Of a stretch of 64,000 nt of DNA, positions 1 to 64,000 are shown piece after piece. The translations under genes were made by a program, and so were the position numbers. The stretch comes from Halorussus ruber (GTDB lineage: Archaea > Halobacteriota > Halobacteria > Halobacteriales > Haladaptataceae), in the NCBI RefSeq assembly GCF_004765785.1, contig NZ_SBIT01000001.1, positions 186,001-250,000 on the forward strand. Direction: 5' to 3'. Each line of letters opens with the position of its first letter. Within the stretch, counting starts at the first letter, position 1. The notes under the pieces are model-generated. The model was not told where the DNA came from, made no database searches, and saw only the letters and a program-made list of their open reading frames with translations.

Positions 1-539
1 CACGATACACGGTGCCGATGCGCCGTCGCCGCGAGGTCCGGACTGACTACCATCAGAGGTTGCGCCTGCTGAAATCGGGCAAGCCCCGGCTGGTCGCTCG
101 CAAGAGCAACAAGCACGTCAGGGCGCAGCTGGTCACGATGGGTCCCAACGGCGACGAAACGGTAACGAGTGCGTTCTCCGGCGACCTCGAAGACTACGGC
201 TGGGAGGCCCCCACGGGCAATCTCCCCAGCGCGTATCTGACGGGGCTGCTGGCAGGAAAGCGCGCGCTCGAAGCCGGACTCGAGGAGGCTGTCCTCGACA
301 TCGGTCTCAACACCGCGACACCCGGAGGCAAAGTATTCGCAGTACAGGAAGGCGCAATCGACGCCGGGCTCGAAATCCCCCACAACGACAGCGTGCTGGC
401 CGACTGGTCGCGCAACCGCGGCGAACACATCGCCGAGTACGCCGAGCAGTTGGACGAACCGCTCTACAGCGGGGACTTCGACGCCACAGAGCTACCCGAG
501 CACTTCGACGAAGTGCGAGAAACCATCATGGAGGACTAA
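1..539 (+). CDS. rpl18: 50S ribosomal protein L18 (uL18), 5' end outside the window
   Basis: Large-subunit protein that binds 5S rRNA in the central protuberance. The reading frame is open to the left edge (the codons before the internal Met at 18 read R-Y-T-V-P), so the true N-terminus lies upstream and the first visible ATG is not the start. The basic segment MRRRREVRTDYHQRL, the stretch SGKPRLVARKSNKH and the acidic C-terminus match archaeal L18 (L5e-type). Four bases separate it from S5, so the genes are co-transcribed. Family assignment is certain; only the start is missing. Confidence 0.97.
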   Translation, partial: RYTVPMRRRREVRTDYHQRLRLLKSGKPRLVARKSNKHVRAQLVTMGPNGDETVTSAFSGDLEDYGWEAPTGNLPSAYLTGLLAGKRALEAGLEEAVLDIGLNTATPGGKVFAVQEGAIDAGLEIPHNDSVLADWSRNRGEHIAEYAEQLDEPLYSGDFDATELPEHFDEVRETIMED

Positions 540-542
540 CGT

Positions 543-1187
543 ATGTGTGCAAACCACGACGGCTGGGAACCCCAGACCCGTCTCGGCCGTAAAGTCGCCG
601 AGGGCGACATCGACACGATGGAGGACGCCCTCAACTCCGGCCTTCCGCTGAAGGAGCCGGAGCTTGTCGACCAGCTGCTGCCGGGGCTGGAGGACGAAGT
701 GCTGGACATCAACATGGTCCAGCGCATGACCGACTCCGGCCGCCGCGTGAAGTTCCGCTGCGTCGTCGCCATCGGCAACCGCGACGGCTACGTCGGCTAC
801 GCCGAAGGTCGAGACGACCAGGTCGGCGGAGCCATCCAGAAGGCGATCGACATCGCCAAGCTGAACCTCATCGAGGTCAACCGCGGTGCAGGTTCGTGGG
901 AGGACCGCTCCGAGCGACCGCACTCGCTGGCCCGTCGGACGAAGGGCAAGGCCGGAAGCGTCGAGGTCGAACTCATCCCGGCCCCGACCGGACTCGGCCT
1001 CGCCGCGACCGACACCGTCCGCAAGATTCTCGAACTCGGCGGCGTCGAGAACGCCTGGACCAAGAGCCACGGCAACACCCGAACCACGCTCAACCTCGCA
1101 AAGGCGACCTACAACGCCTTGGAGAACGCCGCGGAGTCCCGCGGCCCGCGAGGCCGGACCGACTACGGCGAGGAGGTGGCTGACTGA
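543..1187 (+). CDS. rpsE: 30S ribosomal protein S5 (uS5)
   Basis: Small-subunit protein involved in decoding accuracy. The 214-residue length is normal for archaea. The N-terminal double-stranded RNA-binding domain (around residues 50-115) carries [20 protein letters not shown], and the C-terminal domain has the typical [22 protein letters not shown] segment, recognisable in parts. It starts four bases after L18 and its stop codon overlaps the start of L30 (ATGA), indicating translational coupling in the spc-type operon. Confidence 0.98.
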
Positions 1188-1651
1188 TGAAAGCAGTCGT
1201 CCAGATTCGCGGTGAGGTAGACATGACCGGCTCGACGCAGGACACGCTGGAGATGCTGAACCTCCACCGCGTCAACCACTGCACGCTCGTGCCGGACACC
1301 GACGCCTACCGCGGCATGATCACGAAGGTCAACGACTACACCGCCTACGGCGAGCCGAGCGCGGACGTGCTGGAGACGCTCCTGCGCAAGCGCGCCGAAC
1401 CCGAGGAGGGTGACGCCGACGTCGACGACGAGTGGGTCGCCGAGAACACCGACTACGACGACGTGAGCGCCCTCGCCGAGGCGCTGGTCGACGAGGAGAC
1501 GACCCTGCGCGAGCAGGGCCTCTCGCCCGTCCTCCGTCTCCACCCGCCGCGCGGCGGTCACGACGGTATCAAGCACCCCACCAAGGAAGGTGGCCAGCTC
1601 GGCAAGCACACCACCGAGCAAATCGATTCGCTCCTGAAGGCGATGCGATAA
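1187..1651 (+). CDS. rpmD: 50S ribosomal protein L30 (uL30)
   Basis: Large-subunit protein of 154 residues, the long archaeal/eukaryotic (L7e-like) form rather than the roughly 60-residue bacterial form. The N-terminus [13 protein letters not shown] and the central LNLHRVNHCTLVPDT are characteristic. The C-terminal extension ends in the basic HPPRGGHDGIKHP segment and GGQLGKH, typical of haloarchaeal L30. It overlaps the S5 stop codon by one base and is followed after two bases by L15. Confidence 0.97.
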   Translation: MKAVVQIRGEVDMTGSTQDTLEMLNLHRVNHCTLVPDTDAYRGMITKVNDYTAYGEPSADVLETLLRKRAEPEEGDADVDDEWVAENTDYDDVSALAEALVDEETTLREQGLSPVLRLHPPRGGHDGIKHPTKEGGQLGKHTTEQIDSLLKAMR

Positions 1652-1653
1652 CC

Positions 1654-2133
1654 ATGACGGACAAGAAACGACGACAGCGCGGCTCCCGCACGCACGGCGG
1701 CGGTAGTCACAAGAACCGGCGCGGTGCCGGTCACCGTGGCGGCCGCGGTCGCGCGGGTCGCGCCAAACACGAGTTCCACAACTACGAACCGCTCGGCAAG
1801 CACGGCTTCAAGCGACCGGAGAAGGTCAAAGACGACGTTCGCACCATCACGGTCCAGAAGCTCGACGAGGACGCGGCCCTGCTGGCCGCCGACGGTGACG
1901 CCGAAGCAACCGACGACGGTTACCGCCTCGACGCCCGCGACATCGTCGAGGACGGCTGGGAAGCAGACGCCGTGAAGGTGCTGGGAGACGGTCAGGTCCG
2001 TAACCAGCTCGAAGTCACGGCCGACGCCTTCTCCGCCAGCGCGGTCGAACTCATCGAAGAGGAGGGCGGCGAGGCCGTCCTCAGCGAGCGCGCCGAGGAA
2101 GCCGAGGACGAAGACGCCGACGACGAAGAGTAA
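1654..2133 (+). CDS. rplO: 50S ribosomal protein L15 (uL15)
   Basis: Large-subunit assembly protein. The N-terminal Gly/Arg-rich tail, with RGSRTHGGGSHKNRRGAGHR and a following GGRG stretch, threads into rRNA in this family. The C-terminal half is the globular domain and ends in a very acidic haloarchaeal tail (EEAEDEDADDEE). This is the last ribosomal gene visible. In the haloarchaeal operons I know, secY follows directly, but here a T-rich stretch and unrelated small genes follow instead. Confidence 0.97.
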   Translation: MTDKKRRQRGSRTHGGGSHKNRRGAGHRGGRGRAGRAKHEFHNYEPLGKHGFKRPEKVKDDVRTITVQKLDEDAALLAADGDAEATDDGYRLDARDIVEDGWEADAVKVLGDGQVRNQLEVTADAFSASAVELIEEEGGEAVLSERAEEAEDEDADDEE

Positions 2134-2139
2134 TCGCGG

Positions 2140-2172
2140 GGTTGCGGTCCCGTCTTTTTCGCGTTCTTTTTA
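2140..2172 (+). terminator. T-rich transcription terminator after L15
   Basis: Two oligo-T runs (2154-2159 and 2166-2171) lie just after the L15 stop codon, the usual form of an archaeal intrinsic terminator. This suggests that the ribosomal operon ends here rather than continuing into a distal gene. Confidence 0.55.
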
Positions 2173-2272
2173 TCTGGGAGTCGAGGCTTTCTATCGGCCG
2201 AGATTGTGACGGTTCTGGCGATGGTCGAGTGAACGAGATTACTTTTCGGTCTGAGAATTACCGTCGGTCGTT

Positions 2273-2458
2273 CTATCGATTCGAATACTCCGCGAAGCGG
2301 CGTGCGGCCTCCTTGAATAGCACGATGATGGTAATCAGAACACCGACGAAAAAGAGCGGTACTAACGAATCGTCAGCCGGTGCCGTTCCGATGATGGTCA
2401 ACTGAATAGCGAACGCCATCGACAGCGTATCTTTGCGTCGGGCATTTTGGGTAGACAT
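2273..2458 (-). CDS. Small two-helix membrane protein, unknown function
   Basis: A 61-residue protein starting at the Met of MSTQNARRKD. A longer reading to 2542 is possible, but its extra N-terminus looks like untranslated sequence. It has a basic N-terminus, a moderately hydrophobic segment (about residues 13-25), a clear transmembrane helix (VPLFFVGVLITIIVLF, about 33-48) and a basic C-terminal tail. No family was recognised. It is convergent with the ribosomal operon, and nothing else is visible between 2173 and 2272. Confidence 0.55.
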   Translation of the reverse strand: MSTQNARRKDTLSMAFAIQLTIIGTAPADDSLVPLFFVGVLITIIVLFKEAARRFAEYSNR

Positions 2459-2643
2459 AGCTACGGATCTGTATCCGAAACGAAAGTAATGTATCGAATA
2501 CGTTCCGCTGTCGAAGACGAAACTCGGTCGTGCTTCGGTCATTTTTCGCGTTCTTTCTATCGGTGAGCCGGGCCTCCGTCGGCAGGAGGAGATAGAATTA
2601 CATTACTTTAGGAACGGATTTCAATTCCTTCCAGATTGCAGAG

Positions 2644-2994
2644 TTATATCTCGTCGATCTCGTGCAGGAAGGTTTGGAACTCGACGGTGCGGCCGTCGGG
2701 GTCGTCGGCGAAGAACTGGTAGATTTCGTAGCGCTCGTTCTCGTGTGGCTCCTCGCGGACGCGCTCGCCGAGTCGCTCGTGCATCTCCTCGACGCCCGCC
2801 CGGTCGGGGGAGACGAACGTGACGATGCCCTCGGTGTCGGCCTCCTCGCGCTCGCAGAATCCCAGCAGTTGGTTGTCGTACTGCAGAATCGTGCAGTCGG
2901 GCTGTTCGAGCCACACGTCCGCGCCGACGGTCTCGGTGTAGAACCCGACGATGCGCTCCAAGTCGGTCGTGGCGAAGAAGGTAATCGCGCTCAC
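2644..2994 (-). CDS. VOC superfamily (glyoxalase/bleomycin resistance-like) protein
   Basis: A 116-residue single-domain vicinal-oxygen-chelate protein. The opening MSAITFFATTDLERIVGFY is the usual VOC strand-helix start with the D-x-x-R-x-x-x-F-Y pattern. The end has DDPDGRTVEFQTF, matching the metal-binding E of the D-P-D-G-x-x-x-E-F motif. VOC proteins are metal-dependent lyases, isomerases or dioxygenases; the substrate cannot be read from the sequence. It is divergently arranged with the exported protein gene at 3435, with a family A repeat between them. Confidence 0.8.
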   Translation of the reverse strand: MSAITFFATTDLERIVGFYTETVGADVWLEQPDCTILQYDNQLLGFCEREEADTEGIVTFVSPDRAGVEEMHERLGERVREEPHENERYEIYQFFADDPDGRTVEFQTFLHEIDEI

Positions 2995-3045
2995 GGGCGT
3001 TCGGTCGTCGGCAGGTGAGAAAAAACCGATGCTCGGAGACTAGTG

Positions 3046-3271
3046 ACTATGGCCTCGAAAGCCCTCGCGCAGTTCACTTCATCTCGGAACTGTGAGAAAG
3101 AGATAGAGGACCGGAGGAACTGTGGTTTCGAAAGCCCTCGCGCGGTTCGCGGTCGCTCAGCAGGATATTTCGCGGGCGCAGTTCTGCGCCCGCGAAATAG
3201 TGGCCATGCTGAGACGACCACGTCCTTCGGACGCGAACCGCGCTCGCCCTTTCAGTCCGCCAAGGACGAGG
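3046..3271 (-). repeat. Structured intergenic repeat, family A, copy 1
   Basis: Read on the minus strand, it begins GTCCTTGGCGGACTGAAAGG and contains GCGCGGTTCGCG, a CGTCC-GAA-GGACG hairpin, GGTCGTCTCAGCA, a 16-bp palindrome (plus-strand 3166-3199), TGCTGAGCGACC, CGCGAACCGCGC and CGAGGGCTTTCGA. The 12-mers GCGCGGTTCGCG and CGCGAACCGCGC pair perfectly, and GGTCG(T)CTCAGCA pairs with TGCTGAGCGACC leaving one bulged T. The terminal GCGAGGGCTTTCGA module is repeated about 73 bases on (3051-3070 and 3123-3143). No protein is credible here. See copies at 40460 and 62680. The rest of 2995-3434 shows nothing further. Confidence 0.8.
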
Positions 3272-3434
3272 GCTGTTCCACCGACCGAACCCAGTCGGTG
3301 GTTCCGCTACTCTCGACACCGATTGGCCAATCGCCGGTTTTCCTCCCGGTAATCGACGTGACCGCCGAGAAACGACCCCTTCCGGCGGTGAACGGTCGGC
3401 GCGTGTTAACCTGCGGGTCTACATCCCTTGATTT

Positions 3435-4607
3435 ATGAACCCAGACGACCAGCAGGCGGACGGAACATCGCTCTCGGAGTCGGTATCTCGCCGCGCGTTT
3501 CTCGCCAGCGCGGGGGCGGTCGGCGCGATCGGACTCGCGGGAGCGCGGACCGCGACCGACACCGAGCGCCGCCAGCAGGACGAGGCCGCGATTCCCCCGC
3601 GACTCCCGAGCGCGCTCGACATCGACCCGGTCGAGGAGACGATTACGCTCCCGCTCTACCGAGGACAGGCACCCACGGGAGAGGTCTACTACGTCGTCTT
3701 CGAGACCAGCGACTTCCGGCAGGCCGGACAGCGCGGCCTCAACTGGTCGCCCAAACTCACCAACGCCCTCGGGACGAACGCGGTGCAGGACGGGGCCGGG
3801 CGACAGCCTCGCGCTCGCAACCGGGCCGACACGGCGGCGGGCGTGGCGTTCACCGCGACGCCGAACTTCGCGCTCGAACGGCAGGTCGTGCCCGGTCCCG
3901 ATGGGTTCCCGCTCGGGGGCGGCACCAACCCCGGCGCGAGGAGCGACCGCTACACGCCGCTGTTCGTCACCCGCCGAGGAGTCGTCTACAACGCCCCGCA
4001 CGTCGCCAACGACTCGGGCGAACACGACGCCGTGGTCGCTATCGACCGCGACGAACTGGAGGTCACCATGCGACTGACCGACGGCTTCTACGAGGGCGAG
4101 CACGTCCGCTACGTCAGCACCGAGGCCTCAGCGCCGGACATCGCCGCGCTCGAAGCCGCGACTTACGCGCCGGTGCTGAACGCGGCCCCGTCGGCGGGCG
4201 ACCGGACCGCGGCGACCTCCGCCCGCGAACCGATTATCCCGGTCGTGAACGGCCCGATGGGGAGCGACAATCCGGACCGGCAGGGCCTGCGCTCGGCGGT
4301 TGCTGGCGAGGGGAGTCCGCTCAACGTGGTCGCCGAGGAGCAGACCTGCGGCGACCCGAGTTCCCGGGCCGACTGCGGCGCGCTGTTCTACAGTCCTCTC
4401 TGGGACGTGCATCCCGTCGAGTGGACCCGAGAGGCCATCGACGCCGACCAGCGCCGACGACTTACTAGCCATCAGGAAGCCGTCTCCGCCTTCCGGCAGG
4501 GGCAACTGGCCTCGGCCGCGCCGGACGGCGCGATGAACGAGCAACTCGGGGGCATCCGGGCGGCGGGCGCGCTGGTCAACTGCCCGCTGGTGCTGACCGG
4601 CGCGTGA
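3435..4607 (+). CDS. Tat-exported protein of unknown function
   Basis: A 390-residue protein with a twin-arginine signal (SRRAFLASAGAVGAIGLAG, about residues 19-38) and no lipobox Cys, so it is probably released folded outside the cell or held by other means. The mature part contains LPLYRGQAPTGEVYYVVFET and mentions of NWSPKLTNA. Two Cys pairs may be present (EEQTCGDPSSRADCG near residues 303-317). I do not recognise the family. The ATG lies 12 bases after a TCTACATC stretch. Its neighbours are unrelated and it appears monocistronic. Confidence 0.75.
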   Translation: MNPDDQQADGTSLSESVSRRAFLASAGAVGAIGLAGARTATDTERRQQDEAAIPPRLPSALDIDPVEETITLPLYRGQAPTGEVYYVVFETSDFRQAGQRGLNWSPKLTNALGTNAVQDGAGRQPRARNRADTAAGVAFTATPNFALERQVVPGPDGFPLGGGTNPGARSDRYTPLFVTRRGVVYNAPHVANDSGEHDAVVAIDRDELEVTMRLTDGFYEGEHVRYVSTEASAPDIAALEAATYAPVLNAAPSAGDRTAATSAREPIIPVVNGPMGSDNPDRQGLRSAVAGEGSPLNVVAEEQTCGDPSSRADCGALFYSPLWDVHPVEWTREAIDADQRRRLTSHQEAVSAFRQGQLASAAPDGAMNEQLGGIRAAGALVNCPLVLTGA

Positions 4608-4939
4608 GCCGACTCACCCCGCGCCGCGGGATTCGTAGGGATATTGAGAGCTATATGGGACAATTAGCGAGGCTTTTCCCACCGCGGTGAATCGCTCGAA
4701 ACGTGGCGTGCGCGTCCCGTCGCGCCTCGAAATCCCCCACGTGGCACCTGTCATCTGCGCCCGACGCACGCCACAACCAGCCAGCCGATGCTCGTCGCTC
4801 GTTCGCTTTCCCGTCTCCCCTTTCCCGCAATTCCCTTTCGGCAGTTCCCCCTTTTCCGCATTCCTTTCGGCAGTTTCCTCTTTCCCGCGCTTCTGTCACC
4901 TCGACAATCCGACTACAAAATAAGGGTTGAACCGAGGTC
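4608..4939 (+). other. Convergent intergenic region with pyrimidine-rich imperfect tandem repeats
   Basis: No convincing gene. From about 4806 to 4895 the plus strand is almost pure pyrimidine in places, with an imperfectly repeated unit of the form CCCTTTCGGCAGTTCCC, CCTTTTCCGCATTCC, CTTTCGGCAGTTTCC. The region lies between two genes that point at each other, so T/C-rich tracts could terminate transcription from the left. Confidence 0.5.
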
Positions 4940-7660
4940 TCAGTAGCTGTACTTCGTGTGCAGGCTCCCCGAGTCGTCGTAGAGGTAGCAGGTGTCGCCG
5001 CTGTTGTTCCAGATGTACGACCCGCCCCAGTAGAGGTCACTCGAGGAGTCGGTGCCGTCGCCCGAGTGGAGTCGGACTGTCTCGCCCGCGCCGAGCGAGA
5101 AGCCGTCGGGGAACTGGTAGCTGTTGCCCGCTTCGTCCTCGACGACCCAGCCGGTCATGTCCTGCCCGCTCGACCCCGTGTTCTCGAAGTCCACGTACTC
5201 GTCGTTGAGCGTCTCGCCGTCCTCGCTCAGGCTCTCGACGCAGATTTTCGAGTCGCAGGTGTTCGAGGGGTAGGTCTTCTCGGCGGCGAGGTTGTTCCCG
5301 TCGTCGTAGAGGTACGCAGTGTCGCTGTCGTTGTTCCAGACCGGCGACCCGCTGCCCCAGTAGAGGTCCGTCGAGGAGTCGGTGCCGCTTCCGGTGTGGA
5401 CCCGAACCGTCTCGCCCGCGCCGAGCGAGAAGCCGTCGGGGAACTGGTAGGTGTAGCCCGCCTCGTCTTCGAGGGTCCAGCCGGTCATGTCCTGCCCGCT
5501 CGACCCGTCGTTTTTCACGTCCACGTACTCGTCGTTGAGCGTCTCGCCGTCCTCGCTGATGGTCGGAATCGAGAACGAGTAGTCCGAGGACGTGCCGGGC
5601 GTGTAGGCGTCGAACAGCGGGAAGGAGGTGTCGAAGACGGTCGTCTCGGGGACCTCCTGACTCGTGGCGACGCTGTTGGTGTCGTCCACGACTTGGTCGG
5701 CGTTGACCCGGAGGTCGGTTCCCAGACCGTTTGCGAGGTCGTTGATGTTGGCCCGCGCGTCGGCGGTGGTCTTGCCGCTGCCCATCAGGACGACCGCGCC
5801 GCCGTTCGAGACGAACGCGTTCAGGGTGTCGATTTCGGCGCTGGTGAACGACTCGGGCGGGGTCGTGACCACGACGGCCCGCGCGCCGTCGAGGTTCGCG
5901 CTGGAGAACTCGTTGATGCCCTCGAACGCGATATCCTGCCCTTCGAGGTAGCGCATGTAGTAGGCGGCGTCCTCGGCCGACAGCCCGTAGCTCGCGCCGA
6001 ACTGGCCGTGGCCGCCGTCGATGAGCACGTCGCCGGAGGCGTCCGCGAGGTAGTCGATGAGGTTCGTCAGGAAGGGGTAGTTGCCGTAGCTCGACGTGTC
6101 GGTGCTGTAGCCCTCGTTCTTCTCGTAACCTTCGTCGATGAAGGGGCCGCCGACGACGCCGACGTTGGCGTCCTCGTCCACGGCCACGAGCGGGATGTCG
6201 CCGCTGTAGCTGTAGCCGCCGTCGAGGTACTGGGTCGCGGTGGTCTCGGCGTAGACCGGAACCCGCGAGTCGGCCACGCCGCCCGAGGAGGTCCGGACGC
6301 TGGCGGTATCGGGGAAGAACAGGTCGTCCACCGGGTTGTCGCGGATTTCGCTGGACTTGCTCGGGTCGCTCTCGGCCCAGACCTGCGTCCCGTCGGCTTT
6401 GGCGGCCTCCTCGGAGTCGATGAACTCCGAGTGGCGCGAGAACGACGAGTCGTAGACGCGAGCGTGACCGTTCTTCACGAGTTGGTGGTTGTAGGTGGCG
6501 TCTCGGGACCCGTCGCCGTTCTTGTCGTAGTCGATGTAACCCAGGATGCGGTCGAACACGTCCCGGACCGGTTCGTTGTCGTCGAAGTAGAGGTCCACCG
6601 TCTTGCCGAGCAGTTCGTCCTTCCCGAAGTTGGTGGCGTCGTCCGCCCTGGCTTCGAGATAGGTGTTGGACTCGATGCCCTCCCACTCTTGAATCCGCTC
6701 GTACTGGTCGTACTGCTCTTTCTCTGGCGTGTCGGTTCCGAGGATGCGAATGTTCTCGGTCGTGCCGTCGCTGAACTCGACCGTCACGGTGTCGCCGTCG
6801 GTGACGTCCTTGACCGGAACCGTGTAGGTCTTGTTCGGGTCGAGGCCGAGACCCTCGCGGTCGCCGAAGTAGGAGAACGCGGTGTTGAACTGGGTCGTGA
6901 CGGGCTGGTAGTTCTCGCCCGCGTTCTGAATCTCGTCGGTGACTTGGTCGTCGTTGAACCGGAAGGCGAGTTCGAGGTAGCTGGCGAGGTCGTTGAGGTT
7001 CTGGGTCTCGTCGTAGTTGCCGTGGTCGGACTGGTCGTGGAGGAACAGCCAGCCGCCGTTAGCCACGAAGTCGCCGAGCGCGCTGAGTTCGCTCGACGTG
7101 AACGAGTCGCTGGGCGAGGTGATGACCGCGGCGTCCGCGCCCGAGAGGTCCGAGGCCAGCGACGTGGTCGCCTCGACCGTGTAGCCGTTGTTCTCGGCGT
7201 AGGACTCGAACTCCGAGAACTTCGAGAGGGTGTAGTACTGGCTGTGGCCCTCGTCGAAGAGGACGGTGCCCGACCCGCCGAGGGCGTCGTCCCAGACGTT
7301 GAGGAGGAACTCCTCGTTGCCCGTCTGCCAGTTAGTGTCGGAGTCGGTGACCAACATCGAGCCGAATCCGACGACGTTCCAGTCGCTCGCCACGACCGGA
7401 ATCGGCGTGTCGTCGGGGTACGAGACGGCGTCGCCGTTCCCGTCGTCGTCTACGTTGTAGGCCGTGTCCTCGGCCCATACCGCGACGTACGAGTCGTTCG
7501 TCAGCGGACTGTTGTTCGCGTTCACGAGACTCGAACTGGAGTAGACTTCGAGTTCCGGAATCCGACCGGACGCCGCGCGGGTTCGTCCGGCGAGTTCGAT
7601 ACCTGCGGCCGAACTGCCAGTCGCGGCCGCGAGTGCTGACAGGAAAGTGCGTCTCCGCAT
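4940..7660 (-). CDS. Tat-exported multidomain nuclease: GATase-like, SNase, GATase-like, two lamin-tail domains
   Basis: A 906-residue protein starting at MRRRTFLSALAAATG (Tat signal); an upstream ATG at 7687 would bury the signal. A DUF4350/glutamine-amidotransferase-like fold spans about residues 130-265 (VLFDEGHSQYY, VITSPSDSFTSSEL). A staphylococcal-nuclease domain spans 279-430, with the catalytic set visible: D288/D290 in TDGD, R305, D310, T311 and E313 in IRILGTDTPE, and R371. A second GATase-like domain spans about 535-680 (VLIDGGHGQFG, VVTTPPESFTSAEI). Two lamin-tail domains follow (about 695-790 and 805-905), near copies of each other 110 codons apart. Likely a secreted DNA/RNA-degrading enzyme with adhesive tails. 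Its AT-rich upstream region (7680-7740) probably holds the promoter. Confidence 0.85.
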   Translation of the reverse strand: MRRRTFLSALAAATGSSAAGIELAGRTRAASGRIPELEVYSSSSLVNANNSPLTNDSYVAVWAEDTAYNVDDDGNGDAVSYPDDTPIPVVASDWNVVGFGSMLVTDSDTNWQTGNEEFLLNVWDDALGGSGTVLFDEGHSQYYTLSKFSEFESYAENNGYTVEATTSLASDLSGADAAVITSPSDSFTSSELSALGDFVANGGWLFLHDQSDHGNYDETQNLNDLASYLELAFRFNDDQVTDEIQNAGENYQPVTTQFNTAFSYFGDREGLGLDPNKTYTVPVKDVTDGDTVTVEFSDGTTENIRILGTDTPEKEQYDQYERIQEWEGIESNTYLEARADDATNFGKDELLGKTVDLYFDDNEPVRDVFDRILGYIDYDKNGDGSRDATYNHQLVKNGHARVYDSSFSRHSEFIDSEEAAKADGTQVWAESDPSKSSEIRDNPVDDLFFPDTASVRTSSGGVADSRVPVYAETTATQYLDGGYSYSGDIPLVAVDEDANVGVVGGPFIDEGYEKNEGYSTDTSSYGNYPFLTNLIDYLADASGDVLIDGGHGQFGASYGLSAEDAAYYMRYLEGQDIAFEGINEFSSANLDGARAVVVTTPPESFTSAEIDTLNAFVSNGGAVVLMGSGKTTADARANINDLANGLGTDLRVNADQVVDDTNSVATSQEVPETTVFDTSFPLFDAYTPGTSSDYSFSIPTISEDGETLNDEYVDVKNDGSSGQDMTGWTLEDEAGYTYQFPDGFSLGAGETVRVHTGSGTDSSTDLYWGSGSPVWNNDSDTAYLYDDGNNLAAEKTYPSNTCDSKICVESLSEDGETLNDEYVDFENTGSSGQDMTGWVVEDEAGNSYQFPDGFSLGAGETVRLHSGDGTDSSSDLYWGGSYIWNNSGDTCYLYDDSGSLHTKYSY

Positions 7661-7762
7661 GGATAAAAACCAATTAGCATTACACATAAATCATACCATA
7701 CGTGAATATTGTTTCTATATATTTAGGTATTTTAACTTGAACGGGCATTCGACCCGAAGACG

Positions 7763-7846
7763 ATGAATAACGACCGAACCGAGGAGTTGACTTGCTTCGA
7801 GTCCGTAGCGTCGAGCATGACCGAACCGAACGGCGGTGGTCGCTGA
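7763..7846 (+). CDS. Possible 27-residue leader peptide coupled to the next gene
   Basis: The short frame MNNDRTEELTCFESVASSMT... ends in TGA overlapping the ATG of the following membrane protein (TGATG at 7844-7848). Such overlap is typical of translationally coupled haloarchaeal genes. No hydrophobic segment is seen; the single Cys is at residue 11. It may be a real microprotein, or simply the way ribosomes reach the next start. Confidence 0.35.
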   Translation: MNNDRTEELTCFESVASSMTEPNGGGR

Positions 7847-8046
7847 TGGGCCGTAGCGAGAAGTTCCGATTCGGGGCCGCGCTCGCGCTCGGCGTGATGT
7901 TGCCGGGGTTACTCAAGTACTTCCTGACGACCGCGGGTTACGAGCAACTCGGGACCGCGGTCTGGGTCAGCGGCTACGCGACCGCGATACTCGTCATCTG
8001 GTACGTCTGGATTCGCCCGCTCGATTTGCAGGGTGCGACCACGTGA
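7846..8046 (+). CDS. Small two-helix membrane protein, unknown function
   Basis: A 66-residue protein starting at MGRSEKFRFG, chosen because of the TGATG overlap with the preceding micro-frame. There are two hydrophobic helices, about residues 9-26 (GAALALGVMLPGLLKYF) and 37-53 (VSGYATAILVIWYVWI), joined by a short polar loop, so it probably forms a hairpin in the cytoplasmic membrane. No family recognised. A second small membrane protein gene follows, but the gap contains its own promoter. Confidence 0.65.
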   Translation: MGRSEKFRFGAALALGVMLPGLLKYFLTTAGYEQLGTAVWVSGYATAILVIWYVWIRPLDLQGATT

Positions 8047-8102
8047 CACGGGACTCGGGACGTTCGACGCGGACTGACACGGTTGACTGCCGTATAGCGG
8101 AA

Positions 8103-8110
8103 CTTTAAAG
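8103..8110 (+). promoter_or_regulatory. TATA-like box for the gene at 8139
   Basis: CTTTAAAG lies 29-36 bases upstream of the ATG at 8139, the distance expected when transcription starts at or next to the start codon (leaderless mRNA, common in haloarchaea). Confidence 0.5.
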
Positions 8111-8138
8111 GGTATTTCGGGGCGACTTTCGAACAAGG

Positions 8139-8399
8139 ATGACACAGTTCGTACCACTGCCCCTCATCGACGACTTCCTCATCAACTACAACGTCGGGCA
8201 GGCGTTGCTGTTGTTGTTCGTCCTGTCGGTGCTGGCGGCAATCCCGCTCGGCTCCCGAAAGGTGCTGTCGTTGAACGCCATCACGTTCGGGCTGCTGTTC
8301 GTCGTCACCCCGGCGAGCCTCGCGCCCCTGCACTACAAGTTCCTCGGCATCGCGCTGCTGGTCGCCGCGCCCCTGCTGTACAGCACGGCCCGCCGGTAA
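8139..8399 (+). CDS. Small membrane protein (three hydrophobic segments), unknown function
   Basis: An 86-residue protein. Hydrophobic stretches lie at about residues 18-36 (VGQALLLLFVLSVLAAIPL), 44-62 (LNAITFGLLFVVTPASLAP) and 66-82 (FLGIALLVAAPLLYS). The start is supported by the TATA-like box 30 bases upstream. No family recognised. The stretch 8400-8628 downstream shows nothing coding. Confidence 0.65.
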   Translation: MTQFVPLPLIDDFLINYNVGQALLLLFVLSVLAAIPLGSRKVLSLNAITFGLLFVVTPASLAPLHYKFLGIALLVAAPLLYSTARR

Positions 8400-8628
8400 A
8401 CGACTCGACGTCACTTCGTTTCCGTTCGGACGTACTCGAATGCGACTCTGCCGTGTATCCTCAGCGATTCTCGAACACGTAGCCCGCTCCGGAGCGCCAG
8501 CCGTGAATTCACCGAGGCCGCGACCGAGCCTCCGGCGTCGAGGAGGCTCCTCCATCGGCGTCTGTGTGGAGACGATTCTGAGCCGCTGAGACGGCGGGGG
8601 AGAAAAGAGTCGAATCCCGCGAGGGCAA

Positions 8629-8745
8629 TCAGTCGAGCAGTTCGCTGTTGAGGCCGTCGGTCTTCCCGTGCCAGTACGCCCGGAAGGCGAGGTAGCCGAA
8701 GAAGCCGAGCAGGCCGACCGTCGCGGCCGTCGCTACCAGTTCCAT
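8629..8745 (-). CDS. 38-residue single-helix membrane microprotein
   Basis: The short frame reads MELVATAATVGLLGFFGYLA, then FRAYWHGKTDGLNSELLD, ending in TGA. The first 22 residues form one hydrophobic helix, followed by a basic then acidic cytoplasmic-type tail. That organisation (helix, positive residues, polar tail) is more than expected from chance in a GC-rich shadow frame, and no better frame overlaps it. Function unknown. Confidence 0.5.
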   Translation of the reverse strand: MELVATAATVGLLGFFGYLAFRAYWHGKTDGLNSELLD

Positions 8746-8869
8746 ACCTCGACTTCGCAGAACGAACAGATAACGTTACTGTTCGGATTCCGGAGGTGTG
8801 TGGCGGGACAGATGATTGTATTCCGTTCTTTAGAACAACTGTACAAGTCTTAAAGACGTATTTTATTAT

Positions 8870-8990
8870 GTTTGCGGGCAACCGAAGCGGGCGCTCGGTG
8901 CGACATTCCACCGGGGATGGAATAAAGGGGCCGGTCGCTTCAGGAAACGCTCACTACTACGGCCGTCGTAGCACTACGAGAAGCGGTCTC
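8870..8990 (+). repeat. Intergenic repeat, family C, copy 1
   Basis: Contains a short hairpin ATTCCA-ccgggga-TGGAAT (8915-8933), then AAAGGGGCCGGTCG, CTTCAGGAAACGCTCAC and TACGGCCGTCGTA. GGGGCCG followed by CTTCAnGAAACGnTCAC recurs at 21500-21585, where a long hairpin sits between the two blocks. It lies just downstream of an AT-rich island (about 8826-8872). The rest of 8746-9011 shows no gene. Confidence 0.4.
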
Positions 8991-9011
8991 GTTGCCCCGA
9001 CGAACTCCTAG

Positions 9012-9983
9012 TCACTCCTCTCGAAGCAGCGCAACGCTCAGCAACGTCTCCCCGCCCGTCACGGTCGCCTCTTGGGTCAGCGAGTACAGAATCCCGCCCC
9101 GGTCGGTCTCGGCGACTTGCAACTGTTCGTACGTCGTCGGGTCGTAGAGGACGCCGATGCGCTCGCCCGGTTCGACGCGCTCGCCGATTTCGCGGTCGGG
9201 GTCCGCCCGGAAGAGGCCCGAGTCGTCGGCGACGACCCGGCCGAGGTGGTTGCGCGCCAGCACCCGGTCGCCGTCGGCGTCGGGGTCGCCCGGCAGGACG
9301 CCGAGGTGCCGGAAGGCGCTGAGGGTGCCCTCGACGCCCGCCTCGACGGCGTCCTCCACGAGGTGCTTGTTGTGGGCCAGCTCGGGCGTGATGGTCGGGA
9401 TGCCCTCGCGCGTGGCGGCGACTCGCAACTTCCCGCCGAAGTCGCGGGCGGCCCACTCGGGGTCGGCGTCCTCGCCCGCCTCCTCGCCCAGCAGGAGGTC
9501 GGTGCCGAACGCCTCCGCGAGGGCGCGACACTCCTCGTCGCCCTCCATGAACACCACGTGGGTCAGCATGTCGGCGCTCCCGGTGTGGAGGTCGATGACG
9601 GCGTCGGCGTCGGCGACGTACTCCCAGAGGTTCGCCGCCATGCGCTCGTGGAGCGTCCCCTCCGAATCGCCGGGCCAGACCCGGTTCATGTTCGGGTTGA
9701 TACTGTCCAACTTCTCGGGCGTGGTGTAGGAGACGTGGTCGAACGTCAGCGGGTCGGCGACTGGGACGGCGACGACTCGCCCCGCGAGGTCTCCCTCGCC
9801 CGCGGTCAGTCGCTCGTGAACCCGCCGGAGGGTCTCGGTCCCGTTGATTTCCCGACCGTGCTGGGCGGCCTGCACGTAGACCGTCGGTCCCTCCTCGTCG
9901 CCGTCGTAGATATGAACTGTCGTCTGGATTTCGACGCCGGAGGGGAGCCGAGCGAGCGTGACGCGCTCTCTGGTGTGGTCCAT
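9012..9983 (-). CDS. Succinylglutamate desuccinylase/aspartoacylase family zinc hydrolase
   Basis: A 323-residue enzyme of the AstE/AspA branch of the M14 metallo-carboxypeptidase fold. Zinc ligands are visible: H42 and E45 in QHGREINGTE and H133 in DLHTGS. NPNMNRVWPG supplies the substrate-binding Arg typical of the family, and the ITPELAH segment holds the likely catalytic Glu (about 199). Such enzymes hydrolyse N-acyl amino acids; the exact acyl group is not evident. The C-terminal third (about 230-323) is the usual beta-rich domain. Convergent with the family C repeat region; the DUF2238 gene lies upstream on the same strand after a 48-base gap. Confidence 0.85.
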   Translation of the reverse strand: MDHTRERVTLARLPSGVEIQTTVHIYDGDEEGPTVYVQAAQHGREINGTETLRRVHERLTAGEGDLAGRVVAVPVADPLTFDHVSYTTPEKLDSINPNMNRVWPGDSEGTLHERMAANLWEYVADADAVIDLHTGSADMLTHVVFMEGDEECRALAEAFGTDLLLGEEAGEDADPEWAARDFGGKLRVAATREGIPTITPELAHNKHLVEDAVEAGVEGTLSAFRHLGVLPGDPDADGDRVLARNHLGRVVADDSGLFRADPDREIGERVEPGERIGVLYDPTTYEQLQVAETDRGGILYSLTQEATVTGGETLLSVALLREE

Positions 9984-10031
9984 GTGGGGTTCGTCTCGGG
10001 CGGGGGAGTTGAAGTTACCGTCCGATACGAG

Positions 10032-10601
10032 CTATTCGTCGTGCGTGAAGTTCCGCAGGAGGCGGTCGCCGAACGCGAGGACGAGCGCCGCCCCGACGAG
10101 GTTGAACACCAAGTCCAGCAAGGTGTCGCGCCTGCTGTAGGAGACCAGCAGGGGGTCGATGCCGATGCGCTCGCTGACCGCGTGGATGACGTACTCCAGC
10201 AGTTCCCAGACGACGCCAGCGACCGTGATGACGGCGAGGACTCGGGGTCGGGGATTCTTGCCACGGCGGTCGGCCGCGGCGTGGACGACCCCCGCCAGAA
10301 GCGACGAGGAGAGCGTGTGGGTGACGTGGTCCCACCACCACGTGTCGTCGTAGGGGCCGAGCATGCCGACGGCGTGGGCCAGCATGGCGACCGCGGCGTA
10401 GAGGCGTTGCCACGGCCGGAACTCCACGTCGCAGTGCCGTTCGAGGACGTCGGGGACGTAGGTCGCGGCGAACGCGAACACGGCGTTCACGATTGCGCCG
10501 GGATTTCGCTTGCGGAACCCCTCGCCGAACACGGCGACGATTCCGTACCTGACGACTCGCTCTACCGCCCGCAGAACCGCGGCCCGCGTGGTCTCCGTCA
10601 T
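10032..10601 (-). CDS. DUF2238 (YjdF-like) integral membrane protein
   Basis: A 189-residue protein with about five hydrophobic segments. Family signatures are WWDHVTHTLSSSLLAG near residues 88-103, VVWELLEYVIH near 129-139, and DTLLDLVFNLVGAALVL near the C-terminus; the conserved His, Glu and Asp inside membrane segments suggest a metal or ion site. The function of DUF2238 is not established. It shares its strand with the aspartoacylase-like gene downstream, 48 bases away. Confidence 0.75.
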   Translation of the reverse strand: MTETTRAAVLRAVERVVRYGIVAVFGEGFRKRNPGAIVNAVFAFAATYVPDVLERHCDVEFRPWQRLYAAVAMLAHAVGMLGPYDDTWWWDHVTHTLSSSLLAGVVHAAADRRGKNPRPRVLAVITVAGVVWELLEYVIHAVSERIGIDPLLVSYSRRDTLLDLVFNLVGAALVLAFGDRLLRNFTHDE

Positions 10602-10694
10602 GCGTGTTGGCGGAAAGGTACGAACCGAGTAGGGAAATACTGTTCGTCGGGCGAACCCGAGAGCGGACGAGAAAGCGTCTGGAAGGAGAGCTTC

Positions 10695-12953
10695 TTACTC
10701 GTTCTGCTGGGCGTCAACCACAGCCACGCCAGCCAGATTCACGATGTCTTTCACCTCGTCGCCGCGCTGGATGACGTGGACCGGCTTGTCCATGCCGACC
10801 AGCATCGGGCCGATGGCGTCAGCGCCGCCCAGACGCTGGAGGAGCTTGTAGCCGATGTTGCCCGCTTCGAGGTTCGGGAAGACCAGCAGGTTCGCGGGGT
10901 CGTCGAGTTCCGAGAACTCGTAGGTGCCTTCGAGGATGTCCTCCACGACCGCGGTGTCGGCCTGCATCTCGCCGTCCACCGGGAAGTCCACGTCGGGGTC
11001 GGCCCGGAGCTTCTCGGCGGCCCGGCGGGGCTTGCGGGTGCCCTCGTTGTCCACGCTGCCGAAGTTCGAGTACGAGAGCATCGCCGCGCGGGGTTCGACG
11101 TTGAACCGGCGGGCGAGGTCGGCGGTGTGGCGGGTGATTTCCGCCAGCACCTCCTCGTCGGGGTCCTGATTCACCGTGGCGTCGGCGCAGAAGATGACCC
11201 GGTTCTTGAACGTCAGCATGTAGACCCCGGCGGCGTAGTCGGCGTCATCGGCCGTGCCGATGACTTGCAGGGGCGGCCGGAGCGCCGAGGGGTAGTGGTG
11301 TGTGAGGCCAGTCACCATCGCGTCGGCGTCGCCCTGCTCGACCATGACGCTCCCGAAGTAGTTGCTGTCCTTGCGCACGAGGTCCTCGGCCTCGCTCTCG
11401 GTGACGCCCTTGCGCCGCCGGAGCTGGTAGAGGCGCTTTCCGTACTCGTCGTAGTCGCCGGTCGCGGGGTCGGCGATTTCGGGAGTGAAGTCGAGTCCGA
11501 GGTCGGCCGCGGTGGCCTCGATTTCGTCGCGGTCGCCGATGAGAATCGGGTTGGCGATGCCCTCCTCCTGCATCTGGTAGGCGGCCCGAATCATCTTCTC
11601 GTCGTCGCCCTCGGCGAGCGCGACGCGCTTGGGGTCGGACTTGGCCTTGTTGAGGACCACGCGCATCATCTCGCGGGACTTGCCGAGGCGGGCCTCCAGC
11701 GTCTCGACGTACTCGTCGGTGTCCAACTCGCCCCGAGCGACGCCCGACTCCATCGCGGCCTCGGCGACGGCGGGCGCGACTTGGAACAGCACGCGAGGGT
11801 CCAGCGGCTTGGGGATGATGTACTCCGGGCCGAACTGAAGCGGTTGGTCGCCGTAGGCTTTGACCACAGCGTCGGGCACGTCCTGCTTGGCGAGGTCCGC
11901 GAGCGCCTCTGCGGCGGCAATCTTCATGTCCTCGTTGATTTCGGTGGCGCGAACGTCCAGCGCCCCGCGGAAGATGAACGGGAACCCGAGGACGTTGTTC
12001 ACCATGTTGGGGTAATCGGAGCGCCCGGTCGCCATGATGACGGTGTCGTCGCGGGCCTCCTTGGCCTCCTCGTAGCCGATTTCGGGGTCGGGGTTCGCCA
12101 TGGCGAAGATGATGGGGTCGTCGGCCATCGACCGGACCATCTCGGGGCTGACGATGCCAGCGACCGAGAGACCGACGAACACGTCCGCGGCCTCCATCGC
12201 GTCTTCGAGGTCGCCCTCCGGCACGTCGCGGGCGAACTGGGCCTTGTACTCGTTGACGTCGCCGTGTTCGGCCCGGTCCTCGGTGATGATGCCCGAGGAG
12301 TCGCACATGATGATGTTCTCCTTGCGCGCGCCGAGGCTGACGTAGAACCGGGCGGTGGCGATGGCCGAGGCCCCCGCGCCCGAGAAGACGATTTTGAGGT
12401 CTTCGAGGTTCTTGCCGTTGAGTTCCGTCGCGTTGAGCAGGGCCGCCCCGGAGATGATGGCGGTCCCGTGCTGGTCGTCGTGGAAGACGGGGATGTCCAT
12501 CTCCTCGCGCAGGGTCTCCTCGATTTCGAAGCACTCGGGGGCCTTGATGTCCTCCAAGTTGATGCCCCCGAAGGTGGGTTCCATCGCCTTGGTCGTCCGG
12601 ATGATGTCCTCGGCGCTCTCCTGGTCGAGTTCGATGTCGAAGACGTCGATGTCGGCGAATCGCTTGAACAGGACGCCCTTGCCCTCCATTACGGGCTTGG
12701 AGGCCTGCGCGCCGATGTCGCCCAGCCCGAGGACCGCGCTCCCGTTCGAGACGACGCCCACGAGGTTGCCCTTCGCGGTGTACTGGTAGGCGTCGTCGGG
12801 GTTCTCGTCGATGGCGCGGCAGGGCGCGGCGACGCCCGGCGAGTACGCGAGACTGAGGTCACGCTGCGTGTTCGTCGGTTTCGTCGTGGAAATCTCGATT
12901 TTTCCCGGCGGCTCCTCGCGGTGATAGTCGAGTGAGTCCTCGTCTAGTCCCAT
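10695..12953 (-). CDS. maeB: NADP-dependent malic enzyme with phosphotransacetylase-like domain
   Basis: 752 residues, the long MaeB type. Residues 1 to about 165 are the malic N-domain ([20 protein letters not shown]), and 165-410 the Rossmann domain with [11 protein letters not shown] and [11 protein letters not shown]. Residues about 430-750 resemble phosphate acetyltransferase ([15 protein letters not shown], and the end [12 protein letters not shown]). MaeB converts malate to pyruvate and CO2 with reduction of NADP+. In bacteria the C-terminal domain senses acetyl-CoA and is not catalytic; I infer the same here. Single gene with a T-poor, GC-rich upstream region. Length and order are canonical. 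Confidence 0.95.
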
Positions 12954-13033
12954 GGTCGGGGCAACCGTCCCCGAGCCTAAAAAGCTACCCGAAGGCGTCG
13001 AAATCTGTTTCGACAGACGACGAAAACACGGTG

Positions 13034-13450
13034 CTACGAGAGGGCAACGTCGGTGTCGCTAGCCGAATTTGCGAATGGAAGATCGATTTCCAGTCCATCG
13101 TAGACCAAAATCGGTTTCTTCGGACGTCCAGACCCACCTCCCTCGAACTCGATGACTCCGATGTCTTCGAGTTCGGCGAGATTCCTATGCACCTGCTTGT
13201 AGTCTCGTTCGACTATCTTCGCGGCTTGCCGGATGCTATCCGGTTCGTGTTCGGCGATTGCTTCGAGCAATTCCAAGTTCTTCTGGCTGAGAAGTCTACT
13301 CAAGTCGGCGTACGACTCGAAGTTCAGCACCGGCTGAGCGTCGTCGAGAGAAACGTCTTCTTCGGCCGCCTCGATGCGTCGGCGCGTTCGGTCGCGCAAT
13401 TTGTCGCGTTCGCCGACGGTCACTTTGAGTTTGGGCATGATGGCTGTCAC
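13034..13450 (-). CDS. TumA-like (HVO_A0114 family) helix-turn-helix antitoxin
   Basis: 138 residues, or 134 from the second Met at 13438. The N-terminal half is charged and probably helical. The MarR/ArsR-like winged helix follows ([20 protein letters not shown], then [20 protein letters not shown]), and the C-terminus has the wing [23 protein letters not shown]. The family is the usual partner of TumE-like toxins: it binds DNA and neutralises the toxin. Here it lies 13 bases downstream of a TumE-like gene that is frameshifted, so its partner is probably lost. The protein itself is intact. Confidence 0.75.
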
Positions 13451-13463
13451 CTCTTTTGGCGTT

Positions 13464-13774
13464 CTACACCGATTTCGGCCAGTTCCATTCCTCGGGAGTC
13501 ATCTCTCGGGCCTCGGCCTCGAACCTATCGTAGAGGTCTAACATTCCGGGAAAGTCGATGTATTCTACCTCGCCGCGAGTATGTCGTTCGTGGCCTTTCG
13601 TCCGTTCGTGGGCGTTATCGTATCGAAGGACAGTATCACCACGACCTTCCCGAGATGGAGACTGTAGTCCCACCCACTAGGATACTTGTCGTCCTCCGTT
13701 TTCCGAATGGTTACGTCCAGCACGTATCCACTCTCGACAGACTGCCAGTCTTCGATTACGGTGTAGCCCGCCAT
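13464..13774 (-). pseudogene. TumE-like toxin gene broken by a -1 frameshift
   Basis: The first frame encodes MAGYTVIEDWQSVESGYVLD...SGWDYSLHLG and then runs into unrelated sequence and a stop at 13565. The overlapping next frame continues the family: GRGDTVLRYDNAHERTKGHE...MTPEEWNWPKSV, ending at 13464. Adding one G at the GGG run (plus-strand CCC, 13649-13651) restores a single protein of about 104 residues: ...SLHLG-EGRGDTVLRYDNAH. The RYDNAH and HERH segments are TumE hallmarks. The break is either a real loss of the toxin, an assembly error in a homopolymer, or less likely programmed frameshifting. The antitoxin-like gene directly downstream is intact. Confidence 0.75.
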
Positions 13775-13817
13775 CCAGCATCCTATGTTGTTCGCTCCAT
13801 AGGTATAAAGATAGGGT

Positions 13818-14945
13818 TCAATTCGACTCGTCTTCCTGCACCAACACGTCGGGCCGCTCCAGAATCGCGTCGTAGTCCCACGCGTCCACCGTCGTCGTGG
13901 GCCACTGCCCGGTGTCGGTCAGCACCTCGAATCCGTCTTCTGTCACGAGGACCGTGTCCTCGCTCTTCGCGCCCTGCACGGTCGGGTTCCACGCGTAGGC
14001 CATCGGAGTCGTGACCCCGGCGGAGTCGTCCATCTCGGGGGCGGCTATCCACTCCCGGCCCGCGAACCCGGCCGCGCCGCCCTGATGGTGGCGCTCCCAC
14101 TCGTCGGCGAACCCGACGTGTTCGTAGGCGGCCTGCATCGCCTGAAAGACGCTCGTCGGGTCGCCCGACAGGCCCGCGATGGCTCGGGTCGCGCCGAGGG
14201 CGGTCACCTCCACGATGCGGGCGGCCTGATGGAGTTCGCCCAAGTGGTTCAGGTCCTCCTCGCTCGTCTCGGACTCGAACGCGACGGTCCGGGTCATGCT
14301 GGCGTGGAGGCCGTCGCGCTCGGTCGTGACCGAGACCAGCGCGTACTCGCCGAGTTCCGACTCGGTCGGGGTGTAGTGGCGGTACTTCCGGGCGCGCTCG
14401 GCCCCGCCGACCAGCGCCACGGGGACCTCGATGTCCCTGGCCGAGAGCGCGACCCGGAGCGCGGAGGCGACCTCTGATTCGATGTCACCGGGGCGGAGTT
14501 CCCGACAGACCGACTCGACCGCTTGGGCAGTTTCCCGGCCCAGTTCGCGGTACTTCTCGATGTCCTCCTCGGTCAAGGGCTGGCGCAGAGGAGAGGCCTC
14601 GACCGACTCCGCGCCCGGCACGTCGAAGTCCGCCGCGGCGGGTTCGGCGGTGCGGTCGGCGACGGCCTCGGCCAGCGACTGGTCGTACCAGTCGAACTCG
14701 GTGACTGGGAGGTCGTCGTCTGTGTCGGCCAACTCCTCGTCGCGCAGGCGGTCGGCCTCGATGTTGTTGGTCACGACTTCGAGGCCGTCGCCGTCGTAAC
14801 CCACCGCCGCGACTCCCACGTCGCCCTCGCGGTCCACGACGTTGTTCCCGCCAGTCAGCCACGCGAAGGAGTTGGGTCGCGCGAACCAGACGGCTTCGAG
14901 GTCGTTCTCGGCGAGGTAGGCGTCGAGGCGTTCCTGCTTGGTCAT
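13818..14945 (-). CDS. M24 (pita-bread fold) peptidase-like protein lacking metal ligands
   Basis: 375 residues from MTKQERLDAYLAENDLEAVW; a Met at 15074 would add an unrelated tail. The N-terminal creatinase-like domain spans about residues 1-130. The catalytic-fold domain carries HHQGGAAGFAGREW and QGAKSEDTVLVTEDGFEVLT, the positions of the GHGIG and E-D-T-V-L-V motifs. The two Asp ligands are not visible: the usual D-x-G...s-D-x-T-R-T reads VTTERDGLHASMTRT, with Thr and Ser in place of Asp. It may therefore be a non-peptidase member (binding or regulatory role). Divergent from the CtaA gene. Confidence 0.7.
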   Translation of the reverse strand: MTKQERLDAYLAENDLEAVWFARPNSFAWLTGGNNVVDREGDVGVAAVGYDGDGLEVVTNNIEADRLRDEELADTDDDLPVTEFDWYDQSLAEAVADRTAEPAAADFDVPGAESVEASPLRQPLTEEDIEKYRELGRETAQAVESVCRELRPGDIESEVASALRVALSARDIEVPVALVGGAERARKYRHYTPTESELGEYALVSVTTERDGLHASMTRTVAFESETSEEDLNHLGELHQAARIVEVTALGATRAIAGLSGDPTSVFQAMQAAYEHVGFADEWERHHQGGAAGFAGREWIAAPEMDDSAGVTTPMAYAWNPTVQGAKSEDTVLVTEDGFEVLTDTGQWPTTTVDAWDYDAILERPDVLVQEDESN

Positions 14946-15393
14946 ACGTGGTCGCTCGTGGCCGACGGCCTTCAAGGGGTCGGCTTCGGTGAATCTTGGG
15001 CGGTCGAGTGGCGTCGTTTCTCGATCGATGGCTCGATGGCACATCCCACCGAACCGTTTCGTGAGGCGTTCCAAACCACAGTTCCGCGAAGGGAGGAAAT
15101 ATTTAGTTATCTCTTAGAAATAGAAACAACATTTTAGACTTGCTATATGATTCTCTACCTTGTTTATCCGTGTCTTTCACGAGGAGGGCGACAAACGAGT
15201 CAGTTCCCGACGGAGGACGGAGTCGGAGCCCCCGAATCAGACGAAAACCGACCCCGACCTCGCTACCAATTTTCACGCTCGCTCAGAAGCAGTCGAACAG
15301 ACCTAAGTACGACCGGCCAAAACGTCCGCTAAGGGGAGTTCAAACCGTGAAAGTCCACACAATCCGAATCCGTGCGCCGGGAGGTGCCCGCTG
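14946..15393. other. Divergent promoter region between the M24-like gene and ctaA
   Basis: No gene supported. The first 100 bases are the likely leader of the M24-like gene. An AT-rich stretch at 15096-15160 contains AAATATTTAGTTAT and TAGAAATAGAAACAACATTT, the best place for divergent promoters. GC-rich unremarkable sequence follows up to the ATG at 15394. Confidence 0.4.
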
Positions 15394-15870
15394 ATGGTCC
15401 GGTTCCGCCACCTCGCGGCGGTCACGACCGGCCTGACGTTCACCCTCATCCTGCTGGGCGTCTACACCGCCGCGATGGGCGCGGGCCTGTCGTGTTCGGC
15501 CCAGTGGCCGTTCTGTGACGGCGGCCTCGTCCCGCAGTCGTGGCCGAGTTTCGTCGAGTGGTTCCACCGCCTGATTGCGATGATTACCGGGTTCTTCATC
15601 ATCGGGACCACCGTCGGGGCGTGGAAGTACACCGCCCAGAAGCGCATCCGAGGAGCGGCGACCCTCGCGCTGGCGGTCACGCCGATTCAAATCGTCCTCG
15701 GCGGCGCGACGGTCTTCGTCTACACCCCCACCGTGCAGGTGGCCCACCACGCCGCCGCGCTCGTCATCTTCGGGGCGCTGCTGGCCACGACGCTGTGGTC
15801 CTACGAAGCGGCGAGCGCGCCCGACTCGCAAACCGCCGACGCGACGGCGGGCTATCCGAGCGACGATTAA
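15394..15870 (+). CDS. ctaA: Half-size COX15/CtaA-like heme A synthase
   Basis: 158 residues, half the length of bacterial CtaA, with four transmembrane helices. The first half carries the Cys pair LSCSAQWPFCDG in an extracytoplasmic loop and the heme-ligand type EWFHRL (about residue 55). The second half has QVAHHAAALVIFGA (His around 113-114). In full-length CtaA two such four-helix bundles are fused; half-length archaeal forms are known (for example Aeropyrum) and must dimerise. CtaA oxidises heme O to heme A for terminal oxidases. No oxidase genes lie nearby. Confidence 0.8.
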   Translation: MVRFRHLAAVTTGLTFTLILLGVYTAAMGAGLSCSAQWPFCDGGLVPQSWPSFVEWFHRLIAMITGFFIIGTTVGAWKYTAQKRIRGAATLALAVTPIQIVLGGATVFVYTPTVQVAHHAAALVIFGALLATTLWSYEAASAPDSQTADATAGYPSDD

Positions 15871-15958
15871 TCGATTTTAGCGGCTCTTTGTTCCGAACCT
15901 GGACGTTTCTCGCCACGGTTATGTAGTATCGCGTAGACGTGAGTTCGGGGGAAAAACC

Positions 15959-16876
15959 ATGGACATCGACAGGCGGTCGTTTGTCAAGGGGAGCGCAGGA
16001 ATCGTCGGGGGACTCGCGTTGGGCGGGGTCTCCGGAGCGCAGGACCAAGGCGCGATTCAAATCGGCTCGGACATCCCGTACAAACCGTTCGAGTACCGCG
16101 AACGAGACGGGACGCTGGTCGGGTTCGACGTGGACATCGCGGAGGCCATCTTCGCCGGGGAACTCGACCGGGAGTACGAGTTCGTCCAGACCGGGTTCGA
16201 CACCATCATCCCGAGTCTGCGGAACGGGAACTTCCGCATCATCATGTCCGCGATGACTATCAACGACCAGCGCGCCCAGCAAGTGGACTTCTCGGACCCG
16301 TACTTCGTCGCCTTCCAGACGGTGGCGATTCTGGAGGGGAGCAACATCCAGAGCCTCGACGACTTGAAGGGCGAGACGGTCGCGGTCCAGAAGGGCACGA
16401 CCGGCGAGGGCGCGGCCGAGGAACTCAAACAGGAGTTCGGCGGTGACCTCACCATCGACAGCTACGACCAGATTACCGGCGCGTTCAACGCCCTGCTGAA
16501 CAATCAGGCCGTCGCGGTCATCAACGACAACGCGGTCAATCTCCAGTACACGGAGGACCGACAGAGCGTCACCCTGCTTCAGGGCGAGGGACAGGCCGCC
16601 GAGGAGTTCGAGAGCGCGCCGCCCTACCTCACGCTGACCGTCGAGCGGTACGGCATCGCCTTCCGGCAGGACGACGACGAGTTCCGACAGCAGGTCAACG
16701 AGGCGCTCAACGCCGTCATCGCAAGCGGGCGGTACGCCGAGATATACACGGAGTACTTCCCCGGTGAGCCGCCTCAGAGCATCCTGCAACGCGGTCAAGG
16801 GACCACGACGGCCACGGGGAACGCGACCACGACTGGGAACGCGACCACGACCGGAAGCGAAACGACCACCGAGTGA
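15959..16876 (+). CDS. Polar amino-acid ABC transporter substrate-binding protein 1
   Basis: 305 residues. A Tat signal is at the start (MDIDRRSFVKGSAGIVGGLA), without a lipobox Cys. The mature part is a type II periplasmic-binding fold (SBP_bac_3): IQIGSDIPYKPFEYRE, GFDVDIAEAI, FDTIIPSLRNGNFRIIMSAM and VDFSDPYF. The C-terminal tail is Thr-rich with repeated GNATTTG units (about residues 285-305), probably glycosylated. It lacks an obvious membrane anchor, unlike its paralogue at 17053. A stem-loop with T-run follows, so it may be expressed separately from the permease. Confidence 0.88.
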   Translation: MDIDRRSFVKGSAGIVGGLALGGVSGAQDQGAIQIGSDIPYKPFEYRERDGTLVGFDVDIAEAIFAGELDREYEFVQTGFDTIIPSLRNGNFRIIMSAMTINDQRAQQVDFSDPYFVAFQTVAILEGSNIQSLDDLKGETVAVQKGTTGEGAAEELKQEFGGDLTIDSYDQITGAFNALLNNQAVAVINDNAVNLQYTEDRQSVTLLQGEGQAAEEFESAPPYLTLTVERYGIAFRQDDDEFRQQVNEALNAVIASGRYAEIYTEYFPGEPPQSILQRGQGTTTATGNATTTGNATTTGSETTTE

Positions 16877-16915
16877 CTGACTTGGACGACCGACTCGACC
16901 CGCAGTTAGGTCATT

Positions 16916-16936
16916 TCGCAATTTTTGCGATTTTCT
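16916..16936 (+). terminator. Stem-loop plus T-run after binding protein 1
   Basis: TCGCA (16916-16920) pairs with TGCGA (16926-16930) around an ATTTT loop, followed by TTTTCTC. It is placed 40 bases after the first binding-protein gene and would separate its transcript from the second. Confidence 0.45.
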
Positions 16937-17052
16937 CGAACGTGGATCGTTATTTCTGAGCGTTCCGGACAGAATCGTCAGCGAATTTGGCTTCGGACAC
17001 CGGAATCAAAAGGGGTAAATGCGTATACGATAAACGACAGCCTATCACACGC

Positions 17053-17958
17053 ATGAAACGACGTACGTTCGTGAAGGGAACCGCCGGTGTCACCGGCGGA
17101 CTGACGGTTGCAGGCTGTCTCGGCGGCTCCGGCGGCGGTGACGGAACCACCGAGGAGACGACCAGCGAATCGAGCGGCGAGGGCACGACCGGCGAGGACA
17201 CGACCACCGAGGGAAGTGCCAGCGTCGAAGGACCCATCGTCATCGGTTCGGACATCCCGTATCCGCCGTTCGAGTTCCGCAAAGAGAGCGGCGAACTGAC
17301 CGGATTCGACGTGGACATAGCGAAGGCCCTCTTCGAAGAGGAGATGGGGCTGGGCTACGAGTTCCAGCAGACCGGGTTCGACACCATCATCGGGAGTCTG
17401 AAGAACGATAACTTCCGCATCATCATGTCGGCGATGACCATCAACGACGAGCGCGCCGAAGAAGTGGACTTCTCGGACCCGTACTTTACGGCCTATCAGA
17501 CCGTCGCCATCCTGAAAAACGGGAACGTCAGCAAACTCGAAGACCTCAAGGGCGAGACGGTCGCGGTCCAGAAGGGCACGACCGGCGAGGGCGCGGCCGA
17601 GGAACTCAAGAAGGAGTTCGGCGGCGACCTCACCCTCGACAGCTACGACCAGATTACCGGCGCGTTCAACGCCCTGCTGAACAATCAGGCGTCGGCGGTC
17701 ATCAACGACAACACGGTCAATGCCAAGTACGTCAACGAGCAGGACGGCGTCGTCTTCCTCGAAGGCGAGGGCGAAGCGGCCGAGAAGGGCAAGAACGCCC
17801 CGCCGTACCTCACGCTGACCGTCGAGGAGTACGGCATCGCCTTCCGGCAGGACGACGACGACTTCCGAAAGCAGGTCAACGAGGCGCTGGCCGCCATCAA
17901 GGACAGCGGCCGGTACGACGAAATCTACGCAGAGTACTTCGAATCGTCCGGTAACTGA
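17053..17958 (+). CDS. Polar amino-acid ABC transporter substrate-binding lipoprotein 2
   Basis: 301 residues from MKRRTFVKGTAGVTGGLTVAGC: Tat signal with lipobox (VAGC, Cys 22), so lipid-anchored at the cell surface. A Gly/Thr/Ser/Glu linker spans about residues 23-58, then the same SBP_bac_3 fold as its neighbour (IGSDIPYPPFEFRK, GFDVDIAKALF, VDFSDPYFTAYQTVAIL). Protein and DNA are almost identical to copy 1 over the GETVAVQKGTTGEGAAEELK to NQA...VINDN region. An ATG at 16987 would add a 22-residue extension ahead of the Tat signal and is rejected. Delivers substrate to the permease and ATPase that follow. Confidence 0.92.
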   Translation: MKRRTFVKGTAGVTGGLTVAGCLGGSGGGDGTTEETTSESSGEGTTGEDTTTEGSASVEGPIVIGSDIPYPPFEFRKESGELTGFDVDIAKALFEEEMGLGYEFQQTGFDTIIGSLKNDNFRIIMSAMTINDERAEEVDFSDPYFTAYQTVAILKNGNVSKLEDLKGETVAVQKGTTGEGAAEELKKEFGGDLTLDSYDQITGAFNALLNNQASAVINDNTVNAKYVNEQDGVVFLEGEGEAAEKGKNAPPYLTLTVEEYGIAFRQDDDDFRKQVNEALAAIKDSGRYDEIYAEYFESSGN

Positions 17959-17960
17959 CG

Positions 17961-17985
17961 ACCGAAGCAGGTTTTTTGGTCGTTG
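17961..17985 (+). terminator. Weak hairpin with T-run between binding protein 2 and permease
   Basis: GACC...GGTC arms flank a TTTTTT run (17972-17977). It may attenuate transcription so that the binding protein is made in excess over the permease and ATPase. Confidence 0.3.
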
Positions 17986-18009
17986 ACGACTCCGTGATAC
18001 ACAGCAATA

Positions 18010-18849
18010 ATGGCGGGAACCTACTCAGACGAAACGACCGTCGAAGAACCCCAGACCGATAACGGACTGCTGACCGACCGGCGGGTGAAGTGGTTCGGTA
18101 TCGCAGTCGCCGGGCTGTTCACGTCGGCGGTCCTCTACCTGTTGTACCGAATACTGACCGACTTCGTGGACTACGAGCTGATGCAGGCGGTGTTCCCGCG
18201 GTTCGTGGACGCCTACGTGCTGGTCCTTCAAATCTTCATCATCTCCAGCGTCCTCTCGCTCATCGCCGGGACGTTGGTGGGTCTGGGCCGGGTCTCCCGT
18301 ACCAGATTCACTCGCTCGATAGCGACGGGATACGTCGAGTTCTTCCGCGGGACGCCCCTGCTGTTCCAGCTTTTCATCATCTACCTCGGCATTCCGGCCT
18401 TCTGGCGGAGTTCGCCACAACCCTTCCCCATCGAGAACTGGAGCTTCGCGGCGGCCGTCATCGGCCTGACGCTCAACCACGCCGCCTACTCCGGCGAGGC
18501 CATCAAGGGCGGCATCACGGCGGTCCCGGACGGCCAGATGGAGGCCGCCCGGTCGCTCGGTATGTCCTACATCGACTCGATGCGCGAGGTCATCCTGCCA
18601 CAGGCCGCCCGAAATGCGCTCGCGGCGCTGGGCAACGACCAGGTCATCCTCGTGAAGGACACCTCGCTGTTGACCGTCATCGCGGTGCGCGAAATCATGA
18701 GCGTCTTCCGGAACGTCAACAGCAACACGTTCGACGCCTGGACCCCCATCGTGCTGGTGGCGCTGGCGTATCTGGCCATCACGCTCCCGCTGGGCAAAAT
18801 CGTGCGCTATCTCGAACGCCGGTCCGCGTGGGGTGAGGGCCATGAGTAA
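18010..18849 (+). CDS. Amino-acid ABC transporter permease (HisM/GlnP type)
   Basis: 279 residues. The N-terminal about 25 residues are polar and cytoplasmic. Transmembrane segments run from about 32 to 265. The permease signature for ATPase docking is visible as [20 protein letters not shown] (the E-A-A-x-x-x-G loop), with the HisM-type [12 protein letters not shown] before it. It overlaps the ATPase gene by 8 bases, so both are translated together. Only one permease is encoded, so a homodimer is expected. Confidence 0.93.
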
Positions 18850-19579
18850 CGTCCCGGCCGTGGAGTTCGACGGCGTGGACAAGTACTTCGGCGAGACCCA
18901 CGTCCTGAAGGACATCGACCTCGAAATCGAGGAGCAGGAGGTCGTCGTCATCATCGGGCCGAGCGGGAGCGGGAAATCGACGCTCCTGCGCTGCGTGAAT
19001 CGGCTCGAGGAGATTCAGGACGGCGAGATTCGGATTCAGGGGACGGCCATCACCGACCCCGACGTGGACGTGAATCGCCTGCGCCAGCGCATCGGGATGG
19101 TGTTCCAGAGCTTCAACCTCTTCCCGCACAAGACCGCGCTGGAGAACGTCACGCTCGCGCCGACCAAGGTTCGGGGAGTCCCCAAGTCCGAGGCCACCGA
19201 GCAAGGACGCGACCTGCTCGAAGAAGTCGGCCTCGGCGACCAGGCCGAATCCTATCCGAACCAGTTGTCCGGCGGCCAACAGCAGCGAGTCGCCATCGCT
19301 CGGGCACTGGCGATGGACCCGAGCGTGATGCTGTTCGACGAGGTCACGTCGGCGCTCGACCCCGAACTCGTCGGCGAGGTGCTGGGTGTCATGCGGACGC
19401 TCGCCGACGAGGGCATGACGATGCTGGTGGTCACTCACGAGATGGGCTTCGCCCGCGAGGTCGGCGACCGCATCGTCCTGATGGCCGACGGCAACGTCAT
19501 CGAGACCGGGCCGCCCGAGGAGTTCTTCCAGAACCCGGAGACCGACCGGGCCAAGCAGTTCCTCTCGCGCGTGAACTAG
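18842..19579 (+). CDS. Amino-acid ABC transporter ATP-binding protein (GlnQ-like)
   Basis: 245 residues from [17 protein letters not shown]; a start at 18833 is possible but adds only three residues. Walker A GPSGSGKS at 39-46, Q-loop QSFNLFP at about 89-95, signature LSGGQQQR at 142-149, Walker [10 protein letters not shown] at 162-170, switch His 199 in VVTHE. This is the polar amino-acid uptake subfamily. It energises the permease whose stop codon lies inside it. A TTTTTT run at 19607-19612 after the gene is a likely terminator. Confidence 0.95.
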
Positions 19580-19673
19580 CGTCTGCGGTTCGCGAGTATC
19601 GTCTCCTTTTTTCGCCGATGGGGCGGGAAATGCCGAAATCGGTTTCCGTCTGAATCCGCCTATCACGGACAAG

Positions 19674-21359
19674 ATGGCTCTCGAAAGCATCGACGCGGGC
19701 GTCTGGTCGCTCGTCCCCGCCGTGCTGGCGATTTCGCTGGCGTGGACGACCCGCGACGCCCTCATCGGGTTGTTCGTCGGCGTGGCGAGCGCGGGACCGG
19801 TCTACGGCGCGCTGAGGCCGGGGGCGGACGCGGTCGGCGTGCCCCCGGACTTCGTCGGTACTACCGCGGGCAACGCGCTCGGATTCCTCTTCGGGTTCAA
19901 GTTGATTCCGACGCTGGTGGCGACCGCACCGCTGTTCAGCGACGCGTGGTACGTCGAGAACGTCCTGCTGGCGATTTTCGCCATCGGCGGGATGATTGGA
20001 CTGATGATTCGGGCCGGAGCGATTCGAGGCGTGCTGGAGGCCCTCGCTGACTGGGCCGACTCCCCGGCGGACGCAGAGAAGGCGGCCTACATCGCCGGAA
20101 TTACAGTCCACATCGACGACTACTTCAACTGTCTGGTGGTCGGGTCGATGATGCGCCCGCTGACGGACAAGTACAACGTCTCGCGGGCGAAGCTGGCCTA
20201 CTACGTGGACTCTGCGGGGAGTCCGGCGGCCCGCCTCGCCTTCTACTCGACGTGGGGCGCGGCGCTCATCGGGTTCATCGGCGGCGGCCTCACCGAGGCC
20301 CAAAAACAGGGCGTCCTGCCCGAGAGCATGGGCGGGTTCGTCAACGGGACCGGCGAGAGCGCGAGCGCCGTCACCGCCGAAATCTGGCCGCTGTTCTTCA
20401 ACAGCCTCTTTTTCGGCTTCTACTCGTGGGTCGCGCTCGTCATCGCGGGACTGGTCGCGTGGCAGGTCTTCCCCAACATCTTCGGCATGGACCGCGAGGA
20501 GACTCGCGCCCGGAACGGCGGCGGTGTGGTCGGCGACGACCACGACCCCATGATCTCCGAGGAGATGGACGAGTACGAGATGGCTCCGACCGCCACGCCC
20601 GACTGGCGGAACTTCGCCGTGCCGGTCGCCACGATGATTCTGGTCGGACTGGGCGCGATGTTCTGGCGCGGGAGTCCGGTGGTCCACGTCCCCGGCAAGC
20701 CCGAGAACCTGCTGTTTTCGGTCGGCGGTTATCAGTTGATGGTTCCGCCAGCAGGTGCGTGGGCGTTCAACATCGGCGGCGTGAAACTCGGCCTCGCGGC
20801 CACGACGGCGCTGGTCGTCGCGTTCGTCCTCTACCGCCTCCGGGGCGACATCCCGAGCAACGACGACGCCACCGACGCGCTGGTCCGCGGGTTCAAGGGC
20901 ATCTTCCTCGCGGCGCTCATCCTGACGCTGGCCTCCTCGATTCAGAACAGCGTCACGGTGCTGGGCATCGCCAACTTCGTCACCGACTGGTTCCAGAACG
21001 TCCCGGCGTGGATAATCCCGCTCCTCGTCTTCTTCTCTACCGCGGGCATCAGTTTCGCCGACGGGAGTTCGTGGTCCACCTACGGCATCATGTTCCCCAT
21101 CGCCATCCCGGTGGCGTTCACGACCGGCGCGAACCTCCCGCTGGTGCTTGGCGCGGTGTTCAGCGGGGGTATCTTCGGCGACCACTCCTCGCCGATTTCG
21201 GACACGACCGTGCTGGCCTCCTCGACCAGCGGGAGCGACCACCTCGTCCACGTCCGGACCCAGATTCCCTACGCCGTCATCACCGCGGCCATCGCGGGCC
21301 TGCTGTTCCTGATTCTCGGGGTCGTGCTTCCGCAGGGCTTCGAGGTTATCCCGTACTGA
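19674..21359 (+). CDS. nhaC: Na+/H+ antiporter NhaC family protein
   Basis: 561 residues, about 12 transmembrane helices, ion-transporter superfamily. Motifs typical of NhaC are ITVHIDDYFNCLVVGSMMRP (Asp pair in the membrane, about residues 143-162), YYVDSAGSPAARLAFYSTWG, and near the C-terminus FADGSSWSTYGIMFPIAIP and FGDHSSPISDTTVLASS. A large hydrophilic loop spans about 275-310. It likely exports Na+ or exchanges amines or organic acids. It follows the ABC operon after its T-run, so it is probably a separate unit. Confidence 0.9.
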   Translation: MALESIDAGVWSLVPAVLAISLAWTTRDALIGLFVGVASAGPVYGALRPGADAVGVPPDFVGTTAGNALGFLFGFKLIPTLVATAPLFSDAWYVENVLLAIFAIGGMIGLMIRAGAIRGVLEALADWADSPADAEKAAYIAGITVHIDDYFNCLVVGSMMRPLTDKYNVSRAKLAYYVDSAGSPAARLAFYSTWGAALIGFIGGGLTEAQKQGVLPESMGGFVNGTGESASAVTAEIWPLFFNSLFFGFYSWVALVIAGLVAWQVFPNIFGMDREETRARNGGGVVGDDHDPMISEEMDEYEMAPTATPDWRNFAVPVATMILVGLGAMFWRGSPVVHVPGKPENLLFSVGGYQLMVPPAGAWAFNIGGVKLGLAATTALVVAFVLYRLRGDIPSNDDATDALVRGFKGIFLAALILTLASSIQNSVTVLGIANFVTDWFQNVPAWIIPLLVFFSTAGISFADGSSWSTYGIMFPIAIPVAFTTGANLPLVLGAVFSGGIFGDHSSPISDTTVLASSTSGSDHLVHVRTQIPYAVITAAIAGLLFLILGVVLPQGFEVIPY

Positions 21360-21378
21360 GGCCGGGAGTCGAGGAGTC

Positions 21379-21390
21379 GCTCTTTTTTTG
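21379..21390 (+). terminator. Oligo-T terminator after nhaC
   Basis: A run of seven T residues (21383-21389) about 20 bases after the nhaC stop codon, the usual archaeal termination signal. Confidence 0.55.
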
Positions 21391-21417
21391 CCCGGCGGCG
21401 GCCGACCGACGCCGGGC

Positions 21418-21600
21418 GCGCTCGGTGGAACTTTTCACGAGAAGGCTCTCGGCGAACCAACCGCCAGCGAACGCCCGGCGAATCAACCACCGTGGGCGGG
21501 ATGAAGGGGCCGCCCGGTCGCGGTCACGCGAACGAAGTGAGTCACGGAGCGACCGCGACCGGGTGGGCTTCAAGAAACGTTCACCACGACAATCCTGCGG
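21418..21600 (+). repeat. Intergenic repeat, family C, copy 2, with long hairpin
   Basis: GGGCGGGATGAAGGGGCCG is followed by a perfect 13-bp stem CCCGGTCGCGGTC / GACCGCGACCGGG around a 25-base loop (ACGCGAACGAAGTGAG...), then GGGCTTCAAGAAACGTTCAC. The flanking blocks match copy 1 at 8870-8990. An AT-rich island (about 21655-21720) follows. No protein frame in 21360-21721 is convincing. Confidence 0.45.
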
Positions 21601-21721
21601 TCGCACTCGTACGCGTGTTGCGGTCACACTCGTACTCGTGTCGAGACGGAGCACTTCCGACAAAGACAACAAAACAATTACTAAAGCAAGAAATTTACAC
21701 TTCTGAAATATATATAATTCT

Positions 21722-22735
21722 CTAACGCTCGTCAGAACGCTTCTCGTCTTCGTCCTTCTCCGAATCCTCGCTCTCGTCACCCATCGGCAGCTCCTCCGTA
21801 CTCTGGTTCGCCAGCGTCTCGTTGGCGACCTCCCGACCGATTTCGTCCTCGAACTGGTAGAGGTCGTGGGCCTGCGCGCTGAGGTTCCGGATGTGAGTCA
21901 CGTTGATGTCGTTGGCGATGCGGACGGCCGTCGGCAGTCGCTCGGCGGCCCGCGCGGTCTGGTTGGCCCGCAACTCGACGGTCCGCGCCCGGACGACGAA
22001 CTCCGACAGCGAGGCCCGGTACTGGCCTTCGGAAATCTCGTCGTCCGCCCGTCGCTCGGTGATGTTTTCCCGGACCGAGGAGAGCGCGTCGAGGTACGAC
22101 TCCAGCGACTCGACCTCGTCGGCGACGACCGCGGCGCGCTGGGCAGAGGTCGTGGCGTTGTTCAGTCGCTCAGAGAGGGTCCGGTTCCAGAGTTCGCCCT
22201 GCAAGGAGGCACCCTGCGCGCCGACCGCTCCGGCGAGTTGCTGGCCCGGCGAGACGCCGGTCGTGGTCGAGTTGTTCTCGGTCGCGGTGTCCTCGCCCGG
22301 CCGGTCCGGTCGCTCCCGAGTGGTTTCGGCCTGTATCCCCAACTCCTCGTTCGACCGGTTCCGTTCGCTCGACCGGTTCTGCTCCGCTGACCGATTCTGC
22401 GCTGCTGACTCGTTCCCTTCCGTCGATTCGCTCTGCGCTTCTGGCTGACTCTGCGCTTCCGATTGGTTCCGTTCTGTCGAGTTGCTCTCGTCGTTCGACC
22501 GATTCTGTTCGCTCGACCGGTCCTGCGCTGCTGACTCGTTCTCCCCGTTGGACTGATTCTGTTCGTGTGACTGTTCCTGTCCCCAGAACTGGTCCGCTCC
22601 GCTCGTTCGCTGGTCCGCTCCGTTCGGTGACTGTCCCTCTCCGCCCATCGGATGCTGTCCCCCGTCGGCCGCGGCCGCCCCGGTCGCTCCGACCAGCGCG
22701 ACCGCGGCGAGGAGGAAGACGAACGTCGGCCTCAT
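21722..22735 (-). CDS. Secreted Asn/Gln/Ser/Glu-rich glycoprotein-like protein
   Basis: 337 residues from MRPTFVFLLAAVALVGATGA, a Sec-type signal peptide. Residues about 25-150 are low-complexity, rich in N, Q, S and E, with many N-x-S/T sequons (NQS, NES, NRS, NST), so heavy N-glycosylation is likely. Residues about 160-310 are helical and probably coiled coil (QRAAVVADEVESLESYLDAL, and repeats of L/R/A with heptad spacing). The C-terminus is very acidic. It resembles haloarchaeal DUF7096-type surface proteins, an uncertain match. The next gene upstream on the same strand encodes a membrane-anchored regulator, suggesting a joint surface-sensing role. Confidence 0.65.
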   Translation of the reverse strand: MRPTFVFLLAAVALVGATGAAAADGGQHPMGGEGQSPNGADQRTSGADQFWGQEQSHEQNQSNGENESAAQDRSSEQNRSNDESNSTERNQSEAQSQPEAQSESTEGNESAAQNRSAEQNRSSERNRSNEELGIQAETTRERPDRPGEDTATENNSTTTGVSPGQQLAGAVGAQGASLQGELWNRTLSERLNNATTSAQRAAVVADEVESLESYLDALSSVRENITERRADDEISEGQYRASLSEFVVRARTVELRANQTARAAERLPTAVRIANDINVTHIRNLSAQAHDLYQFEDEIGREVANETLANQSTEELPMGDESEDSEKDEDEKRSDER

Positions 22736-22847
22736 TCGTCTGTTCACAGGGTTCCCACGGCCAATAAGCCGCCGTTACTGAACTCGGATTTAGCCGAATT
22801 AAGCTCGTTTCGGGGCGTCTACCGGCGCGACGCTCGTTTTCAGAACG

Positions 22848-23909
22848 TTAGGATTCCTGTTGTTCGGTGGCCAACGCGAGTACGTTCTCCCTACCGAGCC
22901 GGAAGCTCTCGATTTTGCCCTGCTCGCGCAGGCTCCCGACGACTTGGCTGGTCTTGGCCTCGGTCCACCCGAGTTCGTCCACCACGGCCTTCTGCTTGAC
23001 CCGACCGCCCCGGCGCTCCAGCAGTCGGAGGACGCGCTCCTCGTTGCTCAGCAGGTCCTCGGGCGGTTGGTCGGCGGGTTCGGACGACTCGTTCTCGCGG
23101 GACCGGTAGAGCCACCACCCGCCGCCAGCGAGCGCGAGGACGCCGAGGCCGCCGACTGCGAGCGCCAGCAGTCCCCACGGCAGGCCCTCGGGCGGGTCGA
23201 ACCACCCGGTTCCGGGCGTCGTGAGGACGATTCGAGGCTCGTTGCCCGCGAACTCGAGGGGGCCGCTCCAGACCACCGCCTGCTCGCGCTTCTCGTAGCC
23301 CGAGTCGGGTTCGGGTTCGATGGTGGTGGCCTCGTAGTCCTCGGGCCACTTCACCAGCAGTCGCGTCTTCTCGTTGAGAATCAGCCCCGACAGCGAGTCG
23401 CCGACGCGAATCTCGCCGCCGGAGGTCTCGGCGAACCCGTCCCACCGGAAGGAGTAGACCACGAGTCCGTACCGCTGGGGGAACTCCCGAATCTCGGCCC
23501 GGACCGAGTAGTTGCTCCCCGTCATCGCTCGGCCCGCGGACTCCTCGGCGCTCCGAATCGTGCTGTTCATCCGACCGACGAACTGCTGGCTGTAGCGTTG
23601 GGAGTTGTTCTCGATGTCGGACTTGTAGCTCCGGAAGGCCGCGGTCGTCTCGGGGTCGTCGAGTCGCGTCCGGTAGACCACCTCCCACCGGGCGGTTCCG
23701 TTCTCGTAGACGCTCACGTCGAGGACCACCGTATCGGGCGTGACCTGCTGCATCTGGCGAGCGGTCGCTGGCGTCGCTACCGAGTCCGCTGGCCGTTCGA
23801 CGTTCGTCGGCGTCGTCGCCCTCGTCGAGGCCGCTGCAATCGCAGGCGCACCCACCGCGGCGGTAAGACAGAGCGCCGCGGCGACTAACGCGAACTGTCG
23901 CGCCCCCAT
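22848..23909 (-). CDS. Membrane-anchored winged-helix regulator with extracytoplasmic domain
   Basis: 353 residues from MGARQFALVAAALCLTAAVG (signal peptide). The outer domain spans about residues 30-245 (TPDTVVLDVSVYENGTARWE, and SFRWDGFAETSGGEIRVGD), followed by a Pro-rich approach and one transmembrane helix (LPWGLLALAVGGLGVLALAGG, about 248-268, in two parts). A cytoplasmic winged helix ends the protein (LLSNEERVLRLLERRGGRVK, then ELGWTEAKTSQVVGSLREQG). It looks like a one-component sensor that couples an outside signal to DNA binding (DUF7345/DUF7343-like architecture). The downstream surface-protein gene is 112 bases away. Confidence 0.75.
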   Translation of the reverse strand: MGARQFALVAAALCLTAAVGAPAIAAASTRATTPTNVERPADSVATPATARQMQQVTPDTVVLDVSVYENGTARWEVVYRTRLDDPETTAAFRSYKSDIENNSQRYSQQFVGRMNSTIRSAEESAGRAMTGSNYSVRAEIREFPQRYGLVVYSFRWDGFAETSGGEIRVGDSLSGLILNEKTRLLVKWPEDYEATTIEPEPDSGYEKREQAVVWSGPLEFAGNEPRIVLTTPGTGWFDPPEGLPWGLLALAVGGLGVLALAGGGWWLYRSRENESSEPADQPPEDLLSNEERVLRLLERRGGRVKQKAVVDELGWTEAKTSQVVGSLREQGKIESFRLGRENVLALATEQQES

Positions 23910-24152
23910 TCGACTGTTATCTCCGGCCCCCAGCAAAAAAGAGATTGCGTCACTTTGGCTCGTCTTACCCGCCATCTCGTAGTTCCACGAGTCATTTCTT
24001 GTCGGTAGTCTCCGGTTACCCCGATTAGGAACGAGTTGGCGGTCTTAATCCGGGTTAATTCGACGCCAACCCGTCCTCAGGCTTTCCAATCGGCTTTCAG
24101 GGTTTCGGGGGTTGAAGCACCTGTCCGTGTTGCCGTAAATTGGCGAGACACC

Positions 24153-24461
24153 ATGTCGAAGACGGAAACGCACACGGCTGACGCGGTGGAGTACGAGAGC
24201 GAGACACCCTTGCGCGTGCAAGCAGACTGGTCCGGCACCGAGACGCTCGACTCGGCGATTACCTGCGCCATCTCGCGGGCGACGGGGGTCTCGGTCCGAG
24301 AACTCGCGCCCCTCTACGAGTACATGGACCCCGACGCGCTCCACGAGTTCGTCGCGTCGATGCGCGACCGCGAGACGGAGACGTCCATCACCTTCCAGTA
24401 CGAGGGCCACGACGTAACGGTCCGCGAGGATGGCGAGATTCTGGTCTGGCCCGCGAGATAA
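24153..24461 (+). CDS. HalOD1 output-domain protein
   Basis: 102 residues from MSKTETHTADAVEYESETPL; in-frame codons upstream to 24036 lack a plausible start. The core reads LDSAITCAISRATGVSVREL, then APLYEYMDPDALHEFV and TSITFQYEGHDVTVREDGEI, the pattern of HalOD1, a small domain found alone or at the end of haloarchaeal two-component proteins. Its role is not established; an output or protein-binding function is assumed. It converges with rfcL with 4 bases between the stop codons. Confidence 0.8.
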   Translation: MSKTETHTADAVEYESETPLRVQADWSGTETLDSAITCAISRATGVSVRELAPLYEYMDPDALHEFVASMRDRETETSITFQYEGHDVTVREDGEILVWPAR

Positions 24462-24465
24462 GTGC

Positions 24466-25932
24466 TCAGGAGAAGTCCCCGAGTCCGGCCTGCGACTCGT
24501 CGTCCCCGCTGGCCTCGGCCTCCGAGTCGTCCTCCGAACTCGCTTCGTCCGCGTCCGACTCGGCCGAATCGGATTCGGTCGGGTCGGACTCGGCGGCTCG
24601 ACTCCCGTGACTCCCCTCGAACGCGCCCCCGGAATGCTCCACGGCCTCCTCCTCCCGAAGTTCCTCGGCCTCCTCGACGATGTTCTGGACCTTGTTCGTG
24701 GTCTTGCCGGACCCGGTGACGAACGAGACGTGTTCGGCTTCGAGGTCGTACTTCGCGGTCATCACGGTCGTCAACTCGCGGTCCTTGCAGTGGTGGGTCA
24801 TCGCCGAGAGGAAGGGCAGTATCTCCCGCCGGGCGGTGGACATGCTCACGCCGTCGGTCTCGGCTATCTTCCGAGCCACGTAGTCGCGCTTGTTGCGATT
24901 CGCTTTCGAACTCCCGAGCTTTCGCCAGTAACTCGGCGGGCCGTAGCGCGTCCACCCGCCCTTGTCGCCCTGCCGGGCCGCCGCGACACCGCCAGCGATG
25001 TTGTCGCCCGCGTACCGCCACAGCGAGTAGTCCTGGGAGGCCCGAACTCGACCGAGCCACTTGTCGGCGTTCGACAGGAAGTCGTACGCGGTGGCTAACT
25101 CCTCGCCCTCGTAGTCTTTGGGCACGTTGTCCTCGACCCAGTTGAGCATGTCGTCGGGGGTCTCGTCCACGTCGTAGGACTGCTGTATCGCGCTCTGGGC
25201 GTCGGCCTCCTTGAACAGCACGTCGAGGAAGTCGAAGATGCCGCTGGTCCGGTCTCGGTCGCCCGTGACCTCGACGTCCTCTTTCGTGAGTCGCTCGCTG
25301 GTCTCGGCGATTGCCTGCAAGTCGTTGACCGCCGACCGGAGGTCCCCGTCGTTCTTGTCGGCGATGGCCCTCAGCGCGTCCTTCTCGTAGTCGATGCCTT
25401 CCTGCTTACAGATGTGGCGGAGCGCGGGCACGATGGACCGGGCCTGCACGTCGCGGAACTCGATGGTCTCGCAGTTGTTCCGCAGGGTGTTCGACATGTC
25501 GTAGAACTCGTTGGCGATGAGGACCATCGGTTGGCCCGACTCCTTGACGACTTGCGTGATGGCCTTCGACCCGCCCCTGTCGACGTTGCCGTGGAGGTTG
25601 TCGGCCTCGTCCATGATGACGAGTCGGCGGCCGATTTCGCCCTGCGCGGTCTGGGTCAGCGTTCCGCTCTTGGCGGCCTCTCCGGCGACCTTGTCCACCA
25701 CGTCCGCGGTTCGGGTGTCGCTGGCGTTCAACTCGATGGTCGGCCACCCCATGTCGTTGGCCAGCGCGTGGGCCGCGGAGGTCTTGCCCACGCCCGGACT
25801 GCCGTGCAGGATTACCGCGTCCCGGTGGTTCTCCCACGTCTGGGCCCACTCCTTCAACTGGTCGCGGGCCTTGTTGTTCCCGCGAATCTCGGAGAGAGAG
25901 GAGGGCCGGTATTTCTCGGTCCAGTCGGTCAT
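24466..25932 (-). CDS. rfcL: Replication factor C large subunit (clamp loader)
   Basis: 488 residues from MTDWTEKYRPSSLSEIRGN, the universal RFC-L opening. Walker A GSPGVGKT at 44-51, Walker B VIMDEADN at about 105-112, sensor region ANEFYDMSNTLRNNCETIEF. The rest is the RFC collar domain. The C-terminus is an acidic Ser/Glu/Asp stretch ending QAGLGDFS, a likely PCNA-interaction (PIP-like) motif. It loads the PCNA sliding clamp together with the small subunit encoded elsewhere. Divergent from the PPOX-like gene, with about 100 bases between their starts. Confidence 0.97.
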   Translation of the reverse strand: MTDWTEKYRPSSLSEIRGNNKARDQLKEWAQTWENHRDAVILHGSPGVGKTSAAHALANDMGWPTIELNASDTRTADVVDKVAGEAAKSGTLTQTAQGEIGRRLVIMDEADNLHGNVDRGGSKAITQVVKESGQPMVLIANEFYDMSNTLRNNCETIEFRDVQARSIVPALRHICKQEGIDYEKDALRAIADKNDGDLRSAVNDLQAIAETSERLTKEDVEVTGDRDRTSGIFDFLDVLFKEADAQSAIQQSYDVDETPDDMLNWVEDNVPKDYEGEELATAYDFLSNADKWLGRVRASQDYSLWRYAGDNIAGGVAAARQGDKGGWTRYGPPSYWRKLGSSKANRNKRDYVARKIAETDGVSMSTARREILPFLSAMTHHCKDRELTTVMTAKYDLEAEHVSFVTGSGKTTNKVQNIVEEAEELREEEAVEHSGGAFEGSHGSRAAESDPTESDSAESDADEASSEDDSEAEASGDDESQAGLGDFS

Positions 25933-26033
25933 TGGCGGGTAGTAGGGAGGTAGGGAGTTTAGGGATTGCGGAGCCTTCGCACCGCCGAGAATCGCACCAC
26001 AGCTTTTTCTCGCTGTCCGTGGTAGTATATCGC

Positions 26034-26486
26034 ATGACTGATCCGCGTTCGGTAACGATGGACGACGAAGAGCGCGACAACTTCCTCGAACCCGGGGGCA
26101 CGGGCGTCCTCTCGTTCGCACGGGGCGAGGAGTCGCCTTTCTCGCTCCCGGTGTCGTACGGCTACGACGTGGCCGAGGGCCACTTCTACTTCCGACTCGC
26201 GTTCGGGCCGGACGCCGGAAAGGCCGAGGTGGTCGAGGAGGGCGCGTCGGTGTCGTTCGTCGCCTACGCCGACACCGACTCGGGGTGGCGGAGCGTGGTC
26301 GCGTCGGGCGAGTTGAGCGAAATCTCCGAGGACGCGCTCGACCCCGAGGTCGGCGAGGCGATGCAGCGAATCGAACTCCCGCTAGTGGACGTGTTCGAGC
26401 GCAACCCCCGCGAGGTGAGCTTCCGGTTCTTCCGACTCGACCCCGAGGAACTGACCGGGCGAAAGGAGGCAGTCGCCGAGTACTAA
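26034..26486 (+). CDS. Pyridoxamine 5'-phosphate oxidase-like flavin-binding protein
   Basis: 150 residues from MTDPRSVTMDDEERDNFLEP. The split beta-barrel flavin fold is suggested by GTGVLSFARGEESPFSLPVS, GHFYFRLAFGPDAGKAEVV and VSFVAYADTDSGWRSVVASG. Small haloarchaeal PPOX proteins bind FMN, F420 or heme; the substrate is unknown. The last 11 codons and the stop lie in the first unit of a perfect 32-bp triplication, so the extra units fall outside the protein. Divergent from rfcL. Confidence 0.8.
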   Translation: MTDPRSVTMDDEERDNFLEPGGTGVLSFARGEESPFSLPVSYGYDVAEGHFYFRLAFGPDAGKAEVVEEGASVSFVAYADTDSGWRSVVASGELSEISEDALDPEVGEAMQRIELPLVDVFERNPREVSFRFFRLDPEELTGRKEAVAEY

Positions 26487-26550
26487 CCGGGCGAAAGGAG
26501 GCAGTCGCCGAGTACTAACCGGGCGAAAGGAGGCAGTCGCCGAGTACTAA
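26455..26550 (+). repeat. Perfect 32-bp tandem triplication at a gene end
   Basis: Three identical 32-base units (26455-26486, 26487-26518, 26519-26550), each starting CCGGGCGAAAGGAGGCAGTC and ending GAGTACTAA. The first unit is the coding end of the PPOX-like gene with its stop codon; the others are untranslated copies. Their perfect identity points to a recent slippage or duplication event. Confidence 0.95.
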
Positions 26551-26565
26551 CCGACCGGCGAACTG

Positions 26566-28020
26566 CTACGGCAGGTGTTCGGAGACGAACCCGTGGCCGT
26601 ACTGCTCGATGGCACGGATAATCGGCCGCGCCGAAATCCGGCGCACGATGGACTTCTCGGGCGGGCTGCTCCCGGCCAGCGAGGTCTTCCATCCGGTCTT
26701 CTCCTGCAGTCGGGACCGCTCGCGCTCGGCGGCCGCGACGGTCTCCTCGACAGGCATCGACTTCACGACCCCGTCGTGCATCAGCAGTTCGCCGTCCACG
26801 ATGACGGTGTTCGCGTCGCCGCCCGTTATCGTGTTCGTGAGGAGCGACGGCAGGTTGCTGAAGGGTTCGTGTCGCCGCGCGTCCACGTCGAAGAGGACGA
26901 CGTCCGCGCGCTTTCCGGCTTCGAGACTCCCGATTTCGTCGTCCATGCCCAGCGCGCGGGCGGCGTCGATGGTTAGCATCTTCACCAACTTGTAGGAGGA
27001 CAACTGGTGGGCACCGTACTCGAAGTTCGCCAACAGTCGGGCGTGTTTTGCCTCCTGGATGATGTCCCAGCAGTCGAACCAGAAGGGGTCGTCCAGACCG
27101 AGCGCGACGTTCGCACCGGCCTCTCGGAGCGCCGGGAGCGGGAACCACGTCTGGGCACCGGCCCGGAAGTAGCTGTAGACGGTCGCGCAGTGGAGGACGT
27201 GGGCACCCGACTCCGCGATTCGGCGGGCGTCGTCCTCGTCGGCGTGGAGCAGGTGGGTCAGCAGGGTGCGCTCGTCGAGGAGGTCCAGTTCGTCGAGCAA
27301 GGCGATGGGGTCGTCGGCCCCGCTCGCGGCCGCCATCGTGTCGGCCTCCGGGGTGTCGTAGAGGTGGGTGTGGAGGCGCAGGTCGGGGTAGTATCGCCGG
27401 AGGTCGGCGACGCCCTCCCAGAGCTTGCGCGAACAACCGACCTCGCCGCCGGGGGCGATGCTGGCGGTCACGCGCCCGTCGTAGGTGTCGTGGTACTCCT
27501 CGATGAACGACCGGGCCTCGGCGAGTTGCTCCGCGGGCGACTCGGGCTTGAGCAGGTCGGCGAGTTCGGGACCGATGACGCCTCTGAGGCCGGACTCGCC
27601 CACCGCCTCCGCGCCGATTTCGGGCGTGAAGTCCATCGCGTTGACCGTCGTAATCCCGTTGGTCAGTTGCCGAAGGCAGGCGAGTTCCCACCCCGCCTCG
27701 AAGAAGGAGTCGCCGAGTTCCTTCTCCGCGTTGTGGTACAGGCTGATGGCCTCCCGCAGGAGGTGGTCGCCGTCGAGGTCACTGAACAGGCCGCCGACCA
27801 GCGCGAAGTCGGTGTGGCGGTGGGCGTCGATGAGACCCGGAATAGCGATCTGGCCGTCGGCGTCGATGACGCGGTCGGCGTCGGCCCGGCGGTCGGCCTC
27901 CTCGGTCGGTTCGACCGCGGTAATCTCGCCGTCCTCGACTCGGATGGTCCCCTCTCGCAGGATGCGGTTCTCCTCGTCCACGGTCACGACCGTCGCGTCG
28001 TGAATCACGAGTTCGCTCAT
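26566..28020 (-). CDS. Amidohydrolase family protein (SsnA/chlorohydrolase-like)
   Basis: 484 residues, TIM-barrel metal-dependent hydrolase. Metal-site residues visible: H67 and H69 in DAHRHT, a His in RLHTHLYDTP, a His in LLTHLLHADE, and the Asp in ALGLDDPFWFD. This matches the cytosine deaminase/5'-methylthioadenosine deaminase/SsnA branch. The exact substrate is not evident; a deaminase of purine-type compounds is the best guess. Single gene, divergent from the acetyltransferase gene, with its 3' end next to the 32-bp repeats. Confidence 0.85.
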   Translation of the reverse strand: MSELVIHDATVVTVDEENRILREGTIRVEDGEITAVEPTEEADRRADADRVIDADGQIAIPGLIDAHRHTDFALVGGLFSDLDGDHLLREAISLYHNAEKELGDSFFEAGWELACLRQLTNGITTVNAMDFTPEIGAEAVGESGLRGVIGPELADLLKPESPAEQLAEARSFIEEYHDTYDGRVTASIAPGGEVGCSRKLWEGVADLRRYYPDLRLHTHLYDTPEADTMAAASGADDPIALLDELDLLDERTLLTHLLHADEDDARRIAESGAHVLHCATVYSYFRAGAQTWFPLPALREAGANVALGLDDPFWFDCWDIIQEAKHARLLANFEYGAHQLSSYKLVKMLTIDAARALGMDDEIGSLEAGKRADVVLFDVDARRHEPFSNLPSLLTNTITGGDANTVIVDGELLMHDGVVKSMPVEETVAAAERERSRLQEKTGWKTSLAGSSPPEKSIVRRISARPIIRAIEQYGHGFVSEHLP

Positions 28021-28142
28021 CTGATAGTTCTGTCTCGGCTCACGTCGTCTCGACTAGAAAAAAGTTGTGTGTTTGATAAAACTGCGCTACCGGCTGTCGA
28101 GTCCGGACAACGCTTTTATTTCGCCCCTCCGACGCCCCTCCT

Positions 28143-28754
28143 ATGTTTCCGGAGCGAATCGACACCGACCGTCTCCTGCTGGAACGGCTCTGTCACGAGA
28201 ACGTGGATTCGCTCGCGCTCTACGACTGCTTCGCCGCGGGCGTCGCGGACGAGGAGGTCTTCGAGTACGTTCCCCAAGAACCGTGGCAGACGCCCAAGGA
28301 GGCCCACGACCGAATCGAGGACGCCGAGGAAGGGTGGCGGGATGGAACCGCGGCAGAGTACGTGGTCCGGCCGAAAGACGGCGAAGAGCGGGCCGGTGAA
28401 ATCGCTGGCACGGCCCACCTCCACTGCGAGTGGGAGCGCCGAACCGGGAGACTCGGTCTGGTTCTGTGCAAGCCCTTCTGGGGCCGAGGCTACTCCGGCG
28501 AGCGCGCCGCGGCCCTACTGGAACTGGCGTTCGACCGCCTCGACCTCGAACTCGTGACCGCGGGCTACAACGAGGGCAACGAGAAGTCCGAACGCGCCAT
28601 CGAGAAGTACGTCGAGCGATTCGGGGGGCAGTACGACGGCGTCCTCCGGAACTGGGTGCCGATGGGTGACGAAGTAGACGACCTGCACCGCTACACCGTC
28701 ACGCGAGAGCAATGGAAGCAAGCCGTCGCATCCGAAAGAGACGACCAATCATGA
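28143..28754 (+). CDS. GNAT family N-acetyltransferase (RimJ/RimL-like)
   Basis: 203 residues. The opening FPERIDTDRLLLERLCHENV is typical of RimJ/RimL-type acetyltransferases. The acetyl-CoA-binding loop is LCKPFWGRGYSGERAAALLE (Q/R-x-x-G-x-G/A pattern), and ELVTAGYNEGNEKSERAIEK is the conserved motif B. Targets could be a protein N-terminus or a small molecule. Its stop overlaps the start of the next gene (ATGA), so the two are co-translated. Confidence 0.82.
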   Translation: MFPERIDTDRLLLERLCHENVDSLALYDCFAAGVADEEVFEYVPQEPWQTPKEAHDRIEDAEEGWRDGTAAEYVVRPKDGEERAGEIAGTAHLHCEWERRTGRLGLVLCKPFWGRGYSGERAAALLELAFDRLDLELVTAGYNEGNEKSERAIEKYVERFGGQYDGVLRNWVPMGDEVDDLHRYTVTREQWKQAVASERDDQS

Positions 28755-28981
28755 CGACCCAGCGATTCGACGTTCACGACCATCGCCACGCGCTGAAACT
28801 CCACAAGGACACGGGCAAGACGCAGTTGTGGGAGAACAAAAGAGAGTTAGCCTGCCCGGCCTGCGAGGAGGCCTTCTCGGACCTGCTCGTCTCCGAGAAG
28901 CGCCACAACAGCTTCAACCCGCCCGAGGGCCGGTTCTGCGTGGTCCGAGAGGAGGGCCGGATTCTGGTCTTCACTCACTGA
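28751..28981 (+). CDS. Small CxxC protein (DUF7385-like)
   Basis: 76 residues from MTTQRFDVHDHRHALKLHKD; the start is fixed by the ATGA overlap with the acetyltransferase. One Cys pair (CPACEEAF, about residues 35-38) and several His residues suggest metal binding. Similar haloarchaeal proteins are annotated as flagella cluster proteins of unknown function; my match is from memory. The 3' end overlaps the converging amidohydrolase gene by 11 bases. Confidence 0.65.
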   Translation: MTTQRFDVHDHRHALKLHKDTGKTQLWENKRELACPACEEAFSDLLVSEKRHNSFNPPEGRFCVVREEGRILVFTH

Positions 28982-30236
28982 CGGCGGGGTCGGCGTCGTC
29001 CGCGCGGTCCGGCGAGTCTGCGTCGTCGGCCCGAGCGTTCGTCGCCTCGACGCGGTCGCCCAGTCGGTCCAGCGACGACCCGGCGACGACGTCCCCGCCC
29101 TTGAGGACCGCCTCGGGTTCGCCGAGCGCGGCGGTGTCTTCGAGGGGATTCTCGTCCAGCACGAGGAAGTCGGCGAACGACCCGGATTCGAGGGTTCCGG
29201 CCTCCTCCAGACCGACGACCTCCGCCGCGCGGCCGGTCATGGCGACGATGGCGTCCATCGGGTCCATCCCGTACTCGGTCATGAACGAGATTTCGGTGGC
29301 GTTCGCGCCGTGGTAGTTGAACGGCGTCCCGGCGTCGGTGCCCCCGACGATGTCGACGCCCGCCTCGACCGCGGCCTCGAACGACTCGATGTGGCGCTCG
29401 TAGACGGTGTGGGTTTTCTGGACGCTCTCGTCGGTGGCGTGGTCGGCGTTGCGCACGATTCGGTAGGGCGCGGAGAGCGTCGGGACCAGCACCACGTCCT
29501 CGGCCACGAGGAGTTCGATGGTCGCGGCGTCGAGGAAGGTGCCGTGTTCGATGGTGTCCACGCCCGCCCGAATCGCGGCCCGAGCGCCCTCTGCGCCGTG
29601 GGCGTGGGAGGCGACGTGGACGCCCCGGCGGTGGGCCTCGTCCACGAGGGCGTCCATCTCCTCTTGGGTGAACGCGGGGGAGTTGGGGTCCGTGCCGGGC
29701 GTGGTCACCCCGCCGGTCGCCATGAACTTGATGAACTCCGCGCCCTTCTTGACCTGCTCGCGGACCGCGCGTCGGCACTCTGTCGGGCCGTCTACCTCCC
29801 GGCCGAGGTGGTGGCCGTGCCCGCCCGTGATGGTGATGGAGCGACAGTTTGCGACCATCCGCGGGCCGGGCACGTCGCCGCGCTCTACGTGTTCGGCCAG
29901 CACCACGTCGAGGTCGCGCGCCCCCATCGCTCGGACGCCGGTGACCCCCGATTCGAGCGTCTCGCGGGCGTTCTTGGCCTCGGTCAGCATGAGTTCGCCG
30001 TCGCTCATCGCCACCACGTCGGCCACGCTGGCCTCGCCGGACAGCGAGAAGTGGACGTGAGCGTCCACGAGTCCGGGCACGACGGTCCTGCCCCCGAGGT
30101 CGTAGACTTCCTCGTCGTCTCCGGGTTCCGCGTCGCCGACCGCCTCGACCCGGCCCGACTCGGGGTCGAACCGAAGCGACGCCTCCTCGTACACTTCACC
30201 GGTCCCGTCGAGAATACGGGCGTCACGAACAATCAT
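28971..30236 (-). CDS. Amidohydrolase family protein (imidazolonepropionase/prolidase-like)
   Basis: 421 residues. H60 and H62 in VDAHVHFSL, a Lys in FIKFMATGGV (possible carboxylated metal bridge), SHAHGAEG, VDTIEHGTF and the catalytic Asp in GGTDAGTPF are all present. The fold matches the Sgx9260/prolidase branch, which cleaves Xaa-Arg or Xaa-Pro type dipeptides and similar amides. The C-terminal 35 residues are acidic and low-complexity (DDADSPDRADDADPAVSE). It converges with the small CxxC gene and overlaps it by 11 bases. Confidence 0.85.
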   Translation of the reverse strand: MIVRDARILDGTGEVYEEASLRFDPESGRVEAVGDAEPGDDEEVYDLGGRTVVPGLVDAHVHFSLSGEASVADVVAMSDGELMLTEAKNARETLESGVTGVRAMGARDLDVVLAEHVERGDVPGPRMVANCRSITITGGHGHHLGREVDGPTECRRAVREQVKKGAEFIKFMATGGVTTPGTDPNSPAFTQEEMDALVDEAHRRGVHVASHAHGAEGARAAIRAGVDTIEHGTFLDAATIELLVAEDVVLVPTLSAPYRIVRNADHATDESVQKTHTVYERHIESFEAAVEAGVDIVGGTDAGTPFNYHGANATEISFMTEYGMDPMDAIVAMTGRAAEVVGLEEAGTLESGSFADFLVLDENPLEDTAALGEPEAVLKGGDVVAGSSLDRLGDRVEATNARADDADSPDRADDADPAVSE

Positions 30237-30371
30237 TTGTGGTATATTTCCCGTCCGTGGCCTTGAATCCCGCGGAGAGCGGCGATATTCTCACGGGATT
30301 TAAGACCGAACCAGTCGGTCGGCTGTCGAGAGGCCACAAGATACTCCACCCGTCGCTGGCAGGTGGCCGGT

Positions 30372-30965
30372 ATGCCAACGACGCAAGACGCATCTGTGCG
30401 GGACGACGGTCTCGGTCTCGGCGGACTCCTCGCCCGCGGCGCAATCGGCGGTGCCAGCGCGTGGCTGGTCGGCTATCTGGTCGCGTACGTCTGGAAGGCC
30501 CAAGCCGTCTCCGAATCGCTCCGGGGCGTCGGCTTCGTCTCGGAACTGCTCGGCGGCGAGGCGATTCCGGCGTGGAAGGGCGTGACGTGGCTCTTCCTGA
30601 ACGCCCACTTCGTCGCCACGCGGATTCCGACCATCGCGGGCGGGACCCGGACGACCAACTTCGTCACGGGCGAGGGCGGCTCGACGCTCCTGCTCGCGCT
30701 CCCCGCCCTGCTGTTGGTCGTCTCCGGCGCAGTCGCGGCCTACGGGAGAGGCGGTGGCCCCCTCGACGGGGCGAAAACCGGTGGGAGCGTCGTACTCGGC
30801 TATCTCCCGCTCTCGACGGGGGCCGCGTTCCTCACCTCCCACGCCATCGGCGACACGCAGGCGGCTATCTCGCCCGACCCCGTGACCGCGATTCTCCTCG
30901 CAGGCGCGGTCTACCCCCTCGTCTTCGGGAGCGTCGGCGGCGCGCTGACGGAAATCGCCGAGTAA
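30372..30965 (+). CDS. Polytopic membrane protein, unknown function (DUF7978-like)
   Basis: 197 residues from MPTTQDASVRDDGLGLGGLL. Five hydrophobic stretches are visible, including AIGGASAWLVGYLVAYVW near residue 30, LLLALPALLLVVSGAVAAY near 110, and PVTAILLAGAVYPLVFGSVG near 175. No catalytic motif was seen. It resembles haloarchaeal DUF7978 membrane proteins, an uncertain match. Divergent from the amidohydrolase gene; 30966-31166 downstream shows nothing. Confidence 0.65.
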   Translation: MPTTQDASVRDDGLGLGGLLARGAIGGASAWLVGYLVAYVWKAQAVSESLRGVGFVSELLGGEAIPAWKGVTWLFLNAHFVATRIPTIAGGTRTTNFVTGEGGSTLLLALPALLLVVSGAVAAYGRGGGPLDGAKTGGSVVLGYLPLSTGAAFLTSHAIGDTQAAISPDPVTAILLAGAVYPLVFGSVGGALTEIAE

Positions 30966-31166
30966 TCGGTGATTCGGACTTTATAAGCGCCAGCCACTCG
31001 CGGCCCAATCGCAGACCAACCGCCGTTCAACTGCGGTCCAACGGACCAGCGACTACCGATTACAGCGCGTGACGAGCGCGTTACGTCTCGTGTGCAAGTG
31101 CCTAACAGGCGAACCCAGACAAAACGTTCCCGCCCCGTTAAATGTTGTCTCAACTACTATTCGGTG

Positions 31167-31274
31167 ATGGAAGTCTGGTGCGACTACTGCGAGGACGAAC
31201 AGGAAGTCGTCAGAACGGTCTCGTGGCAACCCGACCACTGTGCGGTGTGCGGAAATCAGATAGAGACGTCGTAG
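31167..31274 (+). CDS. 35-residue zinc-finger microprotein
   Basis: MEVWCDYCEDEQEVVRTVSW followed by QPDHCAVCGNQIETS. The two CxxC knuckles (CDYC and CAVC, 18 residues between them) form a treble-clef or zinc-ribbon-like site. Such very small zinc proteins are a recognised class in haloarchaea and some regulate swarming or biofilm formation. The start is the Met just before the first knuckle. It converges with the acetyltransferase gene 7 bases on. Confidence 0.7.
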   Translation: MEVWCDYCEDEQEVVRTVSWQPDHCAVCGNQIETS

Positions 31275-31281
31275 CGAGTCG

Positions 31282-31920
31282 TTACTCCAACTTCCGAGCG
31301 ACCATCTCGCCCCAGTGTTCGAAGCCGTGTCGCTCGTAGAACGCTCCCGCACGGTCGTTTTCGCGGTCCACGTCCAGCACTAATCGGTCGAGCGGGAGGT
31401 CCTGCTCCTCGGCGACTTCGACGGCGGCCGCCATCAAGTCGTCGGCGACGCCGGTACCGCGGTACTCCGGCCGGACGTAAATCTCGTTCAGCACCGCGGC
31501 GTCCCAAATCATCGCCAACTGCTGTGGCAGGACGAAGACGTAGCCAGCGAGCGCGTTCGTCTCGTTCTCGCTCTCGCCGACAGTCTCGCTTTCGCCGACG
31601 TTTTCGTCGTCTTGAGCATTCTCTTCGTTTCCTTCAGAATTACTATCCGTTCCCTCGACAATCTCTGCAACCGTCACGCACCGGGGATTGTGCTTCGTAC
31701 ACCAGAACACCCAGTCGAGGTATCGCTCGCCGTACTCGTTGGTGAGTTTCTCCTCGTAGACGGACTGCTTGTCGTCGCCGCCGGTGCCCGACCCGAGGCC
31801 CAGCTCGAAGGCGCGCTTGAGGTCCCAGAGGTCCTCGGGGTCGCGGTCCGGGTCGTAGGGTCGGAGTCGAACGTCGTTCCCCTCGGTCGCGGACTCGTCG
31901 CTCGTGTTCCCGTCGGTCAT
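31282..31920 (-). CDS. GNAT family N-acetyltransferase with acidic insertion
   Basis: 212 residues. The acetyl-CoA site is VRPEYRGTGVADDLMAAAVE, preceded by NEIYV and followed by LVLDVDRENDRAGAFYERHG, the standard GNAT motifs A and B. An acidic insert with repeated VGESE units (about residues 90-120) splits strands before motif A; it is probably a surface loop adapted to high salt. Substrate unknown. Converges with the zinc microprotein. Confidence 0.8.
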   Translation of the reverse strand: MTDGNTSDESATEGNDVRLRPYDPDRDPEDLWDLKRAFELGLGSGTGGDDKQSVYEEKLTNEYGERYLDWVFWCTKHNPRCVTVAEIVEGTDSNSEGNEENAQDDENVGESETVGESENETNALAGYVFVLPQQLAMIWDAAVLNEIYVRPEYRGTGVADDLMAAAVEVAEEQDLPLDRLVLDVDRENDRAGAFYERHGFEHWGEMVARKLE

Positions 31921-31977
31921 GGCTGGTGGTGGTCCGCGAAGGCGTTTAGCGGTTGCGAGTTCGGGGCGGACGAAACG

Positions 31978-32736
31978 CTACTCCCGCCGTCGCTCCATCC
32001 AGACCCGCATCCCGACCACCGAGTAGCCCGTCAGCGCGAGGAGCGCCCGCTCCCCGGTGTAGGCGATAGGGAAGAGTCGCTCGACCTGTTGCTCCTCAGC
32101 GCCCTTCTTCGGGTCGATGCCCGTGCTGTAGTGGGTGTTGTCGGTCGTGGGCGCGGGTTTCGAGTCGCCTCCGCTGGCACCGCCGCCGGAGCTACCGGCT
32201 CCTCCGGCGCTCCCGCCACCCGACGCGCCCGACCCGGCGTCCGGACCGGCGCTCGTGGCGGGGTCGGGCACGAGCGAGTCCACGAGGGCTTGGACGTCGA
32301 CCGTCACCAGCGTCTGGACGAACCCCTCCGTGGTCGAGTAGAACACTTTGCCCGAGAAGGTGTAGAACCGGTCGTGGACCGGGTAGAGGAGGTTCGCGCC
32401 GTTGAAGAAGGCGTCGAGGCCGATGCCCGCGAAGGCGACCGCAACCACGCTGACCCACGCGACTCGGACGCCCCGGGGTCCCCACCGCGAGCGAAGGCGC
32501 GCCTCCTCGCGGTATCTCAGGTCCCACCAGAGGAGCGCACCCCCGAGGAGTGGCAACAGCAGAGTGTGGAAGGCCGCCCGGTGCGCGCCCTCTATCCAGA
32601 ACCCGAGAAACACGTCGAAGTCCACCAGCGCTGTCGCCGCCATCACCACCGCCACCGCCTTCCCGTCGAAGTACTCGGCCAACAGCGCCGTCCCCACGAG
32701 GCCCGCGAGCGCGACGTGAACCACCGTCGATGGCAT
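31978..32736 (-). CDS. YdjM-like membrane-bound metal-dependent hydrolase
   Basis: 252 residues from MPSTVVHVALAGLVGTALLA, with an alternative Met two codons upstream. The pattern PSTVVHVALAG, DFDVFLGF and EGAHRAAFHTLLLPLL matches the YdjM/DUF457 family, in which His and Asp near membrane helices bind metal. A long Gly/Ser linker (about residues 160-200, mostly G, S and A) precedes a last transmembrane helix. Function unclear (LexA-regulated in bacteria). 57 bases separate it from the acetyltransferase gene downstream on the same strand. Confidence 0.7.
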   Translation of the reverse strand: MPSTVVHVALAGLVGTALLAEYFDGKAVAVVMAATALVDFDVFLGFWIEGAHRAAFHTLLLPLLGGALLWWDLRYREEARLRSRWGPRGVRVAWVSVVAVAFAGIGLDAFFNGANLLYPVHDRFYTFSGKVFYSTTEGFVQTLVTVDVQALVDSLVPDPATSAGPDAGSGASGGGSAGGAGSSGGGASGGDSKPAPTTDNTHYSTGIDPKKGAEEQQVERLFPIAYTGERALLALTGYSVVGMRVWMERRRE

Positions 32737-32910
32737 CTGCACCTACATGGGTTGTCAAGATGTATCAAGATTTGCCCTCGCGCGCTCGGCGACGAGCGAA
32801 TCGCTACGCCCGCCACTCGCCGGGGCGACGTATCAGCCTCGCGGGCTGTTCGACGTTCGCCGAACCCCGATTTCGATACCCTTTTCCGCCAGACTCGCGC
32901 ACACCGGACC

Positions 32911-33624
32911 ATGACCGACGCCACCGACCCCCGCGAGGACCTCGCCGAGCGCATCGCGGGCGAAATTACCCTCTCGGAGGACCCCGGCGCGACCCTCCGC
33001 AAGTGGCGCACCGACTTCGGCGTCTCCCAGACCGACCTCGCAAATCACCTCGACGTCTCCTCGTCGGTCGTCAGCGACTACGAGTCCGGGCGGCGCGAGA
33101 GTCCGGGCATCGGCGTCGTGGCCCGCATCGTGACCGCGCTGTTGGACATCGACGAGCGCCGCGGCGGCGACCGCATCCGCCAGTACGCCAGAGTCCTCTC
33201 GGCGGGGTTCGAGAGCGACATCGTGAGCGACCTGCGGGAGTACCCCACGCAGGTCTCGCTCGACCGGTTCTACGAGACGGTGGGCGCGACCGAACTCTCG
33301 GAGGGCGACCAGCGCCACGTCACCGGCCACACCGTCATCGACAGCATCGAGGCCATCACGCGCCTCTCCAGCGAGGAGTTCTATCGCCTCTACGGCCAGA
33401 GTACGAGCAGGGCGCTGATGTTCACCAACGTCACGCGAGGCGAGTCGCCCCTCGTCGCCATGCGCGTGGTCAACCCGACGCCGAACGCGGTGGTCCTCCA
33501 CGGCCTCGACCGCGAGGACCTCTGGGAACACGCCCCGAAGATGGCCCGCCTCGACGGCTTCTCGCTGGCGATTACGAACGAACCCATCGACGACGTGCTG
33601 AAGGCACTCCGGGAGTTTCCGTAA
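32911..33624 (+). CDS. XRE-type helix-turn-helix regulator
   Basis: 237 residues. The helix-turn-helix is GATLRKWRTDFGVSQTDLAN, then HLDVSSSVVSDYESGRRESP (about residues 26-66). The remaining 160 residues form a conserved archaeal domain (EAITRLSSEEFYRLYGQSTS, then VMRVVNPTPNAVVLHGL-like text). Upstream 32743-32910 probably holds the divergent promoter shared with the YdjM-like gene. No cofactor motif seen; the regulated genes are unknown. Confidence 0.8.
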   Translation: MTDATDPREDLAERIAGEITLSEDPGATLRKWRTDFGVSQTDLANHLDVSSSVVSDYESGRRESPGIGVVARIVTALLDIDERRGGDRIRQYARVLSAGFESDIVSDLREYPTQVSLDRFYETVGATELSEGDQRHVTGHTVIDSIEAITRLSSEEFYRLYGQSTSRALMFTNVTRGESPLVAMRVVNPTPNAVVLHGLDREDLWEHAPKMARLDGFSLAITNEPIDDVLKALREFP

Positions 33625-33863
33625 TCGGACGGCCGCTCGACCGTAAGACGCCTCTCCGCGGACGGTCGCGTTCGAGCCGGGAAAGTGGTGGTAACTTCTC
33701 GCAAAGGTATTTCGATACAACGCCTTTTTCCGATTGATACACCTGGCCTCTCGGTATATCCGACCGTGATTCGGAATACCGAAAACGACGGTACTGACCT
33801 CGAAAGTGACACAGTGTTTCGAAAGGCCTCGACAAAGTCGGCCGCTTCACCGGATACCGGAGA

Positions 33864-35453
33864 ATGAAGACGTGGTACCTTTTGGGCCTCGACGAGGGCT
33901 CGTGGTCGGACAGAATCCTGTTCTTCGTAGCGATGGCCGTGATGCTCGCTCTCGGCGGGTTGGGGTTCCTGAACCCGTCGTTACTGAGTAGCACGCTCAC
34001 GGGCGCGAAGACGTGGGTTCTCGATTACTTCGGCTGGTGGTTCATCCTCCTCGGATTCCTCCTGCTCGTCGTCGTCCTGCTGATGGTGTTTTCCCGGTAC
34101 GGGCAACTCCGAATCGGTGGTCCCGATGCCGAACCGGAGTTCGGCCTGTTCTCGTGGCTGTCGATGGTGTTCACCGTCGGGTTCGGTGCGTCCATTCTCA
34201 TCTGGGGCGTCGCGGAACCCGTCTCCATCGTCACCAATCCGCCACCGAAGCCGTACCCGGTCCAAGGCGCGTCCGTGGAGTCGATGGCGCTGGCGTTCAT
34301 GTTCGTTCACGAGGTGTTCCCCGGCCTGGCGATGTGGTACCTCCCGGTCGCAATGGCGTTCGGCATCATCGTCTACACCGACGGCGTCGGCGATTACAAG
34401 ATAAGCTCGATGCTCACCGCCATCGTGGACGAGGACCGCATCCCGGGCCTCTACTGGGCGGTCGATTTGGCCGCGGTCGTCGCGACCATCGGCGGAATCT
34501 CGACGACGCTCGGGTTCAGCGCGCAGACGATGGCGGCCATCCTCGGCCGGGTGTTCGACCTCGAAGCGACGGTCCTGACGTACGCGGTCTTCGCGCTCAT
34601 CGGGGTCGTCTTCCTCGGCGACGTCTGGCTCGGTCTCAGGAAGGGAATCCGCAACGCCGCCCGCGTGACCATGTTGTTCATCGGCATCTCGATGGCGCTG
34701 CTCGTCGTGGCGGGACCGACCGTCTTCATGTTCGAACTCGGTCTGGACGCCACGGGCGTCTGGCTCAGCGAGATGTTCCGCCTGATGCTCTACACCGCGC
34801 CGACGTCCGAGGGTAACTGGGCGGCCAACTGGACCGGATTCTGGTGGGCGTGGTGGGCCGCTTGGAGCATCTTCGTCGGCAGTTTCGTCGCCCGCGTCTC
34901 GAAGGGACGGACCATCCGCGAGATGTTCGTCGTACTCGTCGTGGTACCGACGCTGCTCACGTGGGTCCAGCATCTACTCATCGGCGGGTGGGTGCTCGCA
35001 CCGGGGTACCAGCAACCGGTCGCCGGAGCCATGGCCGCTGCTGGCAAGCCCGCGGCCATCGCAAAGGCCCTGCAAATCACCTCCTTCGGGACGGTACTGG
35101 CGGTACTGTTCGTGTTCGTCATCGCGGGGTACATCGTCACCTCGCTCGACTCGGCGGTGTTCATGATCTCCGCGATCACGCTCGGCGACGAGAATCCCAA
35201 CCCCCGAAACCGTGCGTGGTGGGGCGCGCTACTGGCCTTCTTCGGGATGATGTCGCTCGAACTCGAAGAGTTCGGCTCCATTCAGTCGCTCTCGGTCACG
35301 ATGGCGCTTCCGTTCTCGATACTGCTACTCGTTATCCTGTACGGGAGTTACGTCGTCGCGAAGAGACACGTGCGGAACGACGGCGAGACCCACGTGGAGT
35401 CCGACACGTTCCTCACCCGACAGTCGGATTCGAGCGCGCCGAGCGACGACTGA
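33864..35453 (+). CDS. BCCT family transporter (betaine/choline/carnitine type)
   Basis: 529 residues, 12 predicted transmembrane helices. The BCCT signature is FWWAWWAAWSIFVGSFVARV with SKGRTIREM, and the aromatic box is provided by its Trp residues. The substrate-site helix reads FGASILIWGVAEP. BCCT carriers import glycine betaine, choline, carnitine or ectoine with Na+ or H+, serving osmoprotection. The N-terminus is short, without the long sensor tail of BetP. Upstream 33625-33863 is a plain promoter region. Confidence 0.92.
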   Translation: MKTWYLLGLDEGSWSDRILFFVAMAVMLALGGLGFLNPSLLSSTLTGAKTWVLDYFGWWFILLGFLLLVVVLLMVFSRYGQLRIGGPDAEPEFGLFSWLSMVFTVGFGASILIWGVAEPVSIVTNPPPKPYPVQGASVESMALAFMFVHEVFPGLAMWYLPVAMAFGIIVYTDGVGDYKISSMLTAIVDEDRIPGLYWAVDLAAVVATIGGISTTLGFSAQTMAAILGRVFDLEATVLTYAVFALIGVVFLGDVWLGLRKGIRNAARVTMLFIGISMALLVVAGPTVFMFELGLDATGVWLSEMFRLMLYTAPTSEGNWAANWTGFWWAWWAAWSIFVGSFVARVSKGRTIREMFVVLVVVPTLLTWVQHLLIGGWVLAPGYQQPVAGAMAAAGKPAAIAKALQITSFGTVLAVLFVFVIAGYIVTSLDSAVFMISAITLGDENPNPRNRAWWGALLAFFGMMSLELEEFGSIQSLSVTMALPFSILLLVILYGSYVVAKRHVRNDGETHVESDTFLTRQSDSSAPSDD

Positions 35454-35580
35454 AAGGACGTTTCGGAACGACACGCCCTCTCTACTGACGTTCGAGAAGC
35501 GGTGTCGGAACGAAGGGTAGACGGTGTCGGAAAGAAAGACGGGCGACGAGACCCCGAAATCTGAGACGGAACCGAGCGAA

Positions 35581-36918
35581 CTACTCCACGTAGTCGTACA
35601 GACGCTCGTTCATCCGACCCGTGCCGGTGAACACGAACTCGCCGTCGGGGACCGTGAAGTCCTCCATCTCGATGGTCTTGTCGTGGTTGTGGCGGTCGTG
35701 GACGTTCTCGTACTCGTCGAAGGAGAGGTCGTAGCGGGCGGCGTTCTGCTCGTCGATGTTGAGCGCCTCGATTTCGTCTTTCCACCCCTCTTGGACGGTC
35801 TCGGCGTGGATTTCCGCCTGCGCGCCGGAGCCGTAGGAGCCGACGCCGAGCTTCCGTCCGGCGAGGTCGCGGCCCTCCTCGGCGGCCTGCTTCAGCGCGG
35901 CGGCGCGGGCGATGTGGACCGAACCGGTGTACCAGTTGCCGACCTCGCGGGAGATGGAGAGGGTCGGCTCGATGGTGGCGTCGTACCACTCGCGGTAGTC
36001 GTCGGTCGAGCTGAGTTCGTCCATGTAGTCGCGGATGGCCTCCTCGTACTCCTCGCGGTCCTCGAAGTCCTCCTCGCGGGGCTGGAAGCCGATTTCCTCG
36101 GCGAGTTCCTCCTCGATGGGCGTGCCCCGAATCATGTGGCGGTAGGCCAGCACCGCGGCCTTCCGGACCATGCCGGGGAAGGGCGTGTGGAAGGGGACGT
36201 AGGCGAAGTCCTCGGGGTGAGAGGCTCCGGCGACCGACTCGTAATCTTCGAGCGCCTCGCGCATCCGAGCCAGATACACCTGCATCGAGCGCTTGCCGTC
36301 CACGCTGGGGAACTGCTGGTTGGGCTTGAGGAAGTCGGTCTCGTCGGCCGAGCCGTAGCCCTGCTCGGCGGACATCTCGACGAGGTTGGGGTCCTCGGAG
36401 ATGAGCATGGCGACCGCGCCAGCGCCCTGCGTGGCCTCGCCGGGGTCTCCTCGGGCGTAGAGCGCGGTGTCGGTCGCCACCACGAGCGCGGACCGACCGC
36501 GGTTCCGCCCCGCTTTAATCCAGTTGTATGCGTCGTCGAGGCTCTGAGTGCCCGCGATGCAGGCGAACTTGCGCTCGCCCTTGTTGGCGTGGTGGAAGTC
36601 CTCGTCGTAGACCTGTTCGAGACAGCCCGCGATGTACGTCGAGACGGGCTTGGAGTTGTCGAACGCCGACTCGGTCGCCACGTCGATGCGGCCGATGTCG
36701 TCGGGGGTTAGCCCCTTGCGGTCCATCAGGCGATGGGCCGCGTTCGCGCCCATCGTCACGATGTCCTCGTGGGCGTCGGGGAAGGAACTCGCGTGCAGGC
36801 CGAGTCCCTTGGTGTACTTCTCGGGGTCCTCGCCCTTCTCGGGCGCGAACGTCTCCGCGAGGTCGAGTTTGAGCTTCCCCGTCCAGATCTCGATGGCGTC
36901 GATACCGACGGCTGTCAT
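35581..36918 (-). CDS. hmgB: Hydroxymethylglutaryl-CoA synthase
   Basis: 445 residues, thiolase fold. It condenses acetyl-CoA and acetoacetyl-CoA to HMG-CoA, the entry to the mevalonate pathway for archaeal isoprenoid lipids. Catalytic E83 (TESAFD), nucleophile C120 (FACIAGTQ) and H244 (FHTPFPGM) are present. EEDFEDREEYEEAI is a haloarchaeal acidic stretch. Archaeal-type HMGS often sits beside a thiolase, but here it stands alone between the BCCT gene and the pilin-like gene. Confidence 0.95.
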   Translation of the reverse strand: MTAVGIDAIEIWTGKLKLDLAETFAPEKGEDPEKYTKGLGLHASSFPDAHEDIVTMGANAAHRLMDRKGLTPDDIGRIDVATESAFDNSKPVSTYIAGCLEQVYDEDFHHANKGERKFACIAGTQSLDDAYNWIKAGRNRGRSALVVATDTALYARGDPGEATQGAGAVAMLISEDPNLVEMSAEQGYGSADETDFLKPNQQFPSVDGKRSMQVYLARMREALEDYESVAGASHPEDFAYVPFHTPFPGMVRKAAVLAYRHMIRGTPIEEELAEEIGFQPREEDFEDREEYEEAIRDYMDELSSTDDYREWYDATIEPTLSISREVGNWYTGSVHIARAAALKQAAEEGRDLAGRKLGVGSYGSGAQAEIHAETVQEGWKDEIEALNIDEQNAARYDLSFDEYENVHDRHNHDKTIEMEDFTVPDGEFVFTGTGRMNERLYDYVE

Positions 36919-36984
36919 GTATCCACATCGGACGACCGGATATAAGGTTTTGTCGATAGGGTCTTCGACGTGCGTCGAAGACAG

Positions 36985-38619
36985 TCAGCAGGACGACCGG
37001 CTCTGGTCGCTATCGTCGCCGTTCGCGGTGTCGGCGATTCGCTCGCATGCTCGGTTGCCTTCGCCGTCGCGCGCAATCAGCGTGACAGTGTAGTCGTCGC
37101 CGTACGCGCCCTGTTCCCGATACGTCTCGGACCCCGTGGCCCCCGAGTACGTCTCGACCGTCGAACCGGACTTGTTGACGTAGACGTTCACGGACTCGAG
37201 GTCGTCGTCGGTCACGTCCCACGATACGTCGAACTCGGCCGTGTCGCTCTGACCGCGACACTGACCGCCGGGGTTCCGGTCGCACGGGTCGCTCCGGTCG
37301 GTCACGTCGAACGACTGGACCGTCGGTGAAGCGCCGCCGTCTCCGCCGCCATCACCGGGGCCGTCTCCGCCACCGCCGTCACCCGGACCACCGACGCTGT
37401 AGACCTGCAAGTCGAACGTCAGGTTCTCCTTGGCCTCGGCGTCGAACTCGGCGTTCGGCACGTCCGCGATGCTCACGTTCACCTGCTCCTCGCGGGTGTT
37501 CCCGTCGAACTCGCCCGCCTCGAACTGGACCGTGACCTGCCCCTCCGAGTCGGTCTTGAGGTCTTCGAAGGACCGCTTCGATTCGCCCTGATAGACCAGC
37601 GCGTCGTCCGGTTCGTTCGGTTCGGTGGCGTCGATAGAGAGGTTCACCTTCGCTCCCGTGACCGGGTTGTTGTACCGGTCGCGGACCTCCACGACGAGTT
37701 TCTGGCTGGTACCCTCTGCCACGCTGGCGTCGTCGCCGCGAACGTCGGTGACGTAGTGGGGGCCGACCCCCGACACGTCGGTTCCGACGCCGACTTTCGC
37801 CATCTTCAGTTGGTAGACGCCGGGTTCCAGCACGACGCGGACGCGGTCGGTTCCGGCGTCTTCGACCGCGGCGACGTGCTTGTCGGGGTTGTCCCCGTCG
37901 GGGTCGAGTTCGCTGTCGAGGAGGTCCTCCCATTCGCTCACGCTCAGTTTCGTCGGGACGACCAGCGACAGGTCCTCGCTCTCCTCGTTCTCGACCGTCA
38001 CGGTCCGAGCGGCCGGACTGACCGGCCGGAGGTTCACGCTCGCGGTTCCACTGCTCGCCTTCGAGAGGTCGCCGGTCAGCGCGACCAGCGAGACGGTGTT
38101 TCCGCGGACGAGTCGCTGACCTGCCACGACTCGGGTCGCGCCGTCGAACCGGTTGTAGAGGACGCCGTTCCGGTAGACGGTCGTCGGCGGGTTCTGGTAG
38201 ACGTTGTAGTTGGGGTCGTAGGTCAGCCCTCGGCTCTGGAAGGTCCGAGGGTTTCCGTCCCAGTAATCGCCGGTCTCGCCGCTGGCCTTCGCGTTTTCGA
38301 GGCGAACCGGGGCGGACGAGGAGGTCCGAAGCGACCCCGAGGGCGGCGAGGGGTTGACGAAGAAGGCCCGAACCGGGTATCGGGTGCCGAGCGCAATCGA
38401 GGACGACCCGCCGCTTCCCGTCTCGGCGGTCCGGAGGAGTTCGTCCCGCAGGTCCTGCATCTGGCTCTGGACCTGCTGGTTGTGGTTGAACTCCACCTGC
38501 TCGTTCTGCTGGGGGACGACCGACGCCTGATACGTCGAGACCAGGACGATGAGAACCGCGAACAGCAGCACCGTCCCGATTTGGACCGTCACCCCGCGCT
38601 CGTCGGTTCGGAGTCGCAC
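36985..38619 (-). CDS. Pilin-like surface protein with Ig-like domains
   Basis: 544 residues. The start MRLRTDERGVTVQIGTVLLF, followed by AVLIVLVSTYQASVV, matches archaeal type IV pilin-like N-termini. A heptad-rich helix follows (NQQVQSQMQDLRDELL). The middle holds a Big-1-like Ig domain (VEVRDRYNNPVTGAKVNLSI, about residues 310-400). A Gly/Asp linker (GGPGDGGGGDGPGDGGGDGG) leads to a C-terminal Ig-like domain with four Cys (about 440-544). Likely anchored by the N-terminal helix with the rest outside. The exact family is uncertain (DUF7289-like). Confidence 0.7.
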   Translation of the reverse strand: MRLRTDERGVTVQIGTVLLFAVLIVLVSTYQASVVPQQNEQVEFNHNQQVQSQMQDLRDELLRTAETGSGGSSSIALGTRYPVRAFFVNPSPPSGSLRTSSSAPVRLENAKASGETGDYWDGNPRTFQSRGLTYDPNYNVYQNPPTTVYRNGVLYNRFDGATRVVAGQRLVRGNTVSLVALTGDLSKASSGTASVNLRPVSPAARTVTVENEESEDLSLVVPTKLSVSEWEDLLDSELDPDGDNPDKHVAAVEDAGTDRVRVVLEPGVYQLKMAKVGVGTDVSGVGPHYVTDVRGDDASVAEGTSQKLVVEVRDRYNNPVTGAKVNLSIDATEPNEPDDALVYQGESKRSFEDLKTDSEGQVTVQFEAGEFDGNTREEQVNVSIADVPNAEFDAEAKENLTFDLQVYSVGGPGDGGGGDGPGDGGGDGGASPTVQSFDVTDRSDPCDRNPGGQCRGQSDTAEFDVSWDVTDDDLESVNVYVNKSGSTVETYSGATGSETYREQGAYGDDYTVTLIARDGEGNRACERIADTANGDDSDQSRSSC

Positions 38620-38713
38620 TACTCGCTTTCTTTCAGGGATAGTAGTTAAACGTAGCGCCTGCGCAGTCGGAATAGAGTCGGAAAAAGTCGGTCTTTCGAC
38701 CGGCGACAGACGC

Positions 38714-39301
38714 TCAGGCCTCTTCGTCTTCTTCTTCGACCACTTCGGGGTCGCTCATCGCGCTCTGGAGGCTGTCGAGGCCGTTGACCCACTCGGTGAC
38801 CAGACCGTATTCGAGGTCCTCGGTCACGGACATGTCGAGTTCCTCGCCGTCGATGATGCGCGTCCCGGCGGCCGCGACCAGTCCGAGCGCCGAGTCGAGG
38901 TCTTCGGCCTCCTCCGCGCGGCCAGCCTCGACGACGTACTCCTCGACGGCGGCCTCGTCGGCCGGGCCGTCGGCGACGTACTGCTCGGCGGCGTAGAAGA
39001 CGCAGACCAGACTCGTCTGGACGCCGTCGATGAGCATCGCTTTCTCGTCGTTCTCGAAGTCCACTTCGTCGAGGACGACCTCTCGGATGTCGTTGAGTTC
39101 GTCCAGCGCCTCCTCCTCGTCCACGTCACCGTCGTCGTAGGCGGTGACGATTTTGGCGACCGCAATCGCCACGTCGTCTTGGAGATTGAGGAGGAGACGG
39201 GCCGAGTCCTCGTCTTCCGGGTCGATGTCCTCCTCTCGGATTCGGTCGAGCCAGTTCTGCCAGCGTTCGTCGGAGTAGAATTCTTCCGGAGGCGCGCTCA
39301 T
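38714..39301 (-). CDS. DUF2150 family protein
   Basis: 195 residues from MSAPPEEFYSDERWQNWLDR; an upstream in-frame Met at 39328 is less typical. The next segments, DPEDEDSARLLLNLQDDVAI and AVAKIVTAYDDGDVDEEEAL, are the DUF2150 hallmark. The protein is strongly acidic and all-helical in character. Function unknown; conserved across haloarchaea. It precedes the pilin-like gene in the direction of transcription, with 49 bases separating it from the TatD-like gene. Confidence 0.8.
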   Translation of the reverse strand: MSAPPEEFYSDERWQNWLDRIREEDIDPEDEDSARLLLNLQDDVAIAVAKIVTAYDDGDVDEEEALDELNDIREVVLDEVDFENDEKAMLIDGVQTSLVCVFYAAEQYVADGPADEAAVEEYVVEAGRAEEAEDLDSALGLVAAAGTRIIDGEELDMSVTEDLEYGLVTEWVNGLDSLQSAMSDPEVVEEEDEEA

Positions 39302-39350
39302 GTCTTTTCCGAGTGTTGCGCGCTTCATATGCCTTTCTCCTTTGGCCGCG

Positions 39351-40202
39351 CTACCGGTCGAATGTTTCTTCCGTGTTAAGGTCGTACACCCGTTTCGGCG
39401 TTTCTACGTGGGCGTTTCGGACGCCTTCGTCGTATCCCTGCTCCTGCATCCAGCGGACGCGCCGGGGGACCGTCTTGGGTCCCATGACCGCGCCGGGCCG
39501 GTCGGGGTCGTCCACGAAGTCGGTCTCCATCAGGAAGGGGTCGCCGCGCTCGACCGCGATTTCGAGGCGGTCCTTCTCGCTCATCACGCTCGGGGTCGGC
39601 CCCGCCAACTTCCCGCCCGCGTAGTGCTTGACGACTCTCGCTGGGTCGAGTCCGGCCTCCTCGGCCCACCCCGCGATGTCGGTCAGGTCCTCGCTGGCCT
39701 CGGTGTGAAGTTGGACCGCGCAGTCCCGTTGCGCGCCGAGGGCGAGTCCGTGCCGGAGGACCTCGTTCGAGGCCTCCCAGACCGCGTCGGTGGTGTCGTA
39801 GTGCGGTCGCCCGGTCTTGAGCGCGACGGCTTTCCCGTCGGCGACGTACTCCGCCGCGAGGTCGAGTCCGGCCTGCATCAGGTCGCGGGCCTCCGCCGCG
39901 GTGTAGCCCCGGTCGTCCACCAACTTCGAGACGAGTCCGGGGTGGACCCCGAGGACGGGCCACGCCCGACCGGGTAGCTCCTCGCTGGCGCGCTCCACCA
40001 CGTCGATGGTGGTCTCGAAGACCGGGCGGAACTCCTCGCCGGTCTCGGGCTCGACGCCCAGCAACCACGAGGGCTTGTTGACGACGAGGAGGTGGGTGCC
40101 GCCGCTCCGCGCGAAGTCCTTCACGGCCTCGATGCCCCGGCCGTGGTCGGGGTCCAGATGCATGTGGTTGTCGAGTACCGGCGTGCCGAGGTCTTCGCTC
40201 AT
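39351..40202 (-). CDS. TatD-like metal-dependent hydrolase
   Basis: 283 residues, amidohydrolase-like TIM barrel. Metal ligands H13 and H15 in DNHMHLD, plus HTEAS, KHYAGG and the Asp in METDFVDDPD are present; WPVLGVHPGLV is the TatD-type third motif. TatD enzymes are 3'-5' DNases or related phosphodiesterases; the archaeal branch is uncharacterised. Its start faces a 694-base region holding the family A repeat copy 2. Confidence 0.82.
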   Translation of the reverse strand: MSEDLGTPVLDNHMHLDPDHGRGIEAVKDFARSGGTHLLVVNKPSWLLGVEPETGEEFRPVFETTIDVVERASEELPGRAWPVLGVHPGLVSKLVDDRGYTAAEARDLMQAGLDLAAEYVADGKAVALKTGRPHYDTTDAVWEASNEVLRHGLALGAQRDCAVQLHTEASEDLTDIAGWAEEAGLDPARVVKHYAGGKLAGPTPSVMSEKDRLEIAVERGDPFLMETDFVDDPDRPGAVMGPKTVPRRVRWMQEQGYDEGVRNAHVETPKRVYDLNTEETFDR

Positions 40203-40459
40203 GGTCGTGGCTACGCCCGAGCGAGGAAAAACCTCGGCGATTCGGCTCGACTCGGCAGGGTCGGTGTCGCTACTGTGGTCGGGAGGATTGACGCAGAGAA
40301 TTGTTATTCTTTGTTTAGAAAATATAATTCTATCTTTAAAATTTGTATATATTTCTCCAACACGCCCACGCGCTCGCGTGGCCGTGCAAGCGCAAAGAAA
40401 TATACGAACGGGACGCTCGGGAGAGCGCCGCCAACTACCCCGCTTCGCTCGGTGCCACA

Positions 40460-40818
40460 GTCCACGCCCTCGGCGGACTGAAAGGGCGAGCGGGGTTCGC
40501 GCCCGAAAGGCGTGGTCGTCTCAGCGACCCCCATCTGCGCCGGGCGGTGTCTCACCGAACGAAGTGAGGTCGTTCGAAAGGCGAAGCCTTTCGTGATCAC
40601 GAAAATCCCCGATTTTCGGACGATGACGGCTCGGAAGACGCGGTTTGTCTTCCGGTGCCGAGAGGCCCAGATATGTCGCTGAGCGACCGCGAACCGCGCG
40701 AGGGATTTCGAGGACGTTGCTGTCCAGTTTGCTCCTGCGGTGCCGAGCGCGAGAGCTTTCGAGGACGTTGCTGTCCCATCAATTCCTGCGGTTGAGTGCG
40801 CGAGGGCTTTCGAGATTA
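40460..40818 (+). repeat. Structured intergenic repeat, family A, copy 2 (hairpin-rich)
   Basis: Begins near CCCTCGGCGGACTGAAAGGG, then GGTCGTCTCAGCGAC, a run of hairpins, GTCGCTGAGCGACC and CGCGAACCGCGC. The hairpins are CGAACGA/TCGTTCG (40556-40576), CGAAAGGC/GCCTTTCG (40575-40593), CGAAAATC/GATTTTCG (40600-40618) and CGGAAGAC/GTCTTCCG around loop GCGGTTT (40632-40654). GGTCG(T)CTCAGCGAC pairs with GTCGCTGAGCGACC over 14 bp with the same bulged T as copy 1. The end module GCGCGAG...TTTCGAG is repeated three times at exact 51-base spacing (40696, 40747, 40798). An AT-rich island (about 40310-40360) precedes it. No protein supported in 40203-40896. Confidence 0.85.
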
Positions 40819-40896
40819 CGGGGGAAACTGCTCATCTGAGCACTCTCCTCACACCTAGCGGGAAATTCAAGACCGCGCAGAACCCAAGACACGAGC

Positions 40897-41367
40897 ATGG
40901 CAGACGACCCGCGGCGAATCCGGTCGCTCGCCGTCACCGCCGCCGACGTGGTGTCGGCCTACGAGGCCCGCCAGCGGAGTCCTCGCCTCCTCGTCCTTCG
41001 GGTGACGCCGCCGTTCTCCGGTCGGATGCGGGCGCGACTTCACGACCCCGGTCCCGCCGTGGCGGGCACGGACCCGCAGTCGGACCTCGACGCCGAGACC
41101 GGGGCGTTGCTGGTTCCTCCTCGGCGGTTCGTCTCCGAGGAGTCGATTCCCGAGTACCCCTCGCCCGACGAGACGGAGGACGCCCTTCGGGAGGACCCGG
41201 ACGAGGAGTTCACGGTCGAGCGCCACCGCGAGCGCCACGTCGAGGCGGTCGAGGCGTGGCGCGAGGCCGTCGCGGACGCGATTTCGGGGTCGGTCGAGTT
41301 TCGGTTGGGCGAGAGCGAGACTTATCGGGTCGAGGTCAAGACGCTCGGGAAATCGTCCGAGGAGTGA
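40897..41367 (+). CDS. Conserved haloarchaeal protein of unknown function
   Basis: 156 residues. The first half reads RSLAVTAADVVSAYEARQRS, then PRLLVLRVTPPFSGRMRARL and GALLVPPRRFV, an alpha/beta pattern. The second half is highly charged and helical (DETEDALREDPDEEFTVERH) and ends in a short strand (YRVEVKTLGKS). No family recognised with confidence. The gene converges with the NYN-domain gene, with a family B repeat between them. Confidence 0.7.
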   Translation: MADDPRRIRSLAVTAADVVSAYEARQRSPRLLVLRVTPPFSGRMRARLHDPGPAVAGTDPQSDLDAETGALLVPPRRFVSEESIPEYPSPDETEDALREDPDEEFTVERHRERHVEAVEAWREAVADAISGSVEFRLGESETYRVEVKTLGKSSEE

Positions 41368-41470
41368 TTGCGGAATTGTGGTCTGGTCGCCGGTACGGGT
41401 TTCTGGGAGAGGAGCGGAAGTCGGTGATACGGACGAAGGTGACGGGAGCGGGAATGGGTAAAGTCGAAAG

Positions 41471-41630
41471 AAGCTAGCTATCGCCGAAGCCGAGGCGTCT
41501 CCCGCACCGCCACCGCAACCGCGGGCCACACCCTCCCCAACCGATTGCGTTGCTCGTCGCTTCACTCCTGCGCTACTCATCCCTCGCGCGGTTCGGCGCG
41601 GCGATAAACCGCCGCGCCAGCACGCGCCGG
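41471..41630 (+). repeat. Structured intergenic repeat, family B, copy 1
   Basis: Starts GCTAGCTATCGCCGAAGCCG, followed by CCGCAACCGC, CCTCCCCAACCG and TCCCTCGCGCGGTTC, then a 9-bp stem GGCGCGGCG/CGCCGCGCC around ATAAAC (41595-41618), and ends CCAGCACGCGCCGG. Copies at 47633 (minus), 60821 and 62940. It shares the 15-mer CCCTCGCGCGGTTCG with family A. Sits between convergent genes, so it could act on transcript ends. Nothing else in 41368-41674. Confidence 0.75.
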
Positions 41631-41674
41631 ACAGAGAGTCTCATGAAGCGCGATTCTCCTGCGATTCGAGTCGC

Positions 41675-42121
41675 TCACTCTTCCACGACGTACGCCTCGT
41701 GGGCCGCGTTCCGGAGGGCGTCGGACCGGCCGTACTCGCCGGGCGCGATGGCGACGGTGCGGACCCCGTTGTGGGCCGCCTTCTCCAGCACGGGCTTGAA
41801 GTCGGTGTCGCGCGAGGCGATTGCCAGCACGTCGAGGCCCTCGGTCAGCGCGAACTCGGTCGCATCGACCGCCATCTTCACGTCCACGTCGCCGGAGGTC
41901 ACCGTGACCTCGAAGCCCCGGGCCTCGGCGGCCTGAATCAGGCCCGGCGTGGCGTGTTCGTCCAGATAGAGTCTCGTCGTCACGAGTTGCCCGAGTTCCT
42001 CGGCGGCCTCGCGCACGTCGTCCAAGTCCACGTCGAACTCGTCTCGGAGGACGTTCGGCCCGTCGACGAACAGCGCGACGGTCGTCTCCTCGCCCCCGAG
42101 GAGCGAGCGTAGCGGTTGCAT
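41675..42121 (-). CDS. NYN (PIN-like) domain ribonuclease-type protein
   Basis: 148 residues. Three acidic patches of the NYN/PIN metal site are visible: ALFVDGPNVLRDEF, DVDVKMAVDATEFA and IASRDTDFKPVLEKA. It matches the TIGR00288/LabA-like archaeal group. Probably a small RNase or RNA-processing protein; the substrate is unknown. Single gene; its upstream region (42122-42316) is AT-rich and shared with the divergent halolysin gene. Confidence 0.82.
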   Translation of the reverse strand: MQPLRSLLGGEETTVALFVDGPNVLRDEFDVDLDDVREAAEELGQLVTTRLYLDEHATPGLIQAAEARGFEVTVTSGDVDVKMAVDATEFALTEGLDVLAIASRDTDFKPVLEKAAHNGVRTVAIAPGEYGRSDALRNAAHEAYVVEE

Positions 42122-42281
42122 ACCCTGCGGTAGCGGGCGTCCCGGTTTAGCGGTGCCGGTCCTGCCCCGACTATTACCAATTTTAATTCATATTCGTGTT
42201 GTTCTTTTCAACGATTTTCTAACAGGATTTCTAATTAATCAACTAACTCGAAACTCACTTTATTGCACGATATGATTAAGA

Positions 42282-42289
42282 TTTAAATA
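42282..42289 (+). promoter_or_regulatory. TATA box for halolysin 1
   Basis: TTTAAATA ends 27 bases before the ATG at 42317, within an AT-rich region (42181-42295). Transcription should start at or just before the ATG, giving a leaderless mRNA. Confidence 0.65.
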
Positions 42290-42316
42290 ATAGGGGTGCC
42301 TCGTGCAGAATGTCGC

Positions 42317-43906
42317 ATGTCAGACGACAGCACACAGCGATTCGATCGTCGTACTTTCCTCAAAGCCACCGGTGCGGCCGGCGCGGCCGCCGCCGTCAGT
42401 GGTGTGAGTGCAGCAACCCCCGGCCGGGAACCCGGCCCCAAGGAGGACGAGGTCCTCGTCGGCGTCTCCGCGGGTCAGGGCGACATCGAGCAGAAGGTCG
42501 CCCAGTACGTCCCCGGCGACGCCGAGATCGTCCACAAGAACGAGAACCTGCGCTACGTCGCGGTCAAGTTCCCGAGTCAGGCCGCCGACAACGCCCAGCA
42601 GAACTTCATCGACGCCGTCACCTCGAAGGACGGCATCAAGTACGCTGAGGTCAACAAGACCCACCAGACCCAATTGACCCCGAACGACCCGCAGTTCGGC
42701 GACCAGTACGCGCCCCAGCAGGTCCAGTCCGACGACGCCTGGGACACCACGCTCGGTGACTCCAGCGTCACCATCGCCGTCGTGGACACCGGCGCGCAGT
42801 ACGACCACCCCGACCTCGAGGGCAACTACAAGTCCAACCCCGGCTACGACTTCGTTGACAACGACAGCGACCCCTATCCGGACGTGCCCCAGGACGAGTA
42901 CCACGGCACTCACGTTTCCGGCTGTGCCGCGGCCGTCGTGGACAACGGCACGGGCGTCGCCGGTCAGGGTAACTCCTCGCTCATCAACGGTCGCGCACTC
43001 GACGAGAACGGCTCGGGTTCGACCTCCGACATCGCCGACGCCGTCGAGTGGGCCGCCGACCAGGGCGCGGACATCATCAACATGTCCCTCGGTGGCGGTG
43101 GCTACACCGACACGATGAAGAACGCCGTCAGCTACGCGCTCGACAACGGTTCGCTCCCCATCTGTGCGGCCGGAAACGACGGCTCCGGCTCCGTCTCCTA
43201 CCCCGCCGCCTACAGCGAATGCGTGGCCGTTTCCGCCGTCAACGACTCCGAGAACCTCGCTTCCTTCTCGCAGTACGGTGACAAGGTCGAGCTGTGTGCC
43301 CCCGGTGTGGACATCCTCTCGACCACGACCGAGACCCGCGGCTCCTACGAGAAGCTCTCGGGTACCTCGATGGCGACCCCCGTCACGTCCGGCGTCGCCG
43401 GGCTGACCCTCGCCAAGTGGAGCCTCACCGCCTCGGAGCTCCGGAGCCACCTCAAGAACACAGCGAAGGACATCGGTCTCTCCTCGGACGAGCAGGGTGC
43501 CGGTCAGGTCAACGCCTACAACGCTGTCACCACCGACCCCTCGGACGGCGGCGACGGCGGCGATGGCGGTGACGGCGGCGACGGCGACTCGACCTCCGAC
43601 ACGGTCAGCGGCACGCTGTCCAGTTCCTACGACTACGACGACTACGAGTGGAACTGGGAATACAGCTCGCCGAGCAAGGTCGAGGTCGTCCTCGACGGCC
43701 CCTCGGACGCGGACTTCGACCTCTACATCAACACGGGCACCACCGAGAACGCGACCCCGAGCGACTACGACTACGGCTCCTACTCCACCAACAGTCAGGA
43801 GTCCATCACCATCGACAACCCCGACGACTCGACGCCGATGCAGATCGACGTCGACTCCTACAGCGGCTCGGGCAGCTACGACCTCACCATCACCGAGTAC
43901 CAGTAA
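42317..43906 (+). CDS. Halolysin-type subtilisin-like serine protease 1
   Basis: 529 residues from MSDDSTQRFDRRTFLKATGA (Tat signal). An I9-type propeptide spans to about 117. The peptidase S8 domain has D157 (AVVDTGA), H196 (YHGTHVSG), oxyanion N287 (AAGND) and S351 (GTSMATP). A Gly/Asp linker (GGDGGDGGDGGDGD) precedes a C-terminal PPC-type beta domain (about 430-529) that helps substrate binding. Exported folded and self-processed extracellular protease. Tandem paralogue at 44144 is identical over about 160 catalytic-domain residues. Confidence 0.95.
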   Translation: MSDDSTQRFDRRTFLKATGAAGAAAAVSGVSAATPGREPGPKEDEVLVGVSAGQGDIEQKVAQYVPGDAEIVHKNENLRYVAVKFPSQAADNAQQNFIDAVTSKDGIKYAEVNKTHQTQLTPNDPQFGDQYAPQQVQSDDAWDTTLGDSSVTIAVVDTGAQYDHPDLEGNYKSNPGYDFVDNDSDPYPDVPQDEYHGTHVSGCAAAVVDNGTGVAGQGNSSLINGRALDENGSGSTSDIADAVEWAADQGADIINMSLGGGGYTDTMKNAVSYALDNGSLPICAAGNDGSGSVSYPAAYSECVAVSAVNDSENLASFSQYGDKVELCAPGVDILSTTTETRGSYEKLSGTSMATPVTSGVAGLTLAKWSLTASELRSHLKNTAKDIGLSSDEQGAGQVNAYNAVTTDPSDGGDGGDGGDGGDGDSTSDTVSGTLSSSYDYDDYEWNWEYSSPSKVEVVLDGPSDADFDLYINTGTTENATPSDYDYGSYSTNSQESITIDNPDDSTPMQIDVDSYSGSGSYDLTITEYQ

Positions 43907-43908
43907 CC

Positions 43909-43943
43909 GACCGCTTCGGTCTGGTTGCTCCCATTTTTCTTTC
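43909..43943 (+). terminator. Hairpin and T-run after halolysin 1
   Basis: GACCG-CTT-CGGTC (43909-43921) followed by CATTTTTCTTT. The same hairpin follows halolysin 2, so the duplication included the terminator. Confidence 0.6.
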
Positions 43944-44105
43944 GCGCTCGAACGCCCAGCGACTGCGTTGTCCGAATATCGCCCGTTGCGTCAAGTTATC
44001 GTATCTATTCTCGTTCGAGCAATTATCTATATGTCAGAATTAAATCCAGACATAAGCCAATATTTTATCTACAAAATAGCGCTTTTTAGTTACTATTTCT
44101 AAGTA

Positions 44106-44115
44106 AAATATTAAT
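44106..44115 (+). promoter_or_regulatory. TATA-like box for halolysin 2
   Basis: AAATATTAAT lies about 30 bases upstream of the ATG at 44144 in a strongly AT-rich stretch (44020-44140). It supports separate, leaderless transcription of the second protease gene. Confidence 0.5.
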
Positions 44116-44143
44116 AGGCAGAGTCTAATGTATATCGTACCGC

Positions 44144-45736
44144 ATGGCAGACAAAGACATGCAACATTTCGACCGTCGAACATTTCTGAAAGCAACCGGT
44201 GCGGCTGGCGCGGCCGCCGCGACTAGTGGCGTCGCAGCAGCGACGCCCGGCCGCGAACCCGGTCCGAAGAAGGACGAAATCCTCGTCGGCGTCTCCGCCG
44301 GTCAGGGCGACGTGGAGCAGAAGGTCGCCCAGCACGTGCCCGGCAACGCGGAAGTCGTTCACACGAACGACAACCTCCGCTACGCCGCCGTGAAGTTCCC
44401 CAGCTCGGCCAGCGAGAAGGCCAAGGCGAACTTCATCGACGCCGTCACCTCGAAGGACGGCATCAAGTACGCCGAGAAGAACAAGACTCACCAGACCCAG
44501 CTGACGCCGAACGACCCGCAGTTCGGCGACCAGTACGCACCCCAGCAGGTCCAGTCCGACGACGCGTGGGACACCACGCTCGGTGACTCCAGCGTCACCA
44601 TCGCCGTCGTGGACACCGGCGCGCAGTACGACCACCCGGACCTCGAAGGCAACTACAAGTCCAACCCCGGCTACGACTTCGTTGACAACGACAGCGACCC
44701 CTATCCGGACGTGCCCCAGGACGAGTACCACGGCACTCACGTCTCGGGCTGTGCCGCGGCCGTCGTGGACAACGGCACGGGTGTCGCAGGTCAGGGTAAC
44801 TCCTCGCTCATCAACGGCCGCGCACTCGACGAGAACGGCTCCGGTTCCACGTCCGACATCGCCGACGCCGTCGAGTGGGCAGCCGACCAAGGCGCGGACA
44901 TCATCAACATGTCCCTCGGTGGCGGTGGCTACACCGACACGATGAAGAACGCCGTCAGCTACGCGGTCAACAACGGCGCGCTCCCCATCTGTGCGGCCGG
45001 TAACGACGGCTCCAGCTCCGTCTCCTACCCCGCCGCCTACGACGAGTGTATGGCGATTTCTGCGGTCGACTCCAACGAGAACCTCGCCTCGTTCTCACAG
45101 TACGGTTCCAGCGTCGACCTCGCCGCACCCGGCGTGGACGTGCTCTCGACCACGACCGAGACCCGCGGCTCCTACGAGAAGCTCTCGGGTACCTCGATGG
45201 CGACCCCCGTCACCTCCGGTGTCGCCGGTCTCACCCTCGCCCAGCACGACCTCACTAACTCCGAACTCCGGAGCCACCTGAAGAACACGGCGAAGGACAT
45301 CGGCCTCTCCTCGGACAAGCAGGGCGCAGGTCAGGTCAACGCCTACAACGCAGTCACCACCACGCCCGGCGACGGTGGCGACGGCGGCGACGGCGGCGAC
45401 GGCGGCGACGGCGGCGATTCGACCTCCACGACGGTCAGCGACTCGCTGTCCAGTTCCTACGACTACGACGACTGGGAGTGGAACTGGGAGTACAGTTCGC
45501 CGAGTCAGGTCGTCGTGGAACTGTCGGGTCCCACGGACGCGGACTTCGACCTCTACATCAACACGGGCACCACGGCCAACGCGACCCCGAGCGACTACGA
45601 CTACGCATCGTACTCCACGAACAGTCAGGAGAAGATCACCATCGACAACCCCGACGACTCGACCGCGATGCAGATCGACGTCGACTCCTACAGCGGCTCG
45701 GGCAGCTACGACCTCACCATCACCGAGTACCAGTAA
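44144..45736 (+). CDS. Halolysin-type subtilisin-like serine protease 2
   Basis: 530 residues, same layout as its neighbour: Tat signal (DRRTFLKATGAAGAAAAT), propeptide, S8 catalytic domain with AVVDTGA, YHGTHVSG, AAGND and GTSMATP all intact, Gly/Asp linker, PPC domain. The linker has one more GGD unit than halolysin 1. Between about 44500 and 44960 the DNA nearly equals 42670-43130 even at silent positions, while the N-terminal pro-region and C-terminal parts differ. Own promoter and terminator; not in one transcript with copy 1. Confidence 0.95.
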   Translation: MADKDMQHFDRRTFLKATGAAGAAAATSGVAAATPGREPGPKKDEILVGVSAGQGDVEQKVAQHVPGNAEVVHTNDNLRYAAVKFPSSASEKAKANFIDAVTSKDGIKYAEKNKTHQTQLTPNDPQFGDQYAPQQVQSDDAWDTTLGDSSVTIAVVDTGAQYDHPDLEGNYKSNPGYDFVDNDSDPYPDVPQDEYHGTHVSGCAAAVVDNGTGVAGQGNSSLINGRALDENGSGSTSDIADAVEWAADQGADIINMSLGGGGYTDTMKNAVSYAVNNGALPICAAGNDGSSSVSYPAAYDECMAISAVDSNENLASFSQYGSSVDLAAPGVDVLSTTTETRGSYEKLSGTSMATPVTSGVAGLTLAQHDLTNSELRSHLKNTAKDIGLSSDKQGAGQVNAYNAVTTTPGDGGDGGDGGDGGDGGDSTSTTVSDSLSSSYDYDDWEWNWEYSSPSQVVVELSGPTDADFDLYINTGTTANATPSDYDYASYSTNSQEKITIDNPDDSTAMQIDVDSYSGSGSYDLTITEYQ

Positions 45737-45739
45737 TCC

Positions 45740-45770
45740 GACCGCTTCGGTCTGATTGCTATCTTTCTTT
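45740..45770 (+). terminator. Hairpin and T-rich terminator after halolysin 2
   Basis: GACCG-CTT-CGGTC (45740-45752) followed by TATCTTTCTTT. Near copy of the terminator after halolysin 1. Confidence 0.55.
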
Positions 45771-45839
45771 CGCGCGAATAGCAGAAGTCACCTGCTGAGG
45801 GCCACGGACGTTTAATGGCCGCGCCCGCCTATTCTGTGT

Positions 45840-47570
45840 ATGGTCGCCGAGACTGGAATCGCCGCCGAACTAATCGACCTGTTATCGGTGTTCATCATCG
45901 CGGCAGGCGTCGGCGTCTTCGTCGCCAAAATCGGCCGATTTCCCTACACGATTGCACTCCTGCTCGCCGGACTCGCGGTATCGATTCTCGGAATCACCAT
46001 CGATATCGAACTCTCTCACGACCTCATCCTGCTGGTGTTCCTGCCGCCGTTGCTGTTCGAGGGCGCGGCCACGACCGACCTCGAACACTTCCGGACGAAC
46101 CTCTCGCACATACTGGTTCTCGCAGTCGTGGGGCTGATAACCGCGATTTTCTTACTGGGGGTCGCGGGCCACTACGCCTTCGGCTTCCCGTTACTCGTCT
46201 CGCTGCTGTTCGCGGCGATGATTCTGCCGACCGACCCGGTGTCGGTGCTGGCGCTGTTCGAGGAGTTGGGTGCGCCCGAGCGCCTGTCGGTGTTGGTCGA
46301 GGGCGAGAGCCTCGTCAACGACGGCGTGGGCGTCGTCATCTTCTCGACGCTGTTCGCGCTCGTCATCGAGTCCACCGAGGCCGGGACCGACCTCGCGGAA
46401 CTCGTCACCCTCGAGACCATCGCGGCGGCCTCCGCCGATATCGTGGTCGCCAGCGCGGGCGGCGCGGTCGTCGGACTGGTCGCGGGACTCGCGGTGTATC
46501 AGGTCATGTACCGCCTCGACGAACACATGACCGAAATCGTGCTGACGCTCGTGCTGGCCTACGGGAGCTTCCTGCTGGCCGAACACACCCTGAGCGACGC
46601 AATCGGTGACTTCTACTTCAGCGGCGTCATCGCCACGGTGACCGCGGGCCTGCTCATCGGCAATCGGGGCGCGGAACACGCGATGAGCGCCCAGACCAAG
46701 ATTTCGGTGTTCAACACGTGGGACACGGCGGCCTTCCTCGTCAACACCCTCATCTTCCTGCTCATCGGCGCGAAGACGCCCATCCATCAGGTGCTGACCC
46801 ACGGCCGACTCATCCTGCTGGCCATCCCGCTAGTCGTGCTGGCGCGCGCGGCGGTGGTCTACCCCATCGCCAACATCGTCAACCGGTTCGTGAACCGACC
46901 GGTTCCCTTCGACTACCAGCACATCATGGTCTGGGGCGGGCTTCACGGCTCGATTCCCATCGCGCTGGTGCTTGGCCTGCCGCCGAACTTCCCGCACCTC
47001 GAGGAGCTTCGCGCGATGGTGTTCGGGGTCGCGGCGTTCAGCCTCGTCGTGCAGGGCCTGACGATGGGCAACGTGATGGGCGCGCTCGACATCGTGACGC
47101 GCTCGGACGCCGAGGAGCTGTACGAACTCCTCGTGGGCCGCGCTCGCGCGGTGGACGCCGCGCTCGAATCGGCCGATCGACTCCACGAGGCGGGCGAACT
47201 CTCCGCCAGCGTCTACGAGGACTTCCGCGGGGAGTACGAGCGCGAGAAGGAGGACCTCAACGAGGCCATCGCCCAACTGCTGGAGAACAACCCCGAACTC
47301 CGCCGCGAGGAACTCCTCGTGGGCGAGCGCCGGGTCCTCAAGCAGGAGAAGAGCGCCCTGATGGACGCGATGCGAAACGGCACCGTCAGCGACGACGTGG
47401 GCCACCGCCTCATCGAGGAAATCGACCTCAAAATCGACCGGGTCCAGTCGGGCGACAGCACGGTCACCGACCGCCCGGATCAGGAGGGCTACGAGGAGTT
47501 CTGGCGCTCGCAGGCCCAAGAGTACGGCCTCGAACTGCCCTTCGAGTCGGGGAAGCCGAGCGACGACTGA
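45840..47570 (+). CDS. nhaP: CPA1-family Na+/H+ antiporter (NhaP-type)
   Basis: 576 residues. About 12 transmembrane helices over residues 10-415, with LLFEGAATTDLEHF, ILPTDPVSVLALFEELGAPE and ESLVNDGVGVVIF (the ion-binding Asp region ND of CPA1). A charged cytoplasmic domain of about 150 residues follows (repeats of E, R and L), which may regulate activity. The gene exchanges Na+ for H+ in halophiles. It starts 104 bases after halolysin 2 and is followed by a family B repeat. Confidence 0.92.
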   Translation: MVAETGIAAELIDLLSVFIIAAGVGVFVAKIGRFPYTIALLLAGLAVSILGITIDIELSHDLILLVFLPPLLFEGAATTDLEHFRTNLSHILVLAVVGLITAIFLLGVAGHYAFGFPLLVSLLFAAMILPTDPVSVLALFEELGAPERLSVLVEGESLVNDGVGVVIFSTLFALVIESTEAGTDLAELVTLETIAAASADIVVASAGGAVVGLVAGLAVYQVMYRLDEHMTEIVLTLVLAYGSFLLAEHTLSDAIGDFYFSGVIATVTAGLLIGNRGAEHAMSAQTKISVFNTWDTAAFLVNTLIFLLIGAKTPIHQVLTHGRLILLAIPLVVLARAAVVYPIANIVNRFVNRPVPFDYQHIMVWGGLHGSIPIALVLGLPPNFPHLEELRAMVFGVAAFSLVVQGLTMGNVMGALDIVTRSDAEELYELLVGRARAVDAALESADRLHEAGELSASVYEDFRGEYEREKEDLNEAIAQLLENNPELRREELLVGERRVLKQEKSALMDAMRNGTVSDDVGHRLIEEIDLKIDRVQSGDSTVTDRPDQEGYEEFWRSQAQEYGLELPFESGKPSDD

Positions 47571-47632
47571 GGTGTCGAATCGGTCGTTCTCCGGTGACGT
47601 TCTGCTCCGGCGTGCGCTTCGATTGGATTTCG

Positions 47633-47790
47633 AGTCGGCGCGCGCTGGCGCGACCTCCGTGTCGCGCCATCGGCGTGCGAGGGACGACCGAGGGAGCGTA
47701 GCGGACGAGGGAGGAGGCTGGGGAGGACGAGGTGCGGGGCGGTGCGGCGGCGGTTGCGGTGACGCCTCGGCTCAAGCCTGAAACTAGCTC
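47633..47790 (-). repeat. Structured intergenic repeat, family B, copy 2
   Basis: Read on the minus strand: GAGCTAGTTTCAGGCTTGAG, GAGGCGTCACCGCAACCGC, CGTCCTCCCCAGCC, TCCCTCGCACG, then a 9-bp stem TGGCGCGAC/GTCGCGCCA with loop ACGGAG, then GCGCGCGCC. The last stem pairs differ from copies 1 and 4 with pairing kept. It is followed by an AT-rich stretch (47826-47890). Nothing coding between 47571 and 47974. Confidence 0.75.
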
Positions 47791-47974
47791 TCCTGTCTTT
47801 CTGTGTTCGAGGCCGGATGACAAAGACCACCATATATTTTCTAAACATACCAAATTATTTCTTTAACAATCAATTTCATTTCCCCTTTCTCGCGCTCTCC
47901 TGCCAAGGTTCAAATACGATACCGAACCAACTCGTCCCGACCGGCGCGCGGAACGCACCTGCCGGTCCGATACC

Positions 47975-48286
47975 ATGACGAACTGCTACAACTGCGGTCA
48001 CACCGGTACGTTCGTACTGCTCGTCCAATTCGCGCTCGCGGTCCCCGACGCCGACGCGCTCGACTCGAATCGGGCCGACGCCGACCGGGGCGATTCCGGC
48101 CCGAGCGATTCCGACCGCGCGCGGTCGGAATCGCTCGGGGACTGTCGCTCGGACCGAATCGACGGCGAGGCCGCCGACGCTGGCGGCCTCTCGCTCGCGG
48201 TTCAGTGTCCCGCCTGCGACAGCACCGACGTCGGCGTCTCGGCCGAGGACCTGCTGGCGCGCTATCGGTCGAGGACGACGTCGTAG
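47975..48286 (+). CDS. Zinc-ribbon protein with acidic spacer
   Basis: 103 residues. The Cys pair at the start (MTNCYNCGHTGTFVLLVQFA) and a second one near the end (LAVQCPACDSTDVGVSAEDL) form a split zinc ribbon. Between them lies a variable Asp/Ser/Arg-rich spacer (about residues 26-75). Function unknown. Its end overlaps the converging gene by 25 bases. Confidence 0.65.
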   Translation: MTNCYNCGHTGTFVLLVQFALAVPDADALDSNRADADRGDSGPSDSDRARSESLGDCRSDRIDGEAADAGGLSLAVQCPACDSTDVGVSAEDLLARYRSRTTS

Positions 48287-48786
48287 CGGTCTCCGACCGC
48301 CGCGTCGCTTTCGGTACTGTCGTTGCTTTCAGTACTTCCACCGCTTTCGCCGACTCCGCCGCTTTCGCCGATTCCGCCGCTTTCGCCGACTCCGCCGCTC
48401 TCACCGGTCCAGACGACCAGCCGTGCGTCCGCTCCGCGTGCGGCGTCGGCAAGTCGTCGCTCTAGGAACTCGGCAATGCGCTCGCTCCACCACGACCGAA
48501 TTTGGGCGCGCTCGCAGAGCCACACGGCTCGCGGGTCGCGCTCGGCGGTTAGCTCCGCCGCGCAGTCGGCGGCCGCGCCCGCGTCGCCGTCGTACTCGCG
48601 GACGGTCCGGCCGCTCGGGGCCTCGGCGGTCACGTACAGCGGCGGGCTTCCGCCGTCGAGGCCCACCGAGCGGGCGACCCCCGGCGCGACGGTCACGGTG
48701 TCGGGCGGCCGGGGTGGCGCGCTCGCTCCGCGAACCAGCGCAGTCCGAGCGCCGGTTTGGTCCAGCCGCGCACGGATTTGATTCAT
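48262..48786 (-). CDS. Hypothetical protein with Gly/Ser/Glu repeats at the C-terminus
   Basis: 174 residues from MNQIRARLDQTGARTALVRG; a start at 48798 is equally open. It contains LYVTAEAPSGRTVREYDGDA, ERAQIRSWWSERIAEFLERR and ARLVVWTGE, suggesting an alpha/beta domain. The C-terminal segment repeats GESGG(V/I) from an 18-base DNA repeat (about 48345-48405), followed by STESNDSTES. No family recognised. Converges with the zinc-ribbon gene. Confidence 0.55.
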   Translation of the reverse strand: MNQIRARLDQTGARTALVRGASAPPRPPDTVTVAPGVARSVGLDGGSPPLYVTAEAPSGRTVREYDGDAGAAADCAAELTAERDPRAVWLCERAQIRSWWSERIAEFLERRLADAARGADARLVVWTGESGGVGESGGIGESGGVGESGGSTESNDSTESDAAVGDRYDVVLDR

Positions 48787-49015
48787 CCTCTTAGTCATTC
48801 GTGACTATTTTGCTGAAATAGCTGCTGTCGTATAAACATACCGATGCGTCCGACCGGAGAAAAGCAATCGCGCCTCGACAAGAGCGGCGGAGCCTCTCGA
48901 CTCTCGCCAGAAACGGTCAGCACTCCTCGGCCTTTGACCCCCAACCTTCGACGGAAACAGTCGGAGGGCCGACGACGAGGCCGCGCTCGCCGTCTGGGGG
49001 TCTCGTGTAGACAGA

Positions 49016-49025
49016 ACTATAAACA
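49016..49025 (+). promoter_or_regulatory. TATA-like box for the first CHAT gene
   Basis: ACTATAAACA ends 23 bases before the ATG at 49048, so the message is probably leaderless or nearly so. Confidence 0.5.
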
Positions 49026-49047
49026 CGGGCGACACGATTCGGAGTGA

Positions 49048-51126
49048 ATGGAGTTCGACGTTCCCGACGACCGGACAGGGGTCGGTATCTTCGACCCGAT
49101 CGAGAACGCTCGGTTCGAGTTGTACACGCCCGAACCAGTCGAACTCGAATCGGCCTCGACCGACCACTTCCACTTTCCGGTGACTCACGCGGTGAGATTC
49201 GACGCGACGGCGGTCGAGGTCCCGAAACTCGTCTCGACCGTGGTCCGGCGACACGACGGCGAGATGCTCGCCGACGCCACCGCGAGCGAAATCCAGACGT
49301 TCGGGAGCGGAACCTACCTCGTGGAACTCCAGAGTACGCCGATGAAACTCTACCTCACAGTCGACGGCCCGATGGAGGTCCACCCCGGCGAGACGTCGGT
49401 GACGGTCAAGTTCGGCCAGAACCGCCGCGTCCGGGTCGGCGCGCGGTCCTTCCACGAGCGCCCGGTCGGCACGATTACCGTGACCGACGACGTCGAGGAC
49501 CTCATGGCGGCGATGTCGTACTTCGGGTCCGCGCTCAAGACGACCACCTGCGAGCGGTCGTTTCCGACCCTTCGGGGCCATCCGCCCCGCATCGAGCGCG
49601 GCGAGGCGTTCGACGTGCTGGACGACATCGAAAAGGCCGACACGAACGTCGAACTCGTCCTCCCGCCCGACCGGGAACACGTCTACCCGGCCGCCTCGCT
49701 TTCGTACTACCTCGGCGCGGAGGTCGTTCCGGGGACAGACCCGCGACTCGTGGCGGGCGACTTCGAGTACTCGCTGGCCGGTTCGGGTGGCTACGAGGCC
49801 ACGGTGAATCGGGTCCTCAAGCAGGTGTTCTTCCTCGACTGCCTGACCCGGACCGAGGGCTACTACCCGGTCGAACTCCACGAGCGCGAGCAAGTCGAAC
49901 CCGAGGTAGACCTCGATTTCGCGGGCCTCTACGACCGGCCGCTGGTCGAGCAGTTGCCGGAATATCTCTCGGTCCCCTTCGAGGTCCTCGAACCCCACCT
50001 GCTGGACTGGCATCTGACGACCGACATCGTGCCGGTGGCCGAGAACGTGGCGGCGCTTCCCTACTTCGCCGACGAACTCTCGCTGCTGCGGACGCCCGAG
50101 AATCCCGAGGCCAGCGCGGTCGAACCCGCGATGGAGAGTGTCGAGGAGTTCACCCGGGCCGCGGTCGCCGCGGGCGATTTCACCCGGAGCGCCAGCGCCG
50201 ACGCCGACTGGGGCGACGACGAGATGTTTCAGGTCGACCCCGCCGAGACCGTCGAACACGCGTGGGTCGGCGAGGGCTATCCCATCAACGCCAACAAGGT
50301 CACCATCGACGCGCTCCACCGCGAGGCCGAGCGCACTCCGCCGGACGAGTCGGCCATCGAGGTCCACGTCGTCTGCAACGACCCGCGGATGGCCGAGGAG
50401 AACGCGGTCAGCGAGTTCTACGGCCTGCGCGATTTCGTGAACTACGACGTGACGATTCACGAGGAGACCACCGCAGCGGAACTCGCAAGCCTCCTCGAAG
50501 CGCCAGCCGACTTCCTGCACTACATCGGCCACGTGGACGAGGCGGGATTCCGGTGCGCCGACGGCTACCTCGACGCCGAGTCGCTCGATTCGGTGGGCGT
50601 CGAGGCCTTCCTGCTGAACGCCTGCCGGTCCTACGAGCAGGGCGCGACGCTGGTCGAGAAGGGGAGCCGCGGCGGCGTGGTCACCCTCGCCGAGGTGGTT
50701 CACTCCTCGGCGACGAAAATCGGCCGGGCGCTGGCGAGACTGTTGAATTCCGGTTTCTCGTTGCGCTCGGCGCTGAATGTTGCGAAGGAGGAAGTCGTGG
50801 TTGCTATCGAGTACGTTACTGTGGGGGATGGTGGTTTGACGCTGTGTGAGAATGATAGTGGTGCCCCTGTGAAGTTTCACGTTAATCAGCGTGAAAATGG
50901 CCCTCTGGTAGAGTACACAGTATACCTTAATTCCTCACATCGTATCGGTACCTTAACCCACTTTATCGCCGATAGCACGACTCACCATCTTGCTTCCGGT
51001 AAAGTCGGACCATTTCAACTGGATAAGGAAGAACTTGAGTCAATTCTTGATGAGGAACTAGAACCTGTCGAAGTCAACGGTGAACTTCGTTGGAGTAACG
51101 AAATCTCGGTTGCTGATTTTGAGTAA
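49048..51126 (+). CDS. CHAT-domain (caspase-like) protein, copy 1
   Basis: 692 residues. The N-terminal part (1 to about 440) is shared only with the copy at 55464, including LRGHPPRIERG and RTEGYYPVELHERE. The CHAT protease-like fold covers about 450-595: H491/H495 in FLHYIGHVDE and C526 in LNACRSYEQG are the expected His-Cys dyad. A C-terminal extension (about 597-692) ends in ELESILDEELEPVEVNGELR and more. From about 50770 the DNA becomes AT-richer (25 of 60 GC at 50881-50940, 40 of 60 at 50461-50520). CHAT enzymes are caspase relatives used in regulated cleavage or cell death. Followed by a RecA-like gene. Function here is inferred. Confidence 0.8.
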   Translation: MEFDVPDDRTGVGIFDPIENARFELYTPEPVELESASTDHFHFPVTHAVRFDATAVEVPKLVSTVVRRHDGEMLADATASEIQTFGSGTYLVELQSTPMKLYLTVDGPMEVHPGETSVTVKFGQNRRVRVGARSFHERPVGTITVTDDVEDLMAAMSYFGSALKTTTCERSFPTLRGHPPRIERGEAFDVLDDIEKADTNVELVLPPDREHVYPAASLSYYLGAEVVPGTDPRLVAGDFEYSLAGSGGYEATVNRVLKQVFFLDCLTRTEGYYPVELHEREQVEPEVDLDFAGLYDRPLVEQLPEYLSVPFEVLEPHLLDWHLTTDIVPVAENVAALPYFADELSLLRTPENPEASAVEPAMESVEEFTRAAVAAGDFTRSASADADWGDDEMFQVDPAETVEHAWVGEGYPINANKVTIDALHREAERTPPDESAIEVHVVCNDPRMAEENAVSEFYGLRDFVNYDVTIHEETTAAELASLLEAPADFLHYIGHVDEAGFRCADGYLDAESLDSVGVEAFLLNACRSYEQGATLVEKGSRGGVVTLAEVVHSSATKIGRALARLLNSGFSLRSALNVAKEEVVVAIEYVTVGDGGLTLCENDSGAPVKFHVNQRENGPLVEYTVYLNSSHRIGTLTHFIADSTTHHLASGKVGPFQLDKEELESILDEELEPVEVNGELRWSNEISVADFE

Positions 51127-51494
51127 TTCAAGGACCAGGGTTCATACCTGAGTGATTCGCCGCCGCATTTCCAGCCTGCGCCAAAACCAGACTCATCGTG
51201 AACAGGAAGCCAATCATTCGGGGGTGCCGTGCGAGTCGTTCGAGGGTTTCGCTCTGTGTCATGCATTCCGACACACCACCTGTCAGAAATTATAATTTTC
51301 TAAAGTATTCTAACCATGAAATATATGAGAAAAAGCCGATGATTTCAATTGAAGTAAATACTAAGTGGAAGTTAGAGCGAAAATGGTAAAAGTCTGTCTG
51401 ACAGTCCCACACTCGAAGCTGCGCCGAAATTCGTCTTCCCGAGCGCCGGAAATTCCGGAAATTTTATCTTAGGCACGTGTGACGAAATAAGCGT
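51127..51494 (+). other. AT-rich spacer and promoter between CHAT 1 and its partner
   Basis: No convincing gene; a 63-codon frame (51198-51389) has no helix or family features. The stretch 51285-51390 is AT-rich. GGAAATTTTAT (51457-51467) ends 27 bases before the ATG at 51495 and is the likely promoter core. The same 11-mer occurs before the partner gene of the second module (55157-55167, minus). Confidence 0.5.
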
Positions 51495-52184
51495 ATGACC
51501 GCAGAGCTACGGTTTCGCGGCGGCGGGACCAACCCCCGCTTCTCGAAGTGGCTCGCCAACCTCAAGCAGGTTGGGAGCAACATCCTCATCACGGGCGAGG
51601 TCCCCGACGCGGTCTCTGCGCGCGCTTCTCGGTCCTTCTTCGGACGCGAGGAGCGCCGGTTTCGAGTCCTCGGGCTGACCGACCAGTCGATTACCAGCGC
51701 CGAGGCCCGACTCCCCGACGAGACCTCCTCTGCGGACCCGACGACGTGGGTCATCGACCAGCGCCGTGGCGAGCGGTCGGTCCCCGCGACTGCGACGGGC
51801 GTCACCGACGAGTTGGACCCCTTGGAGACCGACGACGCCCGACAGCTCCGCGAGGAGATACAGACCGCCATCAGTTTCTACGACGAGCAAGCCGACGGTC
51901 TGGCCCCCGCGGAACTCCGCGTCGGCGTCGATTCGCTGTTCCCGCTGGTCGAGCGCGACCGCTCGGCGACCAAGCGCGTCCTGCGGACCCTCGGCGCGAC
52001 AGTCCGGGACGTTCACGGCATGGCCCACTACCACCTCCGCGTGCCCGCCGACGCCGACGTCGTCGAGGACCTCATGCACCTGTTCGACGCTCGGGTCGAA
52101 CTCCGCAAGCGACCTCGGCGAAACCCCGAACAGCGGTGGTACGCGCCCGAAATCGATGCCACGACGCCGTGGATGGAACTCTGA
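51495..52184 (+). CDS. P-loop-less RecA/KaiC-like protein (DUF7504-like), copy 1
   Basis: 229 residues. GSNILITGEVPDAVSARASR sits where a KaiC/RadA Walker A would be, but the GxxxxGK[T/S] pattern is absent. ELRVGVDSLFPLVERD resembles a Walker B strand, and VRDVHGMAHYHLRVPADADV is followed by a C-terminal strand region (ELRKRPRRNPEQRWYAPEID). A partner in the other module (54359) shares these features. It probably binds, but does not hydrolyse, a nucleotide, or acts as a scaffold. It lies downstream of the CHAT gene in both modules, so joint function is inferred. Confidence 0.7.
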   Translation: MTAELRFRGGGTNPRFSKWLANLKQVGSNILITGEVPDAVSARASRSFFGREERRFRVLGLTDQSITSAEARLPDETSSADPTTWVIDQRRGERSVPATATGVTDELDPLETDDARQLREEIQTAISFYDEQADGLAPAELRVGVDSLFPLVERDRSATKRVLRTLGATVRDVHGMAHYHLRVPADADVVEDLMHLFDARVELRKRPRRNPEQRWYAPEIDATTPWMEL

Positions 52185-52249
52185 CTGTCTGCCCGTCGCT
52201 CTCGGTCACTTCACGAACGTCTCGGGTTTCCCGTCAGTAACCGCCCAAG

Positions 52250-52312
52250 TATAGTCATTATCGTCTGGATAGCTAACAGTCCATAAAAGAGTCGGATAAC
52301 AGGGTATACTTG
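52250..52312 (+). promoter_or_regulatory. Promoter of the first AbrB-like gene
   Basis: GATAGCTAACAGTCCATAAA (52268-52287) is nearly the same as AATAGCTAAGAGTCCATAAC before the second gene. In both, CCATA lies 32-33 bases before the ATG. The box is likely TATA plus an operator half-site. Confidence 0.55.
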
Positions 52313-52486
52313 ATGAGCGACGACACAGAAGAGATACTCGGCACGACCAAAATTTCAGACCGCTGGCGCATCAGCCTCCTCGAGGCAGTCCGAGCGGAAC
52401 TCGCGTCCGACGGCGCGGAAGTCGAGGAGGGCGACCTCCTCGTCTACAAGATGGTGGATGGAAAAATCGTCATCGAATTGGCGTAA
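52313..52486 (+). CDS. AbrB/SpoVT-like transcription regulator, small, copy 1
   Basis: 57 residues: MSDDTEEILGTTKISDRWRI, then SLLEAVRAELASDGAEVEEG and a strand KMVDGKIVIELA. The swapped-hairpin AbrB layout (short strands around the WRISLLEAV segment, D-G-x-I-V-I-E end) is typical of haloarchaeal AbrB-family proteins, which bind DNA as dimers. Shares most residues with the gene 94 bases downstream. The promoter box is also copied, suggesting cross- or autoregulation. Confidence 0.75.
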   Translation: MSDDTEEILGTTKISDRWRISLLEAVRAELASDGAEVEEGDLLVYKMVDGKIVIELA

Positions 52487-52500
52487 TCATCGAAGAAACG

Positions 52501-52558
52501 TTAGCTATTCCACCTCTTTTGGGAATATAGTCGAAATAGCTAAGAGTCCATAACAACA
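52501..52558 (+). promoter_or_regulatory. Operator inverted repeat and promoter of the second AbrB-like gene
   Basis: TTAGCTATT (52501-52509) and AATAGCTAA (52535-52543) form a perfect 9-base inverted repeat with 25 bases between them, and the right half overlaps the promoter box ending AGTCCATAAC. This is a good candidate binding site for a dimeric AbrB-type protein. Confidence 0.6.
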
Positions 52559-52580
52559 CCGATACCGAAGACGGGCGTAG

Positions 52581-52760
52581 ATGAGCGAAGAAGATTCCGA
52601 TGAGAAAATACTCGGCACGACGACAGTCACCCAGCGATGGCGAATCAGTCTCATCAAGGCCGTCCGCGAGGAGTTCGCCGACGACGGTCTCGACGTAGAG
52701 GAGGGCGACCGCCTCGTCTACAAGCTTCGAGACGGCCAAATCGTCATCGAACCGGCCTGA
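52581..52760 (+). CDS. AbrB/SpoVT-like transcription regulator, small, copy 2
   Basis: 59 residues: MSEEDSDEKILGTTTVTQRW, then RISLIKAVREEFADDGLDVE and EGDRLVYKLRDGQIVIEPA. It is a paralogue of the gene at 52313, with the same LGTT...RWRISL start and the V-Y-K-x-x-D-G-x-I-V-I-E end. It lies 102 bases upstream of gcvT on the same strand and may control that operon or the flanking CHAT modules. Confidence 0.75.
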   Translation: MSEEDSDEKILGTTTVTQRWRISLIKAVREEFADDGLDVEEGDRLVYKLRDGQIVIEPA

Positions 52761-52862
52761 GAGAGCGACCCGGTTCGAGTTCCAGTAGTTCACTAGTAAT
52801 CGAGTAATTGTCGAGCGCCCGGAAGACAAAGCATTACGTACCGGGCGTACAACCCTTTCAGT

Positions 52863-53960
52863 ATGACCCTTCGGAAGCCGCCACTGCGCGACGTTCACGC
52901 CGCCGAGGGAGCGACGTTTACCGAGTTCGGTGGGTGGGACATGCCCGTCGAGTTCGACTCCATCAAGGTCGAACACCGCGCGGTCCGCGAGGAGGCGGGC
53001 ATCTTCGACGTGTCCCACATGGGCCAAATCGAGGTGTCCGGACCGGACGCCGACGAACTGATGCAGCGGCTCACCACCAACGACGTGAGCGAACTCGGTC
53101 ACGGCGATTCCCACTACTCGATGATACCCGACGAGGAGGGGACGGTTCTGGACGACACCGTGGTCTACCGGCTTCCGGCCGACCACGACGCCGAGTTCCT
53201 CTTCGTACCCAACGCGGGCCACGACGAGCAGATGCACCAGCGCTGGACCGACCACCGCGACGAGTGGGACCTCGATGCGACGGTCCACAACGCCACCGAC
53301 GAGTACTGCATGTACGCGATTCAGGGGCCGGACGCGCCGGACCTCGTGAACTCGGCGACCGACGACTCGGTCCTCGACATCTCGAAGTTCGAGGGCGAGT
53401 ACGCCGAGTTCGCTGGCGCTGACTGCTGGACCGCCCGAACCGGCTACACCGGCGAGGACGGATTCGAAATCATCGTCCCGACCGACGACGCGGAGGCCGT
53501 CTGGGACTGCTTCGACTGCCAGCCCTGCGGCCTCGGCGCGCGCGACACCCTCCGGATGGAACAGGGCTTCCTGCTCTCCGGGCAGGACTTCGACGCCGAG
53601 GACAACCCCCGAAACCCCTACGAGGCGGGCGTCGGGTGGACGGTGAAACTCGACACCGAGTTCGTCGGCCGCGACGCGCTGGAGCAGGCCAAAGAAGAGG
53701 GCGTCGAAGAAGAGTTCGTCGGCATCAAACTCGTGGACCGCGGCGTCCCGCGCCACGGCTACGACGTGACCGACACCGACGACCACGTCATCGGCGAGGT
53801 CACCAGCGGGACGATGAGTCCGACCCTCGGCGAACCCATCGCGCTCGGCTACGTACCGACCGACTCCTCGGACCCCGGCACGGTCGTCCGTGTCGTGGTC
53901 CGCGGCCAGTCGAAAAAAGCTAAGATTGCGAGCACGCCATTCCTCAACGACGACCAATGA
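52863..53960 (+). CDS. gcvT: Glycine cleavage system T protein (aminomethyltransferase)
   Basis: 365 residues. Transfers the methylene group from the lipoyl arm of GcvH to tetrahydrofolate or the archaeal pterin. Family features are [56 protein letters not shown] and [15 protein letters not shown]. Overlaps gcvH (ATGA), so translation is coupled. Two AbrB-like genes precede it. The other system genes (gcvPA-gcvPB) are separated from it by the second CHAT module. Confidence 0.95.
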
Positions 53961-54340
53961 GCTTCGAAGTTCCCGACGACCGAAAGTATCTCGAATCGCA
54001 CGAGTGGGTAGACGACGCGGACGACACCGCCAGAGTCGGCATCTCCGACTTCGCGCAGGACGAACTCGGCGACGTGGTGTTCGTCGAACTCCCGAGCGAG
54101 GGCGACGAACTCTCCGCGGGCGACGAGTTCGGCGTCGTCGAGTCCATCAAGGCCGTCTCGGACCTCTACTCGCCGGTCAACGGCACCGTCACCGCGGTCA
54201 ACGACGCGCTGGAGGACCAGCCGGAACTCGTCAACGAAGACCCCTTCGGCGAGGGCTGGATGATGGAAGTCGAGCTTGCCGACGACAGCGGGCTCGACGA
54301 GTTGCTGAGTGCCGAGGAGTACCGAGAACAGATAGAATAG
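53957..54340 (+). CDS. gcvH: Glycine cleavage system H protein
   Basis: 127 residues. Carries the lipoyl-lysine that shuttles the aminomethyl group; lipoylation site K65 in [34 protein letters not shown] is typical of GcvH. It overlaps the gcvT stop and faces the partner gene of CHAT module 2, with 18 bases between their ends. Confidence 0.96.
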
Positions 54341-54358
54341 TCAGAACAGCGCGTCGAG

Positions 54359-55120
54359 TCAAATCGACGCCCAGCCGATGGTCAGGTCTCGACTCGGGAC
54401 GTGCCATCGTTGCTTGCCGACTCGGTCGTTGTCGGCCGAGTCGTCCAACTGAATTTCTACGATAGCGTCCATATCGTCGGCAAACCGCTGTACCAAGTCG
54501 CTATCGTACGGTTTCGGCAGAATATAGTGTGCCATAGCGTCGTAGTCGCGGACGTAGCTCCCGACGATGCGGAGACACCGCCGAACGACGTCCTCGCCGT
54601 AGTGGTCGAGAAGCGGCTCTAGCGAGTCGATTCCTACCCGAAGGTCGGCCGGGTGGAGCGAGTCGGCTCGATTTGCGAACTCCTCGATAGCCTCGATTAG
54701 CGCGGCCTGAAGCCCGGCCAACTGCGGGTCGGCGATACGAGTCTCCTTGACGCCCGCGAGATCGACCGGAGTGGTCGGGTCCGCCGCGGCCGTGACCGAC
54801 CGGAGCGCCCCGGCGTGATTGAGAACGTGGGTCGTCTCGCCGACCGGTCGCGGGGACTCGCTTGGGTCGGGAAGTCGCTCGGCGATGCTCTCGGGGGTGG
54901 CGTCCGTAACCGCCAGCGTTCGATAGCGAACCGCGTCGTCGTCCCCGAGCATCCGCGAACTCGTCTGGGTGAACAGTTCCCGCGGGGCGTCGCCGACGAC
55001 GAGCAGATTACAGCCGGTGGACTTCAACTCGTTCAGAAGACTGAGAAAGCTCTGTAGGTCGTCGTCGGGGGGCGATTCGTCGGACCCGCGCTCGAAATCG
55101 CGGGGAGTTGGGGACGACAT
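54359..55120 (-). CDS. P-loop-less RecA/KaiC-like protein (DUF7504-like), copy 2
   Basis: 253 residues from MSSPTPRDFERGSDESPPDD. A Met at 55141 lies too close to the promoter core GGAAATTTTAT (55157-55167) to be the first start. The start of the RecA-like fold is GCNLLVVGDAPRELFTQTSS, again without a P-loop. LRVGIDSLEPLLDHYGEDVV is the Walker B-like strand, and VRDYDAMAHYILPKPYDSDL matches copy 1. Co-oriented with and downstream of CHAT 2. Copy 1 and copy 2 align through most of the length. Confidence 0.7.
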   Translation of the reverse strand: MSSPTPRDFERGSDESPPDDDLQSFLSLLNELKSTGCNLLVVGDAPRELFTQTSSRMLGDDDAVRYRTLAVTDATPESIAERLPDPSESPRPVGETTHVLNHAGALRSVTAAADPTTPVDLAGVKETRIADPQLAGLQAALIEAIEEFANRADSLHPADLRVGIDSLEPLLDHYGEDVVRRCLRIVGSYVRDYDAMAHYILPKPYDSDLVQRFADDMDAIVEIQLDDSADNDRVGKQRWHVPSRDLTIGWASI

Positions 55121-55463
55121 AGGTGTTGGTATGACTGTCATTTTCAGAGGAAAGGTATAAAATTTCCCTCTGAGTATCAGTAGATATAATAACGGTTCTT
55201 TCTCGTAAGCGAACATCTGGCTGAAATCTCAGCCACAAAGGCGAACTCCGAGGTTATTTGAGCACTGCAGGAAGTTGGACTATAGTAGAAAGTTGGAAGG
55301 TGCTACGTTCAATAACATCGAACAGGATGGCACAGTTTGACACTACGGTTTGGTCTCGTGTGACAGCCCTTGTCCTAGAAATTGCTTGGATATTCACACT
55401 AGCTTTAAATTATAGCGACATTGGGACTACCATTTGTTGCGCAAAGCCGGGGCCATAATTCAC
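55121..55463 (-). other. AT-rich spacer between CHAT 2 and its partner
   Basis: Contains the promoter core 55157-55167 (read on minus). A 66-codon frame on the other strand (55258-55458) has one hydrophobic stretch but no start context or family features, so it is not called. No direct homology to the spacer of module 1 is visible beyond the promoter 11-mer. Confidence 0.45.
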
Positions 55464-57638
55464 TTACTCAAGGTACCCACCACTCCAAACTAATGCTTGG
55501 TGAGAGATTAATGGATATTGATAGCTAGATATTTGTTCATTGAGATTGGAAAATGTAGTTACAACACTAGTATATTTGCCAACAGCGACGTAATACTTTT
55601 CGTCATTTAGAAAAGCAGGTTTAAAATTCGTCCCAAGCCCGTATCCTTGAGCAGGGTACGCATAGGGAATCACACTAATTTTCTGTGCATCCCTATCAAT
55701 ACTCTTGACATGGCATAGCGTTGGCATTCCACTTTCACATTGCGCCACAACAACACTAGGATTTCCGACAACCACGTATCTGTCACCAATCGAAGTGTAT
55801 TCACGGATAATTTTCATCGCGGCCCCGATACCGAATCCGTAGTGAAGCAACCGAGCTAACGTCTCGCCAACCTCGACCGCGCCGGAGTTGAACAAGTCCG
55901 CGAGGCTCACGATGGCGGCGCTCGCTCCCGCCTTCACTAACTCGATGCCTTGATGATGCGACCGACAGCCATTCAGAAGCACAGTCGTCGCGTTGACTTC
56001 CTCGACAGTTCCGGCGTCCAGAACACCGTCCGGACACTCGAAACCCTGCCCGTCGATGTGGCCGATAAAGTGAAACACGTCGTGGTCCTCGGCGAACAAC
56101 TCTCGTAACTCTCCGGTCGAGACGCCGACTTTGGAGGTCACGCTGGCCGGTACGTCGTCGCGGCTACCGTAGATTTCTCCGACCGACTCCCACTCCTCGC
56201 GCATCCGGTCGTCGTTGCAGACCACCGCGATGTCGATGGTCCCGTCGGATGGCTCGGGCGTCTCGTTGGTGAACGCCGCCTCGATAAGTTTCGTCCCGCG
56301 AGTCGGCGTGCCCTCGCCGACCCACGCCTGTTCGAGGGCGTCAACCTCCGGAAGCGTCACGTACTCGTCCAAGTCCGGAACGCCCGAGGCAGAGCCTCCC
56401 GACTCGCCGTCTCGACGCAGATTCGGAGCGTCTACCGACCGGACGAAATCCTCGCCTGCGGCGACCTGCTCGCTGGCACTCGGCCGCCGGAGAAACGACC
56501 CGAGCGCGTCGTCTAGCTCCTCGTTGATTTCGGACTGCTCCGCCGACTCGTCGCGCTCGACTTTCGGCCGCACCAGCGACAGGTCGTTGACGAGGTACGG
56601 CAGGAGTTCGCCCACTTCGGGGCCGGGGTTCCGCTCGGTGTGCGTGACGCGATGCCACGGCGAGGAGATGGCCTCGATTGCCTCGTCGGGCACCGAGAGA
56701 TAGGTGGCGAGTCGCTCGGCGGGCGAGGCCTCGTAGAGGCCCGCGAAGTCCAAGTCTACGTCCGCGCGGGATTCGAGGACGTTCCGCTCGTGGAGTTCGT
56801 CGGGGTACAGACCCTCGGTCCTGACCACGCAGTCGAGGAAGAAGACGCGCTTGAGCAGGGTTTCTGTCGCGTCGGCGATTTCGGCCGGTTCGTCACCGAG
56901 ATAGTGCGCGGCCCCGCTGTCGGCGGTGACGTGAGCGCCGTCGCCGGGAACGACCTCTGCGCCGAGATAGTACGCCAGCGGAGCCACGGTATAGACCGCC
57001 CAGTACTCAGACGGTACTGTTATCCGAATTCCCGTCTCGGGCACGTCGATGTCCGAAGGAACGTCGAGTTCGTCTCCGCGTTCGATGCGCGGCGGGTGTC
57101 CGCGCAACGTCGGCCACGCACGCTCTGGCGAGAGAGTCTTGAGCGCCGACGGGAACATCGAGACGGCTTTCATCATCGCTTCGGGGTCGTCCGGAACCGT
57201 AATAGTCTCCCCCGGCGCGCTGTGGTACGACCGCGCGCCGATTTCGATAGCGGCGTCGTCGCTAAACTCGAAGACGACCTCCTCAGTTGTCGCCTCGATG
57301 CGGACGCGACCCGAGACGCGCAGATACACTTTGATAGGTGAGTGGAGTTCCAGCAGGTAGTCGTCGTCTGCGAGTTCGTGTGTGGAGGGACTATCGACCG
57401 ACCGCAACGGGTCGCCATCGGGCGTCCGAACGTCTACCGGGAGAAGATACGGAAGACGAATCTCGCCGACCGAAATCCGGCAGGCCGTCTCGACTGGAAA
57501 GGCAAACGGCTCAGTATCGGAAGGCGTCGGGTCTGCCGGTTCGTCCGTGCGGAGCGAGAAGTGGCGAGTTTCGACCGGGTCGATGATGTCGAGACCGGTC
57601 TCGTCGGACGGCACCTCGAACCTCGGATGAAGAGACAT
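55464..57638 (-). CDS. CHAT-domain (caspase-like) protein, copy 2
   Basis: 724 residues. Same layout as copy 1. The N-terminal region has WPTLRGHPPRIERGDELDV, RTEGLYPDELHERNVLES and LDFAGLYEASPAERLATYLS. The CHAT dyad is H523/H527 in VFHFIGHIDGQG and C558 in LLNGCRSHHQG. An insert of low-complexity residues around 370-420 is absent from copy 1. The C-terminal extension (about 630-724) has GYGLGTNFKPAFLNDEKYYV and ends in LISHQALVWSGGYLE. The last 340 bases are AT-rich (22 of 60 GC at 55561-55620, 34 of 60 at 56041-56100), with the break at the homologous point. Placed between gcvH and gcvPA on the opposite strand. Confidence 0.8.
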   Translation of the reverse strand: MSLHPRFEVPSDETGLDIIDPVETRHFSLRTDEPADPTPSDTEPFAFPVETACRISVGEIRLPYLLPVDVRTPDGDPLRSVDSPSTHELADDDYLLELHSPIKVYLRVSGRVRIEATTEEVVFEFSDDAAIEIGARSYHSAPGETITVPDDPEAMMKAVSMFPSALKTLSPERAWPTLRGHPPRIERGDELDVPSDIDVPETGIRITVPSEYWAVYTVAPLAYYLGAEVVPGDGAHVTADSGAAHYLGDEPAEIADATETLLKRVFFLDCVVRTEGLYPDELHERNVLESRADVDLDFAGLYEASPAERLATYLSVPDEAIEAISSPWHRVTHTERNPGPEVGELLPYLVNDLSLVRPKVERDESAEQSEINEELDDALGSFLRRPSASEQVAAGEDFVRSVDAPNLRRDGESGGSASGVPDLDEYVTLPEVDALEQAWVGEGTPTRGTKLIEAAFTNETPEPSDGTIDIAVVCNDDRMREEWESVGEIYGSRDDVPASVTSKVGVSTGELRELFAEDHDVFHFIGHIDGQGFECPDGVLDAGTVEEVNATTVLLNGCRSHHQGIELVKAGASAAIVSLADLFNSGAVEVGETLARLLHYGFGIGAAMKIIREYTSIGDRYVVVGNPSVVVAQCESGMPTLCHVKSIDRDAQKISVIPYAYPAQGYGLGTNFKPAFLNDEKYYVAVGKYTSVVTTFSNLNEQISSYQYPLISHQALVWSGGYLE

Positions 57639-57794
57639 GGATTAGAACCCCTCGACTGTACGACGGTGGTCGCAGGCAGCCGTTAAAAACCCTCGGACGG
57701 ATGACTCCTCGGCTCCGAGTCGTAAAAGTAGGTAACCGGAGAACGCAACCGAATACCTCCCAATTAAAACGGTACACTCCCTAGCCCCGACTAC

Positions 57795-59138
57795 ATGAGC
57801 GGACGACACGAGTCAGGGGAGCGCGGAAGTCCCTACGCGCCCCACACCGCCGAGGAGACCGAGGCGATGCTGTCGGCCATCGGCGCGGACGACGTAACTG
57901 AACTGTTCGACATCCCGGAGTCGGTCGTCTTCGACGGGGAGTTCGACATCGACGAGCGGACCGAGCGCGAGGCCGAGCGCCACGTCCGGGGCCTGCTCTC
58001 GCGCAACGACGACTTGACCGAGTTTCTGGGCCGAGGTCACTACGAGCACTACGTGCCATCGCTGGTGGACCACCTCTCGCTGCGGTCGGAGTTCCTGACC
58101 TCCTACACCCAGTACCAGCCCGAGATTACGCAGGGGTTCCTACAGGCGCTGTTCGAGTACCAGTCGATGCTCGTGGAGCTGACCGGACTGGGCATCGTCA
58201 ACGCCTCGATGTACGACCACGCGACTGCGCTGGCCGAGGCGGCCCTGCTCGCGGCCCGCGTCCGGTCCACCGACGGCGACCGCGTGCTGGTGCCCGACTA
58301 CCTCCTCGACCAGCGCCGGGACGTGCTGGAGAATTATACTGACGGGGCGGGCCTCTCGGTCGAGACGTTCGCCACCGACGACGGCAACGTCGATACCGAC
58401 GCGCTCGCCGAGGCCATCGACGACGAGGCCGTGATGGTGTACGCCGAGAACCCGACCACGCGCGGGACCGTCGAGGAGAACGTGGAAGCCATCGGCGACC
58501 TCGCGGACGACCACGGCGCGCTGTTCTGCCTCGGCTCGGACCCCGTCGCGCTCTCGATTCTGCAGGAACCCGAGTCGGTCGGCGCGGACGTCGTGGTCGG
58601 CGACGCCGCCGCGCTCGGCCTGCCGACCGCCTACGGGATGGGACTAGGTCTCTTCGCCACGCGCGAGGACTTCGTGCGCCAAGTCCCCGGTCGCCTCGTC
58701 GGCGCGAGCGAGGACGCCGCCGACAACCGGACCTACACCCTGACGCTCCAGACCCGCGAGCAGCACATCCGCCGGGAGCGCGCCACGAGCAACATCTGCA
58801 CGAATCAGGCGTGGGTCGCGCTCCGGACCGCCATCCACGCGGCCTACCTCGGTCCAGAGGGACTGGTCGATTTGGCCAACGACTGCGTGCGCCTCGCCGA
58901 CGACCTCGCCGAGCGGTTGGACGGCATCAGCGGCCTCAAAGCGCCGGTCCACGACCGCCACCACTTCCGCGAGTTCGTCGCTCACACCGACCAGCCAGCC
59001 AAGGCCGTGGCCGAGGACCTCGAAGCCGAAGGGTTCGCGGTCCACGCGGTCGGCGACCACGAGGTACAGGTCTGCATCACCGACGCCAACGAACACGCCG
59101 CCGACGACCTCGTCGCGGCCTTCGAGGAGGTGGCCTGA
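57795..59138 (+). CDS. gcvPA: Glycine cleavage system P protein, subunit 1 (GcvPA)
   Basis: 447 residues. N-terminal half of the glycine decarboxylase, as in two-subunit archaeal enzymes. Features are [52 protein letters not shown] and [20 protein letters not shown]. The stop codon directly abuts the gcvPB start (TGA-ATG). It pairs with GcvPB, which carries the cofactor. Divergent from CHAT 2 with about 155 bases between starts. Confidence 0.95.
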
Positions 59139-60596
59139 ATGAAGTACGACCAAGCACGCTGGACCGACGGCAAGACGATGGAGGGCGAAGACGCAGACGG
59201 GCAGTACGAACCCCTCCTCTCGGAGAAGAACAGCGAGGAGGTCGAAGTCGAGTCGCCGCTCCCCGACGAGCTGACCCGCGACAGCGTCGAACTCCCCGAA
59301 CTCTCGGAGCCGGAACTCGCTCGACACTACACCCGGCTCTCCCAGATGAACTACGGCGTCGATTCCGGGCCGTACCCCCTCGGTAGCTGTACGATGAAGT
59401 ACAACCCCAAGTTCACCGAGGACGTGGCCGCGCTCCCCTCCGCGGGGGTCCACCACGACCGCTCGGACCGGAGTCTGCAGGGGAGCCTCGCGCTGATGCA
59501 CGGCCTTCAGGACTACCTCGCGGAAATCGGCGGCATGGACGCCGTGAGCCTCCAGCCGCCGGCCGGCGCGGCGGGCGAGTTCACCGGGATTCTGGTCGCC
59601 AAGGCCTTCCACGAGGCCAACGGCGAGGGCGACCAGCGCGACGAGATTATCGTCCCCGACAGCGCCCACGGCACCAACTTCGCCAGCGCGGCGCTCGCGG
59701 GCTACGAGGTCGTGGAACTCCCCTCGGGCGACGACGGCCGCGTGGACTTGGAAGCCCTCGAAGCCGCCGCGAGCGACCGCACCGCGCTGTTCATGCTGAC
59801 GAACCCCAACACCTTGGGTCTCTTCGAGCGCGACATCGAGGAGATCGCCGACATCGTCCACGACGCGGGCGGCCTGCTCTACTACGACGGCGCGAACCTC
59901 AACGCCCTCCTCGGGCAGGCCCGACCGGGCGACATGGGCTTCGACATCATGCACTACAACGTCCACAAGACGTTCGCCACGCCCCACGGCGGCGGCGGTC
60001 CGGGCGCTGGCCCGGTCGGCGTCGTGTCTGACCTCGCGGAGTTCCTGCCCGCGCCCCGTGTCCGCGAGGTCGAGGACGGCGACGGGAAGTACGAACGCTT
60101 CGAGCCGGAATCGTCGCTCGGCAAGGTCCACGGCTTCGAGGGCAACTGGCTCGTCCTCGTGAAGACCTACGCCTACATCGCCCGCCTCGGCGACGAGGGG
60201 CTGACGGACGCTTCCGCGAAGGCGGTCCTGAACGCCAACTACCTCGCCAGCCAAGTCGATTACGAGGTCCCCTTCGAGCCGTTCCACCACGAGTTCGTCG
60301 CCAGCGCGGGCGACCAGGACGCCGCCGACGTGGCAAAGCGCATGCTCGACTACGGCGTCCACCCGCCGACGACCAAGTGGCCCGAAATCGTCTCGGAGGC
60401 CCTGATGACCGAACCCACCGAAATCGAGAACAAGGACACTCTCGACCAACTCGCGGAGGCGTTCAACGCGGTGGCGGCCGAGGACGACGAGACGCTGGCG
60501 AACGCGCCGAATCGGACGACGGCGCGGCGCATCGACCAGACCAGCGCGGCCCGGAACCTGCGGCTGTCGTGGCAGTCGCTCGACAGCGAGGAGTAA
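59139..60596 (+). CDS. gcvPB: Glycine cleavage system P protein, subunit 2 (GcvPB)
   Basis: 485 residues, PLP-dependent decarboxylase subunit. The PLP-binding Lys is K277 in NVHKTFATPHGGGGPG. Other hallmarks are GSCTMKYNPKFTEDVA, SLQPPAGAAGEFTGILVA and LTNPNTLGLFERDI. It decarboxylates glycine and passes the aminomethyl group to GcvH. Followed by oligo-T and GT-rich sequence. No lpd (dihydrolipoamide dehydrogenase) gene is in the window. Confidence 0.96.
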   Translation: MKYDQARWTDGKTMEGEDADGQYEPLLSEKNSEEVEVESPLPDELTRDSVELPELSEPELARHYTRLSQMNYGVDSGPYPLGSCTMKYNPKFTEDVAALPSAGVHHDRSDRSLQGSLALMHGLQDYLAEIGGMDAVSLQPPAGAAGEFTGILVAKAFHEANGEGDQRDEIIVPDSAHGTNFASAALAGYEVVELPSGDDGRVDLEALEAAASDRTALFMLTNPNTLGLFERDIEEIADIVHDAGGLLYYDGANLNALLGQARPGDMGFDIMHYNVHKTFATPHGGGGPGAGPVGVVSDLAEFLPAPRVREVEDGDGKYERFEPESSLGKVHGFEGNWLVLVKTYAYIARLGDEGLTDASAKAVLNANYLASQVDYEVPFEPFHHEFVASAGDQDAADVAKRMLDYGVHPPTTKWPEIVSEALMTEPTEIENKDTLDQLAEAFNAVAAEDDETLANAPNRTTARRIDQTSAARNLRLSWQSLDSEE

Positions 60597-60820
60597 CTGG
60601 GGCGTCGTTCGCTCTTAGACAACTAATTATTTGCTTTGGAATTGTTTTTCGTTTTTTGGTGATTGTGTAGTTGGTTTGTAGTGGGATGGTGGGTGCTGAC
60701 GATGGTGAGTAGTCGGCGGTATCTGGAAGGTGTCGGCGTTCGGTAGTTGTCGGTGGCGTTGGATAATCTACTGCGAACAGAAGATGAGAGGAAACGAGAC
60801 GAAACCGAAGTTACGCCAGA
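60597..60820 (+). other. T-run terminator and GT-skewed stretch after gcvPB
   Basis: Runs of T (about 60644-60658) lie about 45 bases after the gcvPB stop and make a plausible terminator. From about 60657 to 60765 the plus strand is G/T-rich with few C, unlike the rest of the window. No credible gene here. Family B copy 3 follows. Confidence 0.5.
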
Positions 60821-61105
60821 GCTAGCTACTTCCGAAGCACGACTGCGACGACGAAGACAGCCACCGAGACGAAGCTAGCTACTTCTGAAGCCTAGGAGTC
60901 ACCGCACAGCACCGCTCCGCACCGCGACCGCGGGCCACGTCCTCCCCAACCGATTGCGCTTCTCGGTCTCCGCGTTGCTCCGACCTGCGATGCTCATCCC
61001 TCGCGCGACGATGGCGCGAGATGAACTCGCCAGAAGACAACCCGCGTCTTCCGAGCCGTCGTTCGCGTCCGCTCACGACGACGCGCCAGCGCGCGCCGAC
61101 CGCGA
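60821..61105 (+). repeat. Structured intergenic repeat, family B, copy 3 (expanded)
   Basis: The opening motif is doubled: GCTAGCTACTTCCGAAGC at 60821 and GCTAGCTACTTCTGAAGC at 60874, 53 bases apart. Later parts are CACCGCACAGCACCGC, CCTCCCCAACCGATTGCG, TCCCTCGCGCGACGATGGCG, extra sequence, then GCGCCAGCGCGCGCCGAC. The 9-bp stem is disrupted by the insertion. Lies between convergent gcvPB and cheY-like genes. Nothing further to 61230. Confidence 0.65.
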
Positions 61106-61230
61106 CAGCACCGCCACCGCTCCGCGGCCTCTCCGAAACCCACGACTGGAAGATTCCCAAATCGCAGTCACCTCGAAAACTCCGAAAACTCCAAAATGCC
61201 AGAACCAGCGTCGAAAAACAGCGACTCGCC

Positions 61231-61587
61231 TCACAGAACCGTCGAGAGTTCGGCCTTGATGTCCTCGGGTTCGAAGGGCTTGGTCACGTAGCCGTCGGCA
61301 CCCGCCTTGACCGCCTGCTTCATCTTGCTGTTCTGGTCCACGCTGGTCACCATCACGATGGTCGGCGGGTTGTCGCTGGACTTGATGCGGTCGGTCGCCT
61401 CGACCCCGTCCATCTCGGGCATCATGATGTCCATCGTAATCGCGTCGGGGCTGTGCTTGTCGTACAGTTCGACCGCCTCGACGCCGTTTTTCGCCTCGCC
61501 GACGACGTTGAACTCGTCGCCGACCGCTTGGCGAATCATCGTCCGCTGGAAGTCGCTGTCGTCCACGATGAGCAAATCGGGAGCCAT
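61231..61587 (-). CDS. cheY: CheY-like stand-alone response regulator
   Basis: 118 residues, receiver domain only. Acidic pocket D9/D10 (IVDDSDFQRT), phospho-acceptor D53 (TMDIMMPEMDG), T81 (MVTSVDQNS) and K103 (VTKPFEPED) are all present. It resembles archaeal CheY, which couples chemotaxis kinases to the archaellum motor through CheF, but no che or arl genes are near, so a role in another two-component system is also possible. Separated by 137 bases from the divergent methyltransferase gene. Confidence 0.85.
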   Translation of the reverse strand: MAPDLLIVDDSDFQRTMIRQAVGDEFNVVGEAKNGVEAVELYDKHSPDAITMDIMMPEMDGVEATDRIKSSDNPPTIVMVTSVDQNSKMKQAVKAGADGYVTKPFEPEDIKAELSTVL

Positions 61588-61724
61588 TCGTTACTCGTAA
61601 CCGGGTATCTATCAGGACATAAGTATTTCCCGTTCGACTTGCGGCGGTCGGTCCACGGGCGCGGTCGGTCCGGGTCGCTCGCGCTTCCAGAATCCTTTTT
61701 CCCGTCCGAGGAGTCGCCCACTCC

Positions 61725-62606
61725 ATGCGCGAACTCTCGCTGAACGACCTGCCCAAGCACTCGCCGTGGCCCGGCCGCCTCCTCGGGGGCGACGACTGGG
61801 ACGACCAACCCGGCCACGGCGGCGTCGGCGTCGAAGCCTACGACGAGGTCTACGCCAACCTGCTGGCGATGGCCCGCGAGAACCCCGACGCCGACTTTCG
61901 GGACATCCAGCAATCGGCCAACCACTACGCCGAGGAGAGTCCGGTCGCCGTCTCGCGCGCCGAGGACCTCTTCCTCGTGGACGTGGACGAGAAACAGGAG
62001 CTACAGGACGAGGCCACGGTGGCCTCGCTCGCGGGACTCCTCGACGGCGGCGAGACGGTCGTCTCGCTCGGCTGCGGCTGGGGCTACGAACTCGGCGTCC
62101 TCGCGGAGGCCTACCCCGACTGCGAGTTCGTCGGCGGCGACCCCGCGGAGAGCGGCGTGGCGCTCGGCCGGGAACTGTTCGGCGACCACGACCGCATCCG
62201 AGTCGGCGAGTTCGACTTCCGCGACGACGAGTGGACCCTGCTGGAGGAGGCCCTCGAAGCCAGCGAGAGCGACGACGAGGAGGGCAAGAGCGACGATGTG
62301 GTCCTGTTCACGCAGGGGTCGCTGACCGCGCTCCCGAGCGTTCGGGACGTCGTCACCGAGACGCTGGCGAAGTACGCCGACCGCGTGAAGGCCGGGGTCC
62401 ACCTCGAACACGTCCGCGAACTCCACCCCGAGGAGACCCTGCTGGGGCTTCTCAGGCGACGGTATACGGACACCCGGAACTACAACGATGACCTGCTTGC
62501 ATCGCTCCAGACCGCCGCGGGCATCGAAATCGCCACCGCGACCTACGACGTGGTCGGCGGGAATCCGCTCCATCCGCTCTCTGAGATTCGCTGGGAACCG
62601 GTGTGA
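61725..62606 (+). CDS. SAM-dependent methyltransferase-like protein
   Basis: 293 residues. The N-terminal region reads SLNDLPKHSPWPGRLLGGDD, and the SAM-binding loop is ETVVSLGCGWGYELGVLAEA (Rossmann motif I, about residues 109-128) with CEFVGGDPAESGVALG as motif II. An acidic insert (ESDDEEGKSDD) precedes VVLFTQGSLTALPSV. No substrate clue. The C-terminus ends ...GGNPLHPLSEIRWEPV. Converges with thrS, with the family A and family B repeats between them. Confidence 0.72.
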   Translation: MRELSLNDLPKHSPWPGRLLGGDDWDDQPGHGGVGVEAYDEVYANLLAMARENPDADFRDIQQSANHYAEESPVAVSRAEDLFLVDVDEKQELQDEATVASLAGLLDGGETVVSLGCGWGYELGVLAEAYPDCEFVGGDPAESGVALGRELFGDHDRIRVGEFDFRDDEWTLLEEALEASESDDEEGKSDDVVLFTQGSLTALPSVRDVVTETLAKYADRVKAGVHLEHVRELHPEETLLGLLRRRYTDTRNYNDDLLASLQTAAGIEIATATYDVVGGNPLHPLSEIRWEPV

Positions 62607-62679
62607 ATCGAGGGATGGAGACGACAGGAGGCACCTACCAGAGTCGCCAACCACGGATTTCGCTCGGTTCGATAGTCTA

Positions 62680-62895
62680 CGTCCTTGGCGGACTGAAAGG
62701 GCGAGCGCGGTTCGCGGTTGTCGTGAGCGAAGCGAACGACTGCTCGGCGGACGCGGTTTGTCCGCCGGTGGCCGAAGGCCATGGTCGTCTCAGCGTGGCC
62801 CTATTTCGCCCGCGCAGAACTGCGCGGGCGAAATATCCCGGTGAGCGACCGCGAACCGCGCGAGGGCTTTCGAGACTGCGTTGCTGTCTCTGAAG
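62680..62895 (+). repeat. Structured intergenic repeat, family A, copy 3
   Basis: GTCCTTGGCGGACTGAAAGG, GCGCGGTTCGCG, a hairpin CGGCGGAC/GTCCGCCG around GCGGTTT (62745-62767), TGGCC-GAA-GGCCA, TGGTCGTCTCAGC, a 16-bp palindrome (62802-62835), GGTGAGCGACC, CGCGAACCGCGC and CGAGGGCTTTCGAG. The CGGnnGAC stem matches copy 2 (CGGAAGAC/GTCTTCCG) with two compensatory pairs changed, and the palindrome matches copy 1 with two G-C pairs flipped. Lies between convergent genes, followed 45 bases later by a family B copy. Confidence 0.85.
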
Positions 62896-62939
62896 TTTGG
62901 TTGAGTAGTACCGGAGAGAAGAAGAGTTAGAAGAAAAGA

Positions 62940-63093
62940 GCTAGCTTCAGGCTTGAGCATCGGCGTCTGCCGCAACCGCACAGCATGGCCCTCACACCTC
63001 CCCAACCTCCTGCGCTACTCCCTTCGGTCCGTTGCTCGTCCCTCGCGCGGTTCGGCGCGGTCACGAGAGACCGCGCCAGCGCGCGCCGAGTCG
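62940..63093 (+). repeat. Structured intergenic repeat, family B, copy 4
   Basis: GCTAGCTTCAGGCTTGAGCA, CGGCGTCTGCCGCAACCGC, CACCTCCCCAACCTCC, TCCCTCGCGCGGTTC, then the 9-bp stem GGCGCGGTC/GACCGCGCC around ACGAGA (63055-63078), then AGCGCGCGCCGAG. The three inner pairs differ from copies 1 and 2 with pairing kept. It ends 18 bases before the thrS stop codon, so it may affect the 3' end of the thrS transcript. Confidence 0.75.
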
Positions 63094-63110
63094 AAAACTG
63101 AACGAGAGCG

Positions 63111-64000
63111 TTATTCGAGGAAGGTCACGTCGGTCGCCTTGCTCTCGATTTCTTCTTCGAGGTGATTACGGAAGTCCTCGACATCCACGTCGTCACGCGA
63201 ACGCTCCTGTCGGTCGCGCACGGAGATGGTCCCGGCTTCCTCCTCGTCGTCGCCGACGATGAGCATGTAGGGGACGTTGTCGTCGTGGGCCTGCTGAATC
63301 TTCTTGCCGACCGTCCACGACCGGTCCTCGATTTCGACCCGGAAGTCGCCGAGGTACCGGTTCTGAAGCTGCTTGGCGTAGCCGATGTTGTCGTCGCTGA
63401 CCGGCAGGATGCGGACCTGCTCGGGCGCGAGCCACGTCGGGAACTTGCCCTTGAAGTGTTCGATGATGATGCCCATGAATCGCTCGAACGTGCCCAGCAG
63501 CGCGCGGTGGACCATCACCGGGCGGTGTTCGTCGTTGTCCTCGCCGACGTAGGTCAGGTCCAGTCGCTCGGGGATGTTGAAGTCGAGTTGGACCGTGCCG
63601 ATGGTCCACTCCCGTCCGATGGCGTCCACGGCGTTGATGCCGATTTTCGGCCCGTAGAAGGCGGCCTCGCCCTCCTCGACGTCGTAGTCGAGACCTTCCG
63701 AGGAGAGAGCGTCCTTCAGCGCGCCGGTCGCCTGCTCCCAGATTTCGTCGCTCCCGACCGCGTCGTCGCCCTTCGTCTCCAGTTTGTACTGCACGTCGAG
63801 GTCGAAGTGGCCGTAGATGTCGTCGATGGCGTCGAGGACGGCCAGAATCTCGTCCCGAATCTGGTCCTTCCGGATGAAGGCGTGGCCGTCGTCCTGCGTG
63901 AACCCGCGGACGCGGAGCAGGCCCGAGAGTTCGCCCGACTGCTCGTTGCGGTAGCAGGTGCCGAACTCCGAGAACCGGACCGGCAGGTCACGGTAGGAGT
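63111..64000 (-). CDS. thrS: Threonyl-tRNA synthetase, C-terminal part (5' end outside the window)
   Basis: At least 296 codons are visible; the frame is open through 64000. Class II core features are [20 protein letters not shown] with [18 protein letters not shown] at the N-terminal side (motif 2) and [20 protein letters not shown] (motif 3). The anticodon-binding domain follows ([20 protein letters not shown]). It charges tRNA-Thr. Ends in a DVTFLE tail, with the stop at 63111 just beyond the family B repeat. Confidence 0.95.

Follow-up and report, generated by a model that had tools for sequence, protein, structure and literature searches.

A hypervariable CHAT protein tail and a tiny convergent peptide gene look like an unrecognised lock-and-key system for signalling or self-recognition in haloarchaea

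Two inverted modules at the gcv locus of Halorussus ruber

We analysed a 64,000-nucleotide stretch of the genome of Halorussus ruber (the window), in which two similar modules lie on opposite strands around gcvT-gcvH. An earlier note on this DNA had described each module as a gene for a caspase-like CHAT protein, an AT-rich spacer with a promoter, and a gene for a RecA-like protein. The duplication is real: in pairwise comparisons, the CHAT proteins are 40% identical (E = 2e-132) and the RecA-like proteins are 33% identical (E = 5e-33). The second module does separate gcvTH from gcvPA-PB, as that note had it. The two AbrB-like ORFs that it reported (P0006 and P0009) are present as well, but they are part of the gcv neighbourhood in nearly all Halorussus genomes and not of the module.

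In the first module, CHAT1 (692 amino acids; 49048-51126, + strand) has a predicted catalytic dyad of His495 (50530-50532) and Cys526 (50623-50625) and ends in a hypervariable, AT-rich tail (residues 605-692; 50860-51123), which we propose as a recognition region. On the - strand, a small gene for a peptide of 44 amino acids (MTQSETLERLARHPRMIGFLFTMSLVLAQAGNAAANHSGMNPGP; 51128-51262) converges with CHAT1, and the two stop codons are 1 nt apart. This peptide belongs to the Pfam family DUF7503 (E = 1.3e-17), and its hypervariable hexapeptide (HSGMNP, encoded at 51137-51154) stands ahead of a conserved Gly-Pro end. The gene for the RecA-like protein, which belongs to DUF7504 (E = 8.5e-51), lies at 51495-52184 on the + strand.

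In the second module, CHAT2 (724 amino acids; 55464-57638, - strand) has His527 at 56058-56060, Cys558 at 55965-55967, and a hypervariable AT-rich tail of its own (about residues 637-724; 55464-55730). Its peptide gene (43 amino acids, MAQFDTTVWSRVTALVLEIAWIFTLALNYSDIGTTICCAKPGP; 55327-55458, + strand) is also convergent, with stop codons 5 nt apart, and the hexapeptide (ICCAKP) is encoded at 55432-55449. This second peptide is divergent and scores below the Pfam cut-off for DUF7503. The DUF7504 gene of this module is at 54359-55120 on the - strand (E = 6.4e-46).

An 11-mer, GGAAATTTTAT, is common to both modules, as previously noted, and sits 38 nt and 47 nt upstream of the DUF7504 start codons at 51495 and 55120; the first copy (51457-51467, + strand) is probably the TATA element of its gene. 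Because the shared 11-mer is 47 nt upstream of the ATG at 55120, a longer start that would give a protein of 285 amino acids is unlikely, and we assign 253 amino acids to the second DUF7504 protein, which is shorter than the ORF that the earlier note implied. The spacers do contain a probable promoter element, but each also holds the small convergent gene, which had been missed, along with the hypervariable tail of CHAT. (Similarly, an AT-rich intergenic repeat in another genome, Halorussus G485, which we considered as a leader, is a peptide gene plus its promoter.)

Neither CHAT1 nor CHAT2 matches the Pfam CHAT model, and a sequence-profile search of solved structures with CHAT gave no meaningful match. 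One homologue on a Halorussus plasmid is annotated as "CHAT domain-containing". The AlphaFold2 model of CHAT1 (pLDDT 90.4) matches separase (2.4e-07), gingipain R (8e-07), and SAVED-CHAT (2.3e-06; 206 columns at 3.7 Å) in Foldseek, so by this model CHAT1 has a caspase/separase-like fold, as in clan CD. Furthermore, the His-Cys dyad, whose residues the earlier note had correctly picked out in both proteins, is invariant in all 88 homologues that cover the region. We predict that CHAT1 and CHAT2 are caspase-like proteases. They resemble known CHAT/caspase-like proteases (SAVED-CHAT, the TPR-CHAT of Craspase, and separase) in their fold and dyad, and differ from them in having their own N-terminal ~400 residues, the hypervariable tail, a peptide partner, and no Pfam match.

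Across 18 Halorussus genomes, the gcv locus shows clean presence or absence of the modules, and each module is gained and lost as one unit. Therefore the gcv locus is merely an address, and we rejected a link to glycine cleavage, which bears out the earlier suggestion of a functional system that is not tied to glycine metabolism. The window holds just two of the nine CHAT genes in the H. ruber genome. Among the modules, one contains an insert that resembles a restriction-modification (R-M) system.

The constant partner of CHAT is a DUF7503 peptide gene

The real constant partner of CHAT is the gene for the DUF7503 peptide (~44 amino acids), which adjoins 141 of 158 unique CHAT genes and is on the opposite strand every time. 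The stop codons of the two genes are a median of 4 nt apart. For the other 17 CHAT genes, no peptide was detected. In 2.3 Mb of loci, we found 156 peptide matches at the 3' ends of CHAT genes versus 2 elsewhere; this control and the codon statistics below rule out chance ORFs. Conversely, when we started from DUF7503 loci in whole-genome searches, a convergent CHAT gene was present at 29 of the 30 sampled. Among 97 genomes, 80 have both genes, 6 have CHAT only, 11 have neither, and none has DUF7503 without CHAT (Fisher p = 1e-10). AT content upstream of the peptide's ATG peaks at 0.86 at position -36.

The peptides share a plan: a body that resembles a signal peptide, with an A/V-x-A site, is followed by the hypervariable hexapeptide and a near-invariant Gly-Pro end (133 of 141 peptides). 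Position -10 is a small residue in 90% of peptides and position -12 is mostly A or V, which is the pattern of the -1/-3 rule for signal peptidase. K/R residues number about 2 ahead of the hydrophobic stretch and 0.17 beyond it. By signal-peptide standards, the n-region is long and acidic, and the peptide of the second module has no clear A-x-A.

The codons also differ in how they evolve. In Halorubrum, synonymous and nonsynonymous differences number 235 and 64 in the body, 63 and 130 in the hexapeptide, and 47 and 0 in the Gly-Pro end, which implies that the peptide is translated and is under selection at the protein level. In pairs with cores at least 0.85 alike, identity of the peptides is 100% at positions -1/-2, 32-65% at -3 to -8, and 90-94% at -9/-10. 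There are 128 distinct hexapeptides among 133, and all nine in the H. ruber genome are distinct.

Shared variation of the CHAT tail and the hexapeptide

The last ~94 residues of CHAT are AT-rich (the GC content is 52% in the tail versus 66% in the core) and as hypervariable as the hexapeptide. In orthologues whose CHAT domains are at least 90% identical, the tails are only 48% identical, and the tails can be aligned, with conserved G634 and P673. The tail and the hexapeptide form one contiguous variable block between two conserved arms, which are the catalytic core of CHAT and the signal-peptide codons.

The tail and the hexapeptide co-vary. Across 107 close pairs, the correlation is 0.58 between tail and hexapeptide versus 0.03 between tail and peptide body, and a partial Mantel test of tail against peptide gave r = 0.41 (0 of 2,000 permutations). 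Taking every locus together and controlling for the peptide body leaves a weak partial correlation (r = 0.12, still 0 of 1,000). As the tail and hexapeptide are physically contiguous, co-transfer alone could account for the co-variation.

In Halorussus G485, both modules have a downstream 3' CHAT cassette, in which a conserved arm (95% identical over 413 nt in one, 89% over 622 nt in the other) is followed by a different tail. Such orphan cassettes turned up in no other genome (2 of 174 genes), and we rejected Rhs-like arrays of silent cassettes as the usual source of variation.

A possible peptide ligand and protease receptor

We propose that the module is a haloarchaeal pair of peptide ligand and receptor protease with specificities like those of pherotypes, in which the tail of CHAT recognises its cognate exported peptide. 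We give this reading somewhat better than an even chance; signalling was also among the functions that the earlier note proposed, and our data support it as a possibility. The DUF7503 gene would encode a pre-peptide with a predicted Sec-type signal sequence, and cleavage after A/V-x-A would release roughly the last 9 residues (X, the hexapeptide, and Gly-Pro). The tail of the partner CHAT would recognise this peptide, and the protease would be switched on or off. Because tail and hexapeptide lie in one contiguous block, their specificities would change together. Candidate outputs are density or kin sensing, regulated proteolysis, and cell death. That haloarchaea have a family of pheromones of the mature form X-hexapeptide-Gly-Pro, released from a signal peptide and received by CHAT tails, seems to us possible, with slightly less than an even chance. 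A cytosolic CHAT would need a peptide importer, and the absence of importer genes linked to the loci counts against the ligand-receptor reading, as do the long acidic n-region, the second module's peptide with no clear A-x-A, and the 17 CHAT genes for which no peptide was detected.

The closest parallels are in bacteria. RRNPP systems (Rap-Phr, PlcR-PapR, and AimR-AimP of Firmicutes and their phages) also have an adjacent short pre-peptide gene with a few hypervariable C-terminal residues, a Sec-type signal (putative here, from a signal-like -3/-1 pattern and charge asymmetry), and many orthogonal paralogous pairs per genome. Their receptors are TPR proteins in Gram-positive bacteria (PMC10075063). 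In contrast, the proposed receptor here is an archaeal protease with a different C-terminal domain, the genes are convergent, and the peptide ends in Gly-Pro. At ~700 amino acids, CHAT is longer than the 250-500 of an RRNPP-type TPR receptor, it has no Pfam TPR match, and the CHAT1 model does not show the all-helical secondary structure of a TPR array.

In agr and comQXPA, one contiguous hypervariable block with conserved flanks spans the ligand and the receptor-specificity region. The block described above is similar, if the tail is indeed the receptor region. The module departs from those pherotype loci (PMC4408185) in that it lacks a membrane protease for processing, a histidine kinase, and a modified or cyclic peptide, and in that its presumed receptor region is joined to a caspase-like protease in one protein. 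No gene for a histidine kinase or peptide-modifying membrane protein is constantly linked to CHAT loci, and HalX-type receivers neighbour only some of them.

Little is known of how archaeal cells communicate, and the proposed system would, as far as we know, be the first archaeal peptide-pheromone or pherotype system and the first with a caspase-like protease as receptor. The CHAT-peptide pair in 80 of the 97 sampled haloarchaeal genomes would then amount to a rich language of peptide signals, in which more than 120 distinct specificities are predicted and a single genome has as many as nine. Through many orthogonal channels per cell, it would tie the recognition of kin or of cell density to regulated proteolysis or to cell death. 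The reading also suggests what DUF7503 and DUF7504 might do, two Pfam families of unknown function, neither of which was named in any paper found by our literature search. The genetic model Haloferax volcanii carries DUF7503, which makes the idea directly testable. Its disk-forming quorum signal, the sole haloarchaeal one studied in detail, resists proteinase K and is taken to be a small molecule (PMC12240190), which counts against our reading, so we claim no link between that signal and the DUF7503 peptide.

The strongest rival, which we consider unlikely, is a polymorphic inhibitor or antitoxin: an unsecreted 44-mer, bound to the membrane or to CHAT, whose hexapeptide and Gly-Pro dock on the tail and silence a toxic protease. 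In that case the block would resemble a toxin tip together with its cognate immunity. This would equally explain the tight linkage, the co-variation, and the several orthogonal copies per genome. Like Rhs/CDI polymorphic toxins, CHAT has a GC-rich core and an AT-rich exchangeable end, and the cassettes in G485 resemble tip displacement. However, Rhs/CDI loci carry unrelated toxin tips with cognate immunity genes, while the CHAT tails are small, alignable variants of a single domain, the partner is a signal-bearing peptide, and orphan cassettes are rare. Also, variation in an immunity protein is normally spread over its whole length, while in the peptide it is confined to six residues that follow a site resembling a signal-cleavage site, and the hydrophobic body is conserved.

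Alternatively, CHAT might cleave the peptide, much as bacterial gasdermins are substrates of an adjacent caspase-like protease. The peptide would be a small membrane pore-former or stress signal and the tail an exosite for its C terminus. The conserved dyad and the constantly adjacent hydrophobic protein would fit, but a self-encoded substrate has no reason to be hypervariable, Gly-Pro is conserved at the very end of the peptide, and 44 amino acids with one hydrophobic segment do not resemble a gasdermin. We consider this improbable. An antiviral sensor, whose tail would recognise varying viral proteins, with the peptide as decoy or gatekeeper and the protease causing abortive infection, seems no more probable. 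Hypervariability suits an arms race, whole modules appear and disappear at a site in the chromosome, and one contains the R-M-like insert. However, PADLOC matched the modules to no defence-system model, and we rejected a known defence system as their identity; we found no match in the phages and viral contigs searched; and the system is near-universal in haloarchaea (223 of 242 genomes), not patchy like defence islands. An origin from phages or plasmids was also rejected, as the only plasmid matches were to 25 haloarchaeal plasmids, all predicted to be non-mobilizable.

In our preferred reading of a peptide ligand and receptor protease, DUF7504 would assist in signalling as an accessory partner at roughly half of the loci. 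The AlphaFold2 model of the first DUF7504 protein (pLDDT 91.6) has a RecA/KaiC fold, with the KaiC CI domain as its best Foldseek matches. Unlike the KaiC family, DUF7504 is a single stand-alone domain without a Walker A motif: there is no GK[ST] after the first strand in either protein (NILITGEVPDAVSA and NLLVVGDAPRELFT, respectively). The earlier note saw DUF7504 as the constant partner of CHAT and held that a RecA-like family found mainly without CHAT neighbours would speak against this, and that is largely what we see: 10 of the 18 DUF7504 genes in the H. ruber genome sit away from CHAT. That CHAT and DUF7504 are the functional unit, for regulated cleavage or signalling with a RecA-like sensor and an incidental peptide, is very improbable despite the confident fold of DUF7504 and its usual place, since DUF7504 is missing from the vicinity of 37 of the 79 named CHAT loci whereas 141 of 158 CHAT genes have the peptide. 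Where the two are paired, DUF7504 is immediately upstream of CHAT and in one orientation in 54 of 67 cases, which is the opposite order to that of the modules in the window.

Two CHAT modules at the gcv locus

Rechecking of coordinates in the window confirmed the earlier note's placement of both modules, as well as its His-Cys residues in the caspase-like proteins CHAT1 (49048-51126, + strand) and CHAT2 (55464-57638, - strand). CHAT1 and CHAT2 are 40% identical over 644 residues. The two RecA-like proteins are 33% identical to each other, and both match Pfam DUF7504. The modules also have in common an 11-mer, GGAAATTTTAT, placed 38 nt upstream of one DUF7504 ATG and 47 nt upstream of the other. 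The second DUF7504 gene most likely starts at 55120 rather than 55216, because the 11-mer then falls where a haloarchaeal TATA element is expected in both modules. The genome contains nine CHAT genes and 18 DUF7504 genes.

The earlier note had proposed that the modules are not tied to glycine metabolism, and indeed, across 18 Halorussus genomes, they are gained or absent at gcv as units. All 18 genomes searched contain gcvT. Module 1 is at the same site in six of them (the window, G489, G492, G172, G485, and G162), and module 2 lies between gcvH and gcvPA in six (the window, G494, G484, G485, G490, and G487). The remaining genomes cleanly lack modules at gcv, except that G488 (L245) has ~6.5 kb of unrelated genes (by eye, a surface protein, a GTPase, and a HAD hydrolase) at the module 2 site, so this site may be an insertion hot spot. 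In G172 (L239), CHAT1 and DUF7504-1 are separated by a ~3.3 kb insertion whose products, by eye, are a Dam-like adenine methylase, a PadR-like regulator, and possibly a restriction-type protein. Upstream of gcvT, the window encodes two tandem AbrB-like small proteins (52313-52486 and 52581-52760). Because such ORFs adjoin gcvT in nearly all Halorussus genomes (at least one of the two is conserved), they belong to the gcv neighbourhood.

The CHAT family and its DUF7504 neighbour

No model in Pfam, NCBIfam, or PADLOC recognises the CHAT protein. With a profile built from the nine paralogues of this genome, we found relatives in 223 of 242 haloarchaeal genomes (65 of 73 genera). Outside the class, matches were found in 4 genomes, all from one family; their similarity to the profile extends only to position ~620 of 706, and a convergent peptide of the type described below was not found with them. 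Three loci of a non-haloarchaeal family (L310-L312, family f19) encode distant relatives with an unrelated C-terminus, and no HxxGH motif was found in them; the catalytic residues may be altered there. Viral contigs and phages gave no CHAT match, and the 25 plasmid records with CHAT are all haloarchaeal and all predicted to be non-mobilizable. At L195 (Haladaptatus halobius), the CHAT gene is split over several frames and is probably a decayed copy.

Conservation of the His-Cys dyad had been put forward as a test of the family, and all 88 sequences that cover the dyad retain it, as they do His491 and Cys503. The CHAT assignment is correct by predicted fold, because the AlphaFold2 model (83 sequences, mean pLDDT 90.4) matches separase, gingipain R, and SAVED-CHAT.

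DUF7504 had been described as a constant partner of CHAT, with shared order in the two copies, but it is only a frequent one, being absent from 37 of 79 named CHAT loci (present in 42). At least 67 of 155 listed CHAT places have a CHAT-type DUF7504 within 3 kb. In at least 54 of these pairs (at least 67), it is directly upstream on the same strand, and the window's order is rare (six pairs among the matches listed). The DUF7504 model is confident (pLDDT 91.6) and has a KaiC CI-like fold; the Walker A motif is absent. In several families (L094, L111, L140, L144, L127, L128, and L137), a HalX-type receiver protein is convergent downstream of DUF7504-CHAT, which suggests an older shared neighbourhood.

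A convergent peptide gene at the CHAT 3' end

The earlier note missed a component: in the window, both CHAT genes run at their 3' end into a small ORF on the opposite strand. Peptide gene 1 (51128-51262, - strand) matches Pfam DUF7503 (E = 1.3e-17), and its stop codon is 1 nt from that of CHAT1. Peptide gene 2 (55327-55458, + strand) encodes a divergent relative and stops 5 nt from the CHAT2 stop. Such a peptide is beside 141 of 158 unique CHAT genes and is convergent in every case, with a median of 4 nt separating the two stops. When the full 2.3 Mb of loci was scanned, 156 peptide matches fell at CHAT 3' ends and 2 elsewhere, and in a reverse search of whole genomes, 29 of 30 DUF7503 loci had a convergent CHAT gene. 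Among 97 genomes, 80 have both families, 6 have CHAT only, none has DUF7503 only, and 11 have neither. One peptide of this type (G000:C10:168056-168178, L279; ..VVVSSGGATTGP) has no recognisable CHAT and is apparently convergent with a different gene.

The peptide (~44 amino acids) opens with a short N-terminal segment that closes with H/N-P-R/K-M. A hydrophobic stretch and an A/V-x-A motif come next, followed by a single residue, six variable positions (the hexapeptide), and a final Gly-Pro (133 of 141 peptides). Counting from the C-terminus, position -10 is small in 90% of peptides and -12 is mostly A or V. About two K/R precede the hydrophobic stretch and almost none follow it, which predicts an outward-facing C-terminus. 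Ahead of the start codon, AT content reaches its maximum of 0.86 at -36, a promoter position.

In pairs of loci with a CHAT core similarity of 0.85 or more, and considering peptides that end in Gly-Pro, the Gly-Pro is identical in 100%, each of the six variable residues in just 32-65%, and the two residues ahead of the hexapeptide in 90-94%. Across nine Halorubrum loci, synonymous/nonsynonymous codon differences number 235/64 in the peptide body, 63/130 in the hexapeptide, and 47/0 in Gly-Pro. This shows that the gene is translated and under selection as a protein. Of 133 hexapeptides, 128 are distinct, and no two of this genome's nine are the same.

Joint variation of the CHAT tail and the peptide

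The last ~94 residues of CHAT (the tail) are also hypervariable: mean column identity is 0.27-0.30, versus 0.52-0.58 in the CHAT domain, and GC content drops abruptly from 66% to 52% at residue ~605-620. Where CHAT domains share 90% identity or more (59 pairs), identity is 0.89 in the N-terminal core and 0.48 in the tail. In Halorubrum, DNA identity stays at ~0.9 until 300 nt before the CHAT stop, falls to 0.45-0.54 across the tail, and is back at 0.92 for the peptide body. As the genes are convergent, tail and hexapeptide make up a single uninterrupted variable block flanked by conserved arms.

Tail and peptide similarity remain correlated once core and N-terminal divergence are controlled for (partial Mantel r = 0.41, 0 of 2000 permutations). 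Among 107 close pairs, the hexapeptide tracks tail similarity (r = 0.58) but the peptide body does not (r = 0.03), and alike tails come with the same peptide end (AYAVGTSGP at L114, L189, and L213). This co-variation supports binding of the peptide by the tail but does not prove it, because physical contiguity could produce it by co-transfer alone.

The simplest explanation is that CHAT and the DUF7503 peptide are a ligand-receptor pair with pherotype-like specificity, since the peptide is convergent, carries a putative signal sequence, and has a hypervariable end matched to a hypervariable protease end. Export, processing, and binding of the peptide, and a physiological output, would follow from this reading. 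The pair would work similarly to the RRNPP and agr/com systems (PMC10075063, PMC4408185, and general knowledge), but it belongs to neither, as it has a CHAT protease in place of a TPR receptor or kinase. Possibly, the peptide is instead a tethered inhibitor of CHAT or its substrate, and an antiviral role for the module is also possible.

A possible source of variation for the proposed ligand-receptor pair is visible in G485 (L242), where CHAT and DUF7504 of both gcv modules have an orphan 3' CHAT cassette between them, at 5724-6599 and 11705-12427, made of a catalytic arm and a different tail; in module 1, the cassette comes with a second copy of the peptide region. Arm identity is 95% across 413 nt and 89% across 622 nt, and the copies of the peptide region match at 89-100%. 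These extra 3' pieces show that block replacement or duplication via conserved arms happens. Such cassettes are rare (2 of 174 genes).
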